Shown here: positions 1-64,000 of the stretch, in pieces
Layout of the letters: each line of letters begins with the position of its first letter
Position numbering within the stretch: the stretch's first letter is position 1
From: Thermosipho sp. (in: thermotogales)
GTDB taxonomy: Bacteria > Thermotogota > Thermotogae > Thermotogales > Fervidobacteriaceae
Length of the DNA stretch: 64,000 nt
Direction of reading: 5' to 3'
Assembly: GCA_017656345.1 (NCBI GenBank)
Contig: JACDNZ010000002.1
Location: 62,001-126,000, forward strand
Notes under the pieces: model-generated
Told to the model about the DNA's origin: nothing
Seen by the model: only the letters and a program-made list of their open reading frames with translations
The model's database searches: none
Translations under genes and position numbers: made by a program

Positions 1-591
1 AATTGGAAGTGGAGCAATTGTTGCTTCACTACCACCAACTATTGCTATATCGGCATAACCGTGTCTTATTAACATTGTACCAATTGCCATTGCATGAACA
101 GAACTTGCACAAGCGCTAACCGGTGTAAAGTTAGGACCTTTTAATCCATATACCATCGAAACTACACCACTTGCCATATTTGCAAGTAACATCGGAATCA
201 TAAAAGGACTTACTCTGGATGCACCTTTTTCTTTGAAAACCTCATTTTGCTCATCTAAAGTTAAAAAACCACCCATTCCACTAGCAATTATTACTGCAAC
301 TCTATCTTCTATACCTTCAAAATTTATTCCTGAACTTTCAACAGCTTCTTTCACAGCCACTAATGCAAATTGCGCATATCTGTCAATTCTTTTCGAAAGC
401 TTCCTATCTATATATAAAGTCGGATCAAAATTTTTCACTTCGCCTGCAATCTGAACAGGTAAATTACCAGGATCGAAACTTGTAATTTTATCAATTCCTA
501 TTTTCATATTAATTAACGATTTTTCATATTCATCCACATTTTTTGCAAGAGGATTAATCGTTCCCATTCCAGTAATAACAACTCTTCTCAT
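1..591 (-). CDS. fabF: 3-oxoacyl-ACP synthase II (FabF), 3' part cut off by window edge
   Basis: Beta-ketoacyl-ACP synthase of cytosolic type II fatty acid synthesis, condensing malonyl-ACP with a growing acyl-ACP. About 197 N-terminal residues are visible. The start MRRVVITGMGTINPL is the classic KAS II opening, and VSACASS carries the nucleophilic cysteine of the thiolase fold. The catalytic histidines and the C-terminus lie outside the window. The ATG at 591 has a GGGGGTGA ribosome binding site just upstream, and a good sigma-70-type promoter lies at 623-651. The gene diverges from bglA. acpP is in the window but far away (47299), so any fab cluster is split or continues to the left. FabF rather than FabB or FabH is inferred from the N-terminal motif. 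Confidence 0.95.
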   Translation of the reverse strand, partial: MRRVVITGMGTINPLAKNVDEYEKSLINMKIGIDKITSFDPGNLPVQIAGEVKNFDPTLYIDRKLSKRIDRYAQFALVAVKEAVESSGINFEGIEDRVAVIIASGMGGFLTLDEQNEVFKEKGASRVSPFMIPMLLANMASGVVSMVYGLKGPNFTPVSACASSVHAMAIGTMLIRHGYADIAIVGGSEATIAPLPI

Positions 592-622
592 CTCTTCACC
601 CCCAACATTTTTTATCAAAAAA

Positions 623-651
623 ATTATATCAATTTAACTTTTTTAAGTCAA
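623..651 (-). promoter_or_regulatory. Promoter of fabF
   Basis: On the minus strand a -35 TTGACT (646-651) and a perfect -10 TATAAT (623-628) are separated by exactly 17 bases. The -10 ends about 32 bases before the fabF start codon. Confidence 0.8.
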
Positions 652-654
652 GTA

Positions 655-717
655 AACTTTTTGAACATAGAAAACATCAAGTTCTACACTGCATTTATTT
701 ACAATGTTCAAAAAGTT
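655..717. repeat. Perfect 14-bp inverted repeat between fabF and bglA
   Basis: Arms at 655-668 (aactttttgaacat) and 704-717 (atgttcaaaaagtt) are exact reverse complements around a 35-base spacer. The left arm begins 4 bases beyond the fabF -35 box. The arms are too far apart for a usual hairpin terminator and could be two sites for a dimeric regulator. It matches no operator I know. Confidence 0.55.
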
Positions 718-834
718 ATAACTTCAATATTATCACAATCTTATTCAAAAAAAGAAAACACAAAACCACCTTTTTGTATATTAGAACTCCCTTTTCTTTA
801 TTTTCATATCTCCTACTTCAGAGTTGATTCTCAC

Positions 835-843
835 TGGTATAAT
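835..843 (+). promoter_or_regulatory. Extended -10 promoter candidate of bglA
   Basis: TGG followed by TATAAT forms an extended -10 element about 70 bases before the bglA start. No convincing -35 box is present at 16-18 bases. A second, weaker AT-rich -10-like stretch follows near 875-885. The rest of 652-912 shows only the inverted repeat and no credible gene. Confidence 0.45.
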
Positions 844-912
844 ACCACACAACTAAAACAAAATCATTATGTTAGAATAATTATATAGTTAAGAAAAAAG
901 GAGGGAAATTTC

Positions 913-2232
913 ATGCAAATTAGAAGAAAAGATTTTCCAGAAAATTTTATTTTTGGTACAGCAACTTCTGCATATCAAATAGAGGGCGCTGTGAATGAAG
1001 ATGGGAGAGAGCCTTCAATATGGGACACGTTTTCTCATACTCCAGGAAAAACTAAAAACTCTGAAAACGGTGATATTGCATGTGACCACTATCATAAATA
1101 CAAAGAAGATATTCAATTAATGAAAGAAATTGGTTTTGATGCATACAGATTCTCAATTTCATGGCCAAGAGTTATGAAACAGGGGAAAATAAAAAATGAA
1201 AAGGGGCTTGACTTTTATAACCGACTTGTTGATGCATTACTTGAAAATGGCATTACCCCATTTGTTACACTATATCATTGGGATTTACCACAAAGTCTTC
1301 ATGAAAAAGGTGGATGGTTGAATCCTGATATGGCATTATATTTTCAAGATTATGCAGCTTTAATGTTCGAAACTCTTGGAGATAGAATAAAATTCTGGAT
1401 AACACTCAACGAACCCTGGTGTTCAGCTTTCCTAGGTTATTTTCTTGGAATTCATGCTCCAGGACACAACAATTTAGAAGAAGCATTTACGGTAGCACAT
1501 ACTCTTTTAAGAGCACATGGATATGCTGTAAAAGTGTTCAGAGAATTAATTAAAGATGGAAAAATAGGTTTAACAAATGTAGTAACTAAAATTGAACCTG
1601 CTAACGAAACTGATGAAGACTTCCAAGCAGCTATAATTGTTGATGAATTAATAAATGGTTGGTTCCATGATCCTGTTATATTCGGAAGATATCCTGATAC
1701 TGCAAAAGGACTTCTAAAACAAATAGGAGTCAATATAAACGAAGACGAAATGGATATAATCTCAGAACCAATAGATTTCTTTGGTGTAAATTACTATACA
1801 AGGCAATTAATTGCTTATGACCCTCAAAATCAATTAATGTATAAAAATGTTGAAGGGCCTCTACCGAAGACAGAAATGGGATGGGAAATTTATCCGGAAG
1901 GATTATACGATGTATTGAAAAAATTACATCAACGCTATTCCATACCACTTTATGTTACAGAAAATGGAATGGCTGGTCCAGATAAATTAGAAAATGGAAT
2001 GGTTAATGATATATACAGAATTGAGTATTTAGAAAATCATTTTTTAAGCGCTCTAAAAGCAATTAATGAGGGGGTTGAATTAAAAGGATATTTCATATGG
2101 TCTTTATTAGATAATTTTGAATGGGCCGAAGGATACTCCAAAAGATTTGGACTAATATATGTCGATTATGAAACTCAAAAAAGGTATTTAAAAAGAAGTG
2201 CAATTTGGCTTAAAGATTTTCTAAAAAGATAA
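913..2232 (+). CDS. bglA: Beta-glucosidase, glycoside hydrolase family 1
   Basis: Retaining GH1 beta-glucosidase (439 aa, normal family length), hydrolysing cellobiose and related beta-glucosides. It has no signal peptide, so it acts in the cytosol. The acid/base glutamate is E167 in TLNEPW and the nucleophile E350 in YVTENGM, close to the positions known for the Thermotoga enzyme. The N-terminal FIFGTATSAYQIEG and the C-terminal WSLLDNFEW aglycone-site motif are also present. The ATG follows AAGGAGGG. It is monocistronic, bounded by the divergent fabF and by a hairpin terminator shared with hcp. The exact preferred sugar cannot be read from sequence. Confidence 0.95.
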   Translation: MQIRRKDFPENFIFGTATSAYQIEGAVNEDGREPSIWDTFSHTPGKTKNSENGDIACDHYHKYKEDIQLMKEIGFDAYRFSISWPRVMKQGKIKNEKGLDFYNRLVDALLENGITPFVTLYHWDLPQSLHEKGGWLNPDMALYFQDYAALMFETLGDRIKFWITLNEPWCSAFLGYFLGIHAPGHNNLEEAFTVAHTLLRAHGYAVKVFRELIKDGKIGLTNVVTKIEPANETDEDFQAAIIVDELINGWFHDPVIFGRYPDTAKGLLKQIGVNINEDEMDIISEPIDFFGVNYYTRQLIAYDPQNQLMYKNVEGPLPKTEMGWEIYPEGLYDVLKKLHQRYSIPLYVTENGMAGPDKLENGMVNDIYRIEYLENHFLSALKAINEGVELKGYFIWSLLDNFEWAEGYSKRFGLIYVDYETQKRYLKRSAIWLKDFLKR

Positions 2233-2263
2233 AAATCAGGGGACTTTGTGTCCCCTGATTTTT
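2231..2263. terminator. Bidirectional terminator between bglA and hcp
   Basis: A near-perfect palindrome with arms AATCAGGGGAC and GTCCCCTGATT around a TTTGT loop is flanked by A-run and T-run on either side. It can act as an intrinsic terminator for both converging genes. Confidence 0.92.
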
Positions 2264-3914
2264 AAGCCAACATTTGTTTTAAATCTTCTTCAACAGTTGA
2301 TATTGTTGAAATATTAAATTTCTCAGCCACAACTTTCAAAACATTCGGTGATAGAAATGCAGGCAAAACGGGACCCAATTTTATCTTTCTAACACCTAAG
2401 TAAAGTAATGCAAGTAATACGGCTACAGCTTTTTGTTCATACCATGCTATATTGTATTCAATTGGTAGATCATTGATATCATCTACTCCTAATATTTCTT
2501 TCAATTTTAAAGCAATTAACGCTAATGAATAGGAATCATTGCACTGTCCAGCATCTATAATTCTTGGTATTCCATCAATATCTCCTAAATCCAAGTAATT
2601 GTACCTATATTTAGCACATCCTGCTGTTAAGATTACTGTATTTTGTGGAAGCTTTCTGGCAAATTCTGTGTAGTATTCTCTTGCCTTTAATCTACCATCA
2701 CATCCAGCCATTACAAAAAATTTGGTTATTTTGCCTTCTTCCACCTTTTTCAACACAACATCTAAAAGCTTTTCCAATTGATTGTGTGCAAAACCAATAA
2801 CAAGTTTCTTGCCTTCTCTTTCTGGTATTGGCCCAAGTTCAAGAGCTTTTTTAATCACCGGAGAGAAATCTTTAGGTTTCCCATCAATTCTATTGGGAAT
2901 ATGTGTCACTCCATCAAAACCCACCAAGCCTGTTGTAAACACTCTATCCTTGTAGGATTCTTTTGGTGGAACAAGACAATTAGTTGTCATCAATATCGCT
3001 CCACCAAATTCCTCAAATTCTTTCGTTTGTTTCCACCATGCACTACCATAATTTCCGACCAAATGTTTATATTTTTTCAACTCAGGATATGCATGCGCAG
3101 GTAACATCTCTCCATGTGTATAGATATTTATCCCTGTACCTTCAGTTTGCTTTAAAAGTTCTTCTAAATCCAGTAAATCATGCCCACTTACTAAAATTGC
3201 AGGAGCATTGTAAGTCCCTGTATAAACTTCTGTAATTTCAGGATGACCGTATGTACTAGTATTAGCCTTGTCTAAAAGAGCCATTGCTTCAACTGCATAC
3301 TTTCCAGCTTCAAGTATTAATTTTTCTAATTCATCTGCTGTAATATCGTTTCGTAATGTTTCGGCCAATGCATTTTGAATGAAATAAAGGATATCATCTT
3401 TTGTATGTTTTAATATATATGCATGATCTGTATATGCTGCTATACCCTTAAGGCCATAAATTAAAAATTCTTTCAATGATCTTATATCTTCATCTTTTTC
3501 ACTTAAAACTCCAACCTCTCTAGCTTTATCCAGATAACTTTCTCGATTTCCTTTCCAAACAGCTGCTTCCGGGACTTTTTCCTCAAATGTCTTTTTATAT
3601 CGGCCTTCATACTCCTTTAAATAGCTCTCTTTTATCCTATCTCTGTATAATAATGCTTTATCAATCATGTTGCTAATTCTCTCTGAGGAAAAATTGACAT
3701 TTGTTATAGTTGTAAAAAGTGCCTCTGCTACAAATAAATTGGCCTCAGGATCTTTTATTCCCAATTCTTTTGCTTTAATACTCCAATATGAAATTCCTTT
3801 CGTAACCCAAATCAGTAAATCCTGGAGTTCTGCCACTTCAGGCTTTTTCCCACATACACCTATAGCTTCACATCCAATTCCCTTTGATGTTTCTGAACAT
3901 TGATAACAAAACAT
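2262..3914 (-). CDS. hcp: Hybrid-cluster protein (hydroxylamine reductase / NO reductase)
   Basis: Cytosolic Hcp carrying a [4Fe-4S] and a hybrid [4Fe-2S-2O] cluster, which reduces NO or hydroxylamine in nitrosative stress. It has 550 aa when started at 3914. The N-terminal cysteines C3, C6, C15 and C21 bind the cubane. The hybrid-cluster ligands are all visible in order: His in SGHDL, Glu in HGEM, Cys in TTNCL, AGCDG, AGCAK and GQCND, then Glu and Lys in YEQK. An upstream in-frame codon at 3941 would add nine residues encoded by the Shine-Dalgarno itself (AGGAGGTGAAAAG), so 3914 is chosen. A 16-bp dyad lies upstream (3980-3995), suggesting control by a CRP/FNR-family activator such as HcpR. 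No hcr reductase gene is adjacent. Confidence 0.95.
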
Positions 3915-3952
3915 CTTTTCACCTCCTTTTAATTCTTTCAACCTTCAATTTG

Positions 3953-3995
3953 ATTGTAAAATAATTCACAAGAAATGTCTGTAACATTAGTTACA
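3953..3995 (-). promoter_or_regulatory. hcp promoter with CRP/FNR-type dyad (TGTAAC-N4-GTTACA)
   Basis: The dyad at 3980-3995 has 6-bp perfect arms around 4 bases. A minus-strand -10 candidate TACAAT lies at 3953-3958 with no good -35. If transcription starts about 7 bases past the -10 (near 3946), the dyad centre lies 41.5 bases upstream, the spacing of class II CRP/FNR activators. HcpR-type regulators are known to control hcp in several anaerobes; the assignment here is inference. Confidence 0.55.
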
Positions 3996-3999
3996 CCAT

Positions 4000-4028
4000 T
4001 TGACTATATTTACATTTTTAAATATAAT
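4000..4028 (+). promoter_or_regulatory. Promoter of the DMT-family permease gene
   Basis: TTGACT (4000-4005), a 17-base spacer and a perfect TATAAT (4023-4028). It starts only 4 bases beyond the dyad of the divergent hcp promoter, so the two may be co-regulated. Confidence 0.8.
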
Positions 4029-4052
4029 TTAATCGGTTAGCATAACAAAATA

Positions 4053-4940
4053 TTGGGAGTGATACATATTTTCAAAGTAATTCTCTCTGGAATTTCAATG
4101 TCAATAATATTTGGCCTTTCTTTTTTATTTACAAAAAACGCCCTTGACTATACCACACCAATGAATTTCATTGCTCTAAGATTTATGATTGCAAGTGCAT
4201 TTATGATATTCTTATATGCACTAAAAATCTTGAAACTCAGAAAAATTAACTATGGTAAAGTCTTAATTGTCACTCTATTTCAGCCTATTTTATATTTTAT
4301 TTTTGAAACTTACGGACTTTCTCTTGTCCCATCTTCAGAAGCAGGTATATTAATCGCATCGATACCAATTTTTATTACTTTTTTATCACCTTTTATCTTA
4401 AAAGAACAGGTTCACAAAGTTATCTACACTTTTGTTTTTTTAAGCTTCTTTGGGGTATTGATAATTATTGGTTTGAATAAAGTTAGAGGAAATATTGCAG
4501 GAGATCTGTTAATAATGGGTGCAGTATTTTCGGCTGTATTTTATAATTTTACTTCAAGGAAATTATCGAAAATGTATAAACCCGATGAAATAACATTCTT
4601 TATGATGATAAATGGTTTTATCTTCTTTTCATTTTTTGCTTTTATAAAATCAGAACTAAATTTCAATGATCTACTCATTCCACAAGTTGCGATTTCTGCA
4701 TTATATCTTGGTATACTTTCATCCTCCGTCGCATTTTTTCTGGTCAACTACATGTTATCTAAAGTAAATCCTACTCAATCCTCAATTTTTGCGAACCTTA
4801 CAACGATTATTTCAGTGATTGCAGGTGCCATTTTTAGAAAGGAGAGTATTCATATAAATCACATCATTGGAATGACATTGATAATTCTGGGAGTTTGGGG
4901 AGTGAATTACTACAATTATAAACTCAAAAGAGAAAAGTAA
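4053..4940 (+). CDS. EamA/DMT-superfamily permease
   Basis: Inner-membrane transporter of the drug/metabolite superfamily (up to 295 aa), with about ten hydrophobic helices arranged as two EamA repeats; the second repeat starts near AGDLLIMGAVFSAVFYN. Substrate unknown: relatives export amino acids, metabolites or drugs. The start is uncertain. TTG at 4053 is the first possible codon after an in-frame stop and GTG follows at 4059, but the only SD-like stretch (GGGAGTGAT, 4055-4063) overlaps these and would better serve an ATT at 4068. An ATG at 4098 would shorten the first helix. The 3' end overlaps the convergent methyltransferase gene by 25 bases, with no terminator between them. Confidence 0.85.
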   Translation: MGVIHIFKVILSGISMSIIFGLSFLFTKNALDYTTPMNFIALRFMIASAFMIFLYALKILKLRKINYGKVLIVTLFQPILYFIFETYGLSLVPSSEAGILIASIPIFITFLSPFILKEQVHKVIYTFVFLSFFGVLIIIGLNKVRGNIAGDLLIMGAVFSAVFYNFTSRKLSKMYKPDEITFFMMINGFIFFSFFAFIKSELNFNDLLIPQVAISALYLGILSSSVAFFLVNYMLSKVNPTQSSIFANLTTIISVIAGAIFRKESIHINHIIGMTLIILGVWGVNYYNYKLKREK

Positions 4941-5620
4941 AGATGCTCTGCTTTTTTCACGTTTAATTTAGATTGTTTTATCTCTTCATCCAAATTTTCA
5001 GAAAACCCACATCCTCTTATATCAAGAACTTTAAAACCGTATTTTTCTAAACCAAGTATATCTTCAATCGTTAAACATCTCGATTTAAATACTCCGTACT
5101 GAGAACCTACAGTTGTAATATGATATTTTTCAAAATAATCGAGTTCCCTTTGCGTACCATCTTTTTGAATAAGTTTTTTCATATAATAGTAACTATCAAC
5201 AGTTGCAAATAGTATCCCATCTTTTCTAATTACACTTTTAATTGCTTTCATTGCTCTGTCTAAATCTTCAACGTAGCTTAATACATCTCCTTGGATATTT
5301 ACAATATCAAATTTTTTTGAAATTTGAAAATCTTCAATCTTTGAATTATAAATTCTAACATTATTACCAAACTTTTGCTTCAATATTTCCACCATTTTTT
5401 CAGAAGGCTCTACAGCGGTTACTTCAAGATTTTTGCTTAAAAAATAATCAATCCAATATCCTGTACCAGCACCTACATCAAGTACCGTTTTATAATTCCC
5501 CGCCTTTATAGCATTTTCTATGTATCTTTTTATTGCTTTTCTAAAAGTAATCCAAAACTTATCTTGATACATTTGATCATAAATGTGAGCAATTTTATCA
5601 TAATATTCATAAGCTTTCAT
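4916..5620 (-). CDS. Class I SAM-dependent methyltransferase
   Basis: A 234-aa cytosolic methyltransferase of the Rossmann-fold type 11 group. Motif I is VLDVGAGTG (near residues 43-51), followed by the acidic VTAVEPS of motif II and FDIVNIQGDVLSY for motif IV. The substrate is unknown; similarity to general type 11 enzymes does not separate small-molecule from macromolecule targets. It is the last gene of a minus-strand run, 10 bases after the GH13 gene, and its 3' end overlaps the convergent permease gene. The ATG at 5620 is preceded by a GAGG-type site. Confidence 0.85.
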   Translation of the reverse strand: MKAYEYYDKIAHIYDQMYQDKFWITFRKAIKRYIENAIKAGNYKTVLDVGAGTGYWIDYFLSKNLEVTAVEPSEKMVEILKQKFGNNVRIYNSKIEDFQISKKFDIVNIQGDVLSYVEDLDRAMKAIKSVIRKDGILFATVDSYYYMKKLIQKDGTQRELDYFEKYHITTVGSQYGVFKSRCLTIEDILGLEKYGFKVLDIRGCGFSENLDEEIKQSKLNVKKAEHLYFSLLSL

Positions 5621-5630
5621 GCTTAACTCC

Positions 5631-7061
5631 TCAACTTATTCTTTTATATTGATCATATCCTTTTACAACTCTATTTTCAACCTTTAAAATGCCAAATGAT
5701 TTTGCTGGAAGCTTTAATCTCAAAGTACCTCCAATAATATGTGTTTCATAGTTCGATAATAGATCTACAAATTTAGTTCCAGAAAGCAATCTATTATTTG
5801 GAATTGTAACAGACACTTCTCTTTCCTCATCTTTATTTACATAAACAACAATTTGATCCAATACCATCGGAGTTTCTCTGGTAAATATTAACGGTTCATT
5901 TGATAAAAGTTTGAAGGTTCCATACCTAAGTGCTGGCTCTGATTTTTTCAATGAAATTAATCGTTTGTAAAAATCTCTTAGATCTTTATCCCATTTACTT
6001 TCATCCCATTCCATTGTTTTTCTACATTCAGGATCAGAACCACCTTCTAAACCTATTTCTGTTCCATAGTAAACCACGGGAACTCCTGGATAGGTAAATT
6101 GCAACAAAATTGCAGCTTTTCTTAAAAACTTATCTTTTAAAACCGTAGCTAACCTTTCAGTATCATGGCTATCCAACATATTCCAACAGCCAAATATATT
6201 GGAAGTTTCGTTAAACACCTTTTCAAGATAATAACCAGCATTTAAATTCTTTCCAAGCAAATAATCTATTACAGTTGTCGCAAAATGATAATTCATTATA
6301 CCATCAACCATGTCCCATCCCGATGGATAAGTCCAGAGCTCACTTACCAAATATTTTTCTGATGAAAATTCTTTAACTTTTGCATTTATAAACCTATTCA
6401 TTTCAGGTCCTAAATCCTGTCCACAATCTAATCTCCAACCATCTATACCAATCTCTAAATATTTTCTAACAATCTTTGTAATATATTCCTTTACTTCCAC
6501 CTCTTCTAGGTGAAGTTCCGGTAATGAAGAAGTTCCCCACCAACCTCGATAATGATTTTCGTAGAAAACAAACATGTTTCTATATCTCTTTTCACCCTTT
6601 AACGCTTTTTTAAAAAGAACATGATCTCTTCCAACGTGATTAAAAACTCCATCAAGAATTATTTTAATTCCATATTTATGTGCAGTTTTTATCAATTTCT
6701 TTAACGCGGGCATTCCTCCAAATTGAGGATCAACTTTAAAATAATCTATTGTATCGTACTTGTGATTTGATGAAGCAAGAAAAATAGGAGTCAAGTATAT
6801 TGCATTTACACCCAAATCTTTCAAATAATCAATTTTTTCCGCTATCCCCCACAAATCTCCTCCATAAAAAACCTTTACATGATCATTGTTTTCGCTTCTA
6901 CGCGGTATAATCCCCCACTTTTTTATTTCTCCGCCTCTTTTTTCATAAAGTTCTCTTTTATCTTCTACACTTTTCCCCATACCAACAAAGAATCTATCGG
7001 GGAAAATTTCGTAAATTACTGTGTCATATACCCAGCTTGGAAGTGGAAATTTTTTATACAT
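5631..7061 (-). CDS. GH13 alpha-glucan hydrolase (cyclomaltodextrinase/neopullulanase-like)
   Basis: A 476-aa alpha-amylase-superfamily enzyme without signal peptide, so probably an intracellular maltodextrin or cyclodextrin hydrolase. It starts directly with the barrel (VYEIFPDRF-like opening) and lacks the N-terminal domain of classic neopullulanases. Conserved regions are DGVFNHVG, GWRLDCG (nucleophile D212), VSELW (acid/base E241) and LDSHDTER (D300). A beta-sandwich domain C follows. GWRLD with the short N-terminus resembles the CDase/alpha-glucosidase group, but the substrate is unproven. The SD is GGAGG before the ATG at 7061. It lies downstream of guaB in the same direction. Confidence 0.88.
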   Translation of the reverse strand: MYKKFPLPSWVYDTVIYEIFPDRFFVGMGKSVEDKRELYEKRGGEIKKWGIIPRRSENNDHVKVFYGGDLWGIAEKIDYLKDLGVNAIYLTPIFLASSNHKYDTIDYFKVDPQFGGMPALKKLIKTAHKYGIKIILDGVFNHVGRDHVLFKKALKGEKRYRNMFVFYENHYRGWWGTSSLPELHLEEVEVKEYITKIVRKYLEIGIDGWRLDCGQDLGPEMNRFINAKVKEFSSEKYLVSELWTYPSGWDMVDGIMNYHFATTVIDYLLGKNLNAGYYLEKVFNETSNIFGCWNMLDSHDTERLATVLKDKFLRKAAILLQFTYPGVPVVYYGTEIGLEGGSDPECRKTMEWDESKWDKDLRDFYKRLISLKKSEPALRYGTFKLLSNEPLIFTRETPMVLDQIVVYVNKDEEREVSVTIPNNRLLSGTKFVDLLSNYETHIIGGTLRLKLPAKSFGILKVENRVVKGYDQYKRIS

Positions 7062-7096
7062 ATCATTCCTCCAGCTATTCTATATTTTTCCATATC

Positions 7097-8557
<1,461 letters not shown>

Positions 8558-9505
8558 CTACTTTCTTTGAATAATATAATAGATATAAACCGAATAAATT
8601 GCTAAAAACATCAATCCATCAATCCTTGTAAGTTTTCTCTTAATTACTGAAATAATTAAAAGTAAAAGTGCAACCAGATTTACCACAATTAAATCTACAA
8701 AATATCCAGATACATCAACCGTTAAATTACTTATAATTGAGCTCAACCCCAGAATAAGAAGTAAATTAAATACATTACTTCCAACAATATTCCCCACTAA
8801 AATATCTCCTTCACCTTTTATAGCAGAGGTTACACTCACAACTAATTCAGGCAACGATGTACCGAGTGCTATAATCGTTAAACCAACAAATGTTTCACTT
8901 AATTTTAAAACCTTTGCTAATTCTACAACGTATCTGATAGTCAATTCTCCACCTAAAGAAACTCCTATAATTCCAATTACAACAAGAAATATTGCAATCT
9001 TTGTTTTATGCTTCCCTTTTATTTCGCTCTCAAACTCCTCTTCAATTACATTTCTTGCGTTTGAGACAAGATAATAAATAAAAATAATCATTAAAGAAAG
9101 AAAAACTACTCCATCGTTCCATTTTAAAGTAAACACATTGTTTCTAAACAATAAAGCTGTGAACACAACTGTTGACATTATCATAAAGGGCATTTCAGCA
9201 GAAATTGTTTGTTTTTTTACGGTAATCACTGAAAAAAGCGATGCTAACGCCAAACAAAGTGCAATATTCGCAACATTGCTTCCTACAACATTTGAAATCG
9301 TAACACTTGAATGACCCTTTGCAACTGAAATCAGTGACACAACCAACTCTGGAACTGATGTACCAAAGGCAACAACAGAAAGACCTACAATTAATTTCGA
9401 AATGCCTAAATTCAATGCAATAGAAACTGCTCCATCAACAAGCCAGTCTGCCCCTTTTATCAATAAAAACATTCCAATTATTATTCCAGTAATGATTAAA
9501 AACAT
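8558..9505 (-). CDS. Calcium/sodium antiporter, CaCA family (YrbG-like)
   Basis: A 315-aa integral membrane exchanger with about ten helices and two inverted alpha-repeats. Each repeat carries the ion-binding signature: GTSVPELVVSL near residues 49-59 and GTSLPELVVSV near 210-220, followed by GNVVGSNVAN- and GNIVGSNVFN-like sequences. It probably exchanges Ca2+ for Na+ or H+ at the inner membrane. It follows the ArsB/NhaD-like transporter by 11 bases, so two ion transporters are co-transcribed ahead of guaB. The exact ions are inferred from the family. Confidence 0.9.
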   Translation of the reverse strand: MFLIITGIIIGMFLLIKGADWLVDGAVSIALNLGISKLIVGLSVVAFGTSVPELVVSLISVAKGHSSVTISNVVGSNVANIALCLALASLFSVITVKKQTISAEMPFMIMSTVVFTALLFRNNVFTLKWNDGVVFLSLMIIFIYYLVSNARNVIEEEFESEIKGKHKTKIAIFLVVIGIIGVSLGGELTIRYVVELAKVLKLSETFVGLTIIALGTSLPELVVSVTSAIKGEGDILVGNIVGSNVFNLLLILGLSSIISNLTVDVSGYFVDLIVVNLVALLLLIISVIKRKLTRIDGLMFLAIYSVYIYYIIQRK

Positions 9506-9516
9506 GTAACCACCAC

Positions 9517-10785
9517 CTACAGATATCTAATTTCAACATATACTACAGCAACTACTAGTGAAATCATTGATGGTACTATTGAAAACTTCATGTAATCTTT
9601 AAAACTAACTTTCCGATTAGAGTATTTTAATAACATCGTTATAGCAACGATATTTGCCGAGGCACCAATTGGAGTTAGGTTACCACCATAACATACTCCC
9701 AATGACAATCCCCACCAGAAAGGCATTAAGTTGGAAAAGGAAAAATTAATCGTTGGAAGCAACTTAATAACTGGGATCATAGTTGCTGTGAATGGTATGT
9801 TATCAAAAAATCCACTAATAAAGAATGACATTACAATTAAAACCATGCCAAATAATCTTGGTGAACTACCAAATCTCTCACTAAAAAATATCGCTATTTG
9901 TTTTAAAATTCCAGTATCTTCAAGAGCACCAGTAATTATAAATAATCCAATAAAAAAGAAGATCGTTCCCCATTCAACTTCATTAAAATGTTTTTCAATA
10001 TTTTTTGGATCAATAACCAAAACCGAAACAAACCCCATTCCAAATGCAATTACAGAGCTATGTATTCCCATTTTTTCCTGAAAGACAAACAAAATTAAAA
10101 CACTTGCAAGAAGTACCAGTGACTTAATAAGATTTTCTTTTGAAATCGAAATACCTTCTAAATTAAAATCAACTTTTTTGGTGAACACTTTCCTTTTTGT
10201 AAGTATTAAATAAGTTAAAATCAAAAAAATTGTAATAAAAGACGGTAATGAGGTGTTTAAAATAAAATCATTAAAACTTAAACTTGCAGCATTTCCAATT
10301 AGTATATTTGGAGGGTCACCTATGAGGGTAGCCGTACCACCAATATTTGAACTCAAAACTTCAGAAAAAACCAGAGGAATTGGTGAGATTTCTGCAGCAT
10401 CGGCAATAGCCAAAGTAATGGGAATGAAAATCATAATTGTCGTCACGTTATCAACAAATGCCGAAAACAAAGCAACGAAAATATTTAATAGAAAAAAGAT
10501 CATTAACATTGAATTCTTTGAAAACTTGATTATTTTAAAAGCTACAAATTCAAAAAAACCAACATCTTTTATCGTTGAAACTAATAACATCATTCCAACC
10601 AAAAGAAAAATAGTATCAAAATCGACATAATTCCTAAACAAATAATCTGGATCCTCGAAAACTCCAAAAAAAGTTAAAATAAAGGCTCCAACAACTACAG
10701 CAATTGACCTATGCACCTTTTCAGATATTATCAGATAATATACAACAACAAAAACTATTAAAGCAATAATTGCATCAACTGACAA
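9517..10785 (-). CDS. ArsB/NhaD-type ion transporter (IT superfamily)
   Basis: A 422-aa membrane protein of the ion-transporter superfamily (ArsB, NhaD, citrate-type carriers), with 11 or more helices. Diagnostic stretches are DNVTTIMIFIPIT and SNIGGTATLIGDPPNI in the first half and FFDNIPFTATMIP plus GGNLTPIGASAN in the second, the paired re-entrant loops of this fold. It could be a Na+/H+ antiporter or an anion carrier; no arsenic genes are adjacent. The start is a TTG at 10785 with GGGGG nine bases upstream. Only about 17 bases separate it from the U-tract of the tRNA-Gly terminator, so it may depend on read-through from the tRNA promoter. Confidence 0.85.
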   Translation of the reverse strand: MSVDAIIALIVFVVVYYLIISEKVHRSIAVVVGAFILTFFGVFEDPDYLFRNYVDFDTIFLLVGMMLLVSTIKDVGFFEFVAFKIIKFSKNSMLMIFFLLNIFVALFSAFVDNVTTIMIFIPITLAIADAAEISPIPLVFSEVLSSNIGGTATLIGDPPNILIGNAASLSFNDFILNTSLPSFITIFLILTYLILTKRKVFTKKVDFNLEGISISKENLIKSLVLLASVLILFVFQEKMGIHSSVIAFGMGFVSVLVIDPKNIEKHFNEVEWGTIFFFIGLFIITGALEDTGILKQIAIFFSERFGSSPRLFGMVLIVMSFFISGFFDNIPFTATMIPVIKLLPTINFSFSNLMPFWWGLSLGVCYGGNLTPIGASANIVAITMLLKYSNRKVSFKDYMKFSIVPSMISLVVAVVYVEIRYL

Positions 10786-10801
10786 TTATAACGCCCCCTA
10801 T

Positions 10802-10825
10802 TAAAAAAAGCGGGCTTTAAAGCCC
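10802..10825 (-). terminator. Intrinsic terminator after tRNA-Gly
   Basis: On the minus strand GGGCT-TTAA-AGCCC (10812-10825) is followed by GC and a run of seven T. The U-tract nearly touches the ribosome binding site of the downstream transporter gene. Confidence 0.8.
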
Positions 10826-10829
10826 TAAC

Positions 10830-10905
10830 TGGAGCGGGCGACGGGACTCGAACCCGCGGCCCTCAGCTTGGGAAGCTGATGCTCTACCAACTGAGCTACG
10901 CCCGC
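10830..10905 (-). tRNA. tRNA-Gly (anticodon CCC)
   Basis: Complete cloverleaf on the minus strand: acceptor GCGGGCG/CGCCCGC with discriminator T, a D-arm with AGTTGGTA, anticodon stem TCAGC/GCTGA with loop TTCCCAA (anticodon CCC, reading GGG), and a T-arm with GGTTCGAGTCC. The 3' CCA is encoded (10830-10832). It has its own promoter (10922-10950) and terminator (10802-10825) and lies between rnfA and the transporter gene in the same direction. Confidence 0.97.
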
Positions 10906-10921
10906 TCAAACTTCAATTAAT

Positions 10922-10950
10922 ATTATAGCAAATGAAAAATTGTTATTCAA
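10922..10950 (-). promoter_or_regulatory. Promoter of tRNA-Gly
   Basis: Minus-strand TTGAAT (10945-10950), a 17-base spacer and a perfect TATAAT (10922-10927), ending 16 bases before the tRNA 5' end. The -35 lies directly after the rnfA stop codon. Confidence 0.82.
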
Positions 10951-10952
10951 GA

Positions 10953-11528
10953 TCAAAGCTTTATCATTCCCTGGAATCCCATAAACGCCAGTGATAACAA
11001 TGAAGCTATAAGTAATGCAATTGGCAAACCTTCAAATGGCTTTGGTAAATCGTATAATTCTAACCTTTCTCTTATCGCACTGAAAATTACTAATGCAAGT
11101 AAAAATCCTAGACCTGCACCAAGCGCATTGAAAATTGTTTCAAGTAAATTGTAATGACTCATACTATTAATAATTGCAACACCTAAAATAATACAATTCG
11201 TTGTTATTAGTGGTAAGAATATTCCCAATGATTCATATAAATTTGGGTTATTTTTCTTTAAGAAAAGTTCAACAAATTGGACAAATGATGCTATAACCAA
11301 TATAAAAGCAATTGTTCTTAAAAATTCTAAACCAAGAGAAATTAAAAGTTGATCGATAAACCATGAAATTATTGAGGACATAACTAAAACAAATGTAGCA
11401 GCAAAACCCATACCAATTGCAGTATCCATTTTTTTAGAAACACCTAAAAATGGACAAATTCCAAGAAATCTCATAAAAACGTAATTGTTAACCAACATTG
11501 CCGAAAGAAGAATTAAGAAGATCTTCAT
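10953..11528 (-). CDS. rnfA: Rnf complex subunit RnfA
   Basis: Integral membrane subunit (191 aa, six helices) of the ferredoxin:NAD+ oxidoreductase that pumps Na+ or H+. RnfA and RnfE are homologous halves of inverted topology; here NNYVFMRFLGICPFLGV and ITTNCIILGVA carry the cysteines that bind the intramembrane iron-sulfur site. Its start overlaps the end of rnfE by 4 bases. It is the last gene of the operon: the tRNA-Gly promoter follows immediately, where rnfB would be expected. Confidence 0.95.
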   Translation of the reverse strand: MKIFLILLSAMLVNNYVFMRFLGICPFLGVSKKMDTAIGMGFAATFVLVMSSIISWFIDQLLISLGLEFLRTIAFILVIASFVQFVELFLKKNNPNLYESLGIFLPLITTNCIILGVAIINSMSHYNLLETIFNALGAGLGFLLALVIFSAIRERLELYDLPKPFEGLPIALLIASLLSLAFMGFQGMIKL

Positions 11529-12139
11529 TTATTATTCCCCCTTTCCTTCCTCTTCATGCCTATGAAGGCAAAAAGAGCAGCTAAAAGTCCTAATGTTAAA
11601 TATGCTCCAGGGGGAAGAATCATAATAAACACATTAAAAGCTTTTCCCCAAATAGTTATATCGAACAATGTACCACTACCGAGAAGTTCTCTTATTGCAC
11701 CCAACAATGTTAAACTCGCAGTAAATCCTAATCCCATTCCCAAACCATCAAGTAGTGAATACCAAACATTGTTTTTTGAAGCAAATGCTTCGGCCCTACC
11801 CATGATTATACAATTAACGACTATTAATGGTATAAATAATCCGAGAGTCTTCCACAAATCATAAACAAAAGCATGCATTAATAAATCAACGATAGTAACA
11901 AATGATGCAATTATTGTAATAAAAATAGGAATTCTTATTTTCTCTGGTACTGTCTTTCGTAGCAAAGAAATCACAATGTTTGACATAACTAAAACAGCTG
12001 TTGCAGCCAGTCCCATTCCAAAACCATTTTTGGCACTTGTAGTTGTAGCAAGTGTTGGACACATTCCAAGTGCTTGAACAAAAGTAGGGTTCTCAACTAC
12101 AAACCCCTTTGAAAATTCTTTCCATGACTTACTGGGCAT
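11525..12139 (-). CDS. rnfE: Rnf complex subunit RnfE
   Basis: Integral membrane subunit (204 aa, six helices) paralogous to RnfA. It shows ENPTFVQALGMCPTLAT near the N-terminus and VVNCIIMGRAEAFA in the middle, both with the conserved cysteine. The end is short and charged (MKRKERGNNK). It overlaps rnfG by 11 bases and rnfA by 4, indicating translational coupling. Confidence 0.95.
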   Translation of the reverse strand: MPSKSWKEFSKGFVVENPTFVQALGMCPTLATTTSAKNGFGMGLAATAVLVMSNIVISLLRKTVPEKIRIPIFITIIASFVTIVDLLMHAFVYDLWKTLGLFIPLIVVNCIIMGRAEAFASKNNVWYSLLDGLGMGLGFTASLTLLGAIRELLGSGTLFDITIWGKAFNVFIMILPPGAYLTLGLLAALFAFIGMKRKERGNNK

Positions 12140-12809
12140 TATTTTTCACCTCCGTTTTCAGGTACTGAAACATTGCCTGAATCGAATTTGCTACAGCCCT
12201 TGGAGTAATAGTTGCACCAGTCATAACATCACTTATTTTTACAATTCCAGCTTTTTTAGCAGTTTCAGGATCAAGCCCAGTTTTTCCAGCATCTTTGTCA
12301 ACTTTTACTCCATTCATTAAACCTTCATAAGGGATAGGATAAAACCTTTCCTGGGATTTTTCTTCAGCAATTTTTGCACCCAAACCAGGAGTTTCCTGTG
12401 AATATTCTATAACCTTTATTGCGTGAAGATCTATCCTACCATTCCTTACCAAAAAGGAAGCAACGGTTATTACTTTTCCACCGTATCCAATACCATAAGC
12501 TTTTAAAACATAAACGTCTCCACCGTTTATTTGAAACTTAATAACAGGGGTTAATACTACACCCTTTTCAGTTTTAAAAATCTCTTTCTCTTCTTGCTTT
12601 ACAACATCAGAAACTCTCTTTTCAATCAATTGCTTATCGACCATCAAATTTCCTTTATCTGTAAGAACAAATTCTACAGCTTTAAGCATATTCTGAAGTT
12701 CTGCACTATTAATTGGTTCTTTTGTCAATTGATAAACTATTCCAAGTGCTAAGCCTGCAACAAGTGTGAAGATCATTAATGTCAATCCTGTTTTCATTAT
12801 CTCTTTCAT
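12129..12809 (-). CDS. rnfG: Rnf complex subunit RnfG (covalent FMN)
   Basis: A 226-aa subunit with one N-terminal membrane helix (residues about 7-28) and an extracytoplasmic FMN-binding domain. The flavinylation motif is MTGATITPRAV near residue 200, whose threonine carries FMN through a phosphoester bond. The GLGAKI segment is also typical of the domain. The ATG at 12809 follows GAGGTGAAATC and overlaps the rnfD stop. Maturation needs an ApbE flavin transferase, which is not in this window. Confidence 0.95.
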   Translation of the reverse strand: MKEIMKTGLTLMIFTLVAGLALGIVYQLTKEPINSAELQNMLKAVEFVLTDKGNLMVDKQLIEKRVSDVVKQEEKEIFKTEKGVVLTPVIKFQINGGDVYVLKAYGIGYGGKVITVASFLVRNGRIDLHAIKVIEYSQETPGLGAKIAEEKSQERFYPIPYEGLMNGVKVDKDAGKTGLDPETAKKAGIVKISDVMTGATITPRAVANSIQAMFQYLKTEVKNNAQ

Positions 12810-13774
12810 GATTTCACCTCACCAAAAATTCGAGGTTGTGTGTAACGATCAATAAGAGGAACAAATGCATTCATTAATAAGATAGACAATGAAACACCTT
12901 CAGGATAACCTGCAAAGTATCTTATAAGCATGGTCATTAAACCACAACCAATTCCAAAAATTGCCTGTCCTTTAGGAGTCATTGGGCTTGTAACCATATC
13001 TGTTGCCATAAATAATGCTCCCAACATTAAACCACCACTAAGTATATGGAAAAGAGGTGTTCCAAATTTTTCAGGACTTACAAAATAAAAAATACTGGAC
13101 ATCAAAAATACTGTTCCAATATATGTAATTGGAATCATTAACTTTATTCTTCCTCTAATTACCAGATAAGCAAATCCTATTAACAATAACAATACACTTG
13201 TTTCACCAATTGATCCTGCTCTACTTCCAAAAAATAGATCTGCATAACTAACATTCATATGCGAAAAACCTTTCTCTTTTAAAATCGCAAGTGGTGTTGC
13301 AGTTGTTTGAATATCGATCCATTTTGAAAAACTTAACGCAGGTTTATACCATGTAGTCATGTAAACCGGGAAGGAGGTTAAAAGAAATGCCCTACCAGCT
13401 AATGCTGGATTAAAAATATTCATACCAAGTCCACCAAATGCATGCTTGGCAACTCCCAATGCAAAAACTAAACCCAAAATCATTACCCACCAGGGGGTTG
13501 CTGGACTTACATTCATTGCAAGCAAGATACCTGTAACAGCTGCACTACCATTTGGAACAAATGATTTATCTTTTCTTAAATACCTCATTATAAATAATTC
13601 AAACGCCTCTCCAACAACCGCACCTAAAATAGCCAGAAAAAACGCATAAAATCCAAAAAAGTACCATGCACCAATTAAAGCTGGAATAAGTGCTATAATT
13701 ACATCAATCATCACTTTTGAAGTCGTATCTTTACTTCTCAAATGTGGAGCATTTCCTGTGATTAATTTCATCAT
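12806..13774 (-). CDS. rnfD: Rnf complex subunit RnfD
   Basis: A 322-aa polytopic membrane subunit of the RnfD/NqrB family with the opening GNAPHLRSKDTT and about nine helices. The family carries FMN covalently on a threonine; the likely site here lies in the ATDMVTSPMTP region near residues 258-268. Conserved NGSAAVTGILLAMNVSP and GGLGMNIFNPA are present. It overlaps rnfC and rnfG by 4 bases each. Confidence 0.95.
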   Translation of the reverse strand: MMKLITGNAPHLRSKDTTSKVMIDVIIALIPALIGAWYFFGFYAFFLAILGAVVGEAFELFIMRYLRKDKSFVPNGSAAVTGILLAMNVSPATPWWVMILGLVFALGVAKHAFGGLGMNIFNPALAGRAFLLTSFPVYMTTWYKPALSFSKWIDIQTTATPLAILKEKGFSHMNVSYADLFFGSRAGSIGETSVLLLLIGFAYLVIRGRIKLMIPITYIGTVFLMSSIFYFVSPEKFGTPLFHILSGGLMLGALFMATDMVTSPMTPKGQAIFGIGCGLMTMLIRYFAGYPEGVSLSILLMNAFVPLIDRYTQPRIFGEVKS

Positions 13775-15087
13775 TTCTTCCCCCCTCTCAGGGCTCTGTA
13801 AACTTTTTTAGCAAGCTTAATAGTCTTAACATGTTCAATTTTTGCGGGACACACATAAGAACATGAACCACATTCTATACAATCAAGCAATCCAACTTCT
13901 ACCGCTTCATCGTATTTTCTCTTTTTTCCAAGTAAATCCAATAAATATGGTTGTAAACCCATTGGACAAACATCAACACAATATGAACATCTTATACAAA
14001 ATGTACCTCTTTGTTCTTCTGGTATTAAAGATGTAATACCATTATTTCCTTTGACAATCGGTGTATCCAAATTATTTATAGGAATTCCCATCATCGGGCC
14101 ACCCATTAATACTTTTACATTTTCTATACCTTCCTTAAATCCTTCACCAAGGTTTTCAACGATCCAGGAAATAGGTGTTCCAATTCTTACCCACCAATTT
14201 CCTGGTCTTTTGATTGCCTCACCAGTCAATGTTAATCCTCTCTCAACTAATGGTTTGCCATCAACAACTGCTTCTTTGATTGCATACATAGTACTTACAT
14301 TTTGAACAACTACTCCTACATCCATCGGAAGCCCGCCTCTTGGAACTTCTTTTCCTGTAATTGCATAAATCAACTGTTTTTCAGCACCCTGTGGATATTT
14401 TGTTTTCAACGGAACAACTATAACTTGCCCTTTCCATTTATTCTTTAAAAATTCTATTGCATCCTTTTTGTTACTTTCAATACCAATATACACGTTATTA
14501 ACACCCAGTATTTTCTTAGCAATTTTAATACCAATTAATATTTCTTCACTTTTTTCAAGCATCATTCTATGATCAATCGTCAAATACGGTTCACATTCTG
14601 CACCATTAATTATTAAAGTATCAATTTTTTTATCCTGAGGTGGATTCAACTTTACGTGCGTGGGAAACATCGCTCCACCTAGACCTACAATTCCTGCTTT
14701 CTTTATAATATCAAGTAGTTCTTCTTTACTGAATTTTTCATAATCTCCATGTGGTAGAAGTTCCCATTCATCTTCCGATTCTCTTTGAATAACCACTGCT
14801 TCTACTGCCTTACCAAAAATAATATTAGAAATTTTCTTTACTTCAGTTACTGTTCCTGTCACGGGTGAATGCACATAAGCAGAAATAAATCCACCAGGTT
14901 CTCCTATTATTTGCCCGGTTTTTACTTTTTGACCAACTTCAACAACTGGTTTTGCAGGAGCGCCTGTATGTTGCTGCATGAACACTACTACTTTATCTGG
15001 TAGTGGTGATTTTTGAATAGGAATTTCCTTCGACAGTTCCTTCTTTTCAGGTGGATGGACTCCACCCTTAAAAGTTGCCAGATTCAA
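13771..15087 (-). CDS. rnfC: Rnf complex subunit RnfC
   Basis: Peripheral cytoplasmic subunit (438 aa) that binds NADH and FMN and carries two [4Fe-4S] clusters. The GGVHPP opening is typical. The SLBB-like middle contains NGAECEPYLTIDHRMM, and two ferredoxin motifs lie near residues 364-376 (CIRCSYCVDVCP) and 403-415 (CIECGSCSYVCP). It starts with TTG at 15087 behind AAGGAGGTG. It is the first gene of rnfCDGEA, with a minus-strand TATAAT at 15132-15137 and a weak -35 (TTAATT, 15155-15160). Confidence 0.95.
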   Translation of the reverse strand: MNLATFKGGVHPPEKKELSKEIPIQKSPLPDKVVVFMQQHTGAPAKPVVEVGQKVKTGQIIGEPGGFISAYVHSPVTGTVTEVKKISNIIFGKAVEAVVIQRESEDEWELLPHGDYEKFSKEELLDIIKKAGIVGLGGAMFPTHVKLNPPQDKKIDTLIINGAECEPYLTIDHRMMLEKSEEILIGIKIAKKILGVNNVYIGIESNKKDAIEFLKNKWKGQVIVVPLKTKYPQGAEKQLIYAITGKEVPRGGLPMDVGVVVQNVSTMYAIKEAVVDGKPLVERGLTLTGEAIKRPGNWWVRIGTPISWIVENLGEGFKEGIENVKVLMGGPMMGIPINNLDTPIVKGNNGITSLIPEEQRGTFCIRCSYCVDVCPMGLQPYLLDLLGKKRKYDEAVEVGLLDCIECGSCSYVCPAKIEHVKTIKLAKKVYRALRGGKK

Positions 15088-15131
15088 CTACCACACCTCC
15101 TTATTCACTTTTTTTAGATAAACCAGTAAAG

Positions 15132-15160
15132 ATTATATCATATTTCTAAAAACTAATTAA
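15132..15160 (-). promoter_or_regulatory. Promoter candidate of the rnf operon
   Basis: A perfect -10 TATAAT at 15132-15137 with a 17-base spacer to a poor -35 (TTAATT). It lies about 45 bases before the rnfC start. Confidence 0.55.
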
Positions 15161-15197
15161 TCACCCAATTGTTAAACTTTTTACTTACCTTTTTTTA

Positions 15198-15206
15198 TGT
15201 TATAAT
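15198..15206 (+). promoter_or_regulatory. Extended -10 promoter candidate of valS
   Basis: TGT plus TATAAT, with a T-rich -35 region lacking a clear box. It leaves an AT-rich leader of about 150 bases before valS, in which I see no T-box sequence and no strong hairpin. Confidence 0.5.
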
Positions 15207-15365
15207 TCATATATGCAAAAGTAGAGGGAATAAAAATATAAATTTTTACCATGATAAAAAATATTTTAAAAATTTTTGTAAAAATAACAAATTTCATTAT
15301 TTGTTAGTTTTTTTATATCAAAAATAATAAAATTAGAAATATAGATATTCCAGGAGGTGTATTAA

Positions 15366-17960
15366 ATGGGCAATGAAATTGGCACCAGATATGATCCCCA
15401 AAATATTGAAAGTAAATGGTATAAATATTGGCTAGAAAAAAAATATTTTAGTCCCAAAAAAGATGGGCCAAAATATTCAATAGTTATTCCTCCACCAAAT
15501 ATAACTGGAAAAATACATATGGGACACGCTTTAAATATTACATTGCAAGATATAATCATTAGATTTAAAAGAATGCAAGGTTACAGAACCTTATGGATAC
15601 CTGGTGAAGACCATGCTGGTATAGCAACCCAAACTGCTGTAGAAAAATATCTAGAAACCAAGGGAACAAAGCGCGAGGACCTTGGAAGAGAAAAATTTCT
15701 TGAAACTGTTTGGGACTGGGCAAATACATATAGGGATACGATAAAAAAGCAAATTATGGCAATAGGAGCTTCTGTAGATTGGTCAAGAGAAAGATTCACA
15801 TTAGATGAAGGGTTATCAAAAGCTGTAAGAAAAGTTTTTGTTTCTCTTTATAAAAAAGGATTAATTTATAAAGGAAAATATATTGTAAACTGGTGTCCAA
15901 GATGTAAAACCGTTCTCTCTGATGAAGAAGTAGAATATCACGAACACGATGGAAAACTTTATTATATAAAATATCCATTTGCAGATGGTAATGGTGAAAT
16001 ATTAATAGCAACTACAAGACCAGAAACAATGTTAGGAGACACAGCAGTTGCAGTACATCCTTCTGACGAAAGATATAAACATTTGATAGGTAAGGAAGTT
16101 ATACTACCACTTGTTGGAAGAAAAATAAAGATAATTGGTGACGTACATGCAGATCCAAAATTTGGTACAGGTGCGTTAAAAGTAACTCCTGCACATGATC
16201 CAAATGATTATTTAATAGGTCAAAGGCATAAACTAGAATTTATAAATATCTTTAATGAAGACATGACTATAAATGATAACGGTGGAAAATACAAAGGACT
16301 AGACAGATATGAAGCTAGAAAAGCAATAGTTGAAGATCTCGAGAAAGAAGGATACCTTGTAAAAATTGAAGATATTAAACATTCTGTTGGTCATTGTTAT
16401 AGATGTGATACAGTTATCGAACCTATGCTTATGGATCAGTGGTTCGTTAGCATGAAACCACTTGCCGAAAGAGCAGTTAAAGCTGTAGAAGATGGTGAGG
16501 TTACATTTTATCCTGCAAGATGGAAAAAAGTATACCTAAACTGGATGAAAGATATAAGGGACTGGTGTATAAGCAGACAACTATGGTGGGGACATAGAAT
16601 CCCTATCTGGTATTGTAATGATTGTGGTCATATTAACGTTTCTGAAGATGACATTCAAAAATGTGAAAAATGTGGTAGCACTAACCTCAGGCAAGATGAA
16701 GATGTTCTCGATACCTGGTTTTCATCAGCACTCTGGCCATTTAGTACACTTGGCTGGCCTGAAACAACAGAAGATTTAAAAACATTCTATCCAACAGATG
16801 TTTTAGTCACTGGTTTTGATATTATTTTCTTCTGGGTTGCCAGAATGGTCATGATGGGTTACGAATTTATGAATGAAAAACCATTCAAAGATGTTTATAT
16901 CCACCAACTGGTTAGGGATAAATATGGTAGAAAAATGAGTAAATCTCTTGGAAATGGTATTGATCCTATTGAAATCATTGATAAATACGGTGCAGATCCA
17001 ATGAGATTTACGTTAGCATTAATGGCTGCTCAGGGTAGAGATATAAACCTTGATGTTAAATATATCGAAAACAACAAGAAATTCGCAAACAAAATCTGGA
17101 ATGCAACAAGATTTGTTATTTTAAACCTTGATGATTACAAAGAAGTGCCATTAGAAAATTTAAAGTTAGCTGATAAGTGGATACTATCAAGAGCACAGAA
17201 AACCATTAAAAATGTTACTGAATTTATCGAAAGTTATGAATTTAACCAGGCTGCAAAAGAAATTTATAACTTCTTCTGGGATGAACTCTGCGATTGGTAC
17301 ATTGAATCAGTTAAACCCAGACTAAAAACTGATGAAAGGAACCTTGTCCAAAATGTTTTAGTTAAGGTTTTAGATATAAGTTTAAAACTGCTCCATCCAT
17401 TTATGCCATTTATCACAGAAGAATTATGGCAAAAGCTTCCGATAGCAGAAGAATCTATTATAATATCTAAATGGCCAAAATATGACAACGAGTTAATTGA
17501 CACCGAAGCTGAAAGTAAATTCAATCTACTAATGGCAATCATTAGAGGTATAAGAAATGTAAAAGCAGAAATTAACATTCCTCAGAGCAAGAAAGTTAAT
17601 ATCACAGTGAATAAAGATTTAACTGAAGAAGAAAAGCTATACATTAGTTCTCTAGCAAATGTTGATATTATCAATATTTCACAATCAAAACCTGAAAAAA
17701 GTGCAAGTGCATATATAGATAGTCAAATAGAAGTTTATGTTGAATTAGGCGATTTAATTGATGTTGATTCTGAAATTGAAAGACTTACAAGAAAAATTGA
17801 AAAATTAGAAAAAGATGCAGATAAATTTAGAAAAAAATTATCCAATAAGAAATTCCTGGAAGGTGCACCAGAAGAAATCGTAAATGAAACACGAGAAAAA
17901 CTCCACAATATAGAAGAACAGATAAATAGAATAAAAACGATTGTAAATTCATTAAAATAA
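15366..17960 (+). CDS. valS: Valyl-tRNA synthetase
   Basis: Class I aminoacyl-tRNA synthetase (864 aa, standard bacterial length). The signatures are HMGHALN (HIGH motif) and KMSKSLGN (KMSKS motif). A CP1 editing domain contains TTRPETMLGDTA; two Cys pairs (CPRC and CEKC-type knuckles) suggest zinc sites. The C-terminus is the coiled-coil arm typical of ValRS (DVDSEIERLTRKIEKLEKD). ATG at 15366 follows AGGAGGTG. It is first in a plus-strand run with folC 16 bases downstream. Confidence 0.98.
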   Translation: MGNEIGTRYDPQNIESKWYKYWLEKKYFSPKKDGPKYSIVIPPPNITGKIHMGHALNITLQDIIIRFKRMQGYRTLWIPGEDHAGIATQTAVEKYLETKGTKREDLGREKFLETVWDWANTYRDTIKKQIMAIGASVDWSRERFTLDEGLSKAVRKVFVSLYKKGLIYKGKYIVNWCPRCKTVLSDEEVEYHEHDGKLYYIKYPFADGNGEILIATTRPETMLGDTAVAVHPSDERYKHLIGKEVILPLVGRKIKIIGDVHADPKFGTGALKVTPAHDPNDYLIGQRHKLEFINIFNEDMTINDNGGKYKGLDRYEARKAIVEDLEKEGYLVKIEDIKHSVGHCYRCDTVIEPMLMDQWFVSMKPLAERAVKAVEDGEVTFYPARWKKVYLNWMKDIRDWCISRQLWWGHRIPIWYCNDCGHINVSEDDIQKCEKCGSTNLRQDEDVLDTWFSSALWPFSTLGWPETTEDLKTFYPTDVLVTGFDIIFFWVARMVMMGYEFMNEKPFKDVYIHQLVRDKYGRKMSKSLGNGIDPIEIIDKYGADPMRFTLALMAAQGRDINLDVKYIENNKKFANKIWNATRFVILNLDDYKEVPLENLKLADKWILSRAQKTIKNVTEFIESYEFNQAAKEIYNFFWDELCDWYIESVKPRLKTDERNLVQNVLVKVLDISLKLLHPFMPFITEELWQKLPIAEESIIISKWPKYDNELIDTEAESKFNLLMAIIRGIRNVKAEINIPQSKKVNITVNKDLTEEEKLYISSLANVDIINISQSKPEKSASAYIDSQIEVYVELGDLIDVDSEIERLTRKIEKLEKDADKFRKKLSNKKFLEGAPEEIVNETREKLHNIEEQINRIKTIVNSLK

Positions 17961-17976
17961 CCTGAGAGGGATTAAA

Positions 17977-19281
17977 ATGAACTTTATTGAAGCATTAAAA
18001 TATCTTTATTTTCAAAGACCTTATGGAAAAATAAAACTTGGATTATATAGAATCGAAGAGTTATTAAACAGGCTTGAAAATCCTGAAAACACATTTAAAA
18101 GTATTCATGTGGCAGGTTCAAATGGCAAAGGGAGTGTAACAACATTTTCTCATTATTTGATGAAAGAACATGGATTTAAAACCGGGGGATACATTTCCCC
18201 CCATTTATCTACAATCTTAGAAAGATTTCCTATTAATGGTAATTTTGTATCCAAAGAAAGATTCCTTGAAAGTTTTGAAAAGGTAAAACTTGAATCAGAA
18301 AAAATGGATAAAAAAGGGGAAGAATTTTCTCCAAGCTTTTTTGAATTTGCTACTGCTCTTGCATTTCAAATTGATAAAGACGAAGGTGTTGAAACTGCTT
18401 CTGTTGAAGTTGGTCTAGGCGGTAGATACGATGCCACTAACGTAATAAAACCTGAGGTTTCTGTAATAGTCACTATATCCTTAGAACACACAAAAATACT
18501 TGGCCATACACTGCAAGAAATTGCTTTTGAAAAGGCTGGAATAATAAAAGAAAACACTCCTGTAGTTATTGGAAATATACCTGAACAAGCTAAAAAAGTT
18601 ATTTATGAAATTGCGGAAGAAAAAAATGCAAAAATTTTTGAACTTCACCGAGATTTTGACTTTGAAATTGTAAACTACGATTTTAACAAAAATATCATTA
18701 ATTATTATGGTGAGAAAACATATAAGAATATTGAGATTAAACTTAATGGTGCCCATCAACCAATAAATGCTGCAATTGCACTAAAAGCATTTGAGTTATT
18801 CACAAAAAACATTAATGAAGAAAATTTAAAATTAGCGTTTAAAAATGCGTTTATTCCTGGAAGATTTGAAATGTTCAAAGGCTTTCTTTTAGATGGCTCG
18901 CATAATCCACAGGCAACAGAAAAATTCATTGAAAATCTAAATTTGTACTTTAAAAATAAATCTAAAGTTGGAATTATCGGAATTTTAGATGATAAAGACA
19001 AAGAACTAATTTTATCAAAATTATGTCCACTATTTGAACAAGTTATTATCACCACTCCTCCATCACACAGAGCTCTTAATTCTCAGGAAACATATGAAAT
19101 AGCCAAAAAATATTGTAAAAATGTTTTATTTATTCATGAACCACTGGAAGCTCTAGAATACGTGGATAATGTTAATGTAGACCTAAAAATCGTTGCAGGT
19201 TCTTTTTACCTTGTCGGATACATTAGGGATTATTTAAATAAAGGCAAAATTAGCGAAGAATGGAAAATTATGCGGAGGTGA
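17977..19281 (+). CDS. folC: Folylpolyglutamate synthase / dihydrofolate synthase
   Basis: Mur-ligase-family enzyme (434 aa) adding glutamate to folates and possibly to dihydropteroate. The P-loop is GSNGKGSVTTF near residues 48-58, with ISPHLSTILERF as folate-binding loop, SVEVGLGGRYDATN, and VVTISLEHTKILG. The C-terminal domain carries LDGSHNP. It is normal length. valS-folC linkage is common in bacteria. The stop overlaps the ribosome binding site of rsfS. Confidence 0.95.
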   Translation: MNFIEALKYLYFQRPYGKIKLGLYRIEELLNRLENPENTFKSIHVAGSNGKGSVTTFSHYLMKEHGFKTGGYISPHLSTILERFPINGNFVSKERFLESFEKVKLESEKMDKKGEEFSPSFFEFATALAFQIDKDEGVETASVEVGLGGRYDATNVIKPEVSVIVTISLEHTKILGHTLQEIAFEKAGIIKENTPVVIGNIPEQAKKVIYEIAEEKNAKIFELHRDFDFEIVNYDFNKNIINYYGEKTYKNIEIKLNGAHQPINAAIALKAFELFTKNINEENLKLAFKNAFIPGRFEMFKGFLLDGSHNPQATEKFIENLNLYFKNKSKVGIIGILDDKDKELILSKLCPLFEQVIITTPPSHRALNSQETYEIAKKYCKNVLFIHEPLEALEYVDNVNVDLKIVAGSFYLVGYIRDYLNKGKISEEWKIMRR

Positions 19282-19292
19282 GAAAAACCAAA

Positions 19293-19631
19293 ATGGATAT
19301 CCTGGAAAAAATCTGGTTAAAACTTATTGAAAAAGAGGCCATTGATCCTATTATACTAGACATGACTTCCACAAATGTTCCTACTGATTATTTTGTAATC
19401 TTAACTGCCAACAGTACCCCTCATATGAAAAGTCTAAGAGAAACTATTCTGGAATTGCTTGAAGAATTTGGAAAACAAATTATATATTATGACAAAGGCG
19501 ATAACTATGATTGGTTATTAATAGATGCTGCAGACATTGTAATTCATATATTTACGAAAGAAGCACGAGATTTTTACGACCTTGAAGGTCTCTGGATTGA
19601 TGCAAAAAGGGTTAAGGTGAAAAAACAATGA
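19293..19631 (+). CDS. rsfS: Ribosome silencing factor RsfS (Iojap family)
   Basis: Binds L14 of the 50S subunit and blocks subunit joining when nutrients are scarce. It has 112 aa from ATG 19293, close to the usual 105-118. Family motifs are DPIILDMT, TDYFVILTA, NYDWLLIDAADIVIHIF and FYDLEGLW. An earlier in-frame ATG at 19260 would add 11 unconserved residues and lacks a binding site, whereas GGAGGTGA at 19274-19281 fits 19293. It overlaps mtaD by 4 bases. Confidence 0.93.
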   Translation: MDILEKIWLKLIEKEAIDPIILDMTSTNVPTDYFVILTANSTPHMKSLRETILELLEEFGKQIIYYDKGDNYDWLLIDAADIVIHIFTKEARDFYDLEGLWIDAKRVKVKKQ

Positions 19632-20866
19632 TTCTAAAAAATGCTTTTGTTTTAAGAAATTATTCTGAAACTCCTCAAAAATTGGATATCAAAATCTTAA
19701 ATGGAAAAATTGAAAAAATAAAGAAAAAAATTGAAGAAAAAAATGATGAAGTAGTTGATTTAGATAACAAGTTAATCATTCCTGGACTTGTTAATACTCA
19801 CACACATGCTGCAATGTCAGTATTTAGAGGAGTAGCTGAAGATTTGTCATTTGATACCTGGTTTTTTAAAGTGATTGATCCCTTAGAATCCAAATTAAAT
19901 GAAGAAATAGTTTACTGGACAACTCTTGTTTCATTAATGGAAATGGCATCTAATGGAATTGTAGCTTTTTGTGATATGTACATGTTCGAAGATGTTGTTG
20001 CTAAAGCCGTTGCCGATTTTGGCATGAAAGCCGTTTTAACCAGAGGACTTGTTGACATTGACGGAAATGGAAATGGCAGATTAAAAGAAACCTTTAAGCT
20101 ACTTGAAAAATGGCATGGTTTTGAAAATAGAATTTATATTGGACTTGGACCACATGCTCCTTATACATGTTCCATTGATTATTTGACAGAAATAGCTAAA
20201 ATATCAAAAGATAATGATATATTAGTCACCATGCATTTATTCGAAAATAGCTGGGAAAAAGAAAAATTCAACTTAAAAGAAATTTTAAAAACCGGCATTG
20301 CAAATAATCAACTGCTTGCTGTTCATTGTGTTCATATTGATGATAATGATATCAATCTTCTTTTTGACTATAACGTGTTCATTTCCAACAATCCATCAAG
20401 TAATCTAAAATTAGGTAATGGAATTGCTCCAATAACGAAAATGCTATCAAAAGGTTTAAACATTTCATTTGGAACTGATGGAGCCGCCAGCAATAATTCT
20501 CTAAATGTTTTATTTGAAGCACGATTATCAACTCTCCTTCAGAAAAAAGACAATCCAGAAAACATGAAGATTGAAGATGTAATAAAAATGTTAACAACAA
20601 ATGGATATAAAGCATTAAAAATAAACGGTGGAGAAATCAAAGAAGGTAATTATGCAGATTTCACAATCCTTGACTTAGATAATCCATCTTTTTTACCTAT
20701 TGAAAACATTAAAAACCACCTGATCCACTCAAATCCAAAAATTTTTGCAACAATGGTAAATGGAAAATTCATCTATTTTGATGGTCAATTTCCAACAATT
20801 GATAAAAAGGAGGTCTATAAACAATTTACGATTTCTTACAGGAAGGTTATAGGTATAGAAAACTAA
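19628..20866 (+). CDS. mtaD: 5-methylthioadenosine/S-adenosylhomocysteine deaminase
   Basis: Amidohydrolase (412 aa) of the clade whose Thermotoga member is known to deaminate MTA and SAH. The metal site is NTHTHAAM (HxH), the later histidines are in TMHLFE and AVHCVHID, and the metal aspartate is in GTDGAASNN. The N-terminal small domain (DNKLIIPGLVN) is typical. Deamination of SAH to S-inosylhomocysteine is one way of clearing the by-product of methyltransferases, several of which are in this window. A strong AAGGAGG lies inside its coding sequence (20807-20813) and serves the next gene, which overlaps by 43 bases. Confidence 0.93.
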   Translation: MILKNAFVLRNYSETPQKLDIKILNGKIEKIKKKIEEKNDEVVDLDNKLIIPGLVNTHTHAAMSVFRGVAEDLSFDTWFFKVIDPLESKLNEEIVYWTTLVSLMEMASNGIVAFCDMYMFEDVVAKAVADFGMKAVLTRGLVDIDGNGNGRLKETFKLLEKWHGFENRIYIGLGPHAPYTCSIDYLTEIAKISKDNDILVTMHLFENSWEKEKFNLKEILKTGIANNQLLAVHCVHIDDNDINLLFDYNVFISNNPSSNLKLGNGIAPITKMLSKGLNISFGTDGAASNNSLNVLFEARLSTLLQKKDNPENMKIEDVIKMLTTNGYKALKINGGEIKEGNYADFTILDLDNPSFLPIENIKNHLIHSNPKIFATMVNGKFIYFDGQFPTIDKKEVYKQFTISYRKVIGIEN

Positions 20867-21777
20867 GTGTTGAATTAAAGAAAAAATATGGTACCAAAGT
20901 TTATAGATTACCTATAAACGCCGGGTTTACCTGTCCTAATCGTGAAAATGGACTTCCCGGTTGTTTATTTTGTGACGAAACAGGAAGTGGCTTTACAACA
21001 TTTAATGGTATAGATATAAAATCTCAAATAATGGAAATGAAAAAAAGATATTTAAAAAAAGGTGCTGAAAAATTTATAGCATATTTTCAAAATTATTCAA
21101 ATACATATGCAGATATAAATAAACTTAGGGAAATTTACAAGCAAGCAATTGATGAAGATATTGTTCAAATTGCAATTTCTACAAGGCCTGACTGTATCTC
21201 TGATGAAATACTTGATTTACTTGAAGAACTCAAGAAAAAAATCGATGTTTCAATTGAAATGGGGCTTCAAACTGCAAATTACCATACATTAGTAAAAATG
21301 AACAGAGGTCATACTCTCGCTGAGTACATAAACGCAGCTATTAAAGTTAAAAACAGAGGCTTTGAACTGGTTTCTCATGTAATTTTAAATTTTCCAGAAG
21401 ATAATATGTTAGATGTCATTGAAAGTGCAAAGATATTGTCCGTTCTTGGAGTTGATGGTGTAAAAATTCATTCATTATACATTGTAGAAAATACAATTCT
21501 TGGAAAAATGTACAGAGAAGGAAAAATCAAAATAGGTACACTTAATGATTTTGTTGAAAAAGTTGTTAGATTTTTGGAATATCTATCCCCAAAAATTGTA
21601 ATACATAGATTGGTTGCTGATCCCCCAAGAAATGGAACAATATTTGGAAACTGGGGTAAACCAAAGATTCAGATCATTAACCTTATTGAAAAAACATTAA
21701 AAGAAAAAAATACCTATCAAGGGAAGAAATTTACGAGTTGGTATACTCCAAAAACTGAAAAATTTAAAAAGAAGTGA
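20824..21777 (+). CDS. Radical SAM protein, TIGR01212 family (YhcC-like), apparent AUU start
   Basis: Elongator/Elp3-like radical SAM protein of the uncharacterised TIGR01212 group. The cluster motif is C-x9-C-x2-C around FTCPNRENGLPGCLFCD (about residues 31-47), and later QTANYHTLVKMNRGH is typical. The first ATG (21031) lies after these cysteines and would remove the radical SAM core. The frame is open back to a stop at 20818-20820 with no ATG, GTG or TTG before the motif. A perfect AAGGAGG at 20807-20813 stands 10 bases before ATT at 20824, giving 317 aa, normal for the family. I therefore call an AUU start. Function unknown; tRNA modification has been suggested for relatives. Confidence 0.8.
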   Translation: MYDFLQEGYRYRKLSVELKKKYGTKVYRLPINAGFTCPNRENGLPGCLFCDETGSGFTTFNGIDIKSQIMEMKKRYLKKGAEKFIAYFQNYSNTYADINKLREIYKQAIDEDIVQIAISTRPDCISDEILDLLEELKKKIDVSIEMGLQTANYHTLVKMNRGHTLAEYINAAIKVKNRGFELVSHVILNFPEDNMLDVIESAKILSVLGVDGVKIHSLYIVENTILGKMYREGKIKIGTLNDFVEKVVRFLEYLSPKIVIHRLVADPPRNGTIFGNWGKPKIQIINLIEKTLKEKNTYQGKKFTSWYTPKTEKFKKK

Positions 21778-21782
21778 TTAAG

Positions 21783-22520
21783 ATGTTTTATATTGGAACA
21801 TCAGGGTGGAGTTATAATCACTGGAAAAATATTTTTTATCCAGAAGATCTTGAAAAAAACAAATGGTTAAAATATTACTCTTCACATTTTAACACAGTAG
21901 AAATTAATGCAACTTTTTATAGACTTCCTTTCGAAAATATAGTCAAAAGCTGGTATAAAAAGACCCCAGAAGATTTTGCTTTTTCGATAAAAGGTCCAAA
22001 AATTATCACCCACAAACTGAGATTAAAAGATATTTCTGAATACTTAGAAAAATTTATTAAAAGGGTAAATTTCTTAAACGAAAAACTAAAAATTATACTT
22101 TGGCAATTACCACCTTCTTTAAAAGAAGATAAGTTACTTTTAGAGGAATTCATTTATATTCTTCCTAAACACGTTAAACACACCATTGAATTTAGACATT
22201 CTTCCTGGTTTGTTGATAGCATTTTTAACTTATTAAAAGAAAACAACATAAGTTTTTGCATTAGTGATTCCTCTAGATATAAAGGTATATGGATAAAAAC
22301 TGCTGATTTTGTTTATATAAGGTTCCACGGTCCAACCAGATTGTACACATCTGAATATGGTGAAACATCTCTAAAAAATTTTGCAAAGAAAATTCTAGAA
22401 TTTAACTGTGAAACTTATGCTTATTTCAACAATGATTTCAATGGTTATGCTTTAAAAGATGCAAAAAAGCTGCTTGAATTTCTTAATACAAACTACTCAC
22501 AATTTAACAAAAAAGAATAA
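21783..22520 (+). CDS. DUF72 (YecE-like) protein
   Basis: A 245-aa TIM-barrel protein of the DUF72 family, biochemical function unknown. Family features are the start MFYIGTSGWSY, FNTVEINATFYRLP, LWQLPPSL, IEFRHSSW and the C-terminal YAYFNNDFNGYA. A GTG at 21774, overlapping the stop of the radical SAM gene, would add three residues; ATG 21783 has the better-spaced GAAGTGA site. It is the last gene of the plus-strand run that begins with valS. No terminator hairpin is visible in 22521-22616. Confidence 0.88.
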   Translation: MFYIGTSGWSYNHWKNIFYPEDLEKNKWLKYYSSHFNTVEINATFYRLPFENIVKSWYKKTPEDFAFSIKGPKIITHKLRLKDISEYLEKFIKRVNFLNEKLKIILWQLPPSLKEDKLLLEEFIYILPKHVKHTIEFRHSSWFVDSIFNLLKENNISFCISDSSRYKGIWIKTADFVYIRFHGPTRLYTSEYGETSLKNFAKKILEFNCETYAYFNNDFNGYALKDAKKLLEFLNTNYSQFNKKE

Positions 22521-22616
22521 TGATTTATATTTTACAACAAATAAACTATAAATCCTTTTTATTCTCTTTCTATAAAATAATTTTTTATTAATCAATAATC
22601 CATAATATCTTATACC

Positions 22617-23987
22617 CTAGTCTTTATTTTCTTCTATAAGTTTAAGCACTTTCTCAAGCATTGGATCAGAATTTCCAGTTATCCATTCTAACTTTTCTTC
22701 TTTTGTCATTGTAATTTCATAATCTAATGTTATTTCTTGATATTCTGGAAAGTACATATATGAACCAGGAATATAAGCGTAAAGTTTTACTGCTGGCAAA
22801 TACTGCATAAAACCATTACCCCCAAGAGTAGTATTCATTGAGTATACAGGTCTTTGACCTATTACCTTTCCAAGTTTATTGTTTTGAACAATCGCTGTGA
22901 AAACTATTGCTGCAGATGATATTCTACTATCTATAAGCAACCATACTTTTCCTTCAAAAGCTGGAACTCTTGGCTTTACTATTAAAGCAGAATTTTTTTC
23001 AATCACTTCCCCTTTTGTGCTCTCATCGTAACGAACTCCTGCACTTTCTAAAGCCTTTATATTGTATTTAGAATTTCTTATACGTTCTTTGAATTTTATA
23101 TAAAGCTCTTTTTTTACTAAATGTCCTAGTACTTCTGCTCCATTATCTAATGTTCCCCCAGGATTTCTTCTTATATCTATTATTAGGTCCGTCATATCTC
23201 TGTTTTTTTCAAAAATTTCCTTTAAAAATTCCCTAAAATCAGTAAACAGCGTTCCTCTAATGCCAAAACTCCATATTCTCATTATTCCTACATTTCCTCT
23301 TCTTTCAAATTCAAATGGAAGTTTAGAACTATTTATGTTTTTCTCTTCAAACCTTCTTAAGTATTCTTCCTGAACTAAAGCTTCTACCTTTTCTTTCTTC
23401 TTTAATCCATTGTATTCAAATTCTATTTCTACACTTTTTTTGTCCCAGAAAGTTGGTATTAAAGCAAGATATCTGGACAAAAAACGTTCTCTGAGATCAT
23501 TATTGTCTTTTATGTTAACATATTTCTCAAATTCTTTTATAACTTCTTCTGAAGGAATACCATCTATTTTCAAAATCTTTGACTTTACTGGTACATCATC
23601 AATTAAAGAAAAAACAACATAGATATCGCCATCTATAACATAAGGTGAAAAAGGAAATACTAAATTATCATTTGAAAAAGGAAATACTATACTACAGTGG
23701 TAATCATTTAAATAATGAAAAAGTGGTGCAACTGTTTTGAAAAACTCTAATTTATCCATAGGCTTGTCAAGTTTTTTTCTTATATCTTCAACAATTTCTG
23801 TAAACTCTGGTTTTTTAACTAAACCATCTGGATCAATGTAAGCTTCTTTTAAGAGGGTAACTAAAAAATCAAAATCGCGTTGCAATTTCGCCACTTCAAT
23901 TTTACCTGCAAAAGTTAAGGATGAGAAAATTGTAAGTGTTAAAAAAATAAAAAGTAGAAACTTCCTAATTTTTGCACCACTCATCAT
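22617..23987 (-). CDS. Exported S41-family (C-terminal-processing-like) peptidase
   Basis: A 456-aa protein with an N-terminal signal peptide (hydrophobic residues about 10-25, likely cut after TFA). The mature part resembles S41 tail-specific proteases: a tricorn-core N-terminal segment, DLIIDIRRNPGG near residue 265, and LLIDSRISSAA, in which the serine of the SSAA stretch is the probable nucleophile. No obvious PDZ domain. It probably cleaves or binds proteins in the periplasm; whether the catalytic set is complete cannot be judged without alignment. ATG ATG at 23987 follows a GGGGGG tract. It stands alone between a convergent and a divergent unit. Confidence 0.8.
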   Translation of the reverse strand: MMSGAKIRKFLLFIFLTLTIFSSLTFAGKIEVAKLQRDFDFLVTLLKEAYIDPDGLVKKPEFTEIVEDIRKKLDKPMDKLEFFKTVAPLFHYLNDYHCSIVFPFSNDNLVFPFSPYVIDGDIYVVFSLIDDVPVKSKILKIDGIPSEEVIKEFEKYVNIKDNNDLRERFLSRYLALIPTFWDKKSVEIEFEYNGLKKKEKVEALVQEEYLRRFEEKNINSSKLPFEFERRGNVGIMRIWSFGIRGTLFTDFREFLKEIFEKNRDMTDLIIDIRRNPGGTLDNGAEVLGHLVKKELYIKFKERIRNSKYNIKALESAGVRYDESTKGEVIEKNSALIVKPRVPAFEGKVWLLIDSRISSAAIVFTAIVQNNKLGKVIGQRPVYSMNTTLGGNGFMQYLPAVKLYAYIPGSYMYFPEYQEITLDYEITMTKEEKLEWITGNSDPMLEKVLKLIEENKD

Positions 23988-24470
23988 GAACTTCCCCCCG
24001 TATCTTCTGTAAAAAATTCAAATTCATAGTAAATGTTTTTAAACCTTACTTTCTCAAATTGGTATATATAAACATCAAAATTTTCTTTTAATTCTTCAAC
24101 TTGAAAAATATCAAAAAAAGAAAAACAAAAAACATATAAATTTTTATTGTAACCAATATTTATTCTACAAATTTAAACTCTTTCCAACAATACCCAAAAA
24201 TTTACATAATACTTGGTTTTTTCAAAATATTTACGATCATAATAGTTGTTTTTTTCTATGGATAATTGTATTAAATAAATAATGCCAAAATTATAACTTA
24301 ATAAAAATTCTACTTTTAACCTTAAGTTGACACTTTACATCATTTTAGTTAGGAAAATACTTTATCTTATACAATCAACATTATAACGTTTTGTTAAATC
24401 TAATAAGCTATATAAAGAAGCTTTGTACATTGCTTTGCATATAAATAATTTAGTTTTAAAATAGTTAAAT
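23988..24470. other. Gene-free AT-rich stretch upstream of the S41 gene
   Basis: No credible open reading frame, RNA gene, repeat array or terminator is visible on either strand. The part nearest 23988 must hold the S41 promoter, but I find no clear -35/-10 pair. Confidence 0.5.
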
Positions 24471-24498
24471 TTGACAGCAATCTCTTTTATGTTAGAAT
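24471..24498 (+). promoter_or_regulatory. Strong promoter candidate far upstream of the 24868 methyltransferase
   Basis: Perfect TTGACA (24471-24476), a 16-base spacer ending in TGT, and TAGAAT (24493-24498), so also an extended -10. Transcription from about 24505 would give a leader of roughly 360 bases before the methyltransferase start. Confidence 0.65.
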
Positions 24499-24504
24499 CA
24501 TTTA

Positions 24505-24867
24505 TATTAATAATAATTTACTATACCATAAACCAACAGAAATTATAGTATCAATTATCTTAAAAATTAAACTTAAGTTTGAAGTATAGGGCGAGCAAAA
24601 TTTTTGGAAAAATTGTGAGGACAGAAGCTATGCTATAAAAGGTAGGCTATGCTGGTTAGTAAGCTTTGATTTGAAATGTGCAATTTTTACGAACGCTGAA
24701 CAATTAACAAAAACTTAAAACATTATGATAAATGTCCAAAAATTTCCCGGAACAAATTATGGAAAAAAACTTAATGTACTGAAGAATGAAATAGAAAAAT
24801 GAGTCAATCTACTTAAAAAACTTTCTCAAAATAAATCTTAATTTTTACTAATAAAAGGGGGAATATC
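24505..24867 (+). other. Long untranslated leader or degraded gene; possible structured RNA
   Basis: The stretch contains a 7-bp inverted repeat (TACTATA 24519-24525 and TATAGTA 24544-24550). A GC-richer block at about 24588-24690 follows, with a stem near AAAATTTTTGGAAAAATT and two copies of CTATGCT. The block loosely recalls c-di-GMP-I riboswitches (AGGGC, GNRA-like loop, AGGACAGAAGC, GGTAGG), but the family's conserved core is not matched, so I do not name it. One plus-strand frame is open from 24591 for about 43 codons, then broken by TAA and TGA, which could instead be a decayed gene. The binding site GGGGG lies just before ATG 24868. Confidence 0.3.
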
Positions 24868-25656
24868 ATGGATTCTAAACTATACGATAAGTATTTACAT
24901 AATTGGATAGTAGATTTATACGAACAAACAGTAACAGAAACAGAAGATGTTCAGATGATCAAAAAACTAATTGGAAATCACCCTCAACAACATATTTTAG
25001 AAGTATGCTGTGGTAGTGGTCGGATTCTTGTTCCATTAGCAAAAGACGGCCACATAGTAACCGGGATTGACATTGATAATCTAATGATTGCAAAACTTTT
25101 TGAAAAAACTTATAAATTAGAAAACATTACAATTATTCAAGCAAATGCTGCTACGATCGATTGGGGAAAAGGATATGATGTAGTAATCCTGGGTGGTAAT
25201 ATTCTACTCAATATCGTAACGGAAGACAATATTAAAACAGTTCAACAAAAATTTATCCAAAATGCTTATCATGCGCTTAAACCGGGTGGATATATGTATC
25301 TGGATAACAATTATTTTGCCCATCCCGAATATTTTTTCGGTCAACCAGGAGAACGCATAATTTTCGAAGGTACCGATAGTTCAGGAACTTATGGGCGCTA
25401 TATTCTTACAAATGAGAAATATGACTCAAAAACACAAATAGTAACTGGTACGCGTCGTTTTGAACTTAAATTAAAATCTGGCGAAACTTTTTGTAAAGAG
25501 GAAACTTATATAAAGTATGTCCCTACAATCCAAGAAACGGAACAATGGATAATTAACGCTGGATTTATTATCGAACAAAAGTATGGTAATTACGAAGGTG
25601 ATCCAATCAGTGAAATTACAAGACGAGCAATTTATTGGGCAAAAAAGCCAGAATAA
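24868..25656 (+). CDS. Class I SAM-dependent methyltransferase, probably acquired by transfer
   Basis: A 262-aa cytosolic methyltransferase. Motif I is LEVCCGSGR near residues 45-53, followed by VTGIDIDN, DVVILGGNILLNI and LKPGGYMYLDNN. The substrate is unknown. Codon use differs from all neighbours: six of seven arginines are CGN (CGG, CGC, CGC, CGT, CGT, CGA), whereas the adjacent nfi uses one CGN in seven. This points to recent horizontal acquisition, perhaps from Firmicutes. It stands alone behind a 360-base leader and before the nfi promoter. Confidence 0.85.
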   Translation: MDSKLYDKYLHNWIVDLYEQTVTETEDVQMIKKLIGNHPQQHILEVCCGSGRILVPLAKDGHIVTGIDIDNLMIAKLFEKTYKLENITIIQANAATIDWGKGYDVVILGGNILLNIVTEDNIKTVQQKFIQNAYHALKPGGYMYLDNNYFAHPEYFFGQPGERIIFEGTDSSGTYGRYILTNEKYDSKTQIVTGTRRFELKLKSGETFCKEETYIKYVPTIQETEQWIINAGFIIEQKYGNYEGDPISEITRRAIYWAKKPE

Positions 25657-25706
25657 TACAATTAAAAAAATTAGGTAATTTAGAGCACAGTTAATTATTC
25701 TTCCTA

Positions 25707-25715
25707 TGTTATAAT
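25707..25715 (+). promoter_or_regulatory. Extended -10 promoter candidate of nfi
   Basis: TGT plus a perfect TATAAT (25710-25715), about 87 bases before the nfi start; the -35 region is poor. Confidence 0.5.
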
Positions 25716-25802
25716 TAATGCTGAACTTTACCTTAAAAATGTTTTTTTATAATCTATATTTAAATTTTTTAGAATTCTTTTAATTATAAAAGGGGAAAAA
25801 TT

Positions 25803-26477
25803 ATGAACTACAAAAAATTACACGAATGGGCTGTAACGCCAAAAGAAGCTATAAAAATCCAAAACAATCTAAAAAAACTTCTTAAATTTAAACCTTTCAA
25901 CAAGGAAATAGCCTTAGTTGCAGGAGTCGATTTGTCATTTTTTGAAAATTTCGGCCTTTCGGTAATCGTAGTAATCAACAGAAACTTTGAAATCAAGGAA
26001 ATTACATATCATATTCAGGAAGTAAAATTTCCATATATTCCTGGCCTTCTTGCTTTTCGAGAAGGCCCAATTTTCCTAAAAGCATGGGAAAAACTTAAAA
26101 CAAATGTCGATATCGTATTTTTTGATGGGCAGGGTATTGCTCATCCAAGGATGCTTGGAATCGCAAGTCATATGGGATTATGGATAGAAAAACCAACAAT
26201 TGGAATTGCAAAAAGTAGATTAGTTGGAACTTATAAAAGCTTACCATATGAAAAGGGTAACTATTCTTATCTTGAGTTTAATGGAAATAATGTAGGAGTA
26301 GTTTACAGAAGTAGAACAAATGTCAAACCAATTTTCATTTCCCCTGGGCACTTAATAGATATCGAAAGTAGTCTAACAATAACCGAAAAGTTTATAACTA
26401 AATATAAACTCCCGGAACCTACAAGGCTTGCTCATATTTATTCGCAAAAAATAAAAAAAGAACATTTAACCAGTTAA
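25803..26477 (+). CDS. nfi: Endonuclease V (deoxyinosine 3' endonuclease)
   Basis: DNA repair nuclease (224 aa) that nicks one base 3' of deoxyinosine, product of adenine deamination, a frequent lesion at high temperature. The RNase H-like active site is visible: D43 in GVDLSF, E87 in FREGP, and D108 in FFDGQGIAHPR; the later GIAKSRLVG is also conserved. These match the catalytic residues known for the Thermotoga enzyme within two positions. ATG 25803 follows AAAAGGGG. Its 3' end overlaps the convergent LCP gene by 12 bases. Confidence 0.95.
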   Translation: MNYKKLHEWAVTPKEAIKIQNNLKKLLKFKPFNKEIALVAGVDLSFFENFGLSVIVVINRNFEIKEITYHIQEVKFPYIPGLLAFREGPIFLKAWEKLKTNVDIVFFDGQGIAHPRMLGIASHMGLWIEKPTIGIAKSRLVGTYKSLPYEKGNYSYLEFNGNNVGVVYRSRTNVKPIFISPGHLIDIESSLTITEKFITKYKLPEPTRLAHIYSQKIKKEHLTS

Positions 26478-27629
26478 AATAACAATAAAATCTATTGGAA
26501 AATCAAAATAACTTCTTTCACTTGAGAGAGTATCTATTAACATCAAATACTTTTCAAGATTGTTTTTCGCATATTTTATTTCAAAATTTCTCTTGGGATG
26601 AACAATTTTTACAATATTATTTATTTCTTTTTCTTCAAGATTACTGTTTAATATATAAACAACATCATGATCAAAATCCATTGAAGAAAGGTCAAAAATA
26701 CCTTCAGGAATAAAACCTGCAGCTTTCCACATATAATACAAATTAACATCGTAAGTTCTTGTTTGATTTTGAGTGTTATTTATAACATAAAATTTAAATG
26801 ATGTCTTTTCGGGTTTCTGTTCTTCAATAAAACCTTTTCTAAATTCTTCCAGATTTCCAGGATATATATTACCCGCATTATCATAATTTAATGGAAAACG
26901 AACACTTTCTATTTTTACTGATTTTCTAAACTTTGATGCTAAGAAAATCAATTCTGAAGTCTTAATATTGGTATCAATTATATCAAAAACTCCTTTATAA
27001 ACATTTGCAAGTGTATATAAATCTTTCCTTAAAGCTGCCTGAACAAGTTTTTCAATAACATATTTCATTCTTTCTATTCTTCCAATATCTCCCTGATAAT
27101 CTTTTCTAAAACGCAAATAAGCAAGCAATTGGTCACCATTAAGCTTGTGCAAACCTGGCTCGAAATTTATAAATAAATTTTGAGAATAATCTTCATATTT
27201 CATTGGTTCATTAATATAAATTTCAATTGGACCTAATTCATTACCTATATATTTTATTACTTCATAATCTACTACAGCATATTTTGTGATATTTTTTCCG
27301 GTAAAATTCTCTATAATTTCCTTCAATTTTTCAAATCCTTCTGTTTGGTAATACGAATTTATCTTTTTACCATTAACAATTAAATCTCTTGGTATATTAC
27401 TAATTTTTATAATATTTTCAGAAATATCAACATTTACAAACAAAATAACATCAGTTCGTCTTGTTCCTTGAATATCTTTATCCAAGCCTAAAACCAAAAA
27501 ATTAGTTTCCTCTGGTAGAGGAGTATAAATTAATGAATATAAAATTGAAAACCAAGGAATAAAAAATATTGAAACAAAAAATAATCCAACTAATATTGAG
27601 ATTACTAAAAGAATTACTGTTAATTTCAT
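26466..27629 (-). CDS. LytR-CpsA-Psr (LCP) family protein with LytR C-terminal domain
   Basis: A 387-aa protein anchored by one N-terminal helix (about residues 4-30), with an extracytoplasmic LCP domain: NFLVLGLDKD, TRRTDVILFVNVD and IPRDLIVN, where the arginines and aspartates bind pyrophosphate in known LCP enzymes. A C-terminal LytR_C-like domain begins near FYVINNTQNQ. LCP proteins attach anionic polymers to peptidoglycan in Gram-positives; in a diderm thermotogal cell the acceptor and glycan are unknown. The start overlaps the hpt stop (ATGA), so it is coupled to hpt. Confidence 0.85.
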   Translation of the reverse strand: MKLTVILLVISILVGLFFVSIFFIPWFSILYSLIYTPLPEETNFLVLGLDKDIQGTRRTDVILFVNVDISENIIKISNIPRDLIVNGKKINSYYQTEGFEKLKEIIENFTGKNITKYAVVDYEVIKYIGNELGPIEIYINEPMKYEDYSQNLFINFEPGLHKLNGDQLLAYLRFRKDYQGDIGRIERMKYVIEKLVQAALRKDLYTLANVYKGVFDIIDTNIKTSELIFLASKFRKSVKIESVRFPLNYDNAGNIYPGNLEEFRKGFIEEQKPEKTSFKFYVINNTQNQTRTYDVNLYYMWKAAGFIPEGIFDLSSMDFDHDVVYILNSNLEEKEINNIVKIVHPKRNFEIKYAKNNLEKYLMLIDTLSSERSYFDFPIDFIVILTG

Positions 27630-28138
27630 TCTAAATACCCTATAAATGGAATATTTCTATATCTTTCATCAAAATCAAGACCATATCCAATCACAAATTT
27701 ATCTTCTATATCAAACCCTATAAAATCAGCACTAACTGCTGGATTTCTCCCCTGCTTTCTTAATAAGGTGGCCACTTTCAAGTCTTCTGGATTATACCTA
27801 TTTAAATATCCTAAAATATATGAAAGAGTTAAACCAGTATCAAGAATATCATCGATCACTAAAACATATTTCCCTTCGATGGGTTCATCAATCCAGCTTT
27901 TTACCCTAATTTTCCCTGTAGATTCCGTTCCAGAATAGCTTGAAACATGGATAAATGAATACTCAACATTCAAATCGATATGTTTAACAAGATCAGTGAA
28001 AAAATGTATTGCTCCCTTTAAAACACAAACAGCATGTATTGTATCAGTTTTATCCTTGTAATAATCTGTAATTTCCTTTGCCAGTTCTTTAATTCTGTTT
28101 TGAAGCTGCTCTTCATTTATCAAAGTTTTAATTTCCAT
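27626..28138 (-). CDS. hpt: Hypoxanthine(-guanine) phosphoribosyltransferase
   Basis: Salvage enzyme (170 aa) turning hypoxanthine or guanine plus PRPP into IMP or GMP. The PRPP-binding motif is VLVIDDILDTGLTL (residues near 95-108), with CVLKGAIHFFTDL and the C-terminal FVIGYGLDFDERYRNIPFIG, all standard. The ATG at 28138 lies behind GAGGAGGGATGG, within the end of mnmA. It overlaps mnmA by 11 bases and the LCP gene by 4. Confidence 0.95.
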   Translation of the reverse strand: MEIKTLINEEQLQNRIKELAKEITDYYKDKTDTIHAVCVLKGAIHFFTDLVKHIDLNVEYSFIHVSSYSGTESTGKIRVKSWIDEPIEGKYVLVIDDILDTGLTLSYILGYLNRYNPEDLKVATLLRKQGRNPAVSADFIGFDIEDKFVIGYGLDFDERYRNIPFIGYLE

Positions 28139-29192
28139 TCCATCCCTCCTCTTCTATAATACCAGAGACAATTACAGCACCATCATTATCATAAACAACG
28201 GCAATCTGCCCAGGAGTGATTGCAAAAATCGGTTCAACAGTTTCTATATATAACCTATCTTGTTTAACAAAAGCCTTACAAAGAACCTCTTTAAATTTTT
28301 TTCTGACTTTCACATAACCTGAAATTTCTCCGTTTACTTCTTGCAAAAAATTCAAATTCGAAACAGTAAGTTTGTTTGAATAAAGTTCTTCTTTTTTACC
28401 AACTATGAGTAAATTTTTTTCTACATCTTTATCTCTAACATAAATTTTTTCACCTGTTGCAATACCAATTTTTCTCTGGCCAATCGTATAATTTTGCAAC
28501 CCAATGTGAGTTCCTATTACCTTACCAGAACCATCAATTATTAAACCTTTCTTCATTTTTAAGCCATTCTCTCTAAGAAACCCCGATATATCGCTATCCG
28601 GTATAAAACACAAATCTTGAGAATCTCTTTTGTTGTAAACATGTAATCCTATTTTTTTGGCGATTTCCCTTATATCTTCTTTTGAAAAATCCCCATTTGG
28701 TAGGATAATACTATTTAATTTTTCTTTTTTTATTGACGCTAAAAAATAAGATTGATCCTTATCTTCTGACATTGCTTTGTACAATTTTCCATCTTTAATT
28801 CTAGCATAATGACCTGAAGCAATGTAATCCATACCATCCTTTTTCATATATTCAAACAAAACTCCAAATTTTATCCAATCATTACAAAAAAAACAGGGAT
28901 TTGGGGTTCTACCTTTTTTATATTCGTCTACAAAATACTTTATAATCGTTTTTTTAAACTCATCCTCTAAATGAACTACTTTAAACTCAACTCCAAAAAA
29001 GCTTGCTATCTTTTTTGCATCAAATGTATCCGAAGGGCTACAACATACTTTATGAGTTATTTTTTTTGTTAAAAATATTGAATCTTTAACGGTTTTCATA
29101 TGATATGCTGTTACATCATATCCCTTTTCTAATAAATGATATAATGCAACAGCACTATCTACACCACCGCTTAAAGCAATACCTACCTTAAT
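28128..29192 (-). CDS. mnmA: tRNA-specific 2-thiouridylase MnmA, apparent AUU start
   Basis: Adds sulfur to U34 of Lys, Glu and Gln tRNAs. From 29192 the protein has 354 aa and opens with KVGIALSGGVDSAV, the PP-loop ATPase motif that every MnmA needs. The catalytic cysteines lie in PCFFCND and QDLCF; DQSYFLA and GQRKIG are also conserved. The first ATG (29099) comes after the PP-loop and cannot be the start. In frame upstream of the PP-loop the only initiator-like codon after the TGA is ATT at 29190-29192, placed 8 bases after GGAGG. It overlaps the end of rrf2 by 10 bases. Confidence 0.88.
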   Translation of the reverse strand: MKVGIALSGGVDSAVALYHLLEKGYDVTAYHMKTVKDSIFLTKKITHKVCCSPSDTFDAKKIASFFGVEFKVVHLEDEFKKTIIKYFVDEYKKGRTPNPCFFCNDWIKFGVLFEYMKKDGMDYIASGHYARIKDGKLYKAMSEDKDQSYFLASIKKEKLNSIILPNGDFSKEDIREIAKKIGLHVYNKRDSQDLCFIPDSDISGFLRENGLKMKKGLIIDGSGKVIGTHIGLQNYTIGQRKIGIATGEKIYVRDKDVEKNLLIVGKKEELYSNKLTVSNLNFLQEVNGEISGYVKVRKKFKEVLCKAFVKQDRLYIETVEPIFAITPGQIAVVYDNDGAVIVSGIIEEEGWNGN

Positions 29193-29632
29193 GTTTCATT
29201 CCTCCTCTCATATTCCTCACATTTTTTTAAATAAGAATTTTTTAAATCTTCCAAAGTAACAGAATTTAAAGCATTTTCAAATCGTTTCATAACTATTTCC
29301 CAAATTTCGTTTATTGAGCATATTTCTGGATAAATCACTTTGGAAGGTTCAACAAAACATGTAATTGTTGACTTCATATCATCAACAGCCCTGACAACAT
29401 CCAGTACAGTAATTTCACTTGGATCTTTAGCCAACTTATAGCCACCGTACTTACCTCTATAAGATTTTAAAATACCGTTTGCTACAAGTTGCGAAAGAAT
29501 CTTTTGAGCAAATTCAAAAGGAATTTGAGTTCTACACTTATTCACCAAATCAGTTGTACTCAATCTCCTGCCTTCAATTGAAAGCAACAAAAGCAATCTC
29601 AGTGCATAATCACTTTTCATAGTAACTGCCAT
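29183..29632 (-). CDS. Rrf2-family transcriptional regulator
   Basis: A 149-aa winged-helix regulator of the Rrf2/IscR family. The N-terminal KSDYALRLLLLLS, the recognition helix region ending in LVANGILKSYRGKYGGYKLAK, and the dimerisation helix are typical. Cysteines in TITCFVEP and PEICSIN, with more nearby, could bind an iron-sulfur cluster as in IscR, though spacing differs. It is directly upstream of mnmA, as in many Firmicutes where iscS and iscU sit between them; here no cysteine desulfurase gene is present. ATG 29632 follows GGAGG by nine bases. Confidence 0.9.
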   Translation of the reverse strand: MAVTMKSDYALRLLLLLSIEGRRLSTTDLVNKCRTQIPFEFAQKILSQLVANGILKSYRGKYGGYKLAKDPSEITVLDVVRAVDDMKSTITCFVEPSKVIYPEICSINEIWEIVMKRFENALNSVTLEDLKNSYLKKCEEYERRNETLR

Positions 29633-29634
29633 AG

Positions 29635-31251
29635 TCAGCTACCTCCATTCTTCTGTAAGACATATACTTTGAATTGCCTGATACTGTTCTTCCTTGCCTT
29701 ATACACATCAGTTATATAAATATCTATTCTGTTGCCTTTTATCGAACTCCCAGTATCTTCAGCAATAAAAACTCTTTTCAATTCAGGTATATAAACATAT
29801 GTCCCCAGAGGTATTATACTGGGATCCACTGCGATAGTCACCCACTCTTTGGCAACTGTTCCCGTTCTCGTAATCATAAATGTTGGATGTTCAGGAGTTT
29901 TTCCATCATCCCATGGTGTATAAAATGTGACACTAAACTCACCCTTATAGGAAAATAGTAATCTGAAAGGATCCCTTGGTTCTCCATCAATCCATAATTC
30001 AAAATGAAAAATGTTTATAACTTTTCCCAATTTTTCATCGGTGGTTACCCAATCACCTTCTTCATATGAAGTTTCAATTCCTTTATAAATTCCTAAAATA
30101 CCATTTCCATGATCTACATATAAGATATTTTCTCCTTTAACAGTTACTCTTCCTGGAAGAATAGGATAGACAGATTCATTTGGTGTACTGATATCTATCC
30201 CTAGATTTGTAACACCATCTATTGAGTCACCAAAATAACTTAAAATATCTTCAGGCGATATTTTTAAAGGAACTCTTATAAAATCAGCCGGATTCTCCAC
30301 AGGAATTTTTATAGTTTGTCCCGGGATAATCTTTTTTGGATCAGAAATATTATTGAAACTAATCAATTTTTGAACTCCATCCTCACCAAGAGCATACTTC
30401 TTACTAATTACATATAAAGTGTCACCAGGCCTGATAATGTAATTTATATACCCAGATCTTAATCTCAACAAATCAATTATATCCTCTTCACTGAATCTTT
30501 GTTTCAAAAAGTTTAGTTCTTCATTTATTTGTCTAATTAGTGCTAAATCTTTTTGTAAAGTTTCTTGATTTGTCAAAGAATCTATTTTTTGATTCAATAA
30601 ATTCAAATTTCTCTCAATTGATTCAATTTTTTCATAATTTACAACAAGCTGGTTTGTAGATACTACATAATTTGTATTTGTCGCTGACTTCGTCATGCTT
30701 ACTTCCTGAATAGTCGACTTCAAAGCATTTAACGAAATTTCAATCTCACTTATTTTTTCCTCTAAATTTACTATTTCCTTATAACCATTTTCAAATTTCT
30801 CAACTGCCTGATCAACTAACCCTTTAACATCTTCAAGATCAAGATTTCTAGAGAGACTTTCAACTTCATTCAATCTGTAAATTATGGTTTTTAAGTTGTA
30901 GGCAGTCAACTCTGCCGTTATTTTATTTAATTGATTCTGAATATTAGATACCTCTAAAGCTACTTGTTTGATATAATCTTCAAGATAGGAAAAATCATTA
31001 TTTCTTTCAAATTCATTTATCTTCTTTTCTAGGTTATTAAGTCTATTTAATAATGAACTATTTAAAGAAGAAATACTCTTTTCCAGATTTAAAATTCTTG
31101 TCTCATGTTCTTTTACAGTTTTTTCTATCAAATCCACTCTATATTTTAACTGATCAAACTCTTCGTATGTAACATAATTACATGAAGTTAAGAATAGAAA
31201 TAATATCAGAAATAAAAAAAATATACTTCGGGAATACTTTAACAGCTTCAT
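29635..31251 (-). CDS. Lipoprotein with coiled coil, LysM, degenerate LytM and 3D domains
   Basis: A 538-aa envelope protein with a lipoprotein signal (hydrophobic residues 10-21, lipobox LTSC, Cys near residue 24). A long coiled coil covers about residues 30-255. Then comes a LysM peptidoglycan-binding repeat (YIIRPGDTLYVISKKY to IPGQTIKIP, about 270-320), and a LytM/M23-like segment (NLGIDIS, VDHGNG, FHFELW) that has lost the first zinc histidine and one of the H-x-H pair, so is probably inactive. At the C-terminus is a 3D/MltA-like domain with DPSIIPLGTYVYIP and EDTGSSIKGNRIDIY, whose three aspartates are intact. It is likely a cell-wall lytic or remodelling enzyme held by its lipid anchor. 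The start closely follows the ftsY stop. Confidence 0.82.
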   Translation of the reverse strand: MKLLKYSRSIFFLFLILFLFLTSCNYVTYEEFDQLKYRVDLIEKTVKEHETRILNLEKSISSLNSSLLNRLNNLEKKINEFERNNDFSYLEDYIKQVALEVSNIQNQLNKITAELTAYNLKTIIYRLNEVESLSRNLDLEDVKGLVDQAVEKFENGYKEIVNLEEKISEIEISLNALKSTIQEVSMTKSATNTNYVVSTNQLVVNYEKIESIERNLNLLNQKIDSLTNQETLQKDLALIRQINEELNFLKQRFSEEDIIDLLRLRSGYINYIIRPGDTLYVISKKYALGEDGVQKLISFNNISDPKKIIPGQTIKIPVENPADFIRVPLKISPEDILSYFGDSIDGVTNLGIDISTPNESVYPILPGRVTVKGENILYVDHGNGILGIYKGIETSYEEGDWVTTDEKLGKVINIFHFELWIDGEPRDPFRLLFSYKGEFSVTFYTPWDDGKTPEHPTFMITRTGTVAKEWVTIAVDPSIIPLGTYVYIPELKRVFIAEDTGSSIKGNRIDIYITDVYKARKNSIRQFKVYVLQKNGGS

Positions 31252-31254
31252 ACA

Positions 31255-32148
31255 CTATGCCTCCAACAAAGCATTAACAAAATCTTCTGGATCAAACGGT
31301 TTTAAATCATCTATATTTTCACCCAATCCCACAAATTTGATAGGAATCCCCAATTCTTTTGCAATTGCAATTGCAATTCCTCCCTTTGCTGTACCATCTA
31401 ATTTCGTTAATATAATTCCAGTTACATCTACAAAATCTTTAAACTTCTTTGCTTGTTGCAATCCATTTTGTCCGGTTACCGCATCAATTACAAGTAAAAC
31501 TTCATGAGGAGCTTCTGGAATTTTCTTTTTAATTACCTTGTTAATCTTTTTAAGTTCCTCCATTAAATTAGTTTTTGTATGCAATCTTCCTGCAGTATCT
31601 AAGATTACAACATCTTTTTGTTTTGCAATTGCATGACTTACTGCATCAAAAGCAACAGCTGCAGAATCTGAACCTTCCTGATGTGCAATAAAAGTTGCAT
31701 TTGTCCTATTTGCCCATATTTTTAGCTGGTCAATAGCAGCTGCTCTAAAAGTATCACATGCAGCTAACACAACTGATTTCCCTTGATTTTTAAAATAATC
31801 AGCTAGCTTTCCAGCAGTTGTCGTTTTGCCCGAACCATTTACTCCTACCATATTAATAACGAATGGTTTCTCTTCAGGAATATTTAGTTCATTATTTCCG
31901 CTTAACATCTCTATCAAAATTTGTTTTAAAATTTCGTAAGCATCTTTTTCGCTCTCATTATATTCTTCTAATTTTTCCAAAATATATTCTGTTGCTTCAA
32001 ACCCCACATCAGCTAAAATCAAAAGTTCTTCAATCTCTTCTCTTGTTTCATCATCTAATTTTTTCCCCTTAAGAACATTTTTTATTTTTCCAAAAAAAGT
32101 TTCCCTGGTTTTTTTTAATCCTTCCTTAAACCTATCGAATAGTCCCAC
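31255..32148 (-). CDS. ftsY: Signal recognition particle receptor FtsY
   Basis: SRP GTPase of the membrane targeting pathway (297 aa; the short form without a long acidic A domain). G motifs: GVNGSGKTTTAGKLA, DTFRAAA, LDTAGRLHTK and TKLDGTAKGG, with the C-terminal VGLGENIDDLKPF. It starts with GTG at 32148 behind GGAGGTG. It is followed by the LysM/3D lipoprotein and preceded by a methyltransferase gene in the same direction. Confidence 0.97.
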   Translation of the reverse strand: MGLFDRFKEGLKKTRETFFGKIKNVLKGKKLDDETREEIEELLILADVGFEATEYILEKLEEYNESEKDAYEILKQILIEMLSGNNELNIPEEKPFVINMVGVNGSGKTTTAGKLADYFKNQGKSVVLAACDTFRAAAIDQLKIWANRTNATFIAHQEGSDSAAVAFDAVSHAIAKQKDVVILDTAGRLHTKTNLMEELKKINKVIKKKIPEAPHEVLLVIDAVTGQNGLQQAKKFKDFVDVTGIILTKLDGTAKGGIAIAIAKELGIPIKFVGLGENIDDLKPFDPEDFVNALLEA

Positions 32149-32162
32149 TCAAAGCACCTCCA

Positions 32163-32936
32163 TTACTTGTTTATAACCCCATATACTACTCCACTTTTTC
32201 TTGATACATATTCTTTATCAAACATATGTTTTAGATTTATATATAATTTATCCTTTTGATAAGTTTTAATTACTACCCTTTTTTTAGCAATTCTTAACAT
32301 CTCTTCAATGTCTTTTAAATTCAAAGAATCATATACAGCAAACCCTCTTAATGGGTTTATGCTATTACTTTCATAAATTGGGTTTTCAAACATTGGATCA
32401 CAATACACTACATCAAAAGTTTCATCTTTTTCCTTTCTTATAAATTCCTTATAATCAGAAAATTTAAGCTCAATTTTTTTCATTGCTTTATTTATCCAAT
32501 CAACATTTGACTTATAATTTGCAAGTCCCCATTGAACTATTCTAAAAATATGTATTGAACCCTCAGTTGCCACCACTTTTCTTGCAAAATTTGCTAATAA
32601 CAATGCTTCAGAGGCCAATCCACAAGTTGCATCATAAATTATTGAATCATTTGTAGGTTGAACTGATTCTATTAGATAATCTTTTTCTCCATGGAAAATA
32701 TTTTCCATTCTTATTTTTGCTATTCCTTGATGGAAAAAAAATTCCTCATTATTCCACTTTATCGAAAGCATTAAATTCCTGTCGATTACATAGTAAAAAT
32801 CAATTTCTTTATTTTTAAGCTTTTCAGAGACATGTCTTCTATTCACATACTTAACTCCGTACTCTTTCGCAAGAGTTCTTGCGAGTTCTACCATTTCTTT
32901 TGTTGGACGATACGAAGTGGTAACTATGTATTTCAT
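32163..32936 (-). CDS. SAM-dependent methyltransferase, RsmJ-like
   Basis: A 257-aa protein with an N-terminal domain (TTSYRPTKEMVELA) and a Rossmann methyltransferase core: YDATCGLASEALLLA as motif I and DVVYCDPMFENP as an NPP/DPM-type motif IV, as found in RsmJ-like rRNA guanine-N2 methyltransferases. The target is not provable from sequence. It overlaps the FtsB/DivIC-like gene by 4 bases and stands 14 bases before ftsY. Confidence 0.75.
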   Translation of the reverse strand: MKYIVTTSYRPTKEMVELARTLAKEYGVKYVNRRHVSEKLKNKEIDFYYVIDRNLMLSIKWNNEEFFFHQGIAKIRMENIFHGEKDYLIESVQPTNDSIIYDATCGLASEALLLANFARKVVATEGSIHIFRIVQWGLANYKSNVDWINKAMKKIELKFSDYKEFIRKEKDETFDVVYCDPMFENPIYESNSINPLRGFAVYDSLNLKDIEEMLRIAKKRVVIKTYQKDKLYINLKHMFDKEYVSRKSGVVYGVINK

Positions 32937-33172
32937 TGCTTACTATCACTACCTTCATTCAGCTTTTTTAATGTATTATATAATTCCAATTTTTTGTCAT
33001 ATTCAAATTTTAATTCTTCATACTCAGATTTTAGTCTATTTACCTCTTTCAAATTTATATTGTAACGAATAATTGAGCCAATCAAAGTAATAAATAAAAA
33101 CATAGATAAAACTATAACAATAGCTGTATAAAAAAATGTAATGAATCTCTTTCTCTTCTTTATTGTTCGCAT
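32933..33172 (-). CDS. Small FtsB/DivIC-like membrane coiled-coil protein
   Basis: A 79-aa bitopic protein: a basic N-terminus (MRTIKKRKR), one helix at about residues 10-33, then a short coiled coil (LKSEYEELKFEYDKKLELYNT). This is the topology and size of septum proteins FtsB/DivIC and FtsL. The neighbours minD, minE and ftsY fit a role in division, but sequence alone cannot confirm it. ATG 33172 follows GAGGTGATGTA. Confidence 0.65.
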   Translation of the reverse strand: MRTIKKRKRFITFFYTAIVIVLSMFLFITLIGSIIRYNINLKEVNRLKSEYEELKFEYDKKLELYNTLKKLNEGSDSKQ

Positions 33173-33186
33173 TACATCACCTCTAT

Positions 33187-33903
33187 TTAATACGAATAAA
33201 GCTGCGGACTTCCCATACTCGAAGGATAATATATTTTCAACAGATTATCTTCTAGTTTAAGAGACGAAAAATACACAAGTGAATCGGTAATATAATAAAC
33301 ATTACTTTCCAGTGAAGACTCCTCTAAAGTATTCACCTCTCCTTCTTTTAACAAATAATATACTAATTTTTCGTTGTTATCAATACCTATAACAAATGTT
33401 AATTTACTAGTATCCTCTAAATTAATTGAAGTAGAATCTTTTAATCTAAGGACAATTTCCGTAGCTTCTGGCTGCAAATTATCAGGTGTACTATAATAGG
33501 AAATTGTAACCTCAAAATCAATTGAAATATTTGCTAAACTTTGCTTTGTAAGTGTCAAATTAGAAGGTGTTATGTTGTTATCAAAAATGTTATTCTTTAA
33601 ATATATAATTTCCGGGAAGTTATATGCTATCCCGTTAATGAATAAAGTACTTGTTGAATTTACAGTAACATCAATTAAATCGTTTATGTTAAAATCTTCA
33701 CCAAAAATTTTAATACCATCTTTTTCAGAGTAAAAACCTTCGTAATATATGTTAAAATCAACAATTTCCGTTGTTTCGATACCTTTCAACAAATCATTTA
33801 AAACTAATGCACATCCTGAAAGAATGGAAATTAGAAAGATTATAAGAACTATTTGAAGTTTATATTTGTAACTATTATCACGTAACCATCTTGTTCTTGA
33901 CAA
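33187..33903 (-). CDS. Putative lipoprotein of unknown function
   Basis: A 238-aa protein I do not recognise. After a long basic N-terminus it has a hydrophobic stretch (IVLIIFLISI) and lipobox LSGC (Cys near residue 31), so a lipoprotein is likely. The rest is beta-rich and polar. The frame opens at a TTG (33903) inside minE, overlapping it by 55 bases; GAAGG stands just upstream. No ATG or GTG lies before the signal sequence, so the overlap appears real. Confidence 0.6.
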   Translation of the reverse strand: MSRTRWLRDNSYKYKLQIVLIIFLISILSGCALVLNDLLKGIETTEIVDFNIYYEGFYSEKDGIKIFGEDFNINDLIDVTVNSTSTLFINGIAYNFPEIIYLKNNIFDNNITPSNLTLTKQSLANISIDFEVTISYYSTPDNLQPEATEIVLRLKDSTSINLEDTSKLTFVIGIDNNEKLVYYLLKEGEVNTLEESSLESNVYYITDSLVYFSSLKLEDNLLKIYYPSSMGSPQLYSY

Positions 33904-34118
33904 TCAACCTTCACCCTCTCAAAAGGAACATGAAATTTCTCTGAGACTATTTTTATAAGCTCTTCTTTTATTTCCTCAGAATTTTTTGAAAAGTTTTCAA
34001 TTGGAATTTTATGAACAGTTTCTCTTCTCCTACTTATCATACTTTCCAATCTTTTCAATGCTTCATCTTTTGAATGTTGTTTTTTATTTCCTTTTTTAAA
34101 TATATCTAAAAGCCACAC
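33849..34118 (-). CDS. minE: Cell division topological specificity factor MinE
   Basis: Activates MinD ATPase and drives Min oscillation, placing the division site at midcell. It has 89 aa from GTG 34118 (WLLDIFKKG is the membrane-targeting N-terminus). SKDEALKRLESMISRRRE is the MinD-interacting helix, and the C-terminal dimerisation part is EEIKEELIKIVSEKF. A GTG at 34127 lies within the binding site AGAGGTGAT and is not used as start. It follows minD directly; the 3' end is overlapped by the lipoprotein gene. Confidence 0.9.
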   Translation of the reverse strand: MWLLDIFKKGNKKQHSKDEALKRLESMISRRRETVHKIPIENFSKNSEEIKEELIKIVSEKFHVPFERVKVDCQEQDGYVIIVTNINFK

Positions 34119-34123
34119 AGCTA

Positions 34124-34930
34124 TCACCTCTTTTTAAATAGAGAAGCAAACTTACCGAAAATATTTTTACTAGCAGCCGCAAAGTCTTTTTCAATGGGTA
34201 TATCTTCACCTTTTAATCTTGCAGCAATATTCTCAAAACTTTTAGTTATACTATTTTCAGTTTCTAGAACTAACGGTAATCCTTTGTTAGTTGAAATAAT
34301 CACTTCATCAGACTCAGGGATTACCCCTAATAACTTTATAGCTAGTGCTCTTTTAACATCTTCTTGCGTAAGCATTTCACCTTTTTTGGCCATATGTGGC
34401 TTAAATTTATTTAATATTAGAAGAATATTATCTTCATTAAAACCAAAATTTTCTAACAAACCAATTACTCTATCAGCATCTGAAATTGCCGGTAATTCTG
34501 GTGTGGTAACAATCAAAGCCTGATCAGAAGGAGCCACTGCGTTTCTAAAACCTCTCTCAATTCCTGCTGGAGAATCGATTATAATATAATCAAAATTTGG
34601 CTTAAGTTCATTTACAATGTTTATCATATCTTCGGGTGATACCATTTCCTTTGTTGCAATTTGAGAAGCTGGTAACAAGTATAAACTTTTAATAAGTTTA
34701 TGCCTAACAAGCGCTTCCGTTGGTGTAACATTACCTTTAATAACATCAATTAACGTATAAATTATTCTATTTTCTAATCCAAGTACCACATCAAGATTCT
34801 TTAATCCAACATCTGCATCTATAACACAAACTTTTTCACCTTTTTTTGCTAGAACACAACCCAAATTTGCCGAAACAGTGGTTTTTCCTACCCCACCTTT
34901 CCCCGAAGTTACAACAAAGACTTCACCCAT
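34124..34930 (-). CDS. minD: Septum site-determining protein MinD
   Basis: ParA/MinD-type membrane ATPase (268 aa). The deviant Walker A motif is TSGKGGVGKTT near the N-terminus, with IDADVGLKNLD, IIDSPAGIERG and a C-terminal amphipathic membrane-targeting helix (KNIFGKFASLFKKR). ATG 34930 follows AGAGGTGG; the in-frame GTG at 34939 is part of that site. No minC is adjacent: prfB lies upstream. Confidence 0.96.
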   Translation of the reverse strand: MGEVFVVTSGKGGVGKTTVSANLGCVLAKKGEKVCVIDADVGLKNLDVVLGLENRIIYTLIDVIKGNVTPTEALVRHKLIKSLYLLPASQIATKEMVSPEDMINIVNELKPNFDYIIIDSPAGIERGFRNAVAPSDQALIVTTPELPAISDADRVIGLLENFGFNEDNILLILNKFKPHMAKKGEMLTQEDVKRALAIKLLGVIPESDEVIISTNKGLPLVLETENSITKSFENIAARLKGEDIPIEKDFAAASKNIFGKFASLFKKR

Positions 34931-34941
34931 ACTAACCACCT

Positions 34942-36051
34942 CTAAGAATTATTTTTACCACTTGCAAAATATATTAATTCATTTTCAATAAAAATATCAA
35001 TATCTCCATCCATAACTGCATCTATATTTCCTGTTTCAACATTAGTTCTATGATCTTTTACCATTGTATATGGTTGAAATACATATGATCTTATTTGATT
35101 ACCCCAGGATATATCTTTCAATTCCCCTTGAATAGCTTCTATCTCCTTTTGTCGTTTTTCAAGTTCCAGCTGATATAATCTTGCCTTTAAAACTTTCATG
35201 GCGGTCTCTTTGTTCTGAAGCTGTGAACGTTCAGTTTGACATGTTACTACAATTCCAGTTGGAATATGTGTTATTCTCACAGCCGATTCTGTTTTATTCA
35301 CATACTGCCCACCAGCACCAGAAGCTCTATACGTGTCAATTCTTAAATCATCGGGATTAATTTCAATATCAATATCATCTTCTATCTCAGGTAACACATT
35401 AACTGAAGCGAAAGAAGTATGCCTTCTTTTATTCGCATCAAATGGAGAAATTCTCACTAACCTATGTACACCTTTCTCATATTTTAAATATCCATATGCA
35501 AATTCACCTTTTATATACAAAGTTGCACTCTTAATTCCGGCCTCATCTCCAGGTTGATAATCAACCATTTCAACGTCAAAGCCTTTTCTTTCTGCCCACC
35601 TCATATACATTCTTAATAACATTGAGGCCCAATCTTGTGACTCTGTTCCACCAGCGCCTGGATGGATGGTTAAATATGCGTTACTTGCATCAAATTTTCC
35701 ATTCAAGATTAATTCTAATTCAAAACTCCTAACTTTTTTTTCTATTTCTAATATTAAATCATTAACCATTTCCATCATCGAAGGATCTTCCTCAGACAAC
35801 TCTATACCAGCTTCCAGATCTCCAAATTTTTCTTCAATTTCTTTCATATCTTCAATTATTTTTCTTATTCTTTGTGCTTTTTGAGATATTTCTTTTGCCT
35901 TTTTCTGGTCATTCCAAAAATCTGATTGTCCCATTAAATTTTCTAATTCCTCAAGCTCTTTTTCCTTTTTTTCCGGATGAAACACTCTAATAATATCATC
36001 ATATTTTTTCTTTATTTCATCAATTTTTTGTTTCAGTTCAAATGCTAACAC
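34942..36051 (-). CDS. prfB: Peptide chain release factor 2, no programmed frameshift
   Basis: Terminates translation at UGA and UAA. Full-length at 369 aa, with the SPF tripeptide (RISPFDANKRR) that marks RF2 and the GGQ motif (GAGGQYVNKTES) that triggers peptide release. The start is GTG at 36051 behind AAAGGAGG. The reading frame is continuous through the N-terminal region where most bacterial prfB genes carry the CTTTGA frameshift site, so autoregulation by frameshifting is absent. It lies 14 bases after the PEGA-domain gene. Confidence 0.96.
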   Translation of the reverse strand: MLAFELKQKIDEIKKKYDDIIRVFHPEKKEKELEELENLMGQSDFWNDQKKAKEISQKAQRIRKIIEDMKEIEEKFGDLEAGIELSEEDPSMMEMVNDLILEIEKKVRSFELELILNGKFDASNAYLTIHPGAGGTESQDWASMLLRMYMRWAERKGFDVEMVDYQPGDEAGIKSATLYIKGEFAYGYLKYEKGVHRLVRISPFDANKRRHTSFASVNVLPEIEDDIDIEINPDDLRIDTYRASGAGGQYVNKTESAVRITHIPTGIVVTCQTERSQLQNKETAMKVLKARLYQLELEKRQKEIEAIQGELKDISWGNQIRSYVFQPYTMVKDHRTNVETGNIDAVMDGDIDIFIENELIYFASGKNNS

Positions 36052-36065
36052 TAAAAATTCCTCCT

Positions 36066-36980
36066 TTACAGTCCTATTATCACAAAAATTAAGATTGATA
36101 AAAGTGAAATCAAAACTATCTGTTTTATGTACATATACTTATTTCTATCAACCGTAACTGTTATTGTCCTTACAACTTTTTCTCTACCATTATCTGCTAT
36201 AACCTTTACCAAATAAACTCCATTATCTGCATTTTCACCTTTCCAAGTAAAATTATTATAATAAGGTTTCCCTTCAAAAACCTTTTCATATATAACTTCG
36301 CCAGTTTTTTGTTTAGAGATTTCAATTTTCAAATTGGCATAAGTGGACAAATAAATTCTTAATTTCCACGAATCTCTAAACCAATCATTATTAGGTGAAA
36401 ACTCTGTATAAGAAGTTTCTATATTCATTTCCAATTTTTTAGGCTTAAATTTAAGTTTCATTATCTTTATTTCTTTGAAACTTATAAATATTTTTTCTTC
36501 AATATACTCATAACCCGGCGAAGAAAATACTACCTGATTACTTCCTGTTGGTATTTTTATTACTTCATTTTCATCATTTACACTTCCAAAATACGTACCA
36601 TTTATATAAATACTAACAGGATATACATTTGAAAGGATCATAAGTTTTCCAGCTTTTTCTAAACTAATATACACTCTTAAACCTGATTCATCGATATAAA
36701 ATGTTTTCGTAAAAGGTAAAAAGTCTTCAGCTTCAATCTTTATATTATGATATCCTTCCTCTTCAAAAGCTAGAATAATATATCCAAAAATATTGGTTTG
36801 TCCCGCATAATAACCATCGACATAAACATCAGCATAGGGTATTCCTGTTTCGATCCATAGACCATAATCTGGTAAGCTTGGAGGATAATTCCAGAAAACT
36901 GAAAAAAATAAATTAATGTTGGTTGTTGAAAATAACAAAACCGAAAAAACTATAAAAGTTAAAACTAACAATTTTTTCAT
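36066..36980 (-). CDS. Exported PEGA-domain protein with C-terminal membrane helix
   Basis: A 304-aa protein from ATG 36980. The signal peptide is KKLLVLTFIVFSVLLF. Two PEGA-type beta domains follow (VYVDGYYAGQTN and IYINGTYFGSV, each with the later TP/EG turn), then an FlgD- or Big-like beta sandwich (NDWFRDSWKLRIYLS to GVYLVKVIADNG), and a final helix (IVLISLLSILIFVIIGL). It probably sits in the envelope and binds protein or glycan; function unknown. A longer frame to 37058 runs into purH and lacks a binding site; AAGGTGACTAAT fits 36980. Confidence 0.75.
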   Translation of the reverse strand: MKKLLVLTFIVFSVLLFSTTNINLFFSVFWNYPPSLPDYGLWIETGIPYADVYVDGYYAGQTNIFGYIILAFEEEGYHNIKIEAEDFLPFTKTFYIDESGLRVYISLEKAGKLMILSNVYPVSIYINGTYFGSVNDENEVIKIPTGSNQVVFSSPGYEYIEEKIFISFKEIKIMKLKFKPKKLEMNIETSYTEFSPNNDWFRDSWKLRIYLSTYANLKIEISKQKTGEVIYEKVFEGKPYYNNFTWKGENADNGVYLVKVIADNGREKVVRTITVTVDRNKYMYIKQIVLISLLSILIFVIIGL

Positions 36981-36996
36981 ATTAGTCACCTTCCAA

Positions 36997-37605
36997 CTAC
37001 TCCTCAAAATCCATAGAAGCAAATAACTCAGACAAAACGCTGTGAATTTCTGCATCATATTTCATAGTCCTGTAAAAAGCTTTAAGAGCAAAAATCCTTC
37101 TCATATGAAGAGTAACATCTCCGCAGTCATCCAAACTTTTTATTACTTTTTCATAATCATCAGGATCAGAAACTACAATCACATCCCTATAATTTTTCGC
37201 AGCTGCTCTAAGCAAAGCCACACCACCAATGTCAATATAATCAATTAACTTCTGCTCGTTTCTGGACTTTTTTGCAACTTCATCAAAAGGAGATAAATTG
37301 ACAACAACCATATCAATGAATTTAATATCGTTATCTTTCAAATCTCTCATATGTTTTTTATTTCCAAACTTTGCCAAAATTGCCCCAAAAACCTTTGGAT
37401 GTAAAGTTTTTACTCTTCCATCCAAAATCTCTGGAAAGCCAGTTAGCTCAGATACCCTTATAACATCAATTCCATTCTTTTCCAAATAACTGGCTGTTCC
37501 TCCAGTACTAATAATTTCTACTCCTCTTTCTTGGAGCTTGGTAGCAAACTCAAGTATTCCTTTTTTGTCTGAAACACTTATTAATGCCCTTTTTACATTC
37601 ATCAT
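36997..37605 (-). CDS. purH: IMP cyclohydrolase domain of PurH only
   Basis: A 202-aa protein matching just the N-terminal MGS-like IMP cyclohydrolase half of bifunctional PurH. The motifs are KRALISVSDKKGI, ISTGGTASYL, GFPEILDGRVKTLHPKVFG, VVNLSPF and IDIGGVALLRAAAKN. It stops at a TAG at the domain border, where usual PurH continues with about 250-300 residues of AICAR transformylase. No transformylase sequence follows in any frame here; the next gene is the PEGA protein. A stand-alone cyclohydrolase or a decayed remnant are both possible, but the kept motifs favour function. Two ATG codons (37605, 37602) follow GGGGG. Confidence 0.85.
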   Translation of the reverse strand: MMNVKRALISVSDKKGILEFATKLQERGVEIISTGGTASYLEKNGIDVIRVSELTGFPEILDGRVKTLHPKVFGAILAKFGNKKHMRDLKDNDIKFIDMVVVNLSPFDEVAKKSRNEQKLIDYIDIGGVALLRAAAKNYRDVIVVSDPDDYEKVIKSLDDCGDVTLHMRRIFALKAFYRTMKYDAEIHSVLSELFASMDFEE

Positions 37606-37629
37606 TTTTCCCCCTTTAATTTTAACACA

Positions 37630-38448
37630 CTATACAACAATTCCAAAAATAGTACGTAATAAGAATCCGATTAAAAAGGCCACTGTTGCTGATGCACCAC
37701 CTACTAACAACATCTCAAGTCCACCTAGATACCACTTTACATCGGTCAGTAATTGTCTTAAAGCACCAACTATAAATAAAGTAAAACTTGTAATTACACT
37801 TGCAGACAAAAAGCTATGTTGTTTAAAAACCGGCACAAAACTTGAAAATACATAAGCAATTAAAGGCATAAATCCAGCTATTATAAATGAAAAAAATGTT
37901 ACTAGAGCACTTTTAAGTGGAGAAATATCTTCATCTACCATTAAGCCTAATTCATCTTTCATCATAGTATCAACCCACAGATTCTTATCAGATGTAATAA
38001 TTTCCACTAATTGTTCTAACTTTTCTCCTTTTAAACCTTTTTCTTTATATATTTCGAATATTTCCTGTTTTTCTGCTTCAGGGTAATGTTCTACCTCCCA
38101 TAATTCTCTTTGCCTTTCACTTTCAATATATTCTCTCTCAGATTTTTCTGATAAATAATTACCTACTGCCATTGAAAAACCATCTGCAAAAAGATTTGCA
38201 AAACCCAAAATTAACACCACTTTTGGATCAAGATTTGCACCAGCTACTCCTGCTACTACCGCAAATGTTGTTACTATTCCATCACTTGCTCCATATACTG
38301 CCGAACCCAAATATTTACCTTGTTCTGTTTTATGTGGCTCTTCCTTAATATACTCAGGTTCATGCATCTTTTTATGTAAATCCATATCCTTTTTCTTAAA
38401 TGCTTCGCGGGCAATATCCACTCTTGATTTTTTAGTTCTGAAAAACAA
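37630..38448 (-). CDS. VIT1/CCC1-family metal transporter
   Basis: A 272-aa membrane protein of the vacuolar iron transporter family, which moves Fe2+ or Mn2+. YGASDGIVTTFAVVAGVAGA and GFANLFADGFSMAVGNYLS form the first helices. The acidic metal-binding helical insert (EREYIESERQRELWEVEHYPEAEKQEI) follows, then three further helices. Direction is unproven in bacteria; probably efflux from the cytosol. It starts with TTG at 38448 behind GGGGG, 4 bases after rlmD. Confidence 0.88.
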   Translation of the reverse strand: MFFRTKKSRVDIAREAFKKKDMDLHKKMHEPEYIKEEPHKTEQGKYLGSAVYGASDGIVTTFAVVAGVAGANLDPKVVLILGFANLFADGFSMAVGNYLSEKSEREYIESERQRELWEVEHYPEAEKQEIFEIYKEKGLKGEKLEQLVEIITSDKNLWVDTMMKDELGLMVDEDISPLKSALVTFFSFIIAGFMPLIAYVFSSFVPVFKQHSFLSASVITSFTLFIVGALRQLLTDVKWYLGGLEMLLVGGASATVAFLIGFLLRTIFGIVV

Positions 38449-38452
38449 TATA

Positions 38453-39793
38453 TTACCCCCTCTTTTTTAAAATTGTTATCGTTTCTATGTGGTAAGTTTG
38501 CGGAAACATATCAAATGGCCTTATAATTTGAATATCATATTTTCCAGATTGTAAAAATAGACTTAAATCTCTTGCCAAAGTCGAAGGATTACAAGAAATA
38601 TACCCAATCTTTTCAGGTGCAATTTCAATAATCTTTTTAACAACTTCTACCCCCGCACCACTTCGAGGTGGATCCAATACAACAACATCATATTTTTCTT
38701 CATTATAATCTAAAAATTCCTCGACAGCAGATTCAACAAATTTTATATTTCTAAGATTATTAATATTGGCATTTGCTCTACCCGCCTTTACTGCCACATG
38801 ACTGCTCTCTACAGCTGTAACATGCTTAACTAATGCAGCCAACCTTATGGAAAATGTCCCAAGACCACTATATAAATCTAAAACTTTTTCATTACCCTTC
38901 AATTCCAATTTTTTTGTTAAAAACTCTATCATTTTACCCGTGACAAAGTAATTATTCTGGAAAAACGCGGTAGGAGGCACCTGGAATTTCTCCCAATCAA
39001 AATCATACGTTAAAATCCCATCACCTTTTAAAATTTTATATGGACCTCTTAATATTACTTTATCACTGCTGTTCATTACATGAACAACTGAAGAAATATA
39101 TGGAATTTTTTTCAAAAGATAATTGGTTATATTTTTAGCTGCTTCAAATTTTTCAGTTTTTGTAATAAAAATTGTCATTAGCGAATTCTCAGTAGGTGAA
39201 TACCTCAAAACCAAATGTTTTAAAATACCCCTTTGACCTTTTTTCACTTTTTTGTAAACAGGAACTTTATACAAATCAACAATTTCCGGAACTAAATTTA
39301 AAACTTTATCAAATTGTTTTGGAGAAATATGACACTTTTTCACCTCAACCACTTTATTAGAATTTTTCTTTTTCAATCCTAAAATAGTCTTTCCATTAAA
39401 ACCAAAGCTAAATTCCATTTTCAATCTATATTCATATTCTAAATTACTACTCTGTATTTTATCCAAAAACTCAGAACTGATGCCTGCTATTCTTTTCAAC
39501 TGGTCTTTTACAATTTCTTCTTTTAATTCCAGTTGCTTTTTATAATTAATATCTAAAAAATCACAACCACCACATTCCCTGAAATATGGACAAACTGGTC
39601 TTCTCCTTTCAGGAATTCTTTCAATAAAACTTTTAACTGTTCCAATTGCAAAATCTTTTTTTTCAGAAATCACATCTACCTCAATGAGTTCACCAGGATA
39701 AGCACCTTCAACAAAAACTATTTTTCCTCCAGGTAACTTACCTATTCCACTTCCACCATACGCTAGTTTTTCTATATATACTGTTTCCGACAT
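38453..39793 (-). CDS. rlmD: 23S rRNA m5U methyltransferase (RlmD/RlmCD-type)
   Basis: A 446-aa RNA methyltransferase with an N-terminal TRAM domain (residues 1-60) and a [4Fe-4S] motif CPYFRECGGCDF near residues 69-80. The SAM core shows VLDLYSGLGTFS, VLDPPRSGAG, and the catalytic cysteine in ISCNPSTLARD. It makes 5-methyluridine in 23S rRNA; U1939 versus U747 specificity cannot be told apart here. ATG 39793 follows GGAGGTAATGAT. Confidence 0.93.
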   Translation of the reverse strand: MSETVYIEKLAYGGSGIGKLPGGKIVFVEGAYPGELIEVDVISEKKDFAIGTVKSFIERIPERRRPVCPYFRECGGCDFLDINYKKQLELKEEIVKDQLKRIAGISSEFLDKIQSSNLEYEYRLKMEFSFGFNGKTILGLKKKNSNKVVEVKKCHISPKQFDKVLNLVPEIVDLYKVPVYKKVKKGQRGILKHLVLRYSPTENSLMTIFITKTEKFEAAKNITNYLLKKIPYISSVVHVMNSSDKVILRGPYKILKGDGILTYDFDWEKFQVPPTAFFQNNYFVTGKMIEFLTKKLELKGNEKVLDLYSGLGTFSIRLAALVKHVTAVESSHVAVKAGRANANINNLRNIKFVESAVEEFLDYNEEKYDVVVLDPPRSGAGVEVVKKIIEIAPEKIGYISCNPSTLARDLSLFLQSGKYDIQIIRPFDMFPQTYHIETITILKKRG

Positions 39794-40299
39794 ATCATTA
39801 CCTCCAATTCTTTAAAAAAATTTTACCACATATTTCTTAAATAGATATATATTGAAAGAAAAAATTATTTGACATAAAAACTTAATTACTCTCTATTAAC
39901 CTCTGAAAATAAAAAACAAGGAGAACTAATACTTTTTAATTAAAGTCTCCTGATAACTAAAGTTACAATGCTATATGGTCAACTGCAGTTAAGTTCCATT
40001 ACTTATAACATCAATTTTTCAATAAAACAAAATTGAACTTAAAATAAAAATTTTCCAAATCTTTGTAAAACCCCACAAAACGTTTTTAATAAAATTAAAA
40101 ATGCAGCTAATAGCCAATTACTCTAAAAAGAATTATTGATTTTGCAACTGCGCGGAATTTTATATATATGGTGAGAAAAAACTCCTATGTTCTCCGTTTT
40201 TATTGGAGAAATACACAAAGGTTATTCGATTATAACTGGCAAGAATGTTATAAAGAAAGAAACACCTTGTAAAATTGAATAGATAATAAAATTTCTCTA
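39794..40299. other. 506-base intergenic region with no assigned gene
   Basis: It holds the upstream region of rlmD and the end of the lpt operon. A plus-strand TTGACA near 39867 has only a weak -10 (TCTATT) at 17 bases. A hairpin TTCTCC/GGAGAA (40190-40210) has no U-tract. A plus-strand frame is open from 40114 to 40272 (ATG at 40168, 34 codons) with arginine codons CGG and CGT unlike the neighbours; it has no good binding site and may be a gene remnant. Confidence 0.4.
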
Positions 40300-43200
40300 T
40301 TAAAACAGACCAATTTCTGGACGATTCTCTTTAAAATTCCACCCAAAAAACTTTTCACTAAATTCAATCACATAAAAAACTATAGCCAACTTTTTCACGT
40401 CGTTCATATCAAATACTCCATCACCGTTAAAATAAAATTCGCTTGAAAGATTTACCATCCAGTGATGTAGTTGTTTTGAAATAGACAATGAAAGTTGCTT
40501 AAACATTTTTTCTTCAAAATTATAACTTATCAAAAAAGAACACGTTGGATCGAAAGAATTCAAATCTGTTTTAAAACTAATTTCCTTACTCCTACTAGTG
40601 TAAGAAAAAGAAAATTTATTTTTATTTTTTTCAACACTATAAGTTACATTAATTACTGGGTCTTCTGTTTTAGAACTTTTATAAAAAGATAAGCTCAAAT
40701 AATTTTCATACTCACCTATACTAAAGGGTCCTTTAAAATAAGCCTTTTTTATGTAACCCTCTTCAATTGATTGTAAAATATCTCCTTTCAATTTTTGATA
40801 ACTTAATATATGATTAATCTCTTTTATTGGTATATCTTCTCCATGGTATAAAGAAAATTTGGCATTATATTTGAACTTAAATTTAGTACTAGTAAGTAAA
40901 AAATTAATGTTACTTGGTAATAATTCATTGTTTATATTATCGTATTCTGTACTCAATGTTAAATTCGAATCAAGTTCGTTGAATGAATAATTAATATTTA
41001 ATTTTATTACATCATTGATAGGTTGATTAACTAATAAATCCCAACCTTTCGTTATACTTATGGTTGAAATACCACTATCAATTTTAAAAGTATAACTAAA
41101 TTTTGATAAGTTGTTCTCAGTCGATTCTGAACCAAAATTATTTTTAAATTCATATTTTCCTTCGATTGACAATGGCTCAAAAGTATATTTGGCAGAAACT
41201 GTATATTTATCGTACATTCCCGCTTCAAAGTAATATTGATCAGTCAGAGCATTATACAAATTAGCTACAAACTCATAATTTGCGTTTAATTTAAATGAAT
41301 TATAGCTATAATTAAATGGCAAGTTAAATCTATGACTTATTTTGCTAATATAACCATTGTCTGAATAAGTTACATCAAATAAAGTATTGAAGTATCTTTC
41401 ATTATAAAGACTAAACTGATACTTTATTTCCTCATTAGCTGTCCAAGTTGAACTTTCAAGAAAAAAACCTTCTTTAGAAAATTTTATTTTTGCATTTAGA
41501 GTGTTAATTCTAAATTTTAAGTAATCATTTAAACTCTCAACGATACCTCTCAAAGAAAATGAATTGTATATTACTGACTTATTGCCATCATAATCAAAAT
41601 ATAAGTTTATGTCACTTCTGACTGGTTTTTTCCCAAAAACATATGAAAACCCCAGTCTTCGGTTCCATGAAATCTCCGAACTATAATTCTCTTCAAAATA
41701 AAAAGGAGCGTATCTTACTTTTAAATAAACATCTTTATTGTTCCAGTTCGTTTTATAGGTAAAATGTTCAGTCTTTAATTCAAAAGTACTTTTTTCAAAA
41801 TCCAAAGAGAGTTTGTCATTTGTTTTAATATTGTTTAAAGTAAACTTATAATCACTACCTCTATAATCAGTATTAATCGTAGTATCCAAAACAAAATCAC
41901 CAATATAAGTTACATAATTTTGATTTGAAGAAAATCCACTGATTGGATTCCAAGAAAATGAAAAAGAAAAAGGTGGTTTTTCATTTTCAGAAATACTTGT
42001 AAAATACACTGGATATGGGAAAAAAGGTATGTCTAGAATAAATAGAAGAGAGTTTTCGGCTACAATATATTTTCCTTCGTATACATATACATTTAAAGAT
42101 TCTATTCTATAATGAGGATGTTCCAATTCACAGGTAGTAATATATGCTTCTTTTAATAATGAACTTGCTGAATAAGTTTCAACCTCACTCGCACCAAAAT
42201 ATAAATTTATTTCTCTATTATTCTCCTTATATTCAAAATTTCCTCTTACCTTTAAAACATATGCCTCATTTTCATCAAAAAAATACTTTAAATATTTTGC
42301 ATAATATTTGTTATTCTTATATTCATATACTACATTCCCAGCTGCTTCTAAAACCTTTGCCTTTGAATTATCTAATGTAATTGTTGCATAATCTGAAAGT
42401 AAAGAATTTTCCTTCCAGTTTATGTAAACATTTCCACTAGCAAAAACAGTATCACCAAAAAAATTTATTTGTGATGCATCCAGGGTTATTTCCTCTGCAA
42501 ATAGATTACTTCCACCAAAAATCACCAAAAAAAGCACAACAACAAAAAACTTCGATAAAAATTCTCTTATCCTATAAGCAATAGGTGTATCTAAAAGTAC
42601 AAACAAAAATAAACCAATCACACCAAAAATCATATCTGGCATCCAAGCTGCAATATAAGGATTAAGCAAGTTTTCTTTACCCATGGCTGCCAGCCAAGCA
42701 CCAGAACCCTGATACAGAACAACTATTCCAAATGTTAATATCACACTCCAGGATTTACTTTTCAACCCAAACAAAAGTGAGAGTGGAACACCTAATAAAG
42801 CAATAATAAAAGGACCTATTGAATTTGCATATCTTGCATGTAACTCAACAATCCATGGAGAGGGATCAATTCCAAGTTTTAGGAAAGTGTTTATTTTTTC
42901 TTTCAATTCTCTACCAGTCATATCTCTTGGGGATTTCCCAAACCGCATTAAATCTTCAAGATCATCTTTTATATTCAACTTTATCTTTGAAAAATTCATA
43001 TCTAATTTTAAAAATCCCGAATTATCAGTTACATACATCTTTCCATTCAATAAAAACCACGAATTATCTTCTTTTATAACTCTTTCTGCTGTAACAATTC
43101 TTTCCTCATTACTAACATTTTGAAAAAGAACTACATCGTACAATATTCCTTTTTCTTGATCATATTTCTTTACAAAAAAATATTGCTTATCATCTATTTT

Positions 43201-43653
43201 AGTTAAAACATTCTCTCTAATATTTAATTCCGGTGTTCTGTAAACATATTTGGAAACTACTTCTACAGCCTTTTGGTTATAATTTGGTACAACTTTATCA
43301 TTTAAATAAAAAGCAAAAAGACCGAACAATATAGATAACAAAAAAAATGGTAGAACTAATCTTTTTGAAGGAATACCATGAACTAAAAGTGCTGTAATTT
43401 CTTTTGAATTATAAAGTTGAGATAAAACCCAGAAAATAGCGAATAATATCCCTACTGGAATCCCCAATGAAATGAAATAAGGAATGTTAAAATAAATTAA
43501 CTCGAACAACTTTAATATACCGACTCTATGCCTAACAATTATGTCGGAAAGTTGATACAAAAGCTCAACACTGGCAAAAATAACAAATCCCAATATTCCC
43601 ATTAAAAATGGTCCAATTGAAAGCTTTAAAATATATTTTGTTAAAACTTTCAA
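40300..43653 (-). CDS. LptF/G permease fused to LptA-like and LptD-like domains
   Basis: One unbroken frame of 1117 aa. Residues 1-360 are an LptF/LptG (YjgP/YjgQ) permease: helices at the N-terminus, a periplasmic beta domain at about 125-250, and three helices at about 275-355. Residues 368-386 form a second signal-like segment ending LFA before EEI, with a plausible signal peptidase site. About 389-500 resembles the OstA/LptA beta-jellyroll (GDTVFASGNV, KAKVLEAAGNVVYEY). At 500-560 come LptD hallmarks: AYITTCELEHPHYRIES and DIPFFPYPVYF. The remaining 550 residues alternate like a beta barrel. So one gene could encode the inner-membrane permease, periplasmic bridge and outer-membrane translocon, or a polyprotein cut at 386. 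It overlaps phoU by 4 bases. Substrate unknown. Confidence 0.85.
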   Translation of the reverse strand: MKVLTKYILKLSIGPFLMGILGFVIFASVELLYQLSDIIVRHRVGILKLFELIYFNIPYFISLGIPVGILFAIFWVLSQLYNSKEITALLVHGIPSKRLVLPFFLLSILFGLFAFYLNDKVVPNYNQKAVEVVSKYVYRTPELNIRENVLTKIDDKQYFFVKKYDQEKGILYDVVLFQNVSNEERIVTAERVIKEDNSWFLLNGKMYVTDNSGFLKLDMNFSKIKLNIKDDLEDLMRFGKSPRDMTGRELKEKINTFLKLGIDPSPWIVELHARYANSIGPFIIALLGVPLSLLFGLKSKSWSVILTFGIVVLYQGSGAWLAAMGKENLLNPYIAAWMPDMIFGVIGLFLFVLLDTPIAYRIREFLSKFFVVVLFLVIFGGSNLFAEEITLDASQINFFGDTVFASGNVYINWKENSLLSDYATITLDNSKAKVLEAAGNVVYEYKNNKYYAKYLKYFFDENEAYVLKVRGNFEYKENNREINLYFGASEVETYSASSLLKEAYITTCELEHPHYRIESLNVYVYEGKYIVAENSLLFILDIPFFPYPVYFTSISENEKPPFSFSFSWNPISGFSSNQNYVTYIGDFVLDTTINTDYRGSDYKFTLNNIKTNDKLSLDFEKSTFELKTEHFTYKTNWNNKDVYLKVRYAPFYFEENYSSEISWNRRLGFSYVFGKKPVRSDINLYFDYDGNKSVIYNSFSLRGIVESLNDYLKFRINTLNAKIKFSKEGFFLESSTWTANEEIKYQFSLYNERYFNTLFDVTYSDNGYISKISHRFNLPFNYSYNSFKLNANYEFVANLYNALTDQYYFEAGMYDKYTVSAKYTFEPLSIEGKYEFKNNFGSESTENNLSKFSYTFKIDSGISTISITKGWDLLVNQPINDVIKLNINYSFNELDSNLTLSTEYDNINNELLPSNINFLLTSTKFKFKYNAKFSLYHGEDIPIKEINHILSYQKLKGDILQSIEEGYIKKAYFKGPFSIGEYENYLSLSFYKSSKTEDPVINVTYSVEKNKNKFSFSYTSRSKEISFKTDLNSFDPTCSFLISYNFEEKMFKQLSLSISKQLHHWMVNLSSEFYFNGDGVFDMNDVKKLAIVFYVIEFSEKFFGWNFKENRPEIGLF

Positions 43654-44354
43654 GTATTCTCCCCCTTGTTATTTTCCAAAGAGTTAATAGTATACAACTT
43701 ATCCTCAAAACATCTATATTGTTTACCGGTAATTATATATGAAGTTGTTTCTACAATTTTGGTCGCCTGATCCGCTATTTCTTCAATGTTTTGAGCAATT
43801 TCCAAAAGTAATAATGCTCTTTTTACATACTTCGAATCTTCCATCATATAAACCATTAATTCATTTCTTACTTCTTCAAGATAATTATCAATTTCATTAT
43901 CTTTTTCACAAACAGTTTCCGCTCCATTAACATTTTGGTCTGCAAACATCCTCATACTTTCACGAAGCATAATTAGTGCTAATCTTGCCATTTCCGGGAT
44001 TGTAACCAGAGGTTTTAGTTGTGGCTGTCTGATTAATTCCAGGGTTTTTCTGGCAATTTCTAAAGATTTTTCAGAGATATTTTCAAAATAACTTGAAATC
44101 ACAAAACTTCCTGTCACTATTCTTAAATCAACTGACATTGGCATCATTGTTGCAAGAATTATCAACGCTTTTTCTTTAATTTTCATATCCATAACATTAA
44201 TTTCATTTTTTCTACCCAAAACCTGTTTAATGGATGATTCTTCTCTTTCTTTTAAAGCGTTTATTGCATGATTGAATAAAGTTTCTGCAAGCCAGCCTTC
44301 TTTTAATAACATCTTTTTAAGCTCTTCTATACTTTCTTTTAAAATCCACTCCAT
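43650..44354 (-). CDS. PhoU-domain protein
   Basis: A 234-aa all-helical protein with two PhoU repeats. The repeats hold the family pattern (DMKIKEKALIILATMMPMSVDLRIVTGSFVIS in the first and DNEIDNYLEEVRNELMVYMM followed by KRALLLLEIAQNIEEIADQATKI in the second). PhoU proteins usually tune Pst phosphate transport and PhoR signalling, but no pst or pho genes lie nearby. It stands between nadK and the lpt fusion, overlapping the latter by 4 bases. Confidence 0.85.
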   Translation of the reverse strand: MEWILKESIEELKKMLLKEGWLAETLFNHAINALKEREESSIKQVLGRKNEINVMDMKIKEKALIILATMMPMSVDLRIVTGSFVISSYFENISEKSLEIARKTLELIRQPQLKPLVTIPEMARLALIMLRESMRMFADQNVNGAETVCEKDNEIDNYLEEVRNELMVYMMEDSKYVKRALLLLEIAQNIEEIADQATKIVETTSYIITGKQYRCFEDKLYTINSLENNKGENT

Positions 44355-44365
44355 TTATCATCACC

Positions 44366-45136
44366 TTACTTAAAGTAATTTTTTCCATATCCCATCTTCT
44401 CTTTTATAGACTTTGAAAAGTCATAATTTTGCGGTCTTAAAATAGTAACAGATTTTGACGACTTTCTTACAGAAAAACTATCAAATAATCCCAAGTCTCT
44501 ACCATCTACAACCAAATGAACCGGGAAATTTGTAGTTATATTTATATCTTCATGATCAGGGACAATAACACTTCTTGAAGCCAGGAACTGTGGTGCAATT
44601 GGAGTTAAAACAATAGCATTTACATTGGGTAAGAGAATTGGTCCACCAAGAGACAAAGAATACGCAGTTGAACCTGTAGGAGTGCTAATTATAATTCCAT
44701 CTGCATGGAAATAAAATGATCCATCACCAAATCGAACATTTATATCAATCATTTTTTGTGAAGGTTCTCTCATCGCAACAACATCATTCAAAAAAAATTC
44801 TCCCAATTCTTTTACCTCTAAAAATTGTCTAACATCCTCTTTAAAATTATTAGCTTTTAGATCCAGCAAAAATTCATCAAATTCATCTATTGTATAGCTA
44901 GATAAAAATCCTAATCTCCCGCCTTTAAATCCAATTATCGGACTTGAAACATATTTTGCGGCTTTTAAAACTGTTCCATCTCCACCCAGAATCAAAGTAC
45001 AATCTGAAGAATCTGAAATTTGCTTTTCTTCAGATGTATAATAACTAATTTCATAATTTTGTTCTTTTAACTTTTCAACAAACTTATTTGCTACCTTTTC
45101 TAAGCCTGGTTTGTAAAACATTCCAAAACGTTTCAT
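44366..45136 (-). CDS. nadK: NAD kinase
   Basis: Makes NADP+ from NAD+ (256 aa, a short thermotogal form). The motifs are LILGGDGTVLKAA, containing GGDGT, DGIIISTPTGSTAYSLSLGGP for substrate and metal binding, and VVDGRDLG near the end. It overlaps the YggT gene by 4 bases and lies 11 bases before phoU. Confidence 0.95.
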   Translation of the reverse strand: MKRFGMFYKPGLEKVANKFVEKLKEQNYEISYYTSEEKQISDSSDCTLILGGDGTVLKAAKYVSSPIIGFKGGRLGFLSSYTIDEFDEFLLDLKANNFKEDVRQFLEVKELGEFFLNDVVAMREPSQKMIDINVRFGDGSFYFHADGIIISTPTGSTAYSLSLGGPILLPNVNAIVLTPIAPQFLASRSVIVPDHEDINITTNFPVHLVVDGRDLGLFDSFSVRKSSKSVTILRPQNYDFSKSIKEKMGYGKNYFK

Positions 45137-45423
45137 TTTAAAAGGTACCCCAATTCAATAATAGTTTGTACGAGAAATCTATCTAAAAATACCAATAATA
45201 CAATTGCCAGAATCGGGGAAATATCCACAGGCCCTATCCTTGGGATTATTCTTCTTATAGGTTTTTCAACTATATCAGCAAGACTTTGTAAGTAATAAAA
45301 CAATGCTCTTGCCTCAGGAATCCAGCTTAAAATTGCAGAAACTACAATAATTATTATCTCAATATTTAGTAAAATTCTTACAGCTACTCCTATCCCTATG
45401 AGAAAGTTCCCTAGTATAAACAT
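45133..45423 (-). CDS. YggT-family membrane protein
   Basis: A 96-aa integral membrane protein with two YggT helices and the conserved loop EKPIRRIIPRIGPVDISPI. Members often sit beside yggS and division genes, as here; the biochemical role is unknown. The frame is open further upstream (to 45471), but ATG 45423 stands behind AGGAGGTGTAAA and gives the usual length. Confidence 0.88.
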   Translation of the reverse strand: MFILGNFLIGIGVAVRILLNIEIIIIVVSAILSWIPEARALFYYLQSLADIVEKPIRRIIPRIGPVDISPILAIVLLVFLDRFLVQTIIELGYLLK

Positions 45424-45433
45424 TTTACACCTC

Positions 45434-46123
45434 CTAATTGTATTCCCTTTCCCCGAATATTGCACTTCCAATCCTTAATATAGTTGCTCCCTCTTCAACA
45501 GCAATCAAATAATCATTACTCATACCCATTGATAAATGTTTTATTTCAGGATAATTTTTTGATAATTCATCTCTAATTTTTCTAAGTTCAGAAAAAACTT
45601 TTCTAATTATACTTTCATCGCTTGTAAACGGAGCCATTGTCATTAAACCAATTACCTTAACGTTATTATATTTACTTATACTATTCAAAAAATCATTTAT
45701 TTCATCTTTCTTTAAACCAGCTTTGGTAACTTCACCAGAGAGATTCATTTGAACCAATATATCTTGGGTTTTTCCAAATTTTTTAGATAATTCATCTATT
45801 TTTCTTACTTCTTCTACTCTTGTGACAGAGTGAATTAACTTTGCATATGGAACAATATATTTTAATTTATTCGTCTGAATTCGCCCAATATAATGCCATT
45901 CAATATCCCTACCATTAAAATGTTCCGCTTTTCTTCTAAATTCTTGTGCATAATTTTCTCCAAAAATCTTTATTCCATTTTGAAAAGCTTCTTCAATAAT
46001 ATCCTCTGGAAAAGTCTTACTAACAGCAACAACTTTAATCTCAGAAAAATCTCTACCACTTTTCTCACAAACCTCTTTTATATTTTCAATAACCCTTTGA
46101 TAATTTTCAAAAATCTTACTCAT
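45434..46123 (-). CDS. YggS/PLPBP-family pyridoxal phosphate homeostasis protein
   Basis: A 229-aa single-domain alanine-racemase-like barrel that binds PLP without catalysis. The PLP lysine is in [40 protein letters not shown] and LRIGSAIFG are family motifs. ATG 46123 stands 8 bases after GGAGG; a TTG at 46126 would add one residue. It overlaps ruvB by 8 bases. Confidence 0.93.
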
Positions 46124-47126
46124 CAAACAAACCTCCTACATTTTTGTAACCTAAATGCTTATATGCTTTTGTTGTTGCCACACGACCTCTTGGAGTTCTT
46201 GCTAGAAAACCACTCTGAAGAAGGTATGGTTCATAAACTTCTGAAATACTATCCTCCGCTATTCCTACTGAAGCTGATAATGATTTTAAACCTACTGGAC
46301 CTCCATTATAAACTTCAATAATGGTTTTTAGAATCTTTCTATCCATTTCATCCAATCCATCTTCATCAATTCCTAAAAGCCTCATTATTTCTTCAACCAT
46401 TGTAATATCAATTACCCTTTGATCATTCACAGTACTCATATCTCTCACTCTTCTTAAAAGTCTCAAAGCAATTCTGGGGGTACCTCTTGATCTTTTTGCC
46501 AGTAAATAAGCTGCATCATCATTAATATCCACATTTAAAATTCCAGCTGCTCGTTTTAAAATCACCTTTAACTCCTCAATGTTGTAAAAATCTAATTCCA
46601 TTATTAACCCAAAGCGATTTCTCAAAGGAGAACTTAAAAGTCCACTTCTAGTTGTTGCACCAACCAACGTAAAAGGTTGCAAATCAATTCTAATAGAACG
46701 AGCAGACGGCCCTTTACCAATCATAATATCTATTTGAAAATCTTCCATAGCTGTGTATAAAATTTCTTCAACAGATTTATTCATTCTGTGAATTTCATCT
46801 ATAAATAATATATCCCCAAACTCTAAATTCGTTAAGATAGCAGCTACATCACCCTGTTTTTCAAGTATAGGGCCACTTGTAACATGAATATTAGTTCCCA
46901 TTTCATTTGAAATAATATGTGCAAGAGTAGTTTTTCCCAAACCAGGAGGGCCAACAAGCAGCACATGATCCAATGCTTCATTTCTTATTTTTGCGGCGTT
47001 TATAGCTAAAGCAAGTCTCTTTTTTATCATTTCTTGACCAATGTATTCACTCAAATATTGCGGTCTTATAGTTAAATTATCTATTGGAGTTCTTTCGGGA
47101 TCAAATATTCTGTCTGAAATACTCAC
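46116..47126 (-). CDS. ruvB: Holliday junction DNA helicase RuvB
   Basis: AAA+ motor (336 aa) that drives branch migration with RuvA. Walker A is GPPGLGKTT near residues 56-64; Walker B is LFIDEIHR; sensor 1 is [19 protein letters not shown]; a winged helix forms the C-terminus ([13 protein letters not shown]). It is the first gene of the operon leading to the lpt fusion, with a good promoter at 47145-47173. ATG follows AAGGAGGTG. Confidence 0.97.
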
Positions 47127-47144
47127 ACCTCCTTAATCATTAAA

Positions 47145-47173
47145 ATGATACCATAAAAAAAACTTAAAACCAA
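47145..47173 (-). promoter_or_regulatory. Promoter of the ruvB-yggS-yggT-nadK-phoU-lpt operon
   Basis: Minus-strand TTGGTT (47168-47173), a 17-base spacer ending in TGG, and TATCAT (47145-47150), thus also an extended -10, 18 bases before the ruvB start. Confidence 0.6.
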
Positions 47174-47238
47174 TATGGAAACATAATTTTTCTTTTCTTT
47201 CTTTTTCATTTTTATGATATAATTCAAAAAAATAAAAC

Positions 47239-47266
47239 TTGACAATAACTAAAAAATGTGTTTAAT
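47239..47266 (+). promoter_or_regulatory. Promoter of acpP
   Basis: Perfect TTGACA (47239-47244), a 16-base spacer and TTTAAT (47261-47266), 32 bases before acpP. A second TATAAT lies upstream near 47217 without a good -35. Confidence 0.65.
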
Positions 47267-47298
47267 CTTAATTGTGAAAAAAGATAAGGAGGGTTAAA

Positions 47299-47556
47299 AT
47301 GGAAAGAAGCGAACTTTTTAGACAATTAAGTAAAATCTTAGCTGAAAAACTTGATATACCAATTGAGGATATTGACGAATCTTCAAATATTATCGATGAT
47401 TTAGGAGCAGATTCTTTAGATGTTGTCGATTTAATTATGATTCTTGAAGATGAATATGGAATTAGAATTGAAGATGAAGAACTTGAAAGTATTGTTACTG
47501 TCGGAGATGTTTTAGATATAATTGAAAAAAAGTTGAAAAACAAAGAGGAGGAATAA
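47299..47556 (+). CDS. acpP: Acyl carrier protein
   Basis: An 85-aa acidic carrier of fatty acid synthesis. S39 in GADSLDVVDL takes the 4'-phosphopantetheine. ATG follows AAGGAGGG. It partners FabF (window start) but is not linked to it; the only downstream gene is DUF89, one base away. Confidence 0.96.
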   Translation: MERSELFRQLSKILAEKLDIPIEDIDESSNIIDDLGADSLDVVDLIMILEDEYGIRIEDEELESIVTVGDVLDIIEKKLKNKEEE

Positions 47557-47557
47557 A

Positions 47558-48439
47558 TTGAAATCAATCAGCAAATGCCTTACTTGTCATGTTGAACAAG
47601 CTCAGCGAATTCTTGATAAATTTATAAGTAATGAGGAAGAAAAATGGGTAATCCTAGAAAGTATTCTGAATGACCTATCAAAATTGAAATACGGTTTAAA
47701 ACCCATTGACATTGCAGAGTATATATATGAAAAATTAGAAAATCATCTAAAAATAGATGATATTTATTTTGTAGAAAAGAAAAAATCAAATGAAATAGCC
47801 TTAAAATTATATGATACATTCAAGCTCAAAATAAATGACTCATCAGATCCTCTATATGAAGCTGCAAAACTTGCCGTAGCAGGTAATTTGGTAGATTTTG
47901 GAGCTATGCCGGATTCTTTAGAAATATTAGTTTCGAAAGTTACAGAACTCTGGAACGAACCTTTTTCAATTAACGATTTCGAAGAATTCAAATTAGCATT
48001 GTCAACTTCAAGAACCTTACTATATTTAGTAGATAATGCAGGTGAAATAGTTTTTGATATGTTGTTTATTGATATAATCAAAAATATATTCCCGGAATTA
48101 CATGTTGCAGTAGCAGTAAAAGGGAAACCGATTATCAATGATGCAACTTACAATGATGCATTGCAAATCGGCCTGGACAAACTAGTAAAAATTATTAATA
48201 CAGGTTTAAAAACTCCAGGAATATCAATTCCCAAATCAACTGACGAATTCAGAAAAGCATTTTATGAATACGACATAGTTTTGGCAAAAGGCCAAGGAAA
48301 TTTTGAAGGTTTATCGGAAGAAAAAAGAAACAACCTTTATTATGCTCTAGTATCAAAATGTGAAGTAATTTCCAACTATATAGGAGTTGAAAAAGGTTCA
48401 AAAGTATTTATGAATTCAAAAAGAATTCGCCAAGCTTAA
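47558..48439 (+). CDS. DUF89 (ARMT1-like) metal-dependent phosphatase
   Basis: A 293-aa protein of the DUF89 damage-control phosphatase family, thought to remove harmful sugar phosphates. An N-terminal CLTC pair, the signature LVDNAGEIVFDML (metal-binding Asp and Asn), AVKGKPIINDAT and DIVLAKGQGNFEG are all present. The start is TTG at 47558 behind GAGGAGG. Its 3' end overlaps the convergent isomerase gene by 32 bases. Confidence 0.85.
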   Translation: MKSISKCLTCHVEQAQRILDKFISNEEEKWVILESILNDLSKLKYGLKPIDIAEYIYEKLENHLKIDDIYFVEKKKSNEIALKLYDTFKLKINDSSDPLYEAAKLAVAGNLVDFGAMPDSLEILVSKVTELWNEPFSINDFEEFKLALSTSRTLLYLVDNAGEIVFDMLFIDIIKNIFPELHVAVAVKGKPIINDATYNDALQIGLDKLVKIINTGLKTPGISIPKSTDEFRKAFYEYDIVLAKGQGNFEGLSEEKRNNLYYALVSKCEVISNYIGVEKGSKVFMNSKRIRQA

Positions 48440-49193
48440 TTATTATAGAATTTTCAACTTTCTCTTTTTTATCTACTGGTATTATTTTAGCAGCAAAATT
48501 TTTATCAATAAATTTGGGCACAACGATTGAAAATCCTTCAATTTCTTCATCAAGCACATTTCTCATTTCAAAATATTTTGTTTCAATTTTATCAACAATT
48601 AATTCCTCAAATCTTACAGGCTGTGATACTTCTAACGCTTTTTGTATGTGCGTTTCTCTAGGCCTACCCCAATCATATATTCTATATGTCAAATCAGACG
48701 ACTGTTGAACTTCTATAACTGTCGAATTTGGCCCCAATGCATGGATAGTACCTGCCGGAATGTTCATATATGTTCCTGCTTTTACTTTCTCTTTCCTAAG
48801 AATTTCATTCCAGTTGTTTTTTTCAAGTGCCTCAGGAATTAAAGCAGGATTTTCACAAATTGCAACTTCTCCATCAGTCAAAAAATACCATGCTTCACTT
48901 TTTCCCCATGGCTCGTTTTCTTTCTTTTGAGCATATTCATCATCAGGATGAACCTGAACCGATAACCATGATGAAGAAGAAATAAGCTTAACCAACAGTG
49001 GAAATCTTTCATACCTTTTCCCACAAATTTCCAAAGAAGCTTCATTTATTTTTTTTCCATTGATTACGGAAGTATAGAAAGGATGTCCAGAAACCAACCA
49101 AATTTCTCCTATTGGTTCACCCGAAATTCCAAAAATCTTGTTTAACTCAGAATTTCCCCAAATTATCTGTCTGAAATATGGTTTTATTACCAT
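48408..49193 (-). CDS. manA: Mannose-6-phosphate isomerase, type I short form
   Basis: Interconverts mannose 6-phosphate and fructose 6-phosphate, feeding GDP-mannose for envelope glycans. It has 261 aa from ATG 49193, behind GAGGAGG; the upstream in-frame codon at 49208 lies before that site. Zinc-site motifs are QVHPDDEYA and KSEAWYFL, with IPAGTIHALGP and YRIYDWGR further on. This is a short cupin form, like small Firmicutes enzymes. It follows the toga-anchor gene in the same direction. Confidence 0.88.
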   Translation of the reverse strand: MVIKPYFRQIIWGNSELNKIFGISGEPIGEIWLVSGHPFYTSVINGKKINEASLEICGKRYERFPLLVKLISSSSWLSVQVHPDDEYAQKKENEPWGKSEAWYFLTDGEVAICENPALIPEALEKNNWNEILRKEKVKAGTYMNIPAGTIHALGPNSTVIEVQQSSDLTYRIYDWGRPRETHIQKALEVSQPVRFEELIVDKIETKYFEMRNVLDEEIEGFSIVVPKFIDKNFAAKIIPVDKKEKVENSIIIKLGEFFLNS

Positions 49194-49207
49194 ATCAAAC
49201 CTCCTCA

Positions 49208-50527
49208 CTAAAATACAAAGGCTGCAATTAATGCTAACAACGAAATTACTGCTGAACCTGTAGTAATCATAAATAAATAATTCAAATTTGATTCTAATTC
49301 TTTATTTTTCTCGTTTAAATAACTTATTTCTTTGTTAGTTTTATCAATAAACTCTGTAAAATTTTCAATATTCTTAGAAATTTCACTCAATTTTTGCCCG
49401 TTTAAATCCAGCTTTTCTATTCTCTCAACTCGAGTTTCAATATCATCCATTCTTAATTTCAAATTGTCAATTTCAGCGATTTTATTATCAATATTTAAAA
49501 CCTTACCTTCAATATCACTCAATCTTTTATCTAAATTCGAAATTTTTTCAGGAACAACTTTTAATGCTTCTAAATCAATTCCATTTAAACTTTGTTTTAA
49601 GTTGAGAACTTCCATATTCAAAGTATTTAGCTTTTGTTGAGCGTCTTCCAATGTTTTCAATTTTAACTGAATTTGAGGAATTAATTCCAAATATTTTAAA
49701 TTATCAAAATCAAAATTTGAATACAATTTTTCTATATAAGCTGTTTTACTAGCCAATTGAGAAACCTGTTGAGAAATATTCGAAACTAATTTATTTATAT
49801 TTTCAATTTTTTCACTAAATGTTTTATCGTTTTCAACTAGATTTTCAATTTGAGCATTTCGCTCCTCTAGATTATTCAATATTTGATCATGTACTAATAA
49901 TTTATTGTTAATTGTAAGCAACTGTTGATCATATTTTTCCTCCAAAGCAGCTATTTTATTTTCAACATTAGTAATCTCAGCTTTCTTAACAAATTCTTCT
50001 TCTAATACTTTTATTTTATCCAAAATTTCTAATAAATTTTTATCAGATAATTGTTTCTCAAGTACAGTACTCGAAGCAATTAAATTTGAAATATTAGCTT
50101 CAAGTTGAGGTATCTTGGAAACAAGTGTGGAGAAATCAGAAAAAGTACTTTTCAATTCAACAAAACTAGCATCAAGGGTTTCCTGCTTTTGCTCCAATAA
50201 ATCTAATCTTTTATCGATACCTGTTATGAGACTTTTATTAAGTTTTGAAATATTTTCAACTTCTGTAAATTTACTCACCATTTCATTAATAAATTCCAGA
50301 TTATATAACTTTATCACATTATAAATAACTTTTGCAATATCAATTCTTGTAACCAAAAGAGCCGGTTTAAACTTTCCTGACTCATCCAATTCCATTATCC
50401 TGTTTTCAACTAAGAATTTCACAATATTATATTCATTTGAAAAAGGTGAAACATCTGTTATTACCACTTCAACTGAAAAACTTAAAAAGGCAAACAACAA
50501 AAAGAAATAAATTAACGTTTTTTTCAT
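49208..50527 (-). CDS. Omp-alpha-like outer-membrane (toga) anchor protein
   Basis: A 439-aa envelope protein from ATG 50527. The parts are in order: a signal peptide (KKTLIYFFLLFAFLSFS), one SLH domain (about residues 20-75, TDVSPFSNEYNIVKFLVENRIM to TRIDIAKVIYNVI), a long coiled coil of about 330 residues, and a C-terminal hydrophobic helix (ITTGSAVISLLALIAAFVF). This is the layout of Omp-alpha of Thermotoga, the rod-like spacer joining the toga outer membrane to the wall through its SLH domain. GGAGGTGTAAT precedes ATG. It lies between marR and manA. Confidence 0.85.
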   Translation of the reverse strand: MKKTLIYFFLLFAFLSFSVEVVITDVSPFSNEYNIVKFLVENRIMELDESGKFKPALLVTRIDIAKVIYNVIKLYNLEFINEMVSKFTEVENISKLNKSLITGIDKRLDLLEQKQETLDASFVELKSTFSDFSTLVSKIPQLEANISNLIASSTVLEKQLSDKNLLEILDKIKVLEEEFVKKAEITNVENKIAALEEKYDQQLLTINNKLLVHDQILNNLEERNAQIENLVENDKTFSEKIENINKLVSNISQQVSQLASKTAYIEKLYSNFDFDNLKYLELIPQIQLKLKTLEDAQQKLNTLNMEVLNLKQSLNGIDLEALKVVPEKISNLDKRLSDIEGKVLNIDNKIAEIDNLKLRMDDIETRVERIEKLDLNGQKLSEISKNIENFTEFIDKTNKEISYLNEKNKELESNLNYLFMITTGSAVISLLALIAAFVF

Positions 50528-50543
50528 ATTACACCTCCAAAGA

Positions 50544-50972
50544 TTACTTCTTAAAACTATCAACTATTGCCACATTGAATTTTTCAAGTAATTCTATTAG
50601 TTCGTTTTCAAAATCTTCTGGCAATCCTGAAAGAACATTTTTAATAAATTCTATCCTTTCATTTATAACTTCGTCAATAACTTTTTTACCCTTTTCAGTC
50701 AAAGATGTATGTATTATCCTTTTATCAGCACTTGATTTAACTCTTTTCAAAAAACCATCTTTTTCTAAACGCGATACAAGGCCAGTTGTCGTACTTTTCG
50801 CAATTCCCAAACTAACACTTAATTCGCTCATTGTTTTTGGACCCGTAAAGTATATTTTTTGCATTAAATCAAACTGAGCAGGTGTAATGGGGTAATTTTT
50901 TAATACTTCTCTACCTTTTACCTTTATTCGAAAGCAAATTTCCCTTAATATTTTTTCTAATTTTTTGGCCAT
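50544..50972 (-). CDS. MarR-family transcriptional regulator
   Basis: A 142-aa winged-helix regulator. The DNA-binding core is TMSELSVSLGIAKSTTTGLVSRLEKDGFLKRV, with the wing DKRIIHTSLTEKGKKV. The ligand is unknown. It directly precedes the toga-anchor gene (16 bases) and follows the aminopeptidase gene (4 bases), so it may control envelope genes or itself. ATG follows GAGGTGATTAA. Confidence 0.9.
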   Translation of the reverse strand: MAKKLEKILREICFRIKVKGREVLKNYPITPAQFDLMQKIYFTGPKTMSELSVSLGIAKSTTTGLVSRLEKDGFLKRVKSSADKRIIHTSLTEKGKKVIDEVINERIEFIKNVLSGLPEDFENELIELLEKFNVAIVDSFKK

Positions 50973-50976
50973 TTAA

Positions 50977-52314
50977 TCACCTCTTTGAAATTAATTCTCT
51001 ATAAGATAAATAGGATTCGTATAAATCCACTTTTGATACCAATTCATATGGTGAATGCATACTAATTAATCCTGGGCCCATATCAATAACACTAAATCCC
51101 TCTTGAGCTAAAAATTTCGCAACTGTTCCACCACCACCAATTCCAATCTTTCCAAGTGTTGCAACTTGCCATTTAATTCCAGCTTTATTTAGTACTCTTC
51201 TTACATGTGCAACTGTCTCGGCATGCGCTTCACTTGCCCCTGCTTTACCACGTATTCCTGTATATTTTACCAACGCAATCCCATTTCCAGCCTTTGGAGC
51301 GTTATATTTATCATGAACATCTTTAAATGTTGGATTAATCAATGCTGCTACATCTGCAGAAATCACAAATGAATTCTCCACTAATTCGTCCAAAGCATAT
51401 TCTGTATCATTTTCACCAAATACTTTTAATATTTTCCTAAAGAATTTTTTGTAAAATCTTGCTTTTGCTCCAACATCACCCTCACTTCCAATTTCTTCTT
51501 TATCAAATAGAATAATTGCTGCAGATTTTTCCAAAGTCTCGGCATCTATTAAAGCTCTAACTGCCTGATAAGAACAAATTCTATCATCATGCCCGTATGC
51601 CCCAATAAAACTTCTATCAAAACCAACTTCTCTTGCTTTAACAGCAGGAACAAGTTCTAAATCTGCACTAACAAAATCTTCTTCGGATATATCATATTTT
51701 TCTTTCAAAAGTTTTAAAATATATTTTTTAACTGGTTTCTTTTCCTCGCCTTTTAGAGGAATAGAACCAACTATAAGATTCATCTTTTCACCTTGAAATT
51801 TTTCACTAACATTCTGGTCTTTTCTATCCAAATGAGGCAAAATATCTGGAAGTACAAACACGGGATCGCTTTCTTCAATGCCTATTTTTATATCTATCTT
51901 GCTCCCGTCTTCCTTTACAATTACTCCTACCAATGCTAGTGGAATATTATACCATTGATAAAGCTTAACTCCTCCATAATAATGAGTTTTCATCATTGCA
52001 ATTCCTTCATCTTCATATAAAGGGTTTGGTTTAAGATCAATTCTAGGTGCATCAACATGGGCAGCAATAATATTAAACCCATATTTCGGATGATCAACTA
52101 TCCTGGCTGCTATCAAAGATTTATTTTTATTTACATAATAAACCTTTTCTTCTTTTCCAGTAAAACTTTGTAAAGGCACGAAACCATTTTTTTCGAGAAG
52201 ATCTTTGTAAAACTCAATAGCTAACCTTTCAGTCAAAGCTGTGTTAATAAACTCCACATACTCCCCACTAAATTTTTCAATTTCTTCTCTATTTCTTTCA
52301 TGCCACAACTCCAT
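50977..52314 (-). CDS. M18-family aminopeptidase
   Basis: Zinc aminopeptidase (445 aa), cytosolic and usually dodecameric, removing N-terminal residues, often acidic or hydrophobic. AAHVDAPRIDLKP carries the first metal histidine and aspartate, GAYGHDDRICSYQA the bridging aspartate region, FDKEEIGSEG the catalytic glutamate pair, and ASEAHAETVAHV and the late SMHSPYEL the final histidines. GTG at 52323 falls in the binding site AGGAGAGTG; ATG 52314 is preferred. Confidence 0.93.
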   Translation of the reverse strand: MELWHERNREEIEKFSGEYVEFINTALTERLAIEFYKDLLEKNGFVPLQSFTGKEEKVYYVNKNKSLIAARIVDHPKYGFNIIAAHVDAPRIDLKPNPLYEDEGIAMMKTHYYGGVKLYQWYNIPLALVGVIVKEDGSKIDIKIGIEESDPVFVLPDILPHLDRKDQNVSEKFQGEKMNLIVGSIPLKGEEKKPVKKYILKLLKEKYDISEEDFVSADLELVPAVKAREVGFDRSFIGAYGHDDRICSYQAVRALIDAETLEKSAAIILFDKEEIGSEGDVGAKARFYKKFFRKILKVFGENDTEYALDELVENSFVISADVAALINPTFKDVHDKYNAPKAGNGIALVKYTGIRGKAGASEAHAETVAHVRRVLNKAGIKWQVATLGKIGIGGGGTVAKFLAQEGFSVIDMGPGLISMHSPYELVSKVDLYESYLSYRELISKR

Positions 52315-52329
52315 ATATATCACTCTCCT

Positions 52330-53226
52330 TTACCATATTTCTATTTCTGTTTCAAGTTCAACATTATATTTTTCCTTCACTTTGCGTTTTATAAACTCAA
52401 TTAATTTTTTAACATCTACAGCACTGGCATTACCTCGGTTAATAATAAATCCTGCATGTTTTTCAGATATTTGAGCATCACCGATACTAAATCCTTTTAA
52501 ACCCAACTTTTCGATTGTACTCCCAACATAAAAATCAGGTTTTGGTCTTTTAAAAACACTACCTGCACTCGGAAATTCTAAAGGCTGTTTACTATATCTT
52601 TTTTTAATTATCTCCAGCATCTTATCTTTAATCTTACTTTTCTCACCTGTTGAAATTTTAAGTGCTACTCTTAAAATTATTAATTGATTTTGTTTTTTAA
52701 AGATGCTACTTCTATACGAAAAATCTATTTCATCTAGTTCTAATTTCAAAATCTTTTTTCCATCAAAGGCTTCAACATATAAAACATTTTCAGCAGTCTC
52801 CCACCCATAGGCTCCTGCATTCATATAAACTGCTCCACCTACACTTCCAGGTATCCCATAAGCTCTTTCCAAACCCGATAAACCTTTTTCCATCATTTCA
52901 ATACAGAGTTTTTTCAAAGCAGTTCCACTTTCTACAACAACCTTTTTATCCTGGAAATCTATTTTATCTAATCTTTCTGTGGAAATAACTGCAAAATCCA
53001 TTCTTTCATCTTTGGGTAAAATATTTGTACATTTTCCAACAACTTTTACTTCCATAATATTTGATAATAGTTCATAAGTTTTTATGAAAGTTTCCACACT
53101 ATTGGGAATAACAAAATATTTTACCGGGCCACCAATTTTAAAACTGGTATGATATTTCATTTTATCATTTAAGAATACATCATTCCCTAATTCTAAGAGT
53201 TTTTCAAATATCTTTTCCAAAAACAA
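52330..53226 (-). CDS. murB: UDP-N-acetylenolpyruvoylglucosamine reductase
   Basis: FAD enzyme making UDP-MurNAc for peptidoglycan. Motifs are YHTSFKIGGP, LERAYGIPGSVGGAVYMNAGAYG, FSYRSSIFK, and PSAGSVFKRP with the catalytic serine, then KHAGFIINRGNASA. This is the type II form (YRSS without the long loop). The frame stays open to 53283 within the GGDEF gene, but TTG 53226 has AAGGA nine bases upstream and gives 298 aa, close to the family length; a TTG at 53220 is the alternative. It overlaps the upstream gene by 23 bases. Confidence 0.92.
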   Translation of the reverse strand: MFLEKIFEKLLELGNDVFLNDKMKYHTSFKIGGPVKYFVIPNSVETFIKTYELLSNIMEVKVVGKCTNILPKDERMDFAVISTERLDKIDFQDKKVVVESGTALKKLCIEMMEKGLSGLERAYGIPGSVGGAVYMNAGAYGWETAENVLYVEAFDGKKILKLELDEIDFSYRSSIFKKQNQLIILRVALKISTGEKSKIKDKMLEIIKKRYSKQPLEFPSAGSVFKRPKPDFYVGSTIEKLGLKGFSIGDAQISEKHAGFIINRGNASAVDVKKLIEFIKRKVKEKYNVELETEIEIW

Positions 53227-56200
53227 CCACCCTATTCCTTCCAAGTTCTTTAGCCTTATATAATGCGTCATCTGCCAAACCAATCAACTCCTCTGGACTG
53301 TCCACCTGTAATTCAGGCATGCTGGCTATTCCAAAACTTAATGTAACTTTCACCGGAAACTCGTTGATATTCTCAATTGCTTTTCTTAACCGTTCAGAAA
53401 TTTCTACAGCAACTTCTGACTGGGTATTTGATAAAACTATAATAAACTCCTCTCCACCGTATCTTCCAACAATATCATTTTTTCTTAAATTATCTTTCAA
53501 AACCTCCGCAATTTTTACCAAAACTTTATCACCAAACAAATGGCCAAATTTATCGTTTAACTTCTTAAAATGATCAATATCACACATTACCACTGATAAA
53601 CCCATATTAAATTTTTTAGATCTTACAAAATATTCATTAAGCTTTTCGCTTATATAATATCTGGTATAAAGTTTAGTTAAAGGATCAACTACACTTCTCA
53701 ATCTGGCAATCACGCTTTTCACGACTGTTACAAAAGCATATTCTATAACTTCTAAAGTATCTAAAATTCTATACATTTCCTCTTGATCAACATATAGTGA
53801 GTTATTCGATAAAAGTATATAATATTCTAAAAACTTATCTATTTTATCCGAAATCCTAATAAGTAACGGTTCATTTCTCAAAATATCTTCCTGTATATCT
53901 AGAAGAGTGTCATCTTCAACATTTGAAACCATAAATTCTCTTTCAATTCTCTTGTCCTTTATGTAAATTGCAACTTCTTTAAATGGAAACATGTCATAAA
54001 ACTTCCCTGCAAAATAATTAATGATATTCATAGGATCTTCAACAACCTCTATGGCTTTCAATTCTTCAAGCAATTTTAATGCAAAATTAGATTTATTTAT
54101 TATTACCTTAACCCTTTCCGATATTAAATTGCTGCTAATCATTTCTTTATAACTACTGATCAATTCATAATGCCTTAAAAACTTTTCATTACTTTTTTTC
54201 AAAATATCTGCATAATTTGAAAAGCCAATATCATTATATAAAACATAAGCTTTTGAAATATAACTCTGGTATCTATAAAGCTTATTTATTCCTTTATAAT
54301 ATTTTGCATAACCTTCATACAAAAGTGCCAATGATAATCTTAAATTTTGAGTCGCATAATCAGTCTCTAACAATTTCAAATGTTCAAAATATCCATCAGG
54401 ATCAACCTTCACAATTTTTTCTCCCAGTAACGCATATGCTTCTTCTCTCCACAAAAATGTAGAAGAATCTCTAAACTTTTCCCATTTTTCTTTAAAATCT
54501 TTTTCATCAGCCAATACTAAATCAGCAAACAAATTAAAATCAGCTACTTTAAAAGCATGTTGTTCTTTATTTTTTCTATACAAAGCCCTTGCCTTATCAA
54601 TCTTACCGGTAAAAGCATACAATAAAAATAGTGTTCTTAAATAGCTTTTTTCAATTTGTAAAGCTTCTTCTATATCTTTTGCTTTATTTATAGTAACAAT
54701 GCCTCTTTCAAAATCACGATTATACGTATGGAAAAATGTTTCTAATACATATGTATATGCTAATTCTCTTTTCAAATCTTTCAAACTTAAAACTTTTCTA
54801 ATCATATTAAGTTGAGAAAAGAATTCTTCTATTTCGCCCATATATAACAACGAGTTTATTTTATTTAATTTTGCAAGAAGTGCCAGATCCGGAAGTGCGG
54901 CTGTTTCAGCTGCTTCAATTGATTTATCGTAATATAATGATGCGATTTTCATATTATCAATGTGTACTGCAATATTATTATAAATTAAGGGGAGTAAATG
55001 ATAAAGTTTGCAATTTTTAGCTAAATCTTTTGCTTTATTTAAATATTCTAATGCTAATTTTATATCTCTTGTAGATATAATATTTGAAATCAAAAGAAGA
55101 CTTCTTATTTTCACATCATTAACAAAAGAAGAATCAGAATTGATACTTCTATAAATTTCTTCTAATTCCTTAACACTTATCTTATCAATTTTTCCCAGAT
55201 TAAATAAAGCAGTGTAATACAACAATTTTCTTCTATAGGTTCCAAGTTTGCCAAAACCCTCTAATCTTCTCTTATCTTTCTCAAAAAATTCAACAATTTC
55301 CTTGTTTCTCATTTCAATAATCTTTGATGCTGCTTTCCAATATTCATACAATTTCAGATCTGGAATTTCGTAATCAACTTTTTTCCTCAATCTATAGTAA
55401 ATTTCCGTTTTAAATCTAATAAGCGAGTATGAAAATCTTCCCTCAGGTAAAATTTGCTCAGCATCTGTGATCAACTTTAGAAGGTAACTTGGCGAATAGT
55501 ATTCCTCCAACCCCATTTTAACAACTTTTATATACAGTTGAAAAGCTTTTAAGTATTCTCCTATCATTTTATAATGCCAGGCATTTTTTAATAATACCTC
55601 ATCTAGATACACTTTATTAGAAGGTGCATTTATTATCTTAAGATGGATTTCTTTTCTTTTTTGCTCATCAAATGAATAATAAAAACGTTCCCAATATTGT
55701 TTTAAAGTAAATCGATAATTATTATATTCTTTGTAAATTATTCCCATATCTCGGGCAACATTCAATACCCTTGACAATTTCACATTAAGTGCCTTTTCAA
55801 GAGTTTCTATATCTTTAAGTGTAAACTTTTGACCTAAAAATGAGAGATAACTAATCTTTTTAAACGTTTCAGGATCTAAATCATTCAAAATAAAGCTTAT
55901 ATTGTTAAAATCCATTTCTGACAATTTATCAACATCATATTTCCAGCAATCTTTCTCCAAATTCCTTGTTATTACCTGCTTTTCAATTAGAGTTCTTAAT
56001 ACTTCTACAACTAAACCAGGATAACCGTCACTAAGCTTAAACACAAAATTCACCAACGGTTCAACAGCTTCAATCTTCCCGAAGGTTCTTTCAATTAATT
56101 TTTTAACATCCTCTTTTGAAAATACACTTAAAGTTACTTTATCATCAAATTCATCAAATTCTTCAGTTGACGCAGCTATAATTAAAAACCGACCACTATA

Positions 56201-57247
56201 CCTCAAAGATTTCAAGCTCAACAATAGAGCTTTAAAATCTTCAGGTTTCTCATGATAATCATCAACAATTATATAAACATTACTAAGTGAATCAATTACT
56301 TCTCCCAGCAATGAAGCAATTGTATCAATTTTACATATTTTTCTTTTAGTACAATTTAAAAGAATATTTTCTAGATTTTTCTCAACCTTACCAGAAGAAA
56401 CTCTCAAAAGTTGCAAAATAAGATCGTCACCATTTAAAGGTCTAATAACATTCTTGCCTTCAGAAATTAAAATAGACTGAATATTATTTAAGAAAGTTGT
56501 CTTTCCAATTCTTTGAGGTCCAACTATTCCTATTATTTTTTTTGTTTTGTCTTCAATTTTCTTCATAACAGGGTCAATTTCAGCCCTTTGTATAATGGGT
56601 ATTACAAAATTTTGCTTTATAAATGTTCCAATAGAGTATGGAAGATTAAAAAGCAACCTTCTTTTTTGGGGATCCTCCCAAAGTAGATTTTTTGAGATTT
56701 TTCTAATACTTTTTGGTGGATTTAAAAATTCAATAGCTTTACCTATTACATACAGTGTTGATTCTTCTAATATAACTTTTTGACTCAAAACTTCCGGAGC
56801 AACAAATACGTTTTTCCCATTTTTCGGTGGTTTCTTTGGATTTAACCATAAAGGTGGAAGAAGTTTTAACTCGAAATTTTCAGTAAACAAAATATCATCA
56901 AATGAAAATACAGGTAATTTTAAATTTGACATGTCATATACTTTTTTGGCAAATTCCAAAAGTTTATATGCAATATATTTTCTCATAATTCCATCTATTT
57001 CATTTAACTTTATTTCTCTTTCGCGGTTATAAGGAAAAATTATTCTAACCTCATCTTTAAACAAATACCTTTCTGGAACTATTACCTCGTCAAATGTTTC
57101 AAATAATTTGAAATACAAAACCAAATTCTGGTAATCTCCTATTATGTCTTTAGGTACAATTTTTAATCTTTTTAATACCTGGTTATCATCTTCTATTAAA
57201 TACTCTTCCCCCGTATATGTATTTCGCAAAAACTTTAAAATCCTCAT
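53204..57247 (-). CDS. Pseudokinase/STAND-type ATPase/GGDEF diguanylate cyclase
   Basis: A 1347-aa cytosolic signalling protein. The N-terminal 200 residues look like a decayed protein kinase: FDDILFTENFELKLLPP stands where the catalytic and metal loops should be, without HRD or DFG, and FVAPEVL matches the APE motif. A STAND-type ATPase follows (Walker A GPQRIGKTTFL near 246-256, Walker B VYIIVDDYHE), then a long helical TPR-like region (about 500-1000), a GAF-like stretch, and a C-terminal GGDEF domain. Its active site is RYGGEEF, with RKND five residues before it as a product-inhibition I-site. It probably makes c-di-GMP in response to a ligand. It lies between nrnA and murB. Confidence 0.85.
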   Translation of the reverse strand: MRILKFLRNTYTGEEYLIEDDNQVLKRLKIVPKDIIGDYQNLVLYFKLFETFDEVIVPERYLFKDEVRIIFPYNREREIKLNEIDGIMRKYIAYKLLEFAKKVYDMSNLKLPVFSFDDILFTENFELKLLPPLWLNPKKPPKNGKNVFVAPEVLSQKVILEESTLYVIGKAIEFLNPPKSIRKISKNLLWEDPQKRRLLFNLPYSIGTFIKQNFVIPIIQRAEIDPVMKKIEDKTKKIIGIVGPQRIGKTTFLNNIQSILISEGKNVIRPLNGDDLILQLLRVSSGKVEKNLENILLNCTKRKICKIDTIASLLGEVIDSLSNVYIIVDDYHEKPEDFKALLLSLKSLRYSGRFLIIAASTEEFDEFDDKVTLSVFSKEDVKKLIERTFGKIEAVEPLVNFVFKLSDGYPGLVVEVLRTLIEKQVITRNLEKDCWKYDVDKLSEMDFNNISFILNDLDPETFKKISYLSFLGQKFTLKDIETLEKALNVKLSRVLNVARDMGIIYKEYNNYRFTLKQYWERFYYSFDEQKRKEIHLKIINAPSNKVYLDEVLLKNAWHYKMIGEYLKAFQLYIKVVKMGLEEYYSPSYLLKLITDAEQILPEGRFSYSLIRFKTEIYYRLRKKVDYEIPDLKLYEYWKAASKIIEMRNKEIVEFFEKDKRRLEGFGKLGTYRRKLLYYTALFNLGKIDKISVKELEEIYRSINSDSSFVNDVKIRSLLLISNIISTRDIKLALEYLNKAKDLAKNCKLYHLLPLIYNNIAVHIDNMKIASLYYDKSIEAAETAALPDLALLAKLNKINSLLYMGEIEEFFSQLNMIRKVLSLKDLKRELAYTYVLETFFHTYNRDFERGIVTINKAKDIEEALQIEKSYLRTLFLLYAFTGKIDKARALYRKNKEQHAFKVADFNLFADLVLADEKDFKEKWEKFRDSSTFLWREEAYALLGEKIVKVDPDGYFEHLKLLETDYATQNLRLSLALLYEGYAKYYKGINKLYRYQSYISKAYVLYNDIGFSNYADILKKSNEKFLRHYELISSYKEMISSNLISERVKVIINKSNFALKLLEELKAIEVVEDPMNIINYFAGKFYDMFPFKEVAIYIKDKRIEREFMVSNVEDDTLLDIQEDILRNEPLLIRISDKIDKFLEYYILLSNNSLYVDQEEMYRILDTLEVIEYAFVTVVKSVIARLRSVVDPLTKLYTRYYISEKLNEYFVRSKKFNMGLSVVMCDIDHFKKLNDKFGHLFGDKVLVKIAEVLKDNLRKNDIVGRYGGEEFIIVLSNTQSEVAVEISERLRKAIENINEFPVKVTLSFGIASMPELQVDSPEELIGLADDALYKAKELGRNRVVVFGKDI

Positions 57248-57267
57248 AAAACCCCCCTAACTTTGTA

Positions 57268-58251
57268 TTACTTTGTTTCGCTCTCCAACAGAGATTTTGT
57301 TACCTTTATAACTTCTTCCACAATTTCCTCAATATTTCCCTTTAATGTTGTACCAGCTGCTCTTTGATGCCCTCCACCACCTAAAATAACAGCAATTTTA
57401 TTTACATCAAACCATTCTTTTGATCTAAAGCTTACGTGTACTTCACCTTCTACATATTCAGATAAAAAAACTGCTACTTCAATTCCTTTTAATGATCTCA
57501 ACTCACTTACAAAACCTCCACTATCTTCTTCTGTACAATTAAAATCTTTATAATCCTTCTGTGTTAAATAAGAATAAGCTAAAAGGCCATTACAATCTAT
57601 TCTTAACTTTTCGATCATTCTTGAAAGAAGTTTAAACTGTTCTACTTTTTTATTTTCTAATATCATTCTAGCTATTTGATCTGGCTTTGCTCCATAACTA
57701 ATCAACTTAGCTGCATCTTTGAATACCTTTTCATCTGCGTTTGAATATCTAAAAAAACCTGTATCAGTTTCAATTCCCATCAAATTAAGATGCGATAACC
57801 TTTCATCATATTTAATTCCCAACTCTTCGTTAAGCCTAAGAATCATTTGAGCGGTAGCAGCAAAGGTAGGATCAACCCAATTATAGTTACCAAAATAAAC
57901 ATTAGTTGCATGATGATCAATAACTATTACTCTATATTTTTCCAGCATTTCCGAAAATCTACCAACTCTATCCGGACTTGATGCATCAACAATTACAACT
58001 AAATCTGGTTTATATTCTTTCACTTCTTCATACGATTTTATCAAACTTACTTCGGGAATTTCATAAAAATATGAAGGGATTTTCCAATCAATAGCACAAA
58101 CAACCTCTTTACCCAATTTTTCCAAACCCAAACACAATGACAAAACTGAACTTATATCATCACCATCAGGCATAATATGCCCAATTACCAATATTTTCTT
58201 GGACTCATTAATCAATCCTACTATGTTTAAAAACTCGTTTGCTGCAGCCAT
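57268..58251 (-). CDS. nrnA: DHH-family oligoribonuclease/pAp phosphatase
   Basis: NrnA-like enzyme (327 aa) that degrades nanoRNA and dephosphorylates pAp. DHH motifs: GHIMPDGDDISS, VIVDASSPDRVG, VIDHHATNVYFG; the DHHA1 domain ends with GGGGHQRAAG. It overlaps punA by one base and precedes the GGDEF gene by 20 bases. One could speculate about pGpG removal, but sequence does not show it. Confidence 0.92.
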   Translation of the reverse strand: MAAANEFLNIVGLINESKKILVIGHIMPDGDDISSVLSLCLGLEKLGKEVVCAIDWKIPSYFYEIPEVSLIKSYEEVKEYKPDLVVIVDASSPDRVGRFSEMLEKYRVIVIDHHATNVYFGNYNWVDPTFAATAQMILRLNEELGIKYDERLSHLNLMGIETDTGFFRYSNADEKVFKDAAKLISYGAKPDQIARMILENKKVEQFKLLSRMIEKLRIDCNGLLAYSYLTQKDYKDFNCTEEDSGGFVSELRSLKGIEVAVFLSEYVEGEVHVSFRSKEWFDVNKIAVILGGGGHQRAAGTTLKGNIEEIVEEVIKVTKSLLESETK

Positions 58252-59051
58252 TAGAGCACCTCCAGTGACTTAAGGACAAGATTGGAAAAATCATTTTTTA
58301 CTTTATTTGCAACTTCTACTACCTCTTCATGCGAAAGAGGCTGTTCCAAAATACCAGCAGCCATATTTGTTACACATGAAAACACCAAACAATCTATATT
58401 ACAATGTCTTGCTGAAATTATTTCTGGTACTGTTGACATACCTACCAAATCAGCACCAAAATTACGGAAAGCCCTTATCTCAGCAGGTGTTTCATAACTT
58501 GGGCCTAATACCGCTAAATATACTCCCTCTTTTAAGTCTGGAAACAATTGTTTTACTTTTTCTACCCACTTTTTATCTAAAATACTTGACATATCAGGAA
58601 ATCTCGGACCATATTTTTCTTCATTGGGTCCAATTAGAGGATTTCTAAACTGTAAATTTATGATATCTTTTACAAGTATTATATCACCAGGATTATATGT
58701 TTTGTTAATTGCTCCTGCAGCATTGGTTATCAAAAGCTTTTTAACACCAAGTTCTTTCAAAGTATACACAACAAACTTTATGATTTCAGGCGACCAACCT
58801 TCATAAAGATGAAATCTACCTTTTAAAGCTACAACTTTCTTCCCAGATAATCTACCAAAAACTAATTTTCCTTCATGACCTGGAGCAGTTGAGTGTGGAA
58901 AATAAGGTATCTCTTTGTACGATATTTCCATTCTCTCTTCTATCTCATCAGCTAAAAATCCTAATCCGGAACCCAGGATTAAACCAATTTGTGGTTCTTC
59001 ATTTATTTTCCCTTTAATATAATCTACTGTTTGGTTTAATTTTTCCTTCAC
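58251..59051 (-). CDS. punA: Purine nucleoside phosphorylase (trimeric type)
   Basis: Splits inosine and guanosine into base and ribose 1-phosphate (266 aa). Motifs: GLILGSGLGFLAD, FPHSTAPGHEGKLVFG, GRFHLYEGWSPE, LLITNAAGAINK, LAVLGPSYETPAEIRAF and GADLVGMSTVPE. It works with hpt and guaB in salvage. The start is GTG at 59051 after AAAGGAGGGG. It is first in the minus-strand unit leading to nrnA and the GGDEF gene. Confidence 0.94.
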   Translation of the reverse strand: MKEKLNQTVDYIKGKINEEPQIGLILGSGLGFLADEIEERMEISYKEIPYFPHSTAPGHEGKLVFGRLSGKKVVALKGRFHLYEGWSPEIIKFVVYTLKELGVKKLLITNAAGAINKTYNPGDIILVKDIINLQFRNPLIGPNEEKYGPRFPDMSSILDKKWVEKVKQLFPDLKEGVYLAVLGPSYETPAEIRAFRNFGADLVGMSTVPEIISARHCNIDCLVFSCVTNMAAGILEQPLSHEEVVEVANKVKNDFSNLVLKSLEVL

Positions 59052-59076
59052 TTTTTTCCCCTCCTTTGATAAAATA

Positions 59077-59109
59077 ATTATAGCATATCATAAACAATAT
59101 GATTATAAT
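59077..59109. promoter_or_regulatory. Divergent punA and rpe promoter elements
   Basis: Minus strand: TGC plus TATAAT (59077-59082), an extended -10 for punA. Plus strand: TATAAT (59104-59109) for rpe, with a weak TTAGCA -35 at 59080-59085. The two elements overlap, so only one may fire at a time. Confidence 0.45.
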
Positions 59110-59133
59110 CTCTTTTGATGGGAGGAAAATAAA

Positions 59134-59775
59134 ATGATAAAATTTAGCGCATCAATATTAGCAGCTGATTTATCGAATTTAAAGTCCGAAATCCAGAGAG
59201 TTGAACCTTTTATAGATGAAATACATCTGGACATAATGGATGGACATTTTGTTCCTAACCTAACTTTTGCATATCCAATTCTAGATGCTGTAAAAAAATG
59301 CACTAATCTACCAATCGATGCTCATTTAATGGTAACAAATCCAGAATTTCATGTTGAAAAGTTAATAAAACTGGGTGTTGACAAAATAACCATTCACATT
59401 GAAACATCCAATCATATTCACAAATTAATCACTCAAATCAAGAATGCGGATATTCAAGCATTTATAACTCTTAATCCCGGTACTCCATTAAATACACTCG
59501 AAGAAATTATAAGCGACGTTGATGGAGTTTTAATCATGAGTGTTAATCCTGGATTTTCCGGTCAAAAATTCATTGCTAAATCATTAGAAAAAATTAAAAA
59601 GCTTAAAGAGTGGAAAATGAAATACGGAATGGACTATTTGATTTCAGTAGACGGTGGTATCAACTCTGAAAATATTCAAACTGTTGTAAATGCGGGAGCG
59701 GATATTCTCATAATGGGATATGGGATTTTTAAAAACGAACAATTAGAAGATTTAAGTAAGGCATACCGGAAATGA
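59134..59775 (+). CDS. rpe: Ribulose-phosphate 3-epimerase
   Basis: Pentose phosphate enzyme (213 aa, TIM barrel) interconverting ribulose and xylulose 5-phosphates. Motifs: SASILAADLSNL, HLDIMDGHFVPN with metal and catalytic residues, DAHLMVTNPE, MSVNPGFSGQKF and VDGGINSEN. ATG follows GGGAGG. The stop overlaps the dnaE start (ATGA). Confidence 0.96.
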   Translation: MIKFSASILAADLSNLKSEIQRVEPFIDEIHLDIMDGHFVPNLTFAYPILDAVKKCTNLPIDAHLMVTNPEFHVEKLIKLGVDKITIHIETSNHIHKLITQIKNADIQAFITLNPGTPLNTLEEIISDVDGVLIMSVNPGFSGQKFIAKSLEKIKKLKEWKMKYGMDYLISVDGGINSENIQTVVNAGADILIMGYGIFKNEQLEDLSKAYRK

Positions 59776-62240
59776 TAACTGCAATAGTTTCACCTTATTC
59801 GTTCAAAGGTTCAATTTTAAAATTAGAAAATCTTGTTAAATATGCCAATGAAATAAAGGCTAAATCTTTGTTTTTATGTGATAATAATTTTCATGCAACA
59901 ATTAAATTTATTGAGCTTTGCAAAAAAAACAATATAAAACCTATCATAGGATATAAACATAACAACAAAGTATTTTATGCCAAAAACACCTCAGAATTAC
60001 TCGAATTAATTGATGCATACAATACCGATAACTTCGACGATATTAAACTCAATTTTATATCTGCTAACGACGTTTACTTTGCATATTATTTTCCTGGTCA
60101 GAGGAAAATCTACGAAATTTTTGCGGAATATCTTGGCGAACCACCGATTGAAAAAGGTGTTTTAAAAAAAATAATTTGCAACCTTGAAGTTGATGAATAT
60201 AATCTTAGATCGTCTCAAACCCTTCCAAAAGCTCCCGATAATTTTCTCACAATAGAAACCAGTTTTAACGAATTTACCAGATTCCAAAAAGAAGTAAAAT
60301 TAATCAAAGAAAAGAAATTTGAAGATTATTTTTACACAATATATGAAATAGTGCACCTAGCAGAAAAATTGGGCATAAAGGTTGGTCCTGGTAGGGGAAG
60401 TGCTGTAGGATCATTACTTGCTTATAAGCTGGGAATTACAAAAATAAATCCTCTAGAATATAATTTAATGTTTGAAAGATTTTTAAATCCTGGAAGAACA
60501 GACCTACCAGATATTGATTTAGACATAGAAGATATCAAAAGAAAACAACTAATAGACAAGCTTAGAGAAAAGTTCAAATACGTCTATCATATTTCAACAT
60601 TTTCTAATATTGGTACTAAAACTCTCAAAAAAATAGCCTTTGAAAAAAAGATTCCTTTTGAATCATTGAAACCTCTCTACAATCTCCCAACTCATAAAAG
60701 TATACACGCCGCTGGAATAATCATATCAACAAGTGAAATCAAAGCTCCAATTAAGGACAACGTTATAGAATGGGATATGAATTCTTTACAAAGCCTGGGT
60801 TACATAAAATTTGATATTCTGGGTTTAAGAACTTTAACCATATTATCCGAACTTGAAAAAGAATTAGGAAAACCACAATTAAATGATAAAAAATCATTTT
60901 ATTTAATTTCAAAAGGTCAAACTACGGGAATCTTTCAACTAGATAGTTCTATAGGTAGAAAGGTTTCAAGACTTATCAAACCTGAAAACATCAATGAACT
61001 TTCAATAATTCTCTCATTGAATAGGCCCGGACCTTTAAATGCCGGAATTGATAAACAATATGCAAAGGCAAAATGGGAAAATGCTAGATTTTTAGACTTA
61101 GAAATATTGAACGAAACAAAAGGAGTTTTAATTTTTCAAGAGCAAATAATGAAAATTGCTATGGAACTTGCTGACTTTTCTGCAGAAGAAGCTGATATTT
61201 TAAGAAAGTCAGTTGCAAAAAAAGACAAAGAATTAATGGAAAAACTGGTAGATAAACTAAGAACAAATTTATCCAAAAAATTGTCAAAAGACTTAGTGGA
61301 TAACATTATAAGCATTATCATTGAATTTTCTGAATATGCCTTTAATAAATCACACGCTATTGCTTATGCTCACATAACTTATTACCTTTCATTTTTCAAA
61401 ACACATTTTCCAAAACAATTTTTTAAAACCATCTTAAAATTCGATTCTTCAAAAAAAGAGAAAGCAATTTTAGAATTACAGGCTCTAGGATACAACATAT
61501 TGCTTCCAAATGTAAATAACATAGATGAAACAGACAAAGATTTTGTTATACCATTAAATCTAATTAATGGAATAAATGACAAAATTTCTGAACAAATACT
61601 TAAAAATGGGCCCTACAACTCTCTAGATGATTTTATAGAAAAAAACAAAAATATCAATTACTCTGTTATTGAATCACTTATTAAAGCTGGGGCTTTTGAC
61701 GATTTTTCTGAGAGTAGAAGACAACTACTTGTAAAACTGAAAGAAATTAGAACGGGAGTTAATAGTAAACTTATTGAACTTTCCAGTAAATTATTCGGAA
61801 AAAAACTAGAACACAATTTCAAAAAAGAACAGGATTGGGAAAAATGTGATATGGAATTTTCTGTGCTAGGTTTCCCCATTTCCAAACCAGTAAAAGATTT
61901 TAAAAATTTACTTGCACCATTTTCAATAGCAGCCTCAAGAAATCAAAAACTAGCAGTTAATATCGTTACAAAAGGTGGATATGCAACAGATGGTATTTCA
62001 ACATTTAAACTAAATGTACCAGATAATGTTTATACGATAATCTACGACAGAAAATTGGAAATACATCATGGAATTAAAAAAGTTGTTTATGAGCTAGAAA
62101 ATATTTACTCACATAAAGATATAGAAAAAGGGAATGTTAATGAAACAGTAACATTTTCTAAAAAAGGAAAAAGAGTGAAAGTTTTAAAATCAAGACCCGT
62201 TCAAGATGGATATAAAATAACATTAATTGAAGGTGATTGA
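59772..62240 (+). CDS. dnaE: DNA polymerase III alpha subunit, short DnaE with decayed PHP domain
   Basis: C-family polymerase of only 822 aa (usual DnaE about 1000-1160). Catalytic aspartates are D247 and D249 in PDIDLDIED and D348 in KFDILGLRTL; VGPGRGSAVGSLLAYKLGI binds the primer-template end. The N-terminal PHP region is cut to about 110 residues and begins IVSPYSFKGS in place of the usual H-x-H start, so its metal site is lost. The C-terminal OB and tau-binding parts are short. Thermotogales are known to carry both PolC and a short DnaE, so this is probably the accessory polymerase. It overlaps rpe by 4 bases. Confidence 0.9.
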   Translation: MITAIVSPYSFKGSILKLENLVKYANEIKAKSLFLCDNNFHATIKFIELCKKNNIKPIIGYKHNNKVFYAKNTSELLELIDAYNTDNFDDIKLNFISANDVYFAYYFPGQRKIYEIFAEYLGEPPIEKGVLKKIICNLEVDEYNLRSSQTLPKAPDNFLTIETSFNEFTRFQKEVKLIKEKKFEDYFYTIYEIVHLAEKLGIKVGPGRGSAVGSLLAYKLGITKINPLEYNLMFERFLNPGRTDLPDIDLDIEDIKRKQLIDKLREKFKYVYHISTFSNIGTKTLKKIAFEKKIPFESLKPLYNLPTHKSIHAAGIIISTSEIKAPIKDNVIEWDMNSLQSLGYIKFDILGLRTLTILSELEKELGKPQLNDKKSFYLISKGQTTGIFQLDSSIGRKVSRLIKPENINELSIILSLNRPGPLNAGIDKQYAKAKWENARFLDLEILNETKGVLIFQEQIMKIAMELADFSAEEADILRKSVAKKDKELMEKLVDKLRTNLSKKLSKDLVDNIISIIIEFSEYAFNKSHAIAYAHITYYLSFFKTHFPKQFFKTILKFDSSKKEKAILELQALGYNILLPNVNNIDETDKDFVIPLNLINGINDKISEQILKNGPYNSLDDFIEKNKNINYSVIESLIKAGAFDDFSESRRQLLVKLKEIRTGVNSKLIELSSKLFGKKLEHNFKKEQDWEKCDMEFSVLGFPISKPVKDFKNLLAPFSIAASRNQKLAVNIVTKGGYATDGISTFKLNVPDNVYTIIYDRKLEIHHGIKKVVYELENIYSHKDIEKGNVNETVTFSKKGKRVKVLKSRPVQDGYKITLIEGD

Positions 62241-62242
62241 AA

Positions 62243-62683
62243 ATGTTTTTAAATGGAGAACTTTGCAAAAAATGCGGTGGAAAATGTTGTAAATATTATC
62301 CAGGAATAGCTTTACCAAAAGATTTTGGAAATTCCAGAAAAGAAATTTTAAACAATTTAATCAGGGTATTTAAATCTGGGTTATGGACAATTGACTGGAT
62401 TGATAGAAAGAAAGATTTGTATTTTGTTAGACCTTCAATTAAAGGGTACGAAGACGTTCTGTTTGATCACTCAATACAGGGTGAATGCGTTTTTTTAACC
62501 AAAAATGGTTGTAGCCTTCCAATCGAACGAAGGCCCACCGGTTGTTTGCTTCTTGAGCCCATCGAAAATGGAAAATGTGTGCCTCACATTAGTAAAGCAG
62601 AAGCTTCAAAAGAGTGGAAAAACTACCTTGATTTGCTTTTCGATGCAGCAGTTGAAGCACAAAAAATAAATTTTGAATTTTAA
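62243..62683 (+). CDS. YkgJ-family cysteine-cluster protein
   Basis: A 146-aa protein with a metal-binding cysteine cluster: CKKCGGKCCKYYPG near the N-terminus, a later Cys in CVFLTKNGCSL and the ERRPTGCLL segment. The family is thought to bind Zn or an iron-sulfur cluster; function unknown. ATG 62243 has AAGGTGAT upstream; TTG 62237 would add two residues and overlap the dnaE stop. Confidence 0.8.
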   Translation: MFLNGELCKKCGGKCCKYYPGIALPKDFGNSRKEILNNLIRVFKSGLWTIDWIDRKKDLYFVRPSIKGYEDVLFDHSIQGECVFLTKNGCSLPIERRPTGCLLLEPIENGKCVPHISKAEASKEWKNYLDLLFDAAVEAQKINFEF

Positions 62684-62695
62684 AGGAGGGTTTTT

Positions 62696-64000
62696 ATGAA
62701 AAAATTCCTCCCTTTCATGTTGGTTTTAACAGCTGTTTTTATTTCCATTATAATTATTTTTACAAAAGGAAATGTATATACAGGACCTGAAGTCTTTTTG
62801 CCAGGATATAAATATGGTAAAGATTTAGAAGAAATCAAAAATGAAAATGTAAAAAATTTTGTAAAAGTCTCCAAAGATTTTAATGATGGTTCAAATATAT
62901 TACTCATTCTTTATGACCAAAACGGTTTTTTCAACAAAGAAAATACTTTAAAACTCAAAGCTCTTCAAAGAGAATTTGAAAACTCTTCATTCATAAAAGG
63001 TGTTTTAAGCCCTTTAAATTTGGTAAAAATTGAAGGTTTCAATAAATCATACTATGTTTCCGATGACACACTCCAAAAATCCATATTAAATGATCCAAAT
63101 GCAGAAAATTTGATTAGTCATGACGGCAAATACGTTATCTTAAATTTAATTTTTAAACCTGATATAAACGCAAGAAAGTACACCAATTTAATTGAAGAAA
63201 AAACCAAAAAACTGTTTGACAAATATTACTTATTCGGTGAACCTGTTATTGATAGCGAGTTGTTTAAAGAGCTATTAAATCAAACATATGTATATCCAGT
63301 AATAATGTTTGTTTTAATTGTGTTATTTTTTTATTTTCAAGTTCGTTCTTTTAAAATTTCACTTTTCATAGTTTTTGTTCCCATAATATCTTCAATTATA
63401 ACCATGGGAATGTTTTTCTTAACAGGAAGGCCATTAAATACTCTTACAGTGATGATGGTTTCTTTCTTATTAATAATAGGATCAGGATATGGTCTACATT
63501 TTTATAACGCCTTTCATAGATTTGATAATATCGATGAAACTAAAAAACATATTTCAAAACCAATTTTATTCTCAATGCTCACAACCGTTGCAGGATTCTT
63601 ATCATTTCTTTTTGTTGAAATTGAGGCTTTTAAAGAGCTCGGTATACTAGTATCTATTGGTTTATCAATAACAGTTGGCTTGATTTTTTTGCTGGGAGGA
63701 AATTACTTAAAATATCTGGAAAAACTCAATATTCCTTCTTCACTTGGCATAAGATATCTTGGCAACAAAGTAGCGGTAATTTCTTTCGTAATATTCGTAA
63801 TTATTGGTGCTTTATCTCCTTTTATAATTAAAAACATTTCTATAAAATCGGATATGGTTTCCTATTTTTCAAAAAACTCCAAAATCGGAACAGCGTACAA
63901 AGTTATGGAAGATGTATTTAACTTTAGAGAACCTATTTATTTAGTTCTAGAAAAAGATACACCTTTTCTTGCAACTGATAATGATAAGATAAAAATAATA
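62696..64000 (+). CDS. RND/MMPL-family exporter, 3' part cut off by window edge
   Basis: The first 435 residues of a membrane protein that runs past the window end. It begins with a helix (FLPFMLVLTAVFISIIII), then a large external domain, then a block of helices from about residue 200 (YPVIMFVLIVLFFYF, SLFIVFVPIISSIITMGMFF, MMVSFLLIIGSGYGLHFYNAF). The last of these matches the sterol-sensing-like core of MMPL/RND exporters, with TTVAGFLSFLF following. A second repeat begins near the window end. Such proteins export lipids or hydrophobic compounds using the proton gradient. ATG 62696 follows AAAGGAGGG, 12 bases after the YkgJ gene. Confidence 0.85.
   Translation, partial: MKKFLPFMLVLTAVFISIIIIFTKGNVYTGPEVFLPGYKYGKDLEEIKNENVKNFVKVSKDFNDGSNILLILYDQNGFFNKENTLKLKALQREFENSSFIKGVLSPLNLVKIEGFNKSYYVSDDTLQKSILNDPNAENLISHDGKYVILNLIFKPDINARKYTNLIEEKTKKLFDKYYLFGEPVIDSELFKELLNQTYVYPVIMFVLIVLFFYFQVRSFKISLFIVFVPIISSIITMGMFFLTGRPLNTLTVMMVSFLLIIGSGYGLHFYNAFHRFDNIDETKKHISKPILFSMLTTVAGFLSFLFVEIEAFKELGILVSIGLSITVGLIFLLGGNYLKYLEKLNIPSSLGIRYLGNKVAVISFVIFVIIGALSPFIIKNISIKSDMVSYFSKNSKIGTAYKVMEDVFNFREPIYLVLEKDTPFLATDNDKIKII

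Follow-up and report, generated by a model that had tools for sequence, protein, structure and literature searches.

Two proteins rather than three, an LptF/G permease and LptD, are joined in one gene of Thermosipho sp., and we regard both the fusion and the identity of its LptD part as close to certain. The gene lies at 40300..43653 on the minus strand of the window, by which we mean the whole stretch of 64,000 nucleotides that was analysed, and it encodes 1117 amino acids from a TTG start, 5' of which stands the ribosome-binding sequence GGGGGAG (43659..43665, minus strand). The 1117 codons form one open frame with zero internal stops, as the original prediction had stated, and its central claim, a permease and an LptD-type translocon in one gene of a Thermotogota genome, is supported by the results below. 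Relative to four relatives, dN/dS was below 1 in both halves of the fusion (permease 0.03-0.11, barrel half 0.22-0.38), values that are rough since dS was mostly above 1 and hence saturated. We propose, with fair confidence, that the product is a polyprotein from which signal peptidase would release a permease and an LptD, with an LptA-like protein bridging the two and a cargo other than LPS.

The Permease Half

Residues 1-355 (42589..43653, minus strand) hold the complete LptF/G permease that had been predicted. Pfam model PF03739 (LptF_LptG) matches residues 6-351 with an E-value of 1.4e-73 and 248 bits against a cut-off of 27.9, covering positions 1-351 of the 353 in the profile, and structural matches to LptF and LptG were obtained as well. 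Helices are predicted at residues 2-34, 46-82, 96-137, 265-295, 300-326, and 338-353, with periplasmic strands at 149-226 following helix 3 in the predicted secondary structure, which is the six-helix layout of LptF and LptG. The NCBIfam equivalog cut-offs were reached neither for LptF (131 of 230 bits) nor for LptG (127 of 240), and judged by its sequence the permease half is an LptF/G protein, neither LptF nor LptG in particular. It is the only LptF/G permease copy in this genome.

Identification of the LptD Half

The second half is LptD, as judged from sequence profiles and a structural model, and it shows the three parts of LptD architecture, namely an N-terminal beta-taco, the LptD linker and a large beta barrel. 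As a single protein it matched poorly: Pfam LptD_N gave an E-value of 0.033 and 14.9 bits, below the cut-off of 20.4, and the NCBIfam LptD models gave zero matches to the window protein. The same models are insensitive throughout the family, for which we aligned 38 proteins, the window protein and those of 37 of 40 loci, mostly one per genus; three loci with frames below 1000 amino acids (L047, a broken frame; L051, the unfused locus of genome G005; L071, at a contig end) were dropped, so counts out of 38 or 37 cover fused, long frames only. At an E-value of 0.01, LptD_N was found in just 10 of the 38 and the NCBIfam LptD models in 7 and 5, and even the separately encoded LptD proteins of genomes G005 and G054 gave zero NCBIfam model matches. 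That the Pfam and NCBIfam cut-offs were missed reflects how sensitive these models are and not the structure of the protein.

Because the single-sequence matches of the second half were weak, a family profile (A2) was built. A2 and A3 have 34 rows each, the window plus 33 of the 42 loci L092-L133, leaving out eight loci with frames below 1000 amino acids and L112 with its broken end; some of the rows were drawn from the same genomes that were later searched. The A2 profile matches solved structures of LptA and LptD, the best LptD being 7omm of N. gonorrhoeae (E 4.1e-5), and this match spans the taco, the cysteine linker and the FYxP stretch. Moreover, an AlphaFold2 model of residues 387-1117 is all-beta (mean pLDDT 86, pTM 0.51), and with it 25 of the best 28 Foldseek rows were titled LptD (best E 2.7e-18), the remaining three being 4q35 and, twice, 4n4r, which we take to be LptD too. 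TM-scores of these 28 rows were 0.14-0.39 and rmsd values 14-24, for which reason closure of the barrel in the model is not reliable. In VIA-align, the best 13 entries (Z 15.8-21.3, rmsd 12-19) were all LptD, if 4q35 is again taken as such, and the next row was an unrelated pilus usher at Z 14.2. Unrelated barrels did as well as entries holding only the barrel of LptD (Z about 12), so it is the combination of taco and barrel on which the strong matches depend. The profile match on which the original prediction depended is therefore weak for the single protein and is provided by the family profile, alongside the structural model.

The taco occupies residues 387-507 (42133..42495, minus strand) and matches LptA and LptD by profile. 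Residues 1-123 of the model matched LptA/LptH at Z 13 (rmsd 2.3-2.5) and LptC at Z 11.3 (rmsd 2.1-2.2). A separate OstA/LptA-like domain had been predicted in this part of the chain; given that the whole second half is identified as LptD, the domain is LptD's own taco, and an LptA-like protein is encoded elsewhere in the genome. A separate LptA domain within the chain was accordingly rejected on the structural and profile matches. The conserved linker follows at residues 506-560 (41974..42138, minus strand) and carries both of the LptD hallmarks that had been noticed, TTCELEHPHYRIES at 506-519, with C508 in its TTC, and IPFFPYPVYF at 542-551; the former had originally been read with one residue skipped. 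These stretches align with TC and PLFYTP of 7omm. The remainder, residues 561-1117 (40303..41973, minus strand), is the predicted outer-membrane barrel, for which LptD entries are the best structural matches. It comprises about 555 beta-strand-rich residues, where some 550 had been claimed, and ends in IGLF. The last residue is F in 26, M in 11, and L in 1 of the 38 fusion proteins, as is expected of substrates of BAM.

In E. coli LptD, taco and barrel are linked by the disulfide C173-C725. C508 is invariant in all 38 aligned proteins, and a second cysteine near the C-terminus is present in 31 of them, the position being taken by histidine in the window protein (H1064), in its congeners L032 and L033 and in L037, and by lysine in three others. 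By analogy, C508 and the second cysteine look like the LptD inter-domain pair, a putative assignment.

Conservation of the Fusion Across Thermotogota

Among 103 Thermotogota genomes searched, the permease was found in 100 and the LptD part, by the A2 profile, in 101. A single open frame held both permease and LptD in 97 of the 99 genomes that allowed a decision; counted by genus, this was true of 35 of 37 decidable ones. The exceptions are G005 and G054, and in the other four genomes (G001, G004, G032, and G055) contig ends or zero match precluded a decision. The figure of 97 was tallied by hand and counts frames cut by contig ends past the join as well as at least five genes interrupted at another place by a stop or a break of the frame (G027, G041, G044, G079, and G093). 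The fusion is present in the named relatives Fervidobacterium, Pseudothermotoga, Athalassotoga, Mesoaciditoga, Kosmotogaceae, Mesotoga, and Marinitoga, and in other Thermosipho, which are nearest. A stop or frameshift near residue 365, which would have separated two genes, is absent from the window. That an error of assembly or sequencing had joined two genes has a negligible probability: we found no point in its support, and the join recurs in those 97 genomes and in separately named records, so that the relatives refute it.

A first pattern scan of contigs returned 0 loci, and a second one, spanning many phyla with two permease patterns only, returned 43, among them L134 of Armatimonadetes, where the permease lies in a frame of 428 amino acids, and L130, titled only 'bacterium'; with this coverage, other phyla may have such fusions too. 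In a tree of the permease, 22 of 40 inner branches were well supported and the groups mostly followed the family label, which is consistent with vertical inheritance and with a fusion that is old in the phylum. The root of this tree is unresolved, L134 being useless as an outgroup with its branch length of 10. G005 has two tandem permease genes without an LptD behind them, and these two form long branches that meet in the tree, so that G005 may be either ancestral or a later split.

The Join Between Permease and LptD

A second signal-like segment had been predicted in the chain and is indeed present at about residues 360-386 (42496..42576, minus strand), where NLFA stands before EEI; a signal peptidase I cut is presumed between residues 386 and 387 (42496/42495). 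Behind the last permease helix, the alignment of the 38 shows a charged part, a hydrophobic part and a short stretch of S, T, G, or N, usually closed by F and a small residue. Column 386, the presumed -1 position, holds A, G, or S in 34 of the 38 (P, P, T, or R in the other four), as compared with 0 of 38 at column 385 and 23 of 38 at column 387, and pLDDT is below 50 at residues 372-386. Most of 18 LptA-like proteins that we fetched begin with signal peptides in the same style as the join (FAFS|K, ISFS|K, YAFP|K), and the rarer FP|K variant is common to the LptA of L087 and the fusion of L040.

The two unfused genomes add to this. In G005, LptD is encoded on a separate contig (849 amino acids, A2 profile E 3.7e-130) and begins with a hydrophobic stretch ending in MAFT before QDEN, that is, with a signal peptide of its own. 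In G054, the permease stops at the join and an overlapping LptD frame starts with MHLRYKSFSPVLFIISLFFIILSGTKVFS, its ATG lying a few bases past the stop codon and its charged start being extra relative to relatives; this split is seen in one MAG and could stem from a single indel. The small residue at 386, the likeness to LptA-like signal peptides and the LptD signal peptides of G005 and G054 together point to a cleavable signal peptide, and on the sequences the chain is probably cut into two at the join.

Numerical tests located the cut less well. A weight matrix was made from 16 of the 18 LptA signal peptides with the cut set by eye (L085 and L079, where the site was not obvious, were dropped), and in a scan with it the join ranked first in 17 of the 38 proteins and among the top five in 33. 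When the letters of the cleavage region were shuffled, the join still ranked first in 14.3 of 38 on average (maximum 20), and because this control nearly equals the true rank, the exact cut site is unsupported by the matrix. The cleavage-region positions alone put the join first in 3 of 38, and the length of the hydrophobic core does not discriminate between the join and the helices of the permease.

The weakness of these tests would suit a chain that stays whole, in which residues 360-386 would form a seventh membrane helix with the topology of LptC and one polypeptide would sit in both membranes. A helix is indeed predicted at 357-378, the fusion is kept throughout the phylum, and an uncut chain would supply the LptC-like anchor in a phylum where LptC matches occur in 19 of 103 genomes only and several of these coincide with LptA-like frames. 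We nevertheless consider an uncut chain unlikely, given the small residue at the presumed -1 position in 34 of 38, the signal peptide with which LptD starts in the two unfused relatives, and the existence of a separate LptA-like protein as a bridge. Moreover, the usual periplasm is wider than the reach of a permease taco and one further taco, so that a whole chain would be too short unless the membranes lie close together. Of the two products that had been foreseen, one chain through two membranes or a polyprotein cut after residue 386, the latter is accordingly favoured as the more probable.

Partial or regulated cutting, in which some molecules remain whole as seeds of a bridge and the remainder are cut, would account for an imperfect cleavage-site signal, and the whole molecules could stand in for the missing LptC. 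What speaks against it is indirect, namely that the unfused relatives manage without whole molecules; we rate it as somewhat more doubtful still. Two proteins could also arise without proteolysis, from an internal translation start or frameshifting, and 35 of the 38 genes do have an in-frame ATG, GTG, or TTG in the region from alignment position 340 to 372. However, no codon position is common to all 38, and a purine-rich sequence precedes such a codon in 5 of 38 and not in the window, as a raw count; internal starts are thus not generally supported, and we hold this route to be very improbable.

For the favoured cleavage of a polyprotein we envisage the following course. Six-helix insertion of LptF/G leaves the chain in the cytoplasm. 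The internal signal peptide would then send the rest of the chain through Sec, and signal peptidase I would cut the precursor after residue 386. The N-terminal product, the six-helix permease, should pair with itself, since it is the only copy in the genome, and with two LptB would make the pump. The C-terminal product, LptD, would be inserted into the outer membrane by BAM, and the separately encoded LptA-like protein would link the tacos of permease and LptD, the system carrying an amphiphile other than LPS. Each precursor would yield its two products in equal number, so for every homodimeric pump two copies of LptD would be made. In this scheme, we infer cleavage, homodimer formation, assembly and cargo from the gene and its relatives.

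Other Lpt Components and the Cargo

LptB exceeded its cut-off in 98 of the 103 genomes, in this one as the protein encoded at L073:7882-8583 (288 bits, cut-off 240). An OmpH/Skp-like gene adjoins this lptB. The LptA-like protein of this genome (L072:9884-10507) has 207 amino acids and, by eye, an N-terminal signal peptide; it matches PF03968 with 40 bits (cut-off 20.4) and stays below the LptA equivalog at 28 of 71.7. Its first half resembles the LptC model (E 4e-5) and its second half LptA (E 1e-6), both below the equivalog cut-offs, and with two such halves the protein may do both jobs. PF03968 was present in 92 of the 103 genomes, many among the matches listed being separate frames of about 160-350 amino acids, and POTRA domains of the BamA type were present in 96.

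Matches to the LptC model were obtained in 19 of the 103 genomes, 17 of them above its cut-off, and several lie at the places of LptA-like frames (e.g., G059, G061, G062, and G064); a dedicated LptC was not found with this model in the 103 genomes. LpxC was found in 0 of 103, the same search being positive in four control genomes, E. coli among them. The companion genes about which the original prediction had asked thus divide into lptB, which was found, lptC, for which no dedicated gene was seen, and lpxC, which is absent. The absence of LpxC from all 103 genomes indicates that the usual lipid A route is missing and that the cargo is not LPS, which agrees with the non-LPS cargo originally expected. 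Judged by lpxC, the system would not be an LPS transporter; judged by LptB and LptA in the same genome, it is an Lpt system. The cargo would be a non-LPS amphiphile, most likely a glycolipid. T. maritima contains glycolipids that are taken to be diglucosyl lipids (PMC8788747), and a glycolipid cargo has been proposed for Lpt systems without LPS (PMC10353723).

Neighbouring Genes

Directly upstream, and overlapping the fusion gene by 4 nt, lies a gene for a PhoU-domain protein (43650..44354, minus strand; PF01895, E 7.3e-29), the closest solved structure to which is 1sum, titled 'PhoU homolog 2'. Further upstream is a gene at 44366..45136 (minus strand) that we take from its sequence to be NAD kinase-like; in 30 of 37 relatives, a homologue lies upstream at a distance of at most 2.5 kb. 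The PhoU gene stands directly upstream of the fusion in 31 of the 37, with the exact 4-nt overlap of the window in 11 and a spacing of -17 to +3 nt in 21. In this genome, which is 96.6% complete in 88 contigs, the upstream gene is the only PhoU found, and a PstC search gave weak matches only, below the cut-off. A sole PhoU that adjoins the fusion, with PstC matches below the cut-off, suggests that this PhoU protein may serve the Lpt pump. A wider reading, by analogy with the gating role ascribed to PhoU at the phosphate ABC transporter, is that it may gate the pump, which we regard as unlikely.

Comparison With Known Lpt Systems

Thermotogota usually count as diderms that lack an export line of the LPS type. 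Here, an Lpt system reaching from pump to gate, lptB and an lptA-like gene included, was found in almost the whole phylum. The lptD sits behind a permease domain, and surveys by gene may therefore miss it; according to a 2022 survey of 16 outer-membrane genes, Thermotogota are without nearly all of them but bamA (PMC8871954). The presence of lipid export without LPS in so deep a lineage makes the question of its cargo testable, and the fusion offers a natural 1:1 precursor, or else a two-membrane chain, for the study of bridge assembly.

The layout of permease, join and LptD resembles that of the Bradyrhizobium fbcH product, the cytochrome b/c1 precursor, in which an internal signal peptide lies between a polytopic membrane protein and an exported one, although the proteins are unrelated and the precursor does not span two membranes. 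Of the LptB2FG-C-A-DE system of LPS bacteria, the permease, the ATPase, the taco bridge and the LptD translocon can each be recognised in Thermotogota. In contrast to that system, LptF/G and LptD share one gene, one permease gene replaces lptF and lptG, lpxC is absent, and no dedicated LptC was seen. The Lpt orthologues of Borrelia likewise work without LPS and with a proposed glycolipid cargo, whereas their genes, including lptF, lptG, lptC, and lptD, are separate (PMC10353723), a source that also credits T. maritima with Lpt orthologues, citing Putker 2015. The Lpt cluster of Negativicutes and Halanaerobiales similarly has a single LptF/G homologue, but two OstA proteins and no clear LptD are reported for it (PMC5007114), whereas in Thermotogota LptD is fused to the permease. 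No published description of a permease-LptD fusion was found in the literature searched, with the proviso that the Putker 2015 review may mention one, and within that literature the fusion is a previously undescribed variant of the Lpt system.

A PhoU-domain gene (window 43650-44354, minus strand) overlaps by 4 nt the fusion gene in which the LptF/G permease and LptD are joined, and a gene of this type is found immediately 5' of the fusion gene in 31 of the 37 relatives with long fused frames. It encodes the single PhoU detected in the window's genome, where PstC gave no match above cut-off, and the Lpt pump may be served by the PhoU encoded next to the fusion gene.

The LptA-like protein of the same genome (L072:9884-10507, 207 aa) resembles the LptC model in its N-terminal half and LptA in its C-terminal half, both below cut-offs, and from these sequence matches the LptC and LptA roles are perhaps combined in this single soluble protein. 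At L073:7394-8583, lptB is immediately preceded by an OmpH/Skp-like gene. The annotated start of the PEGA-domain protein (window 36066-37058, minus strand) may be too early, because the signal-peptide-like MKKLLVLTFIVFSVLLFS sits 26 residues inside the listed frame.

Fusions of family f9 (L057-L061; apparently Kosmotogaceae/Mesotoga) comprise 1434-1474 aa, exceeding the window fusion by about 350 aa, and this extra length apparently lies inside the LptD half. In the unfused relative G005 (L075:11410-13743, L135:6753-9302, and L074:8294-10105), two LptF/G genes stand in tandem, LptD is encoded on a different contig, and the LptA-like protein, of 603 aa, carries OstA-type stretches in repeat.
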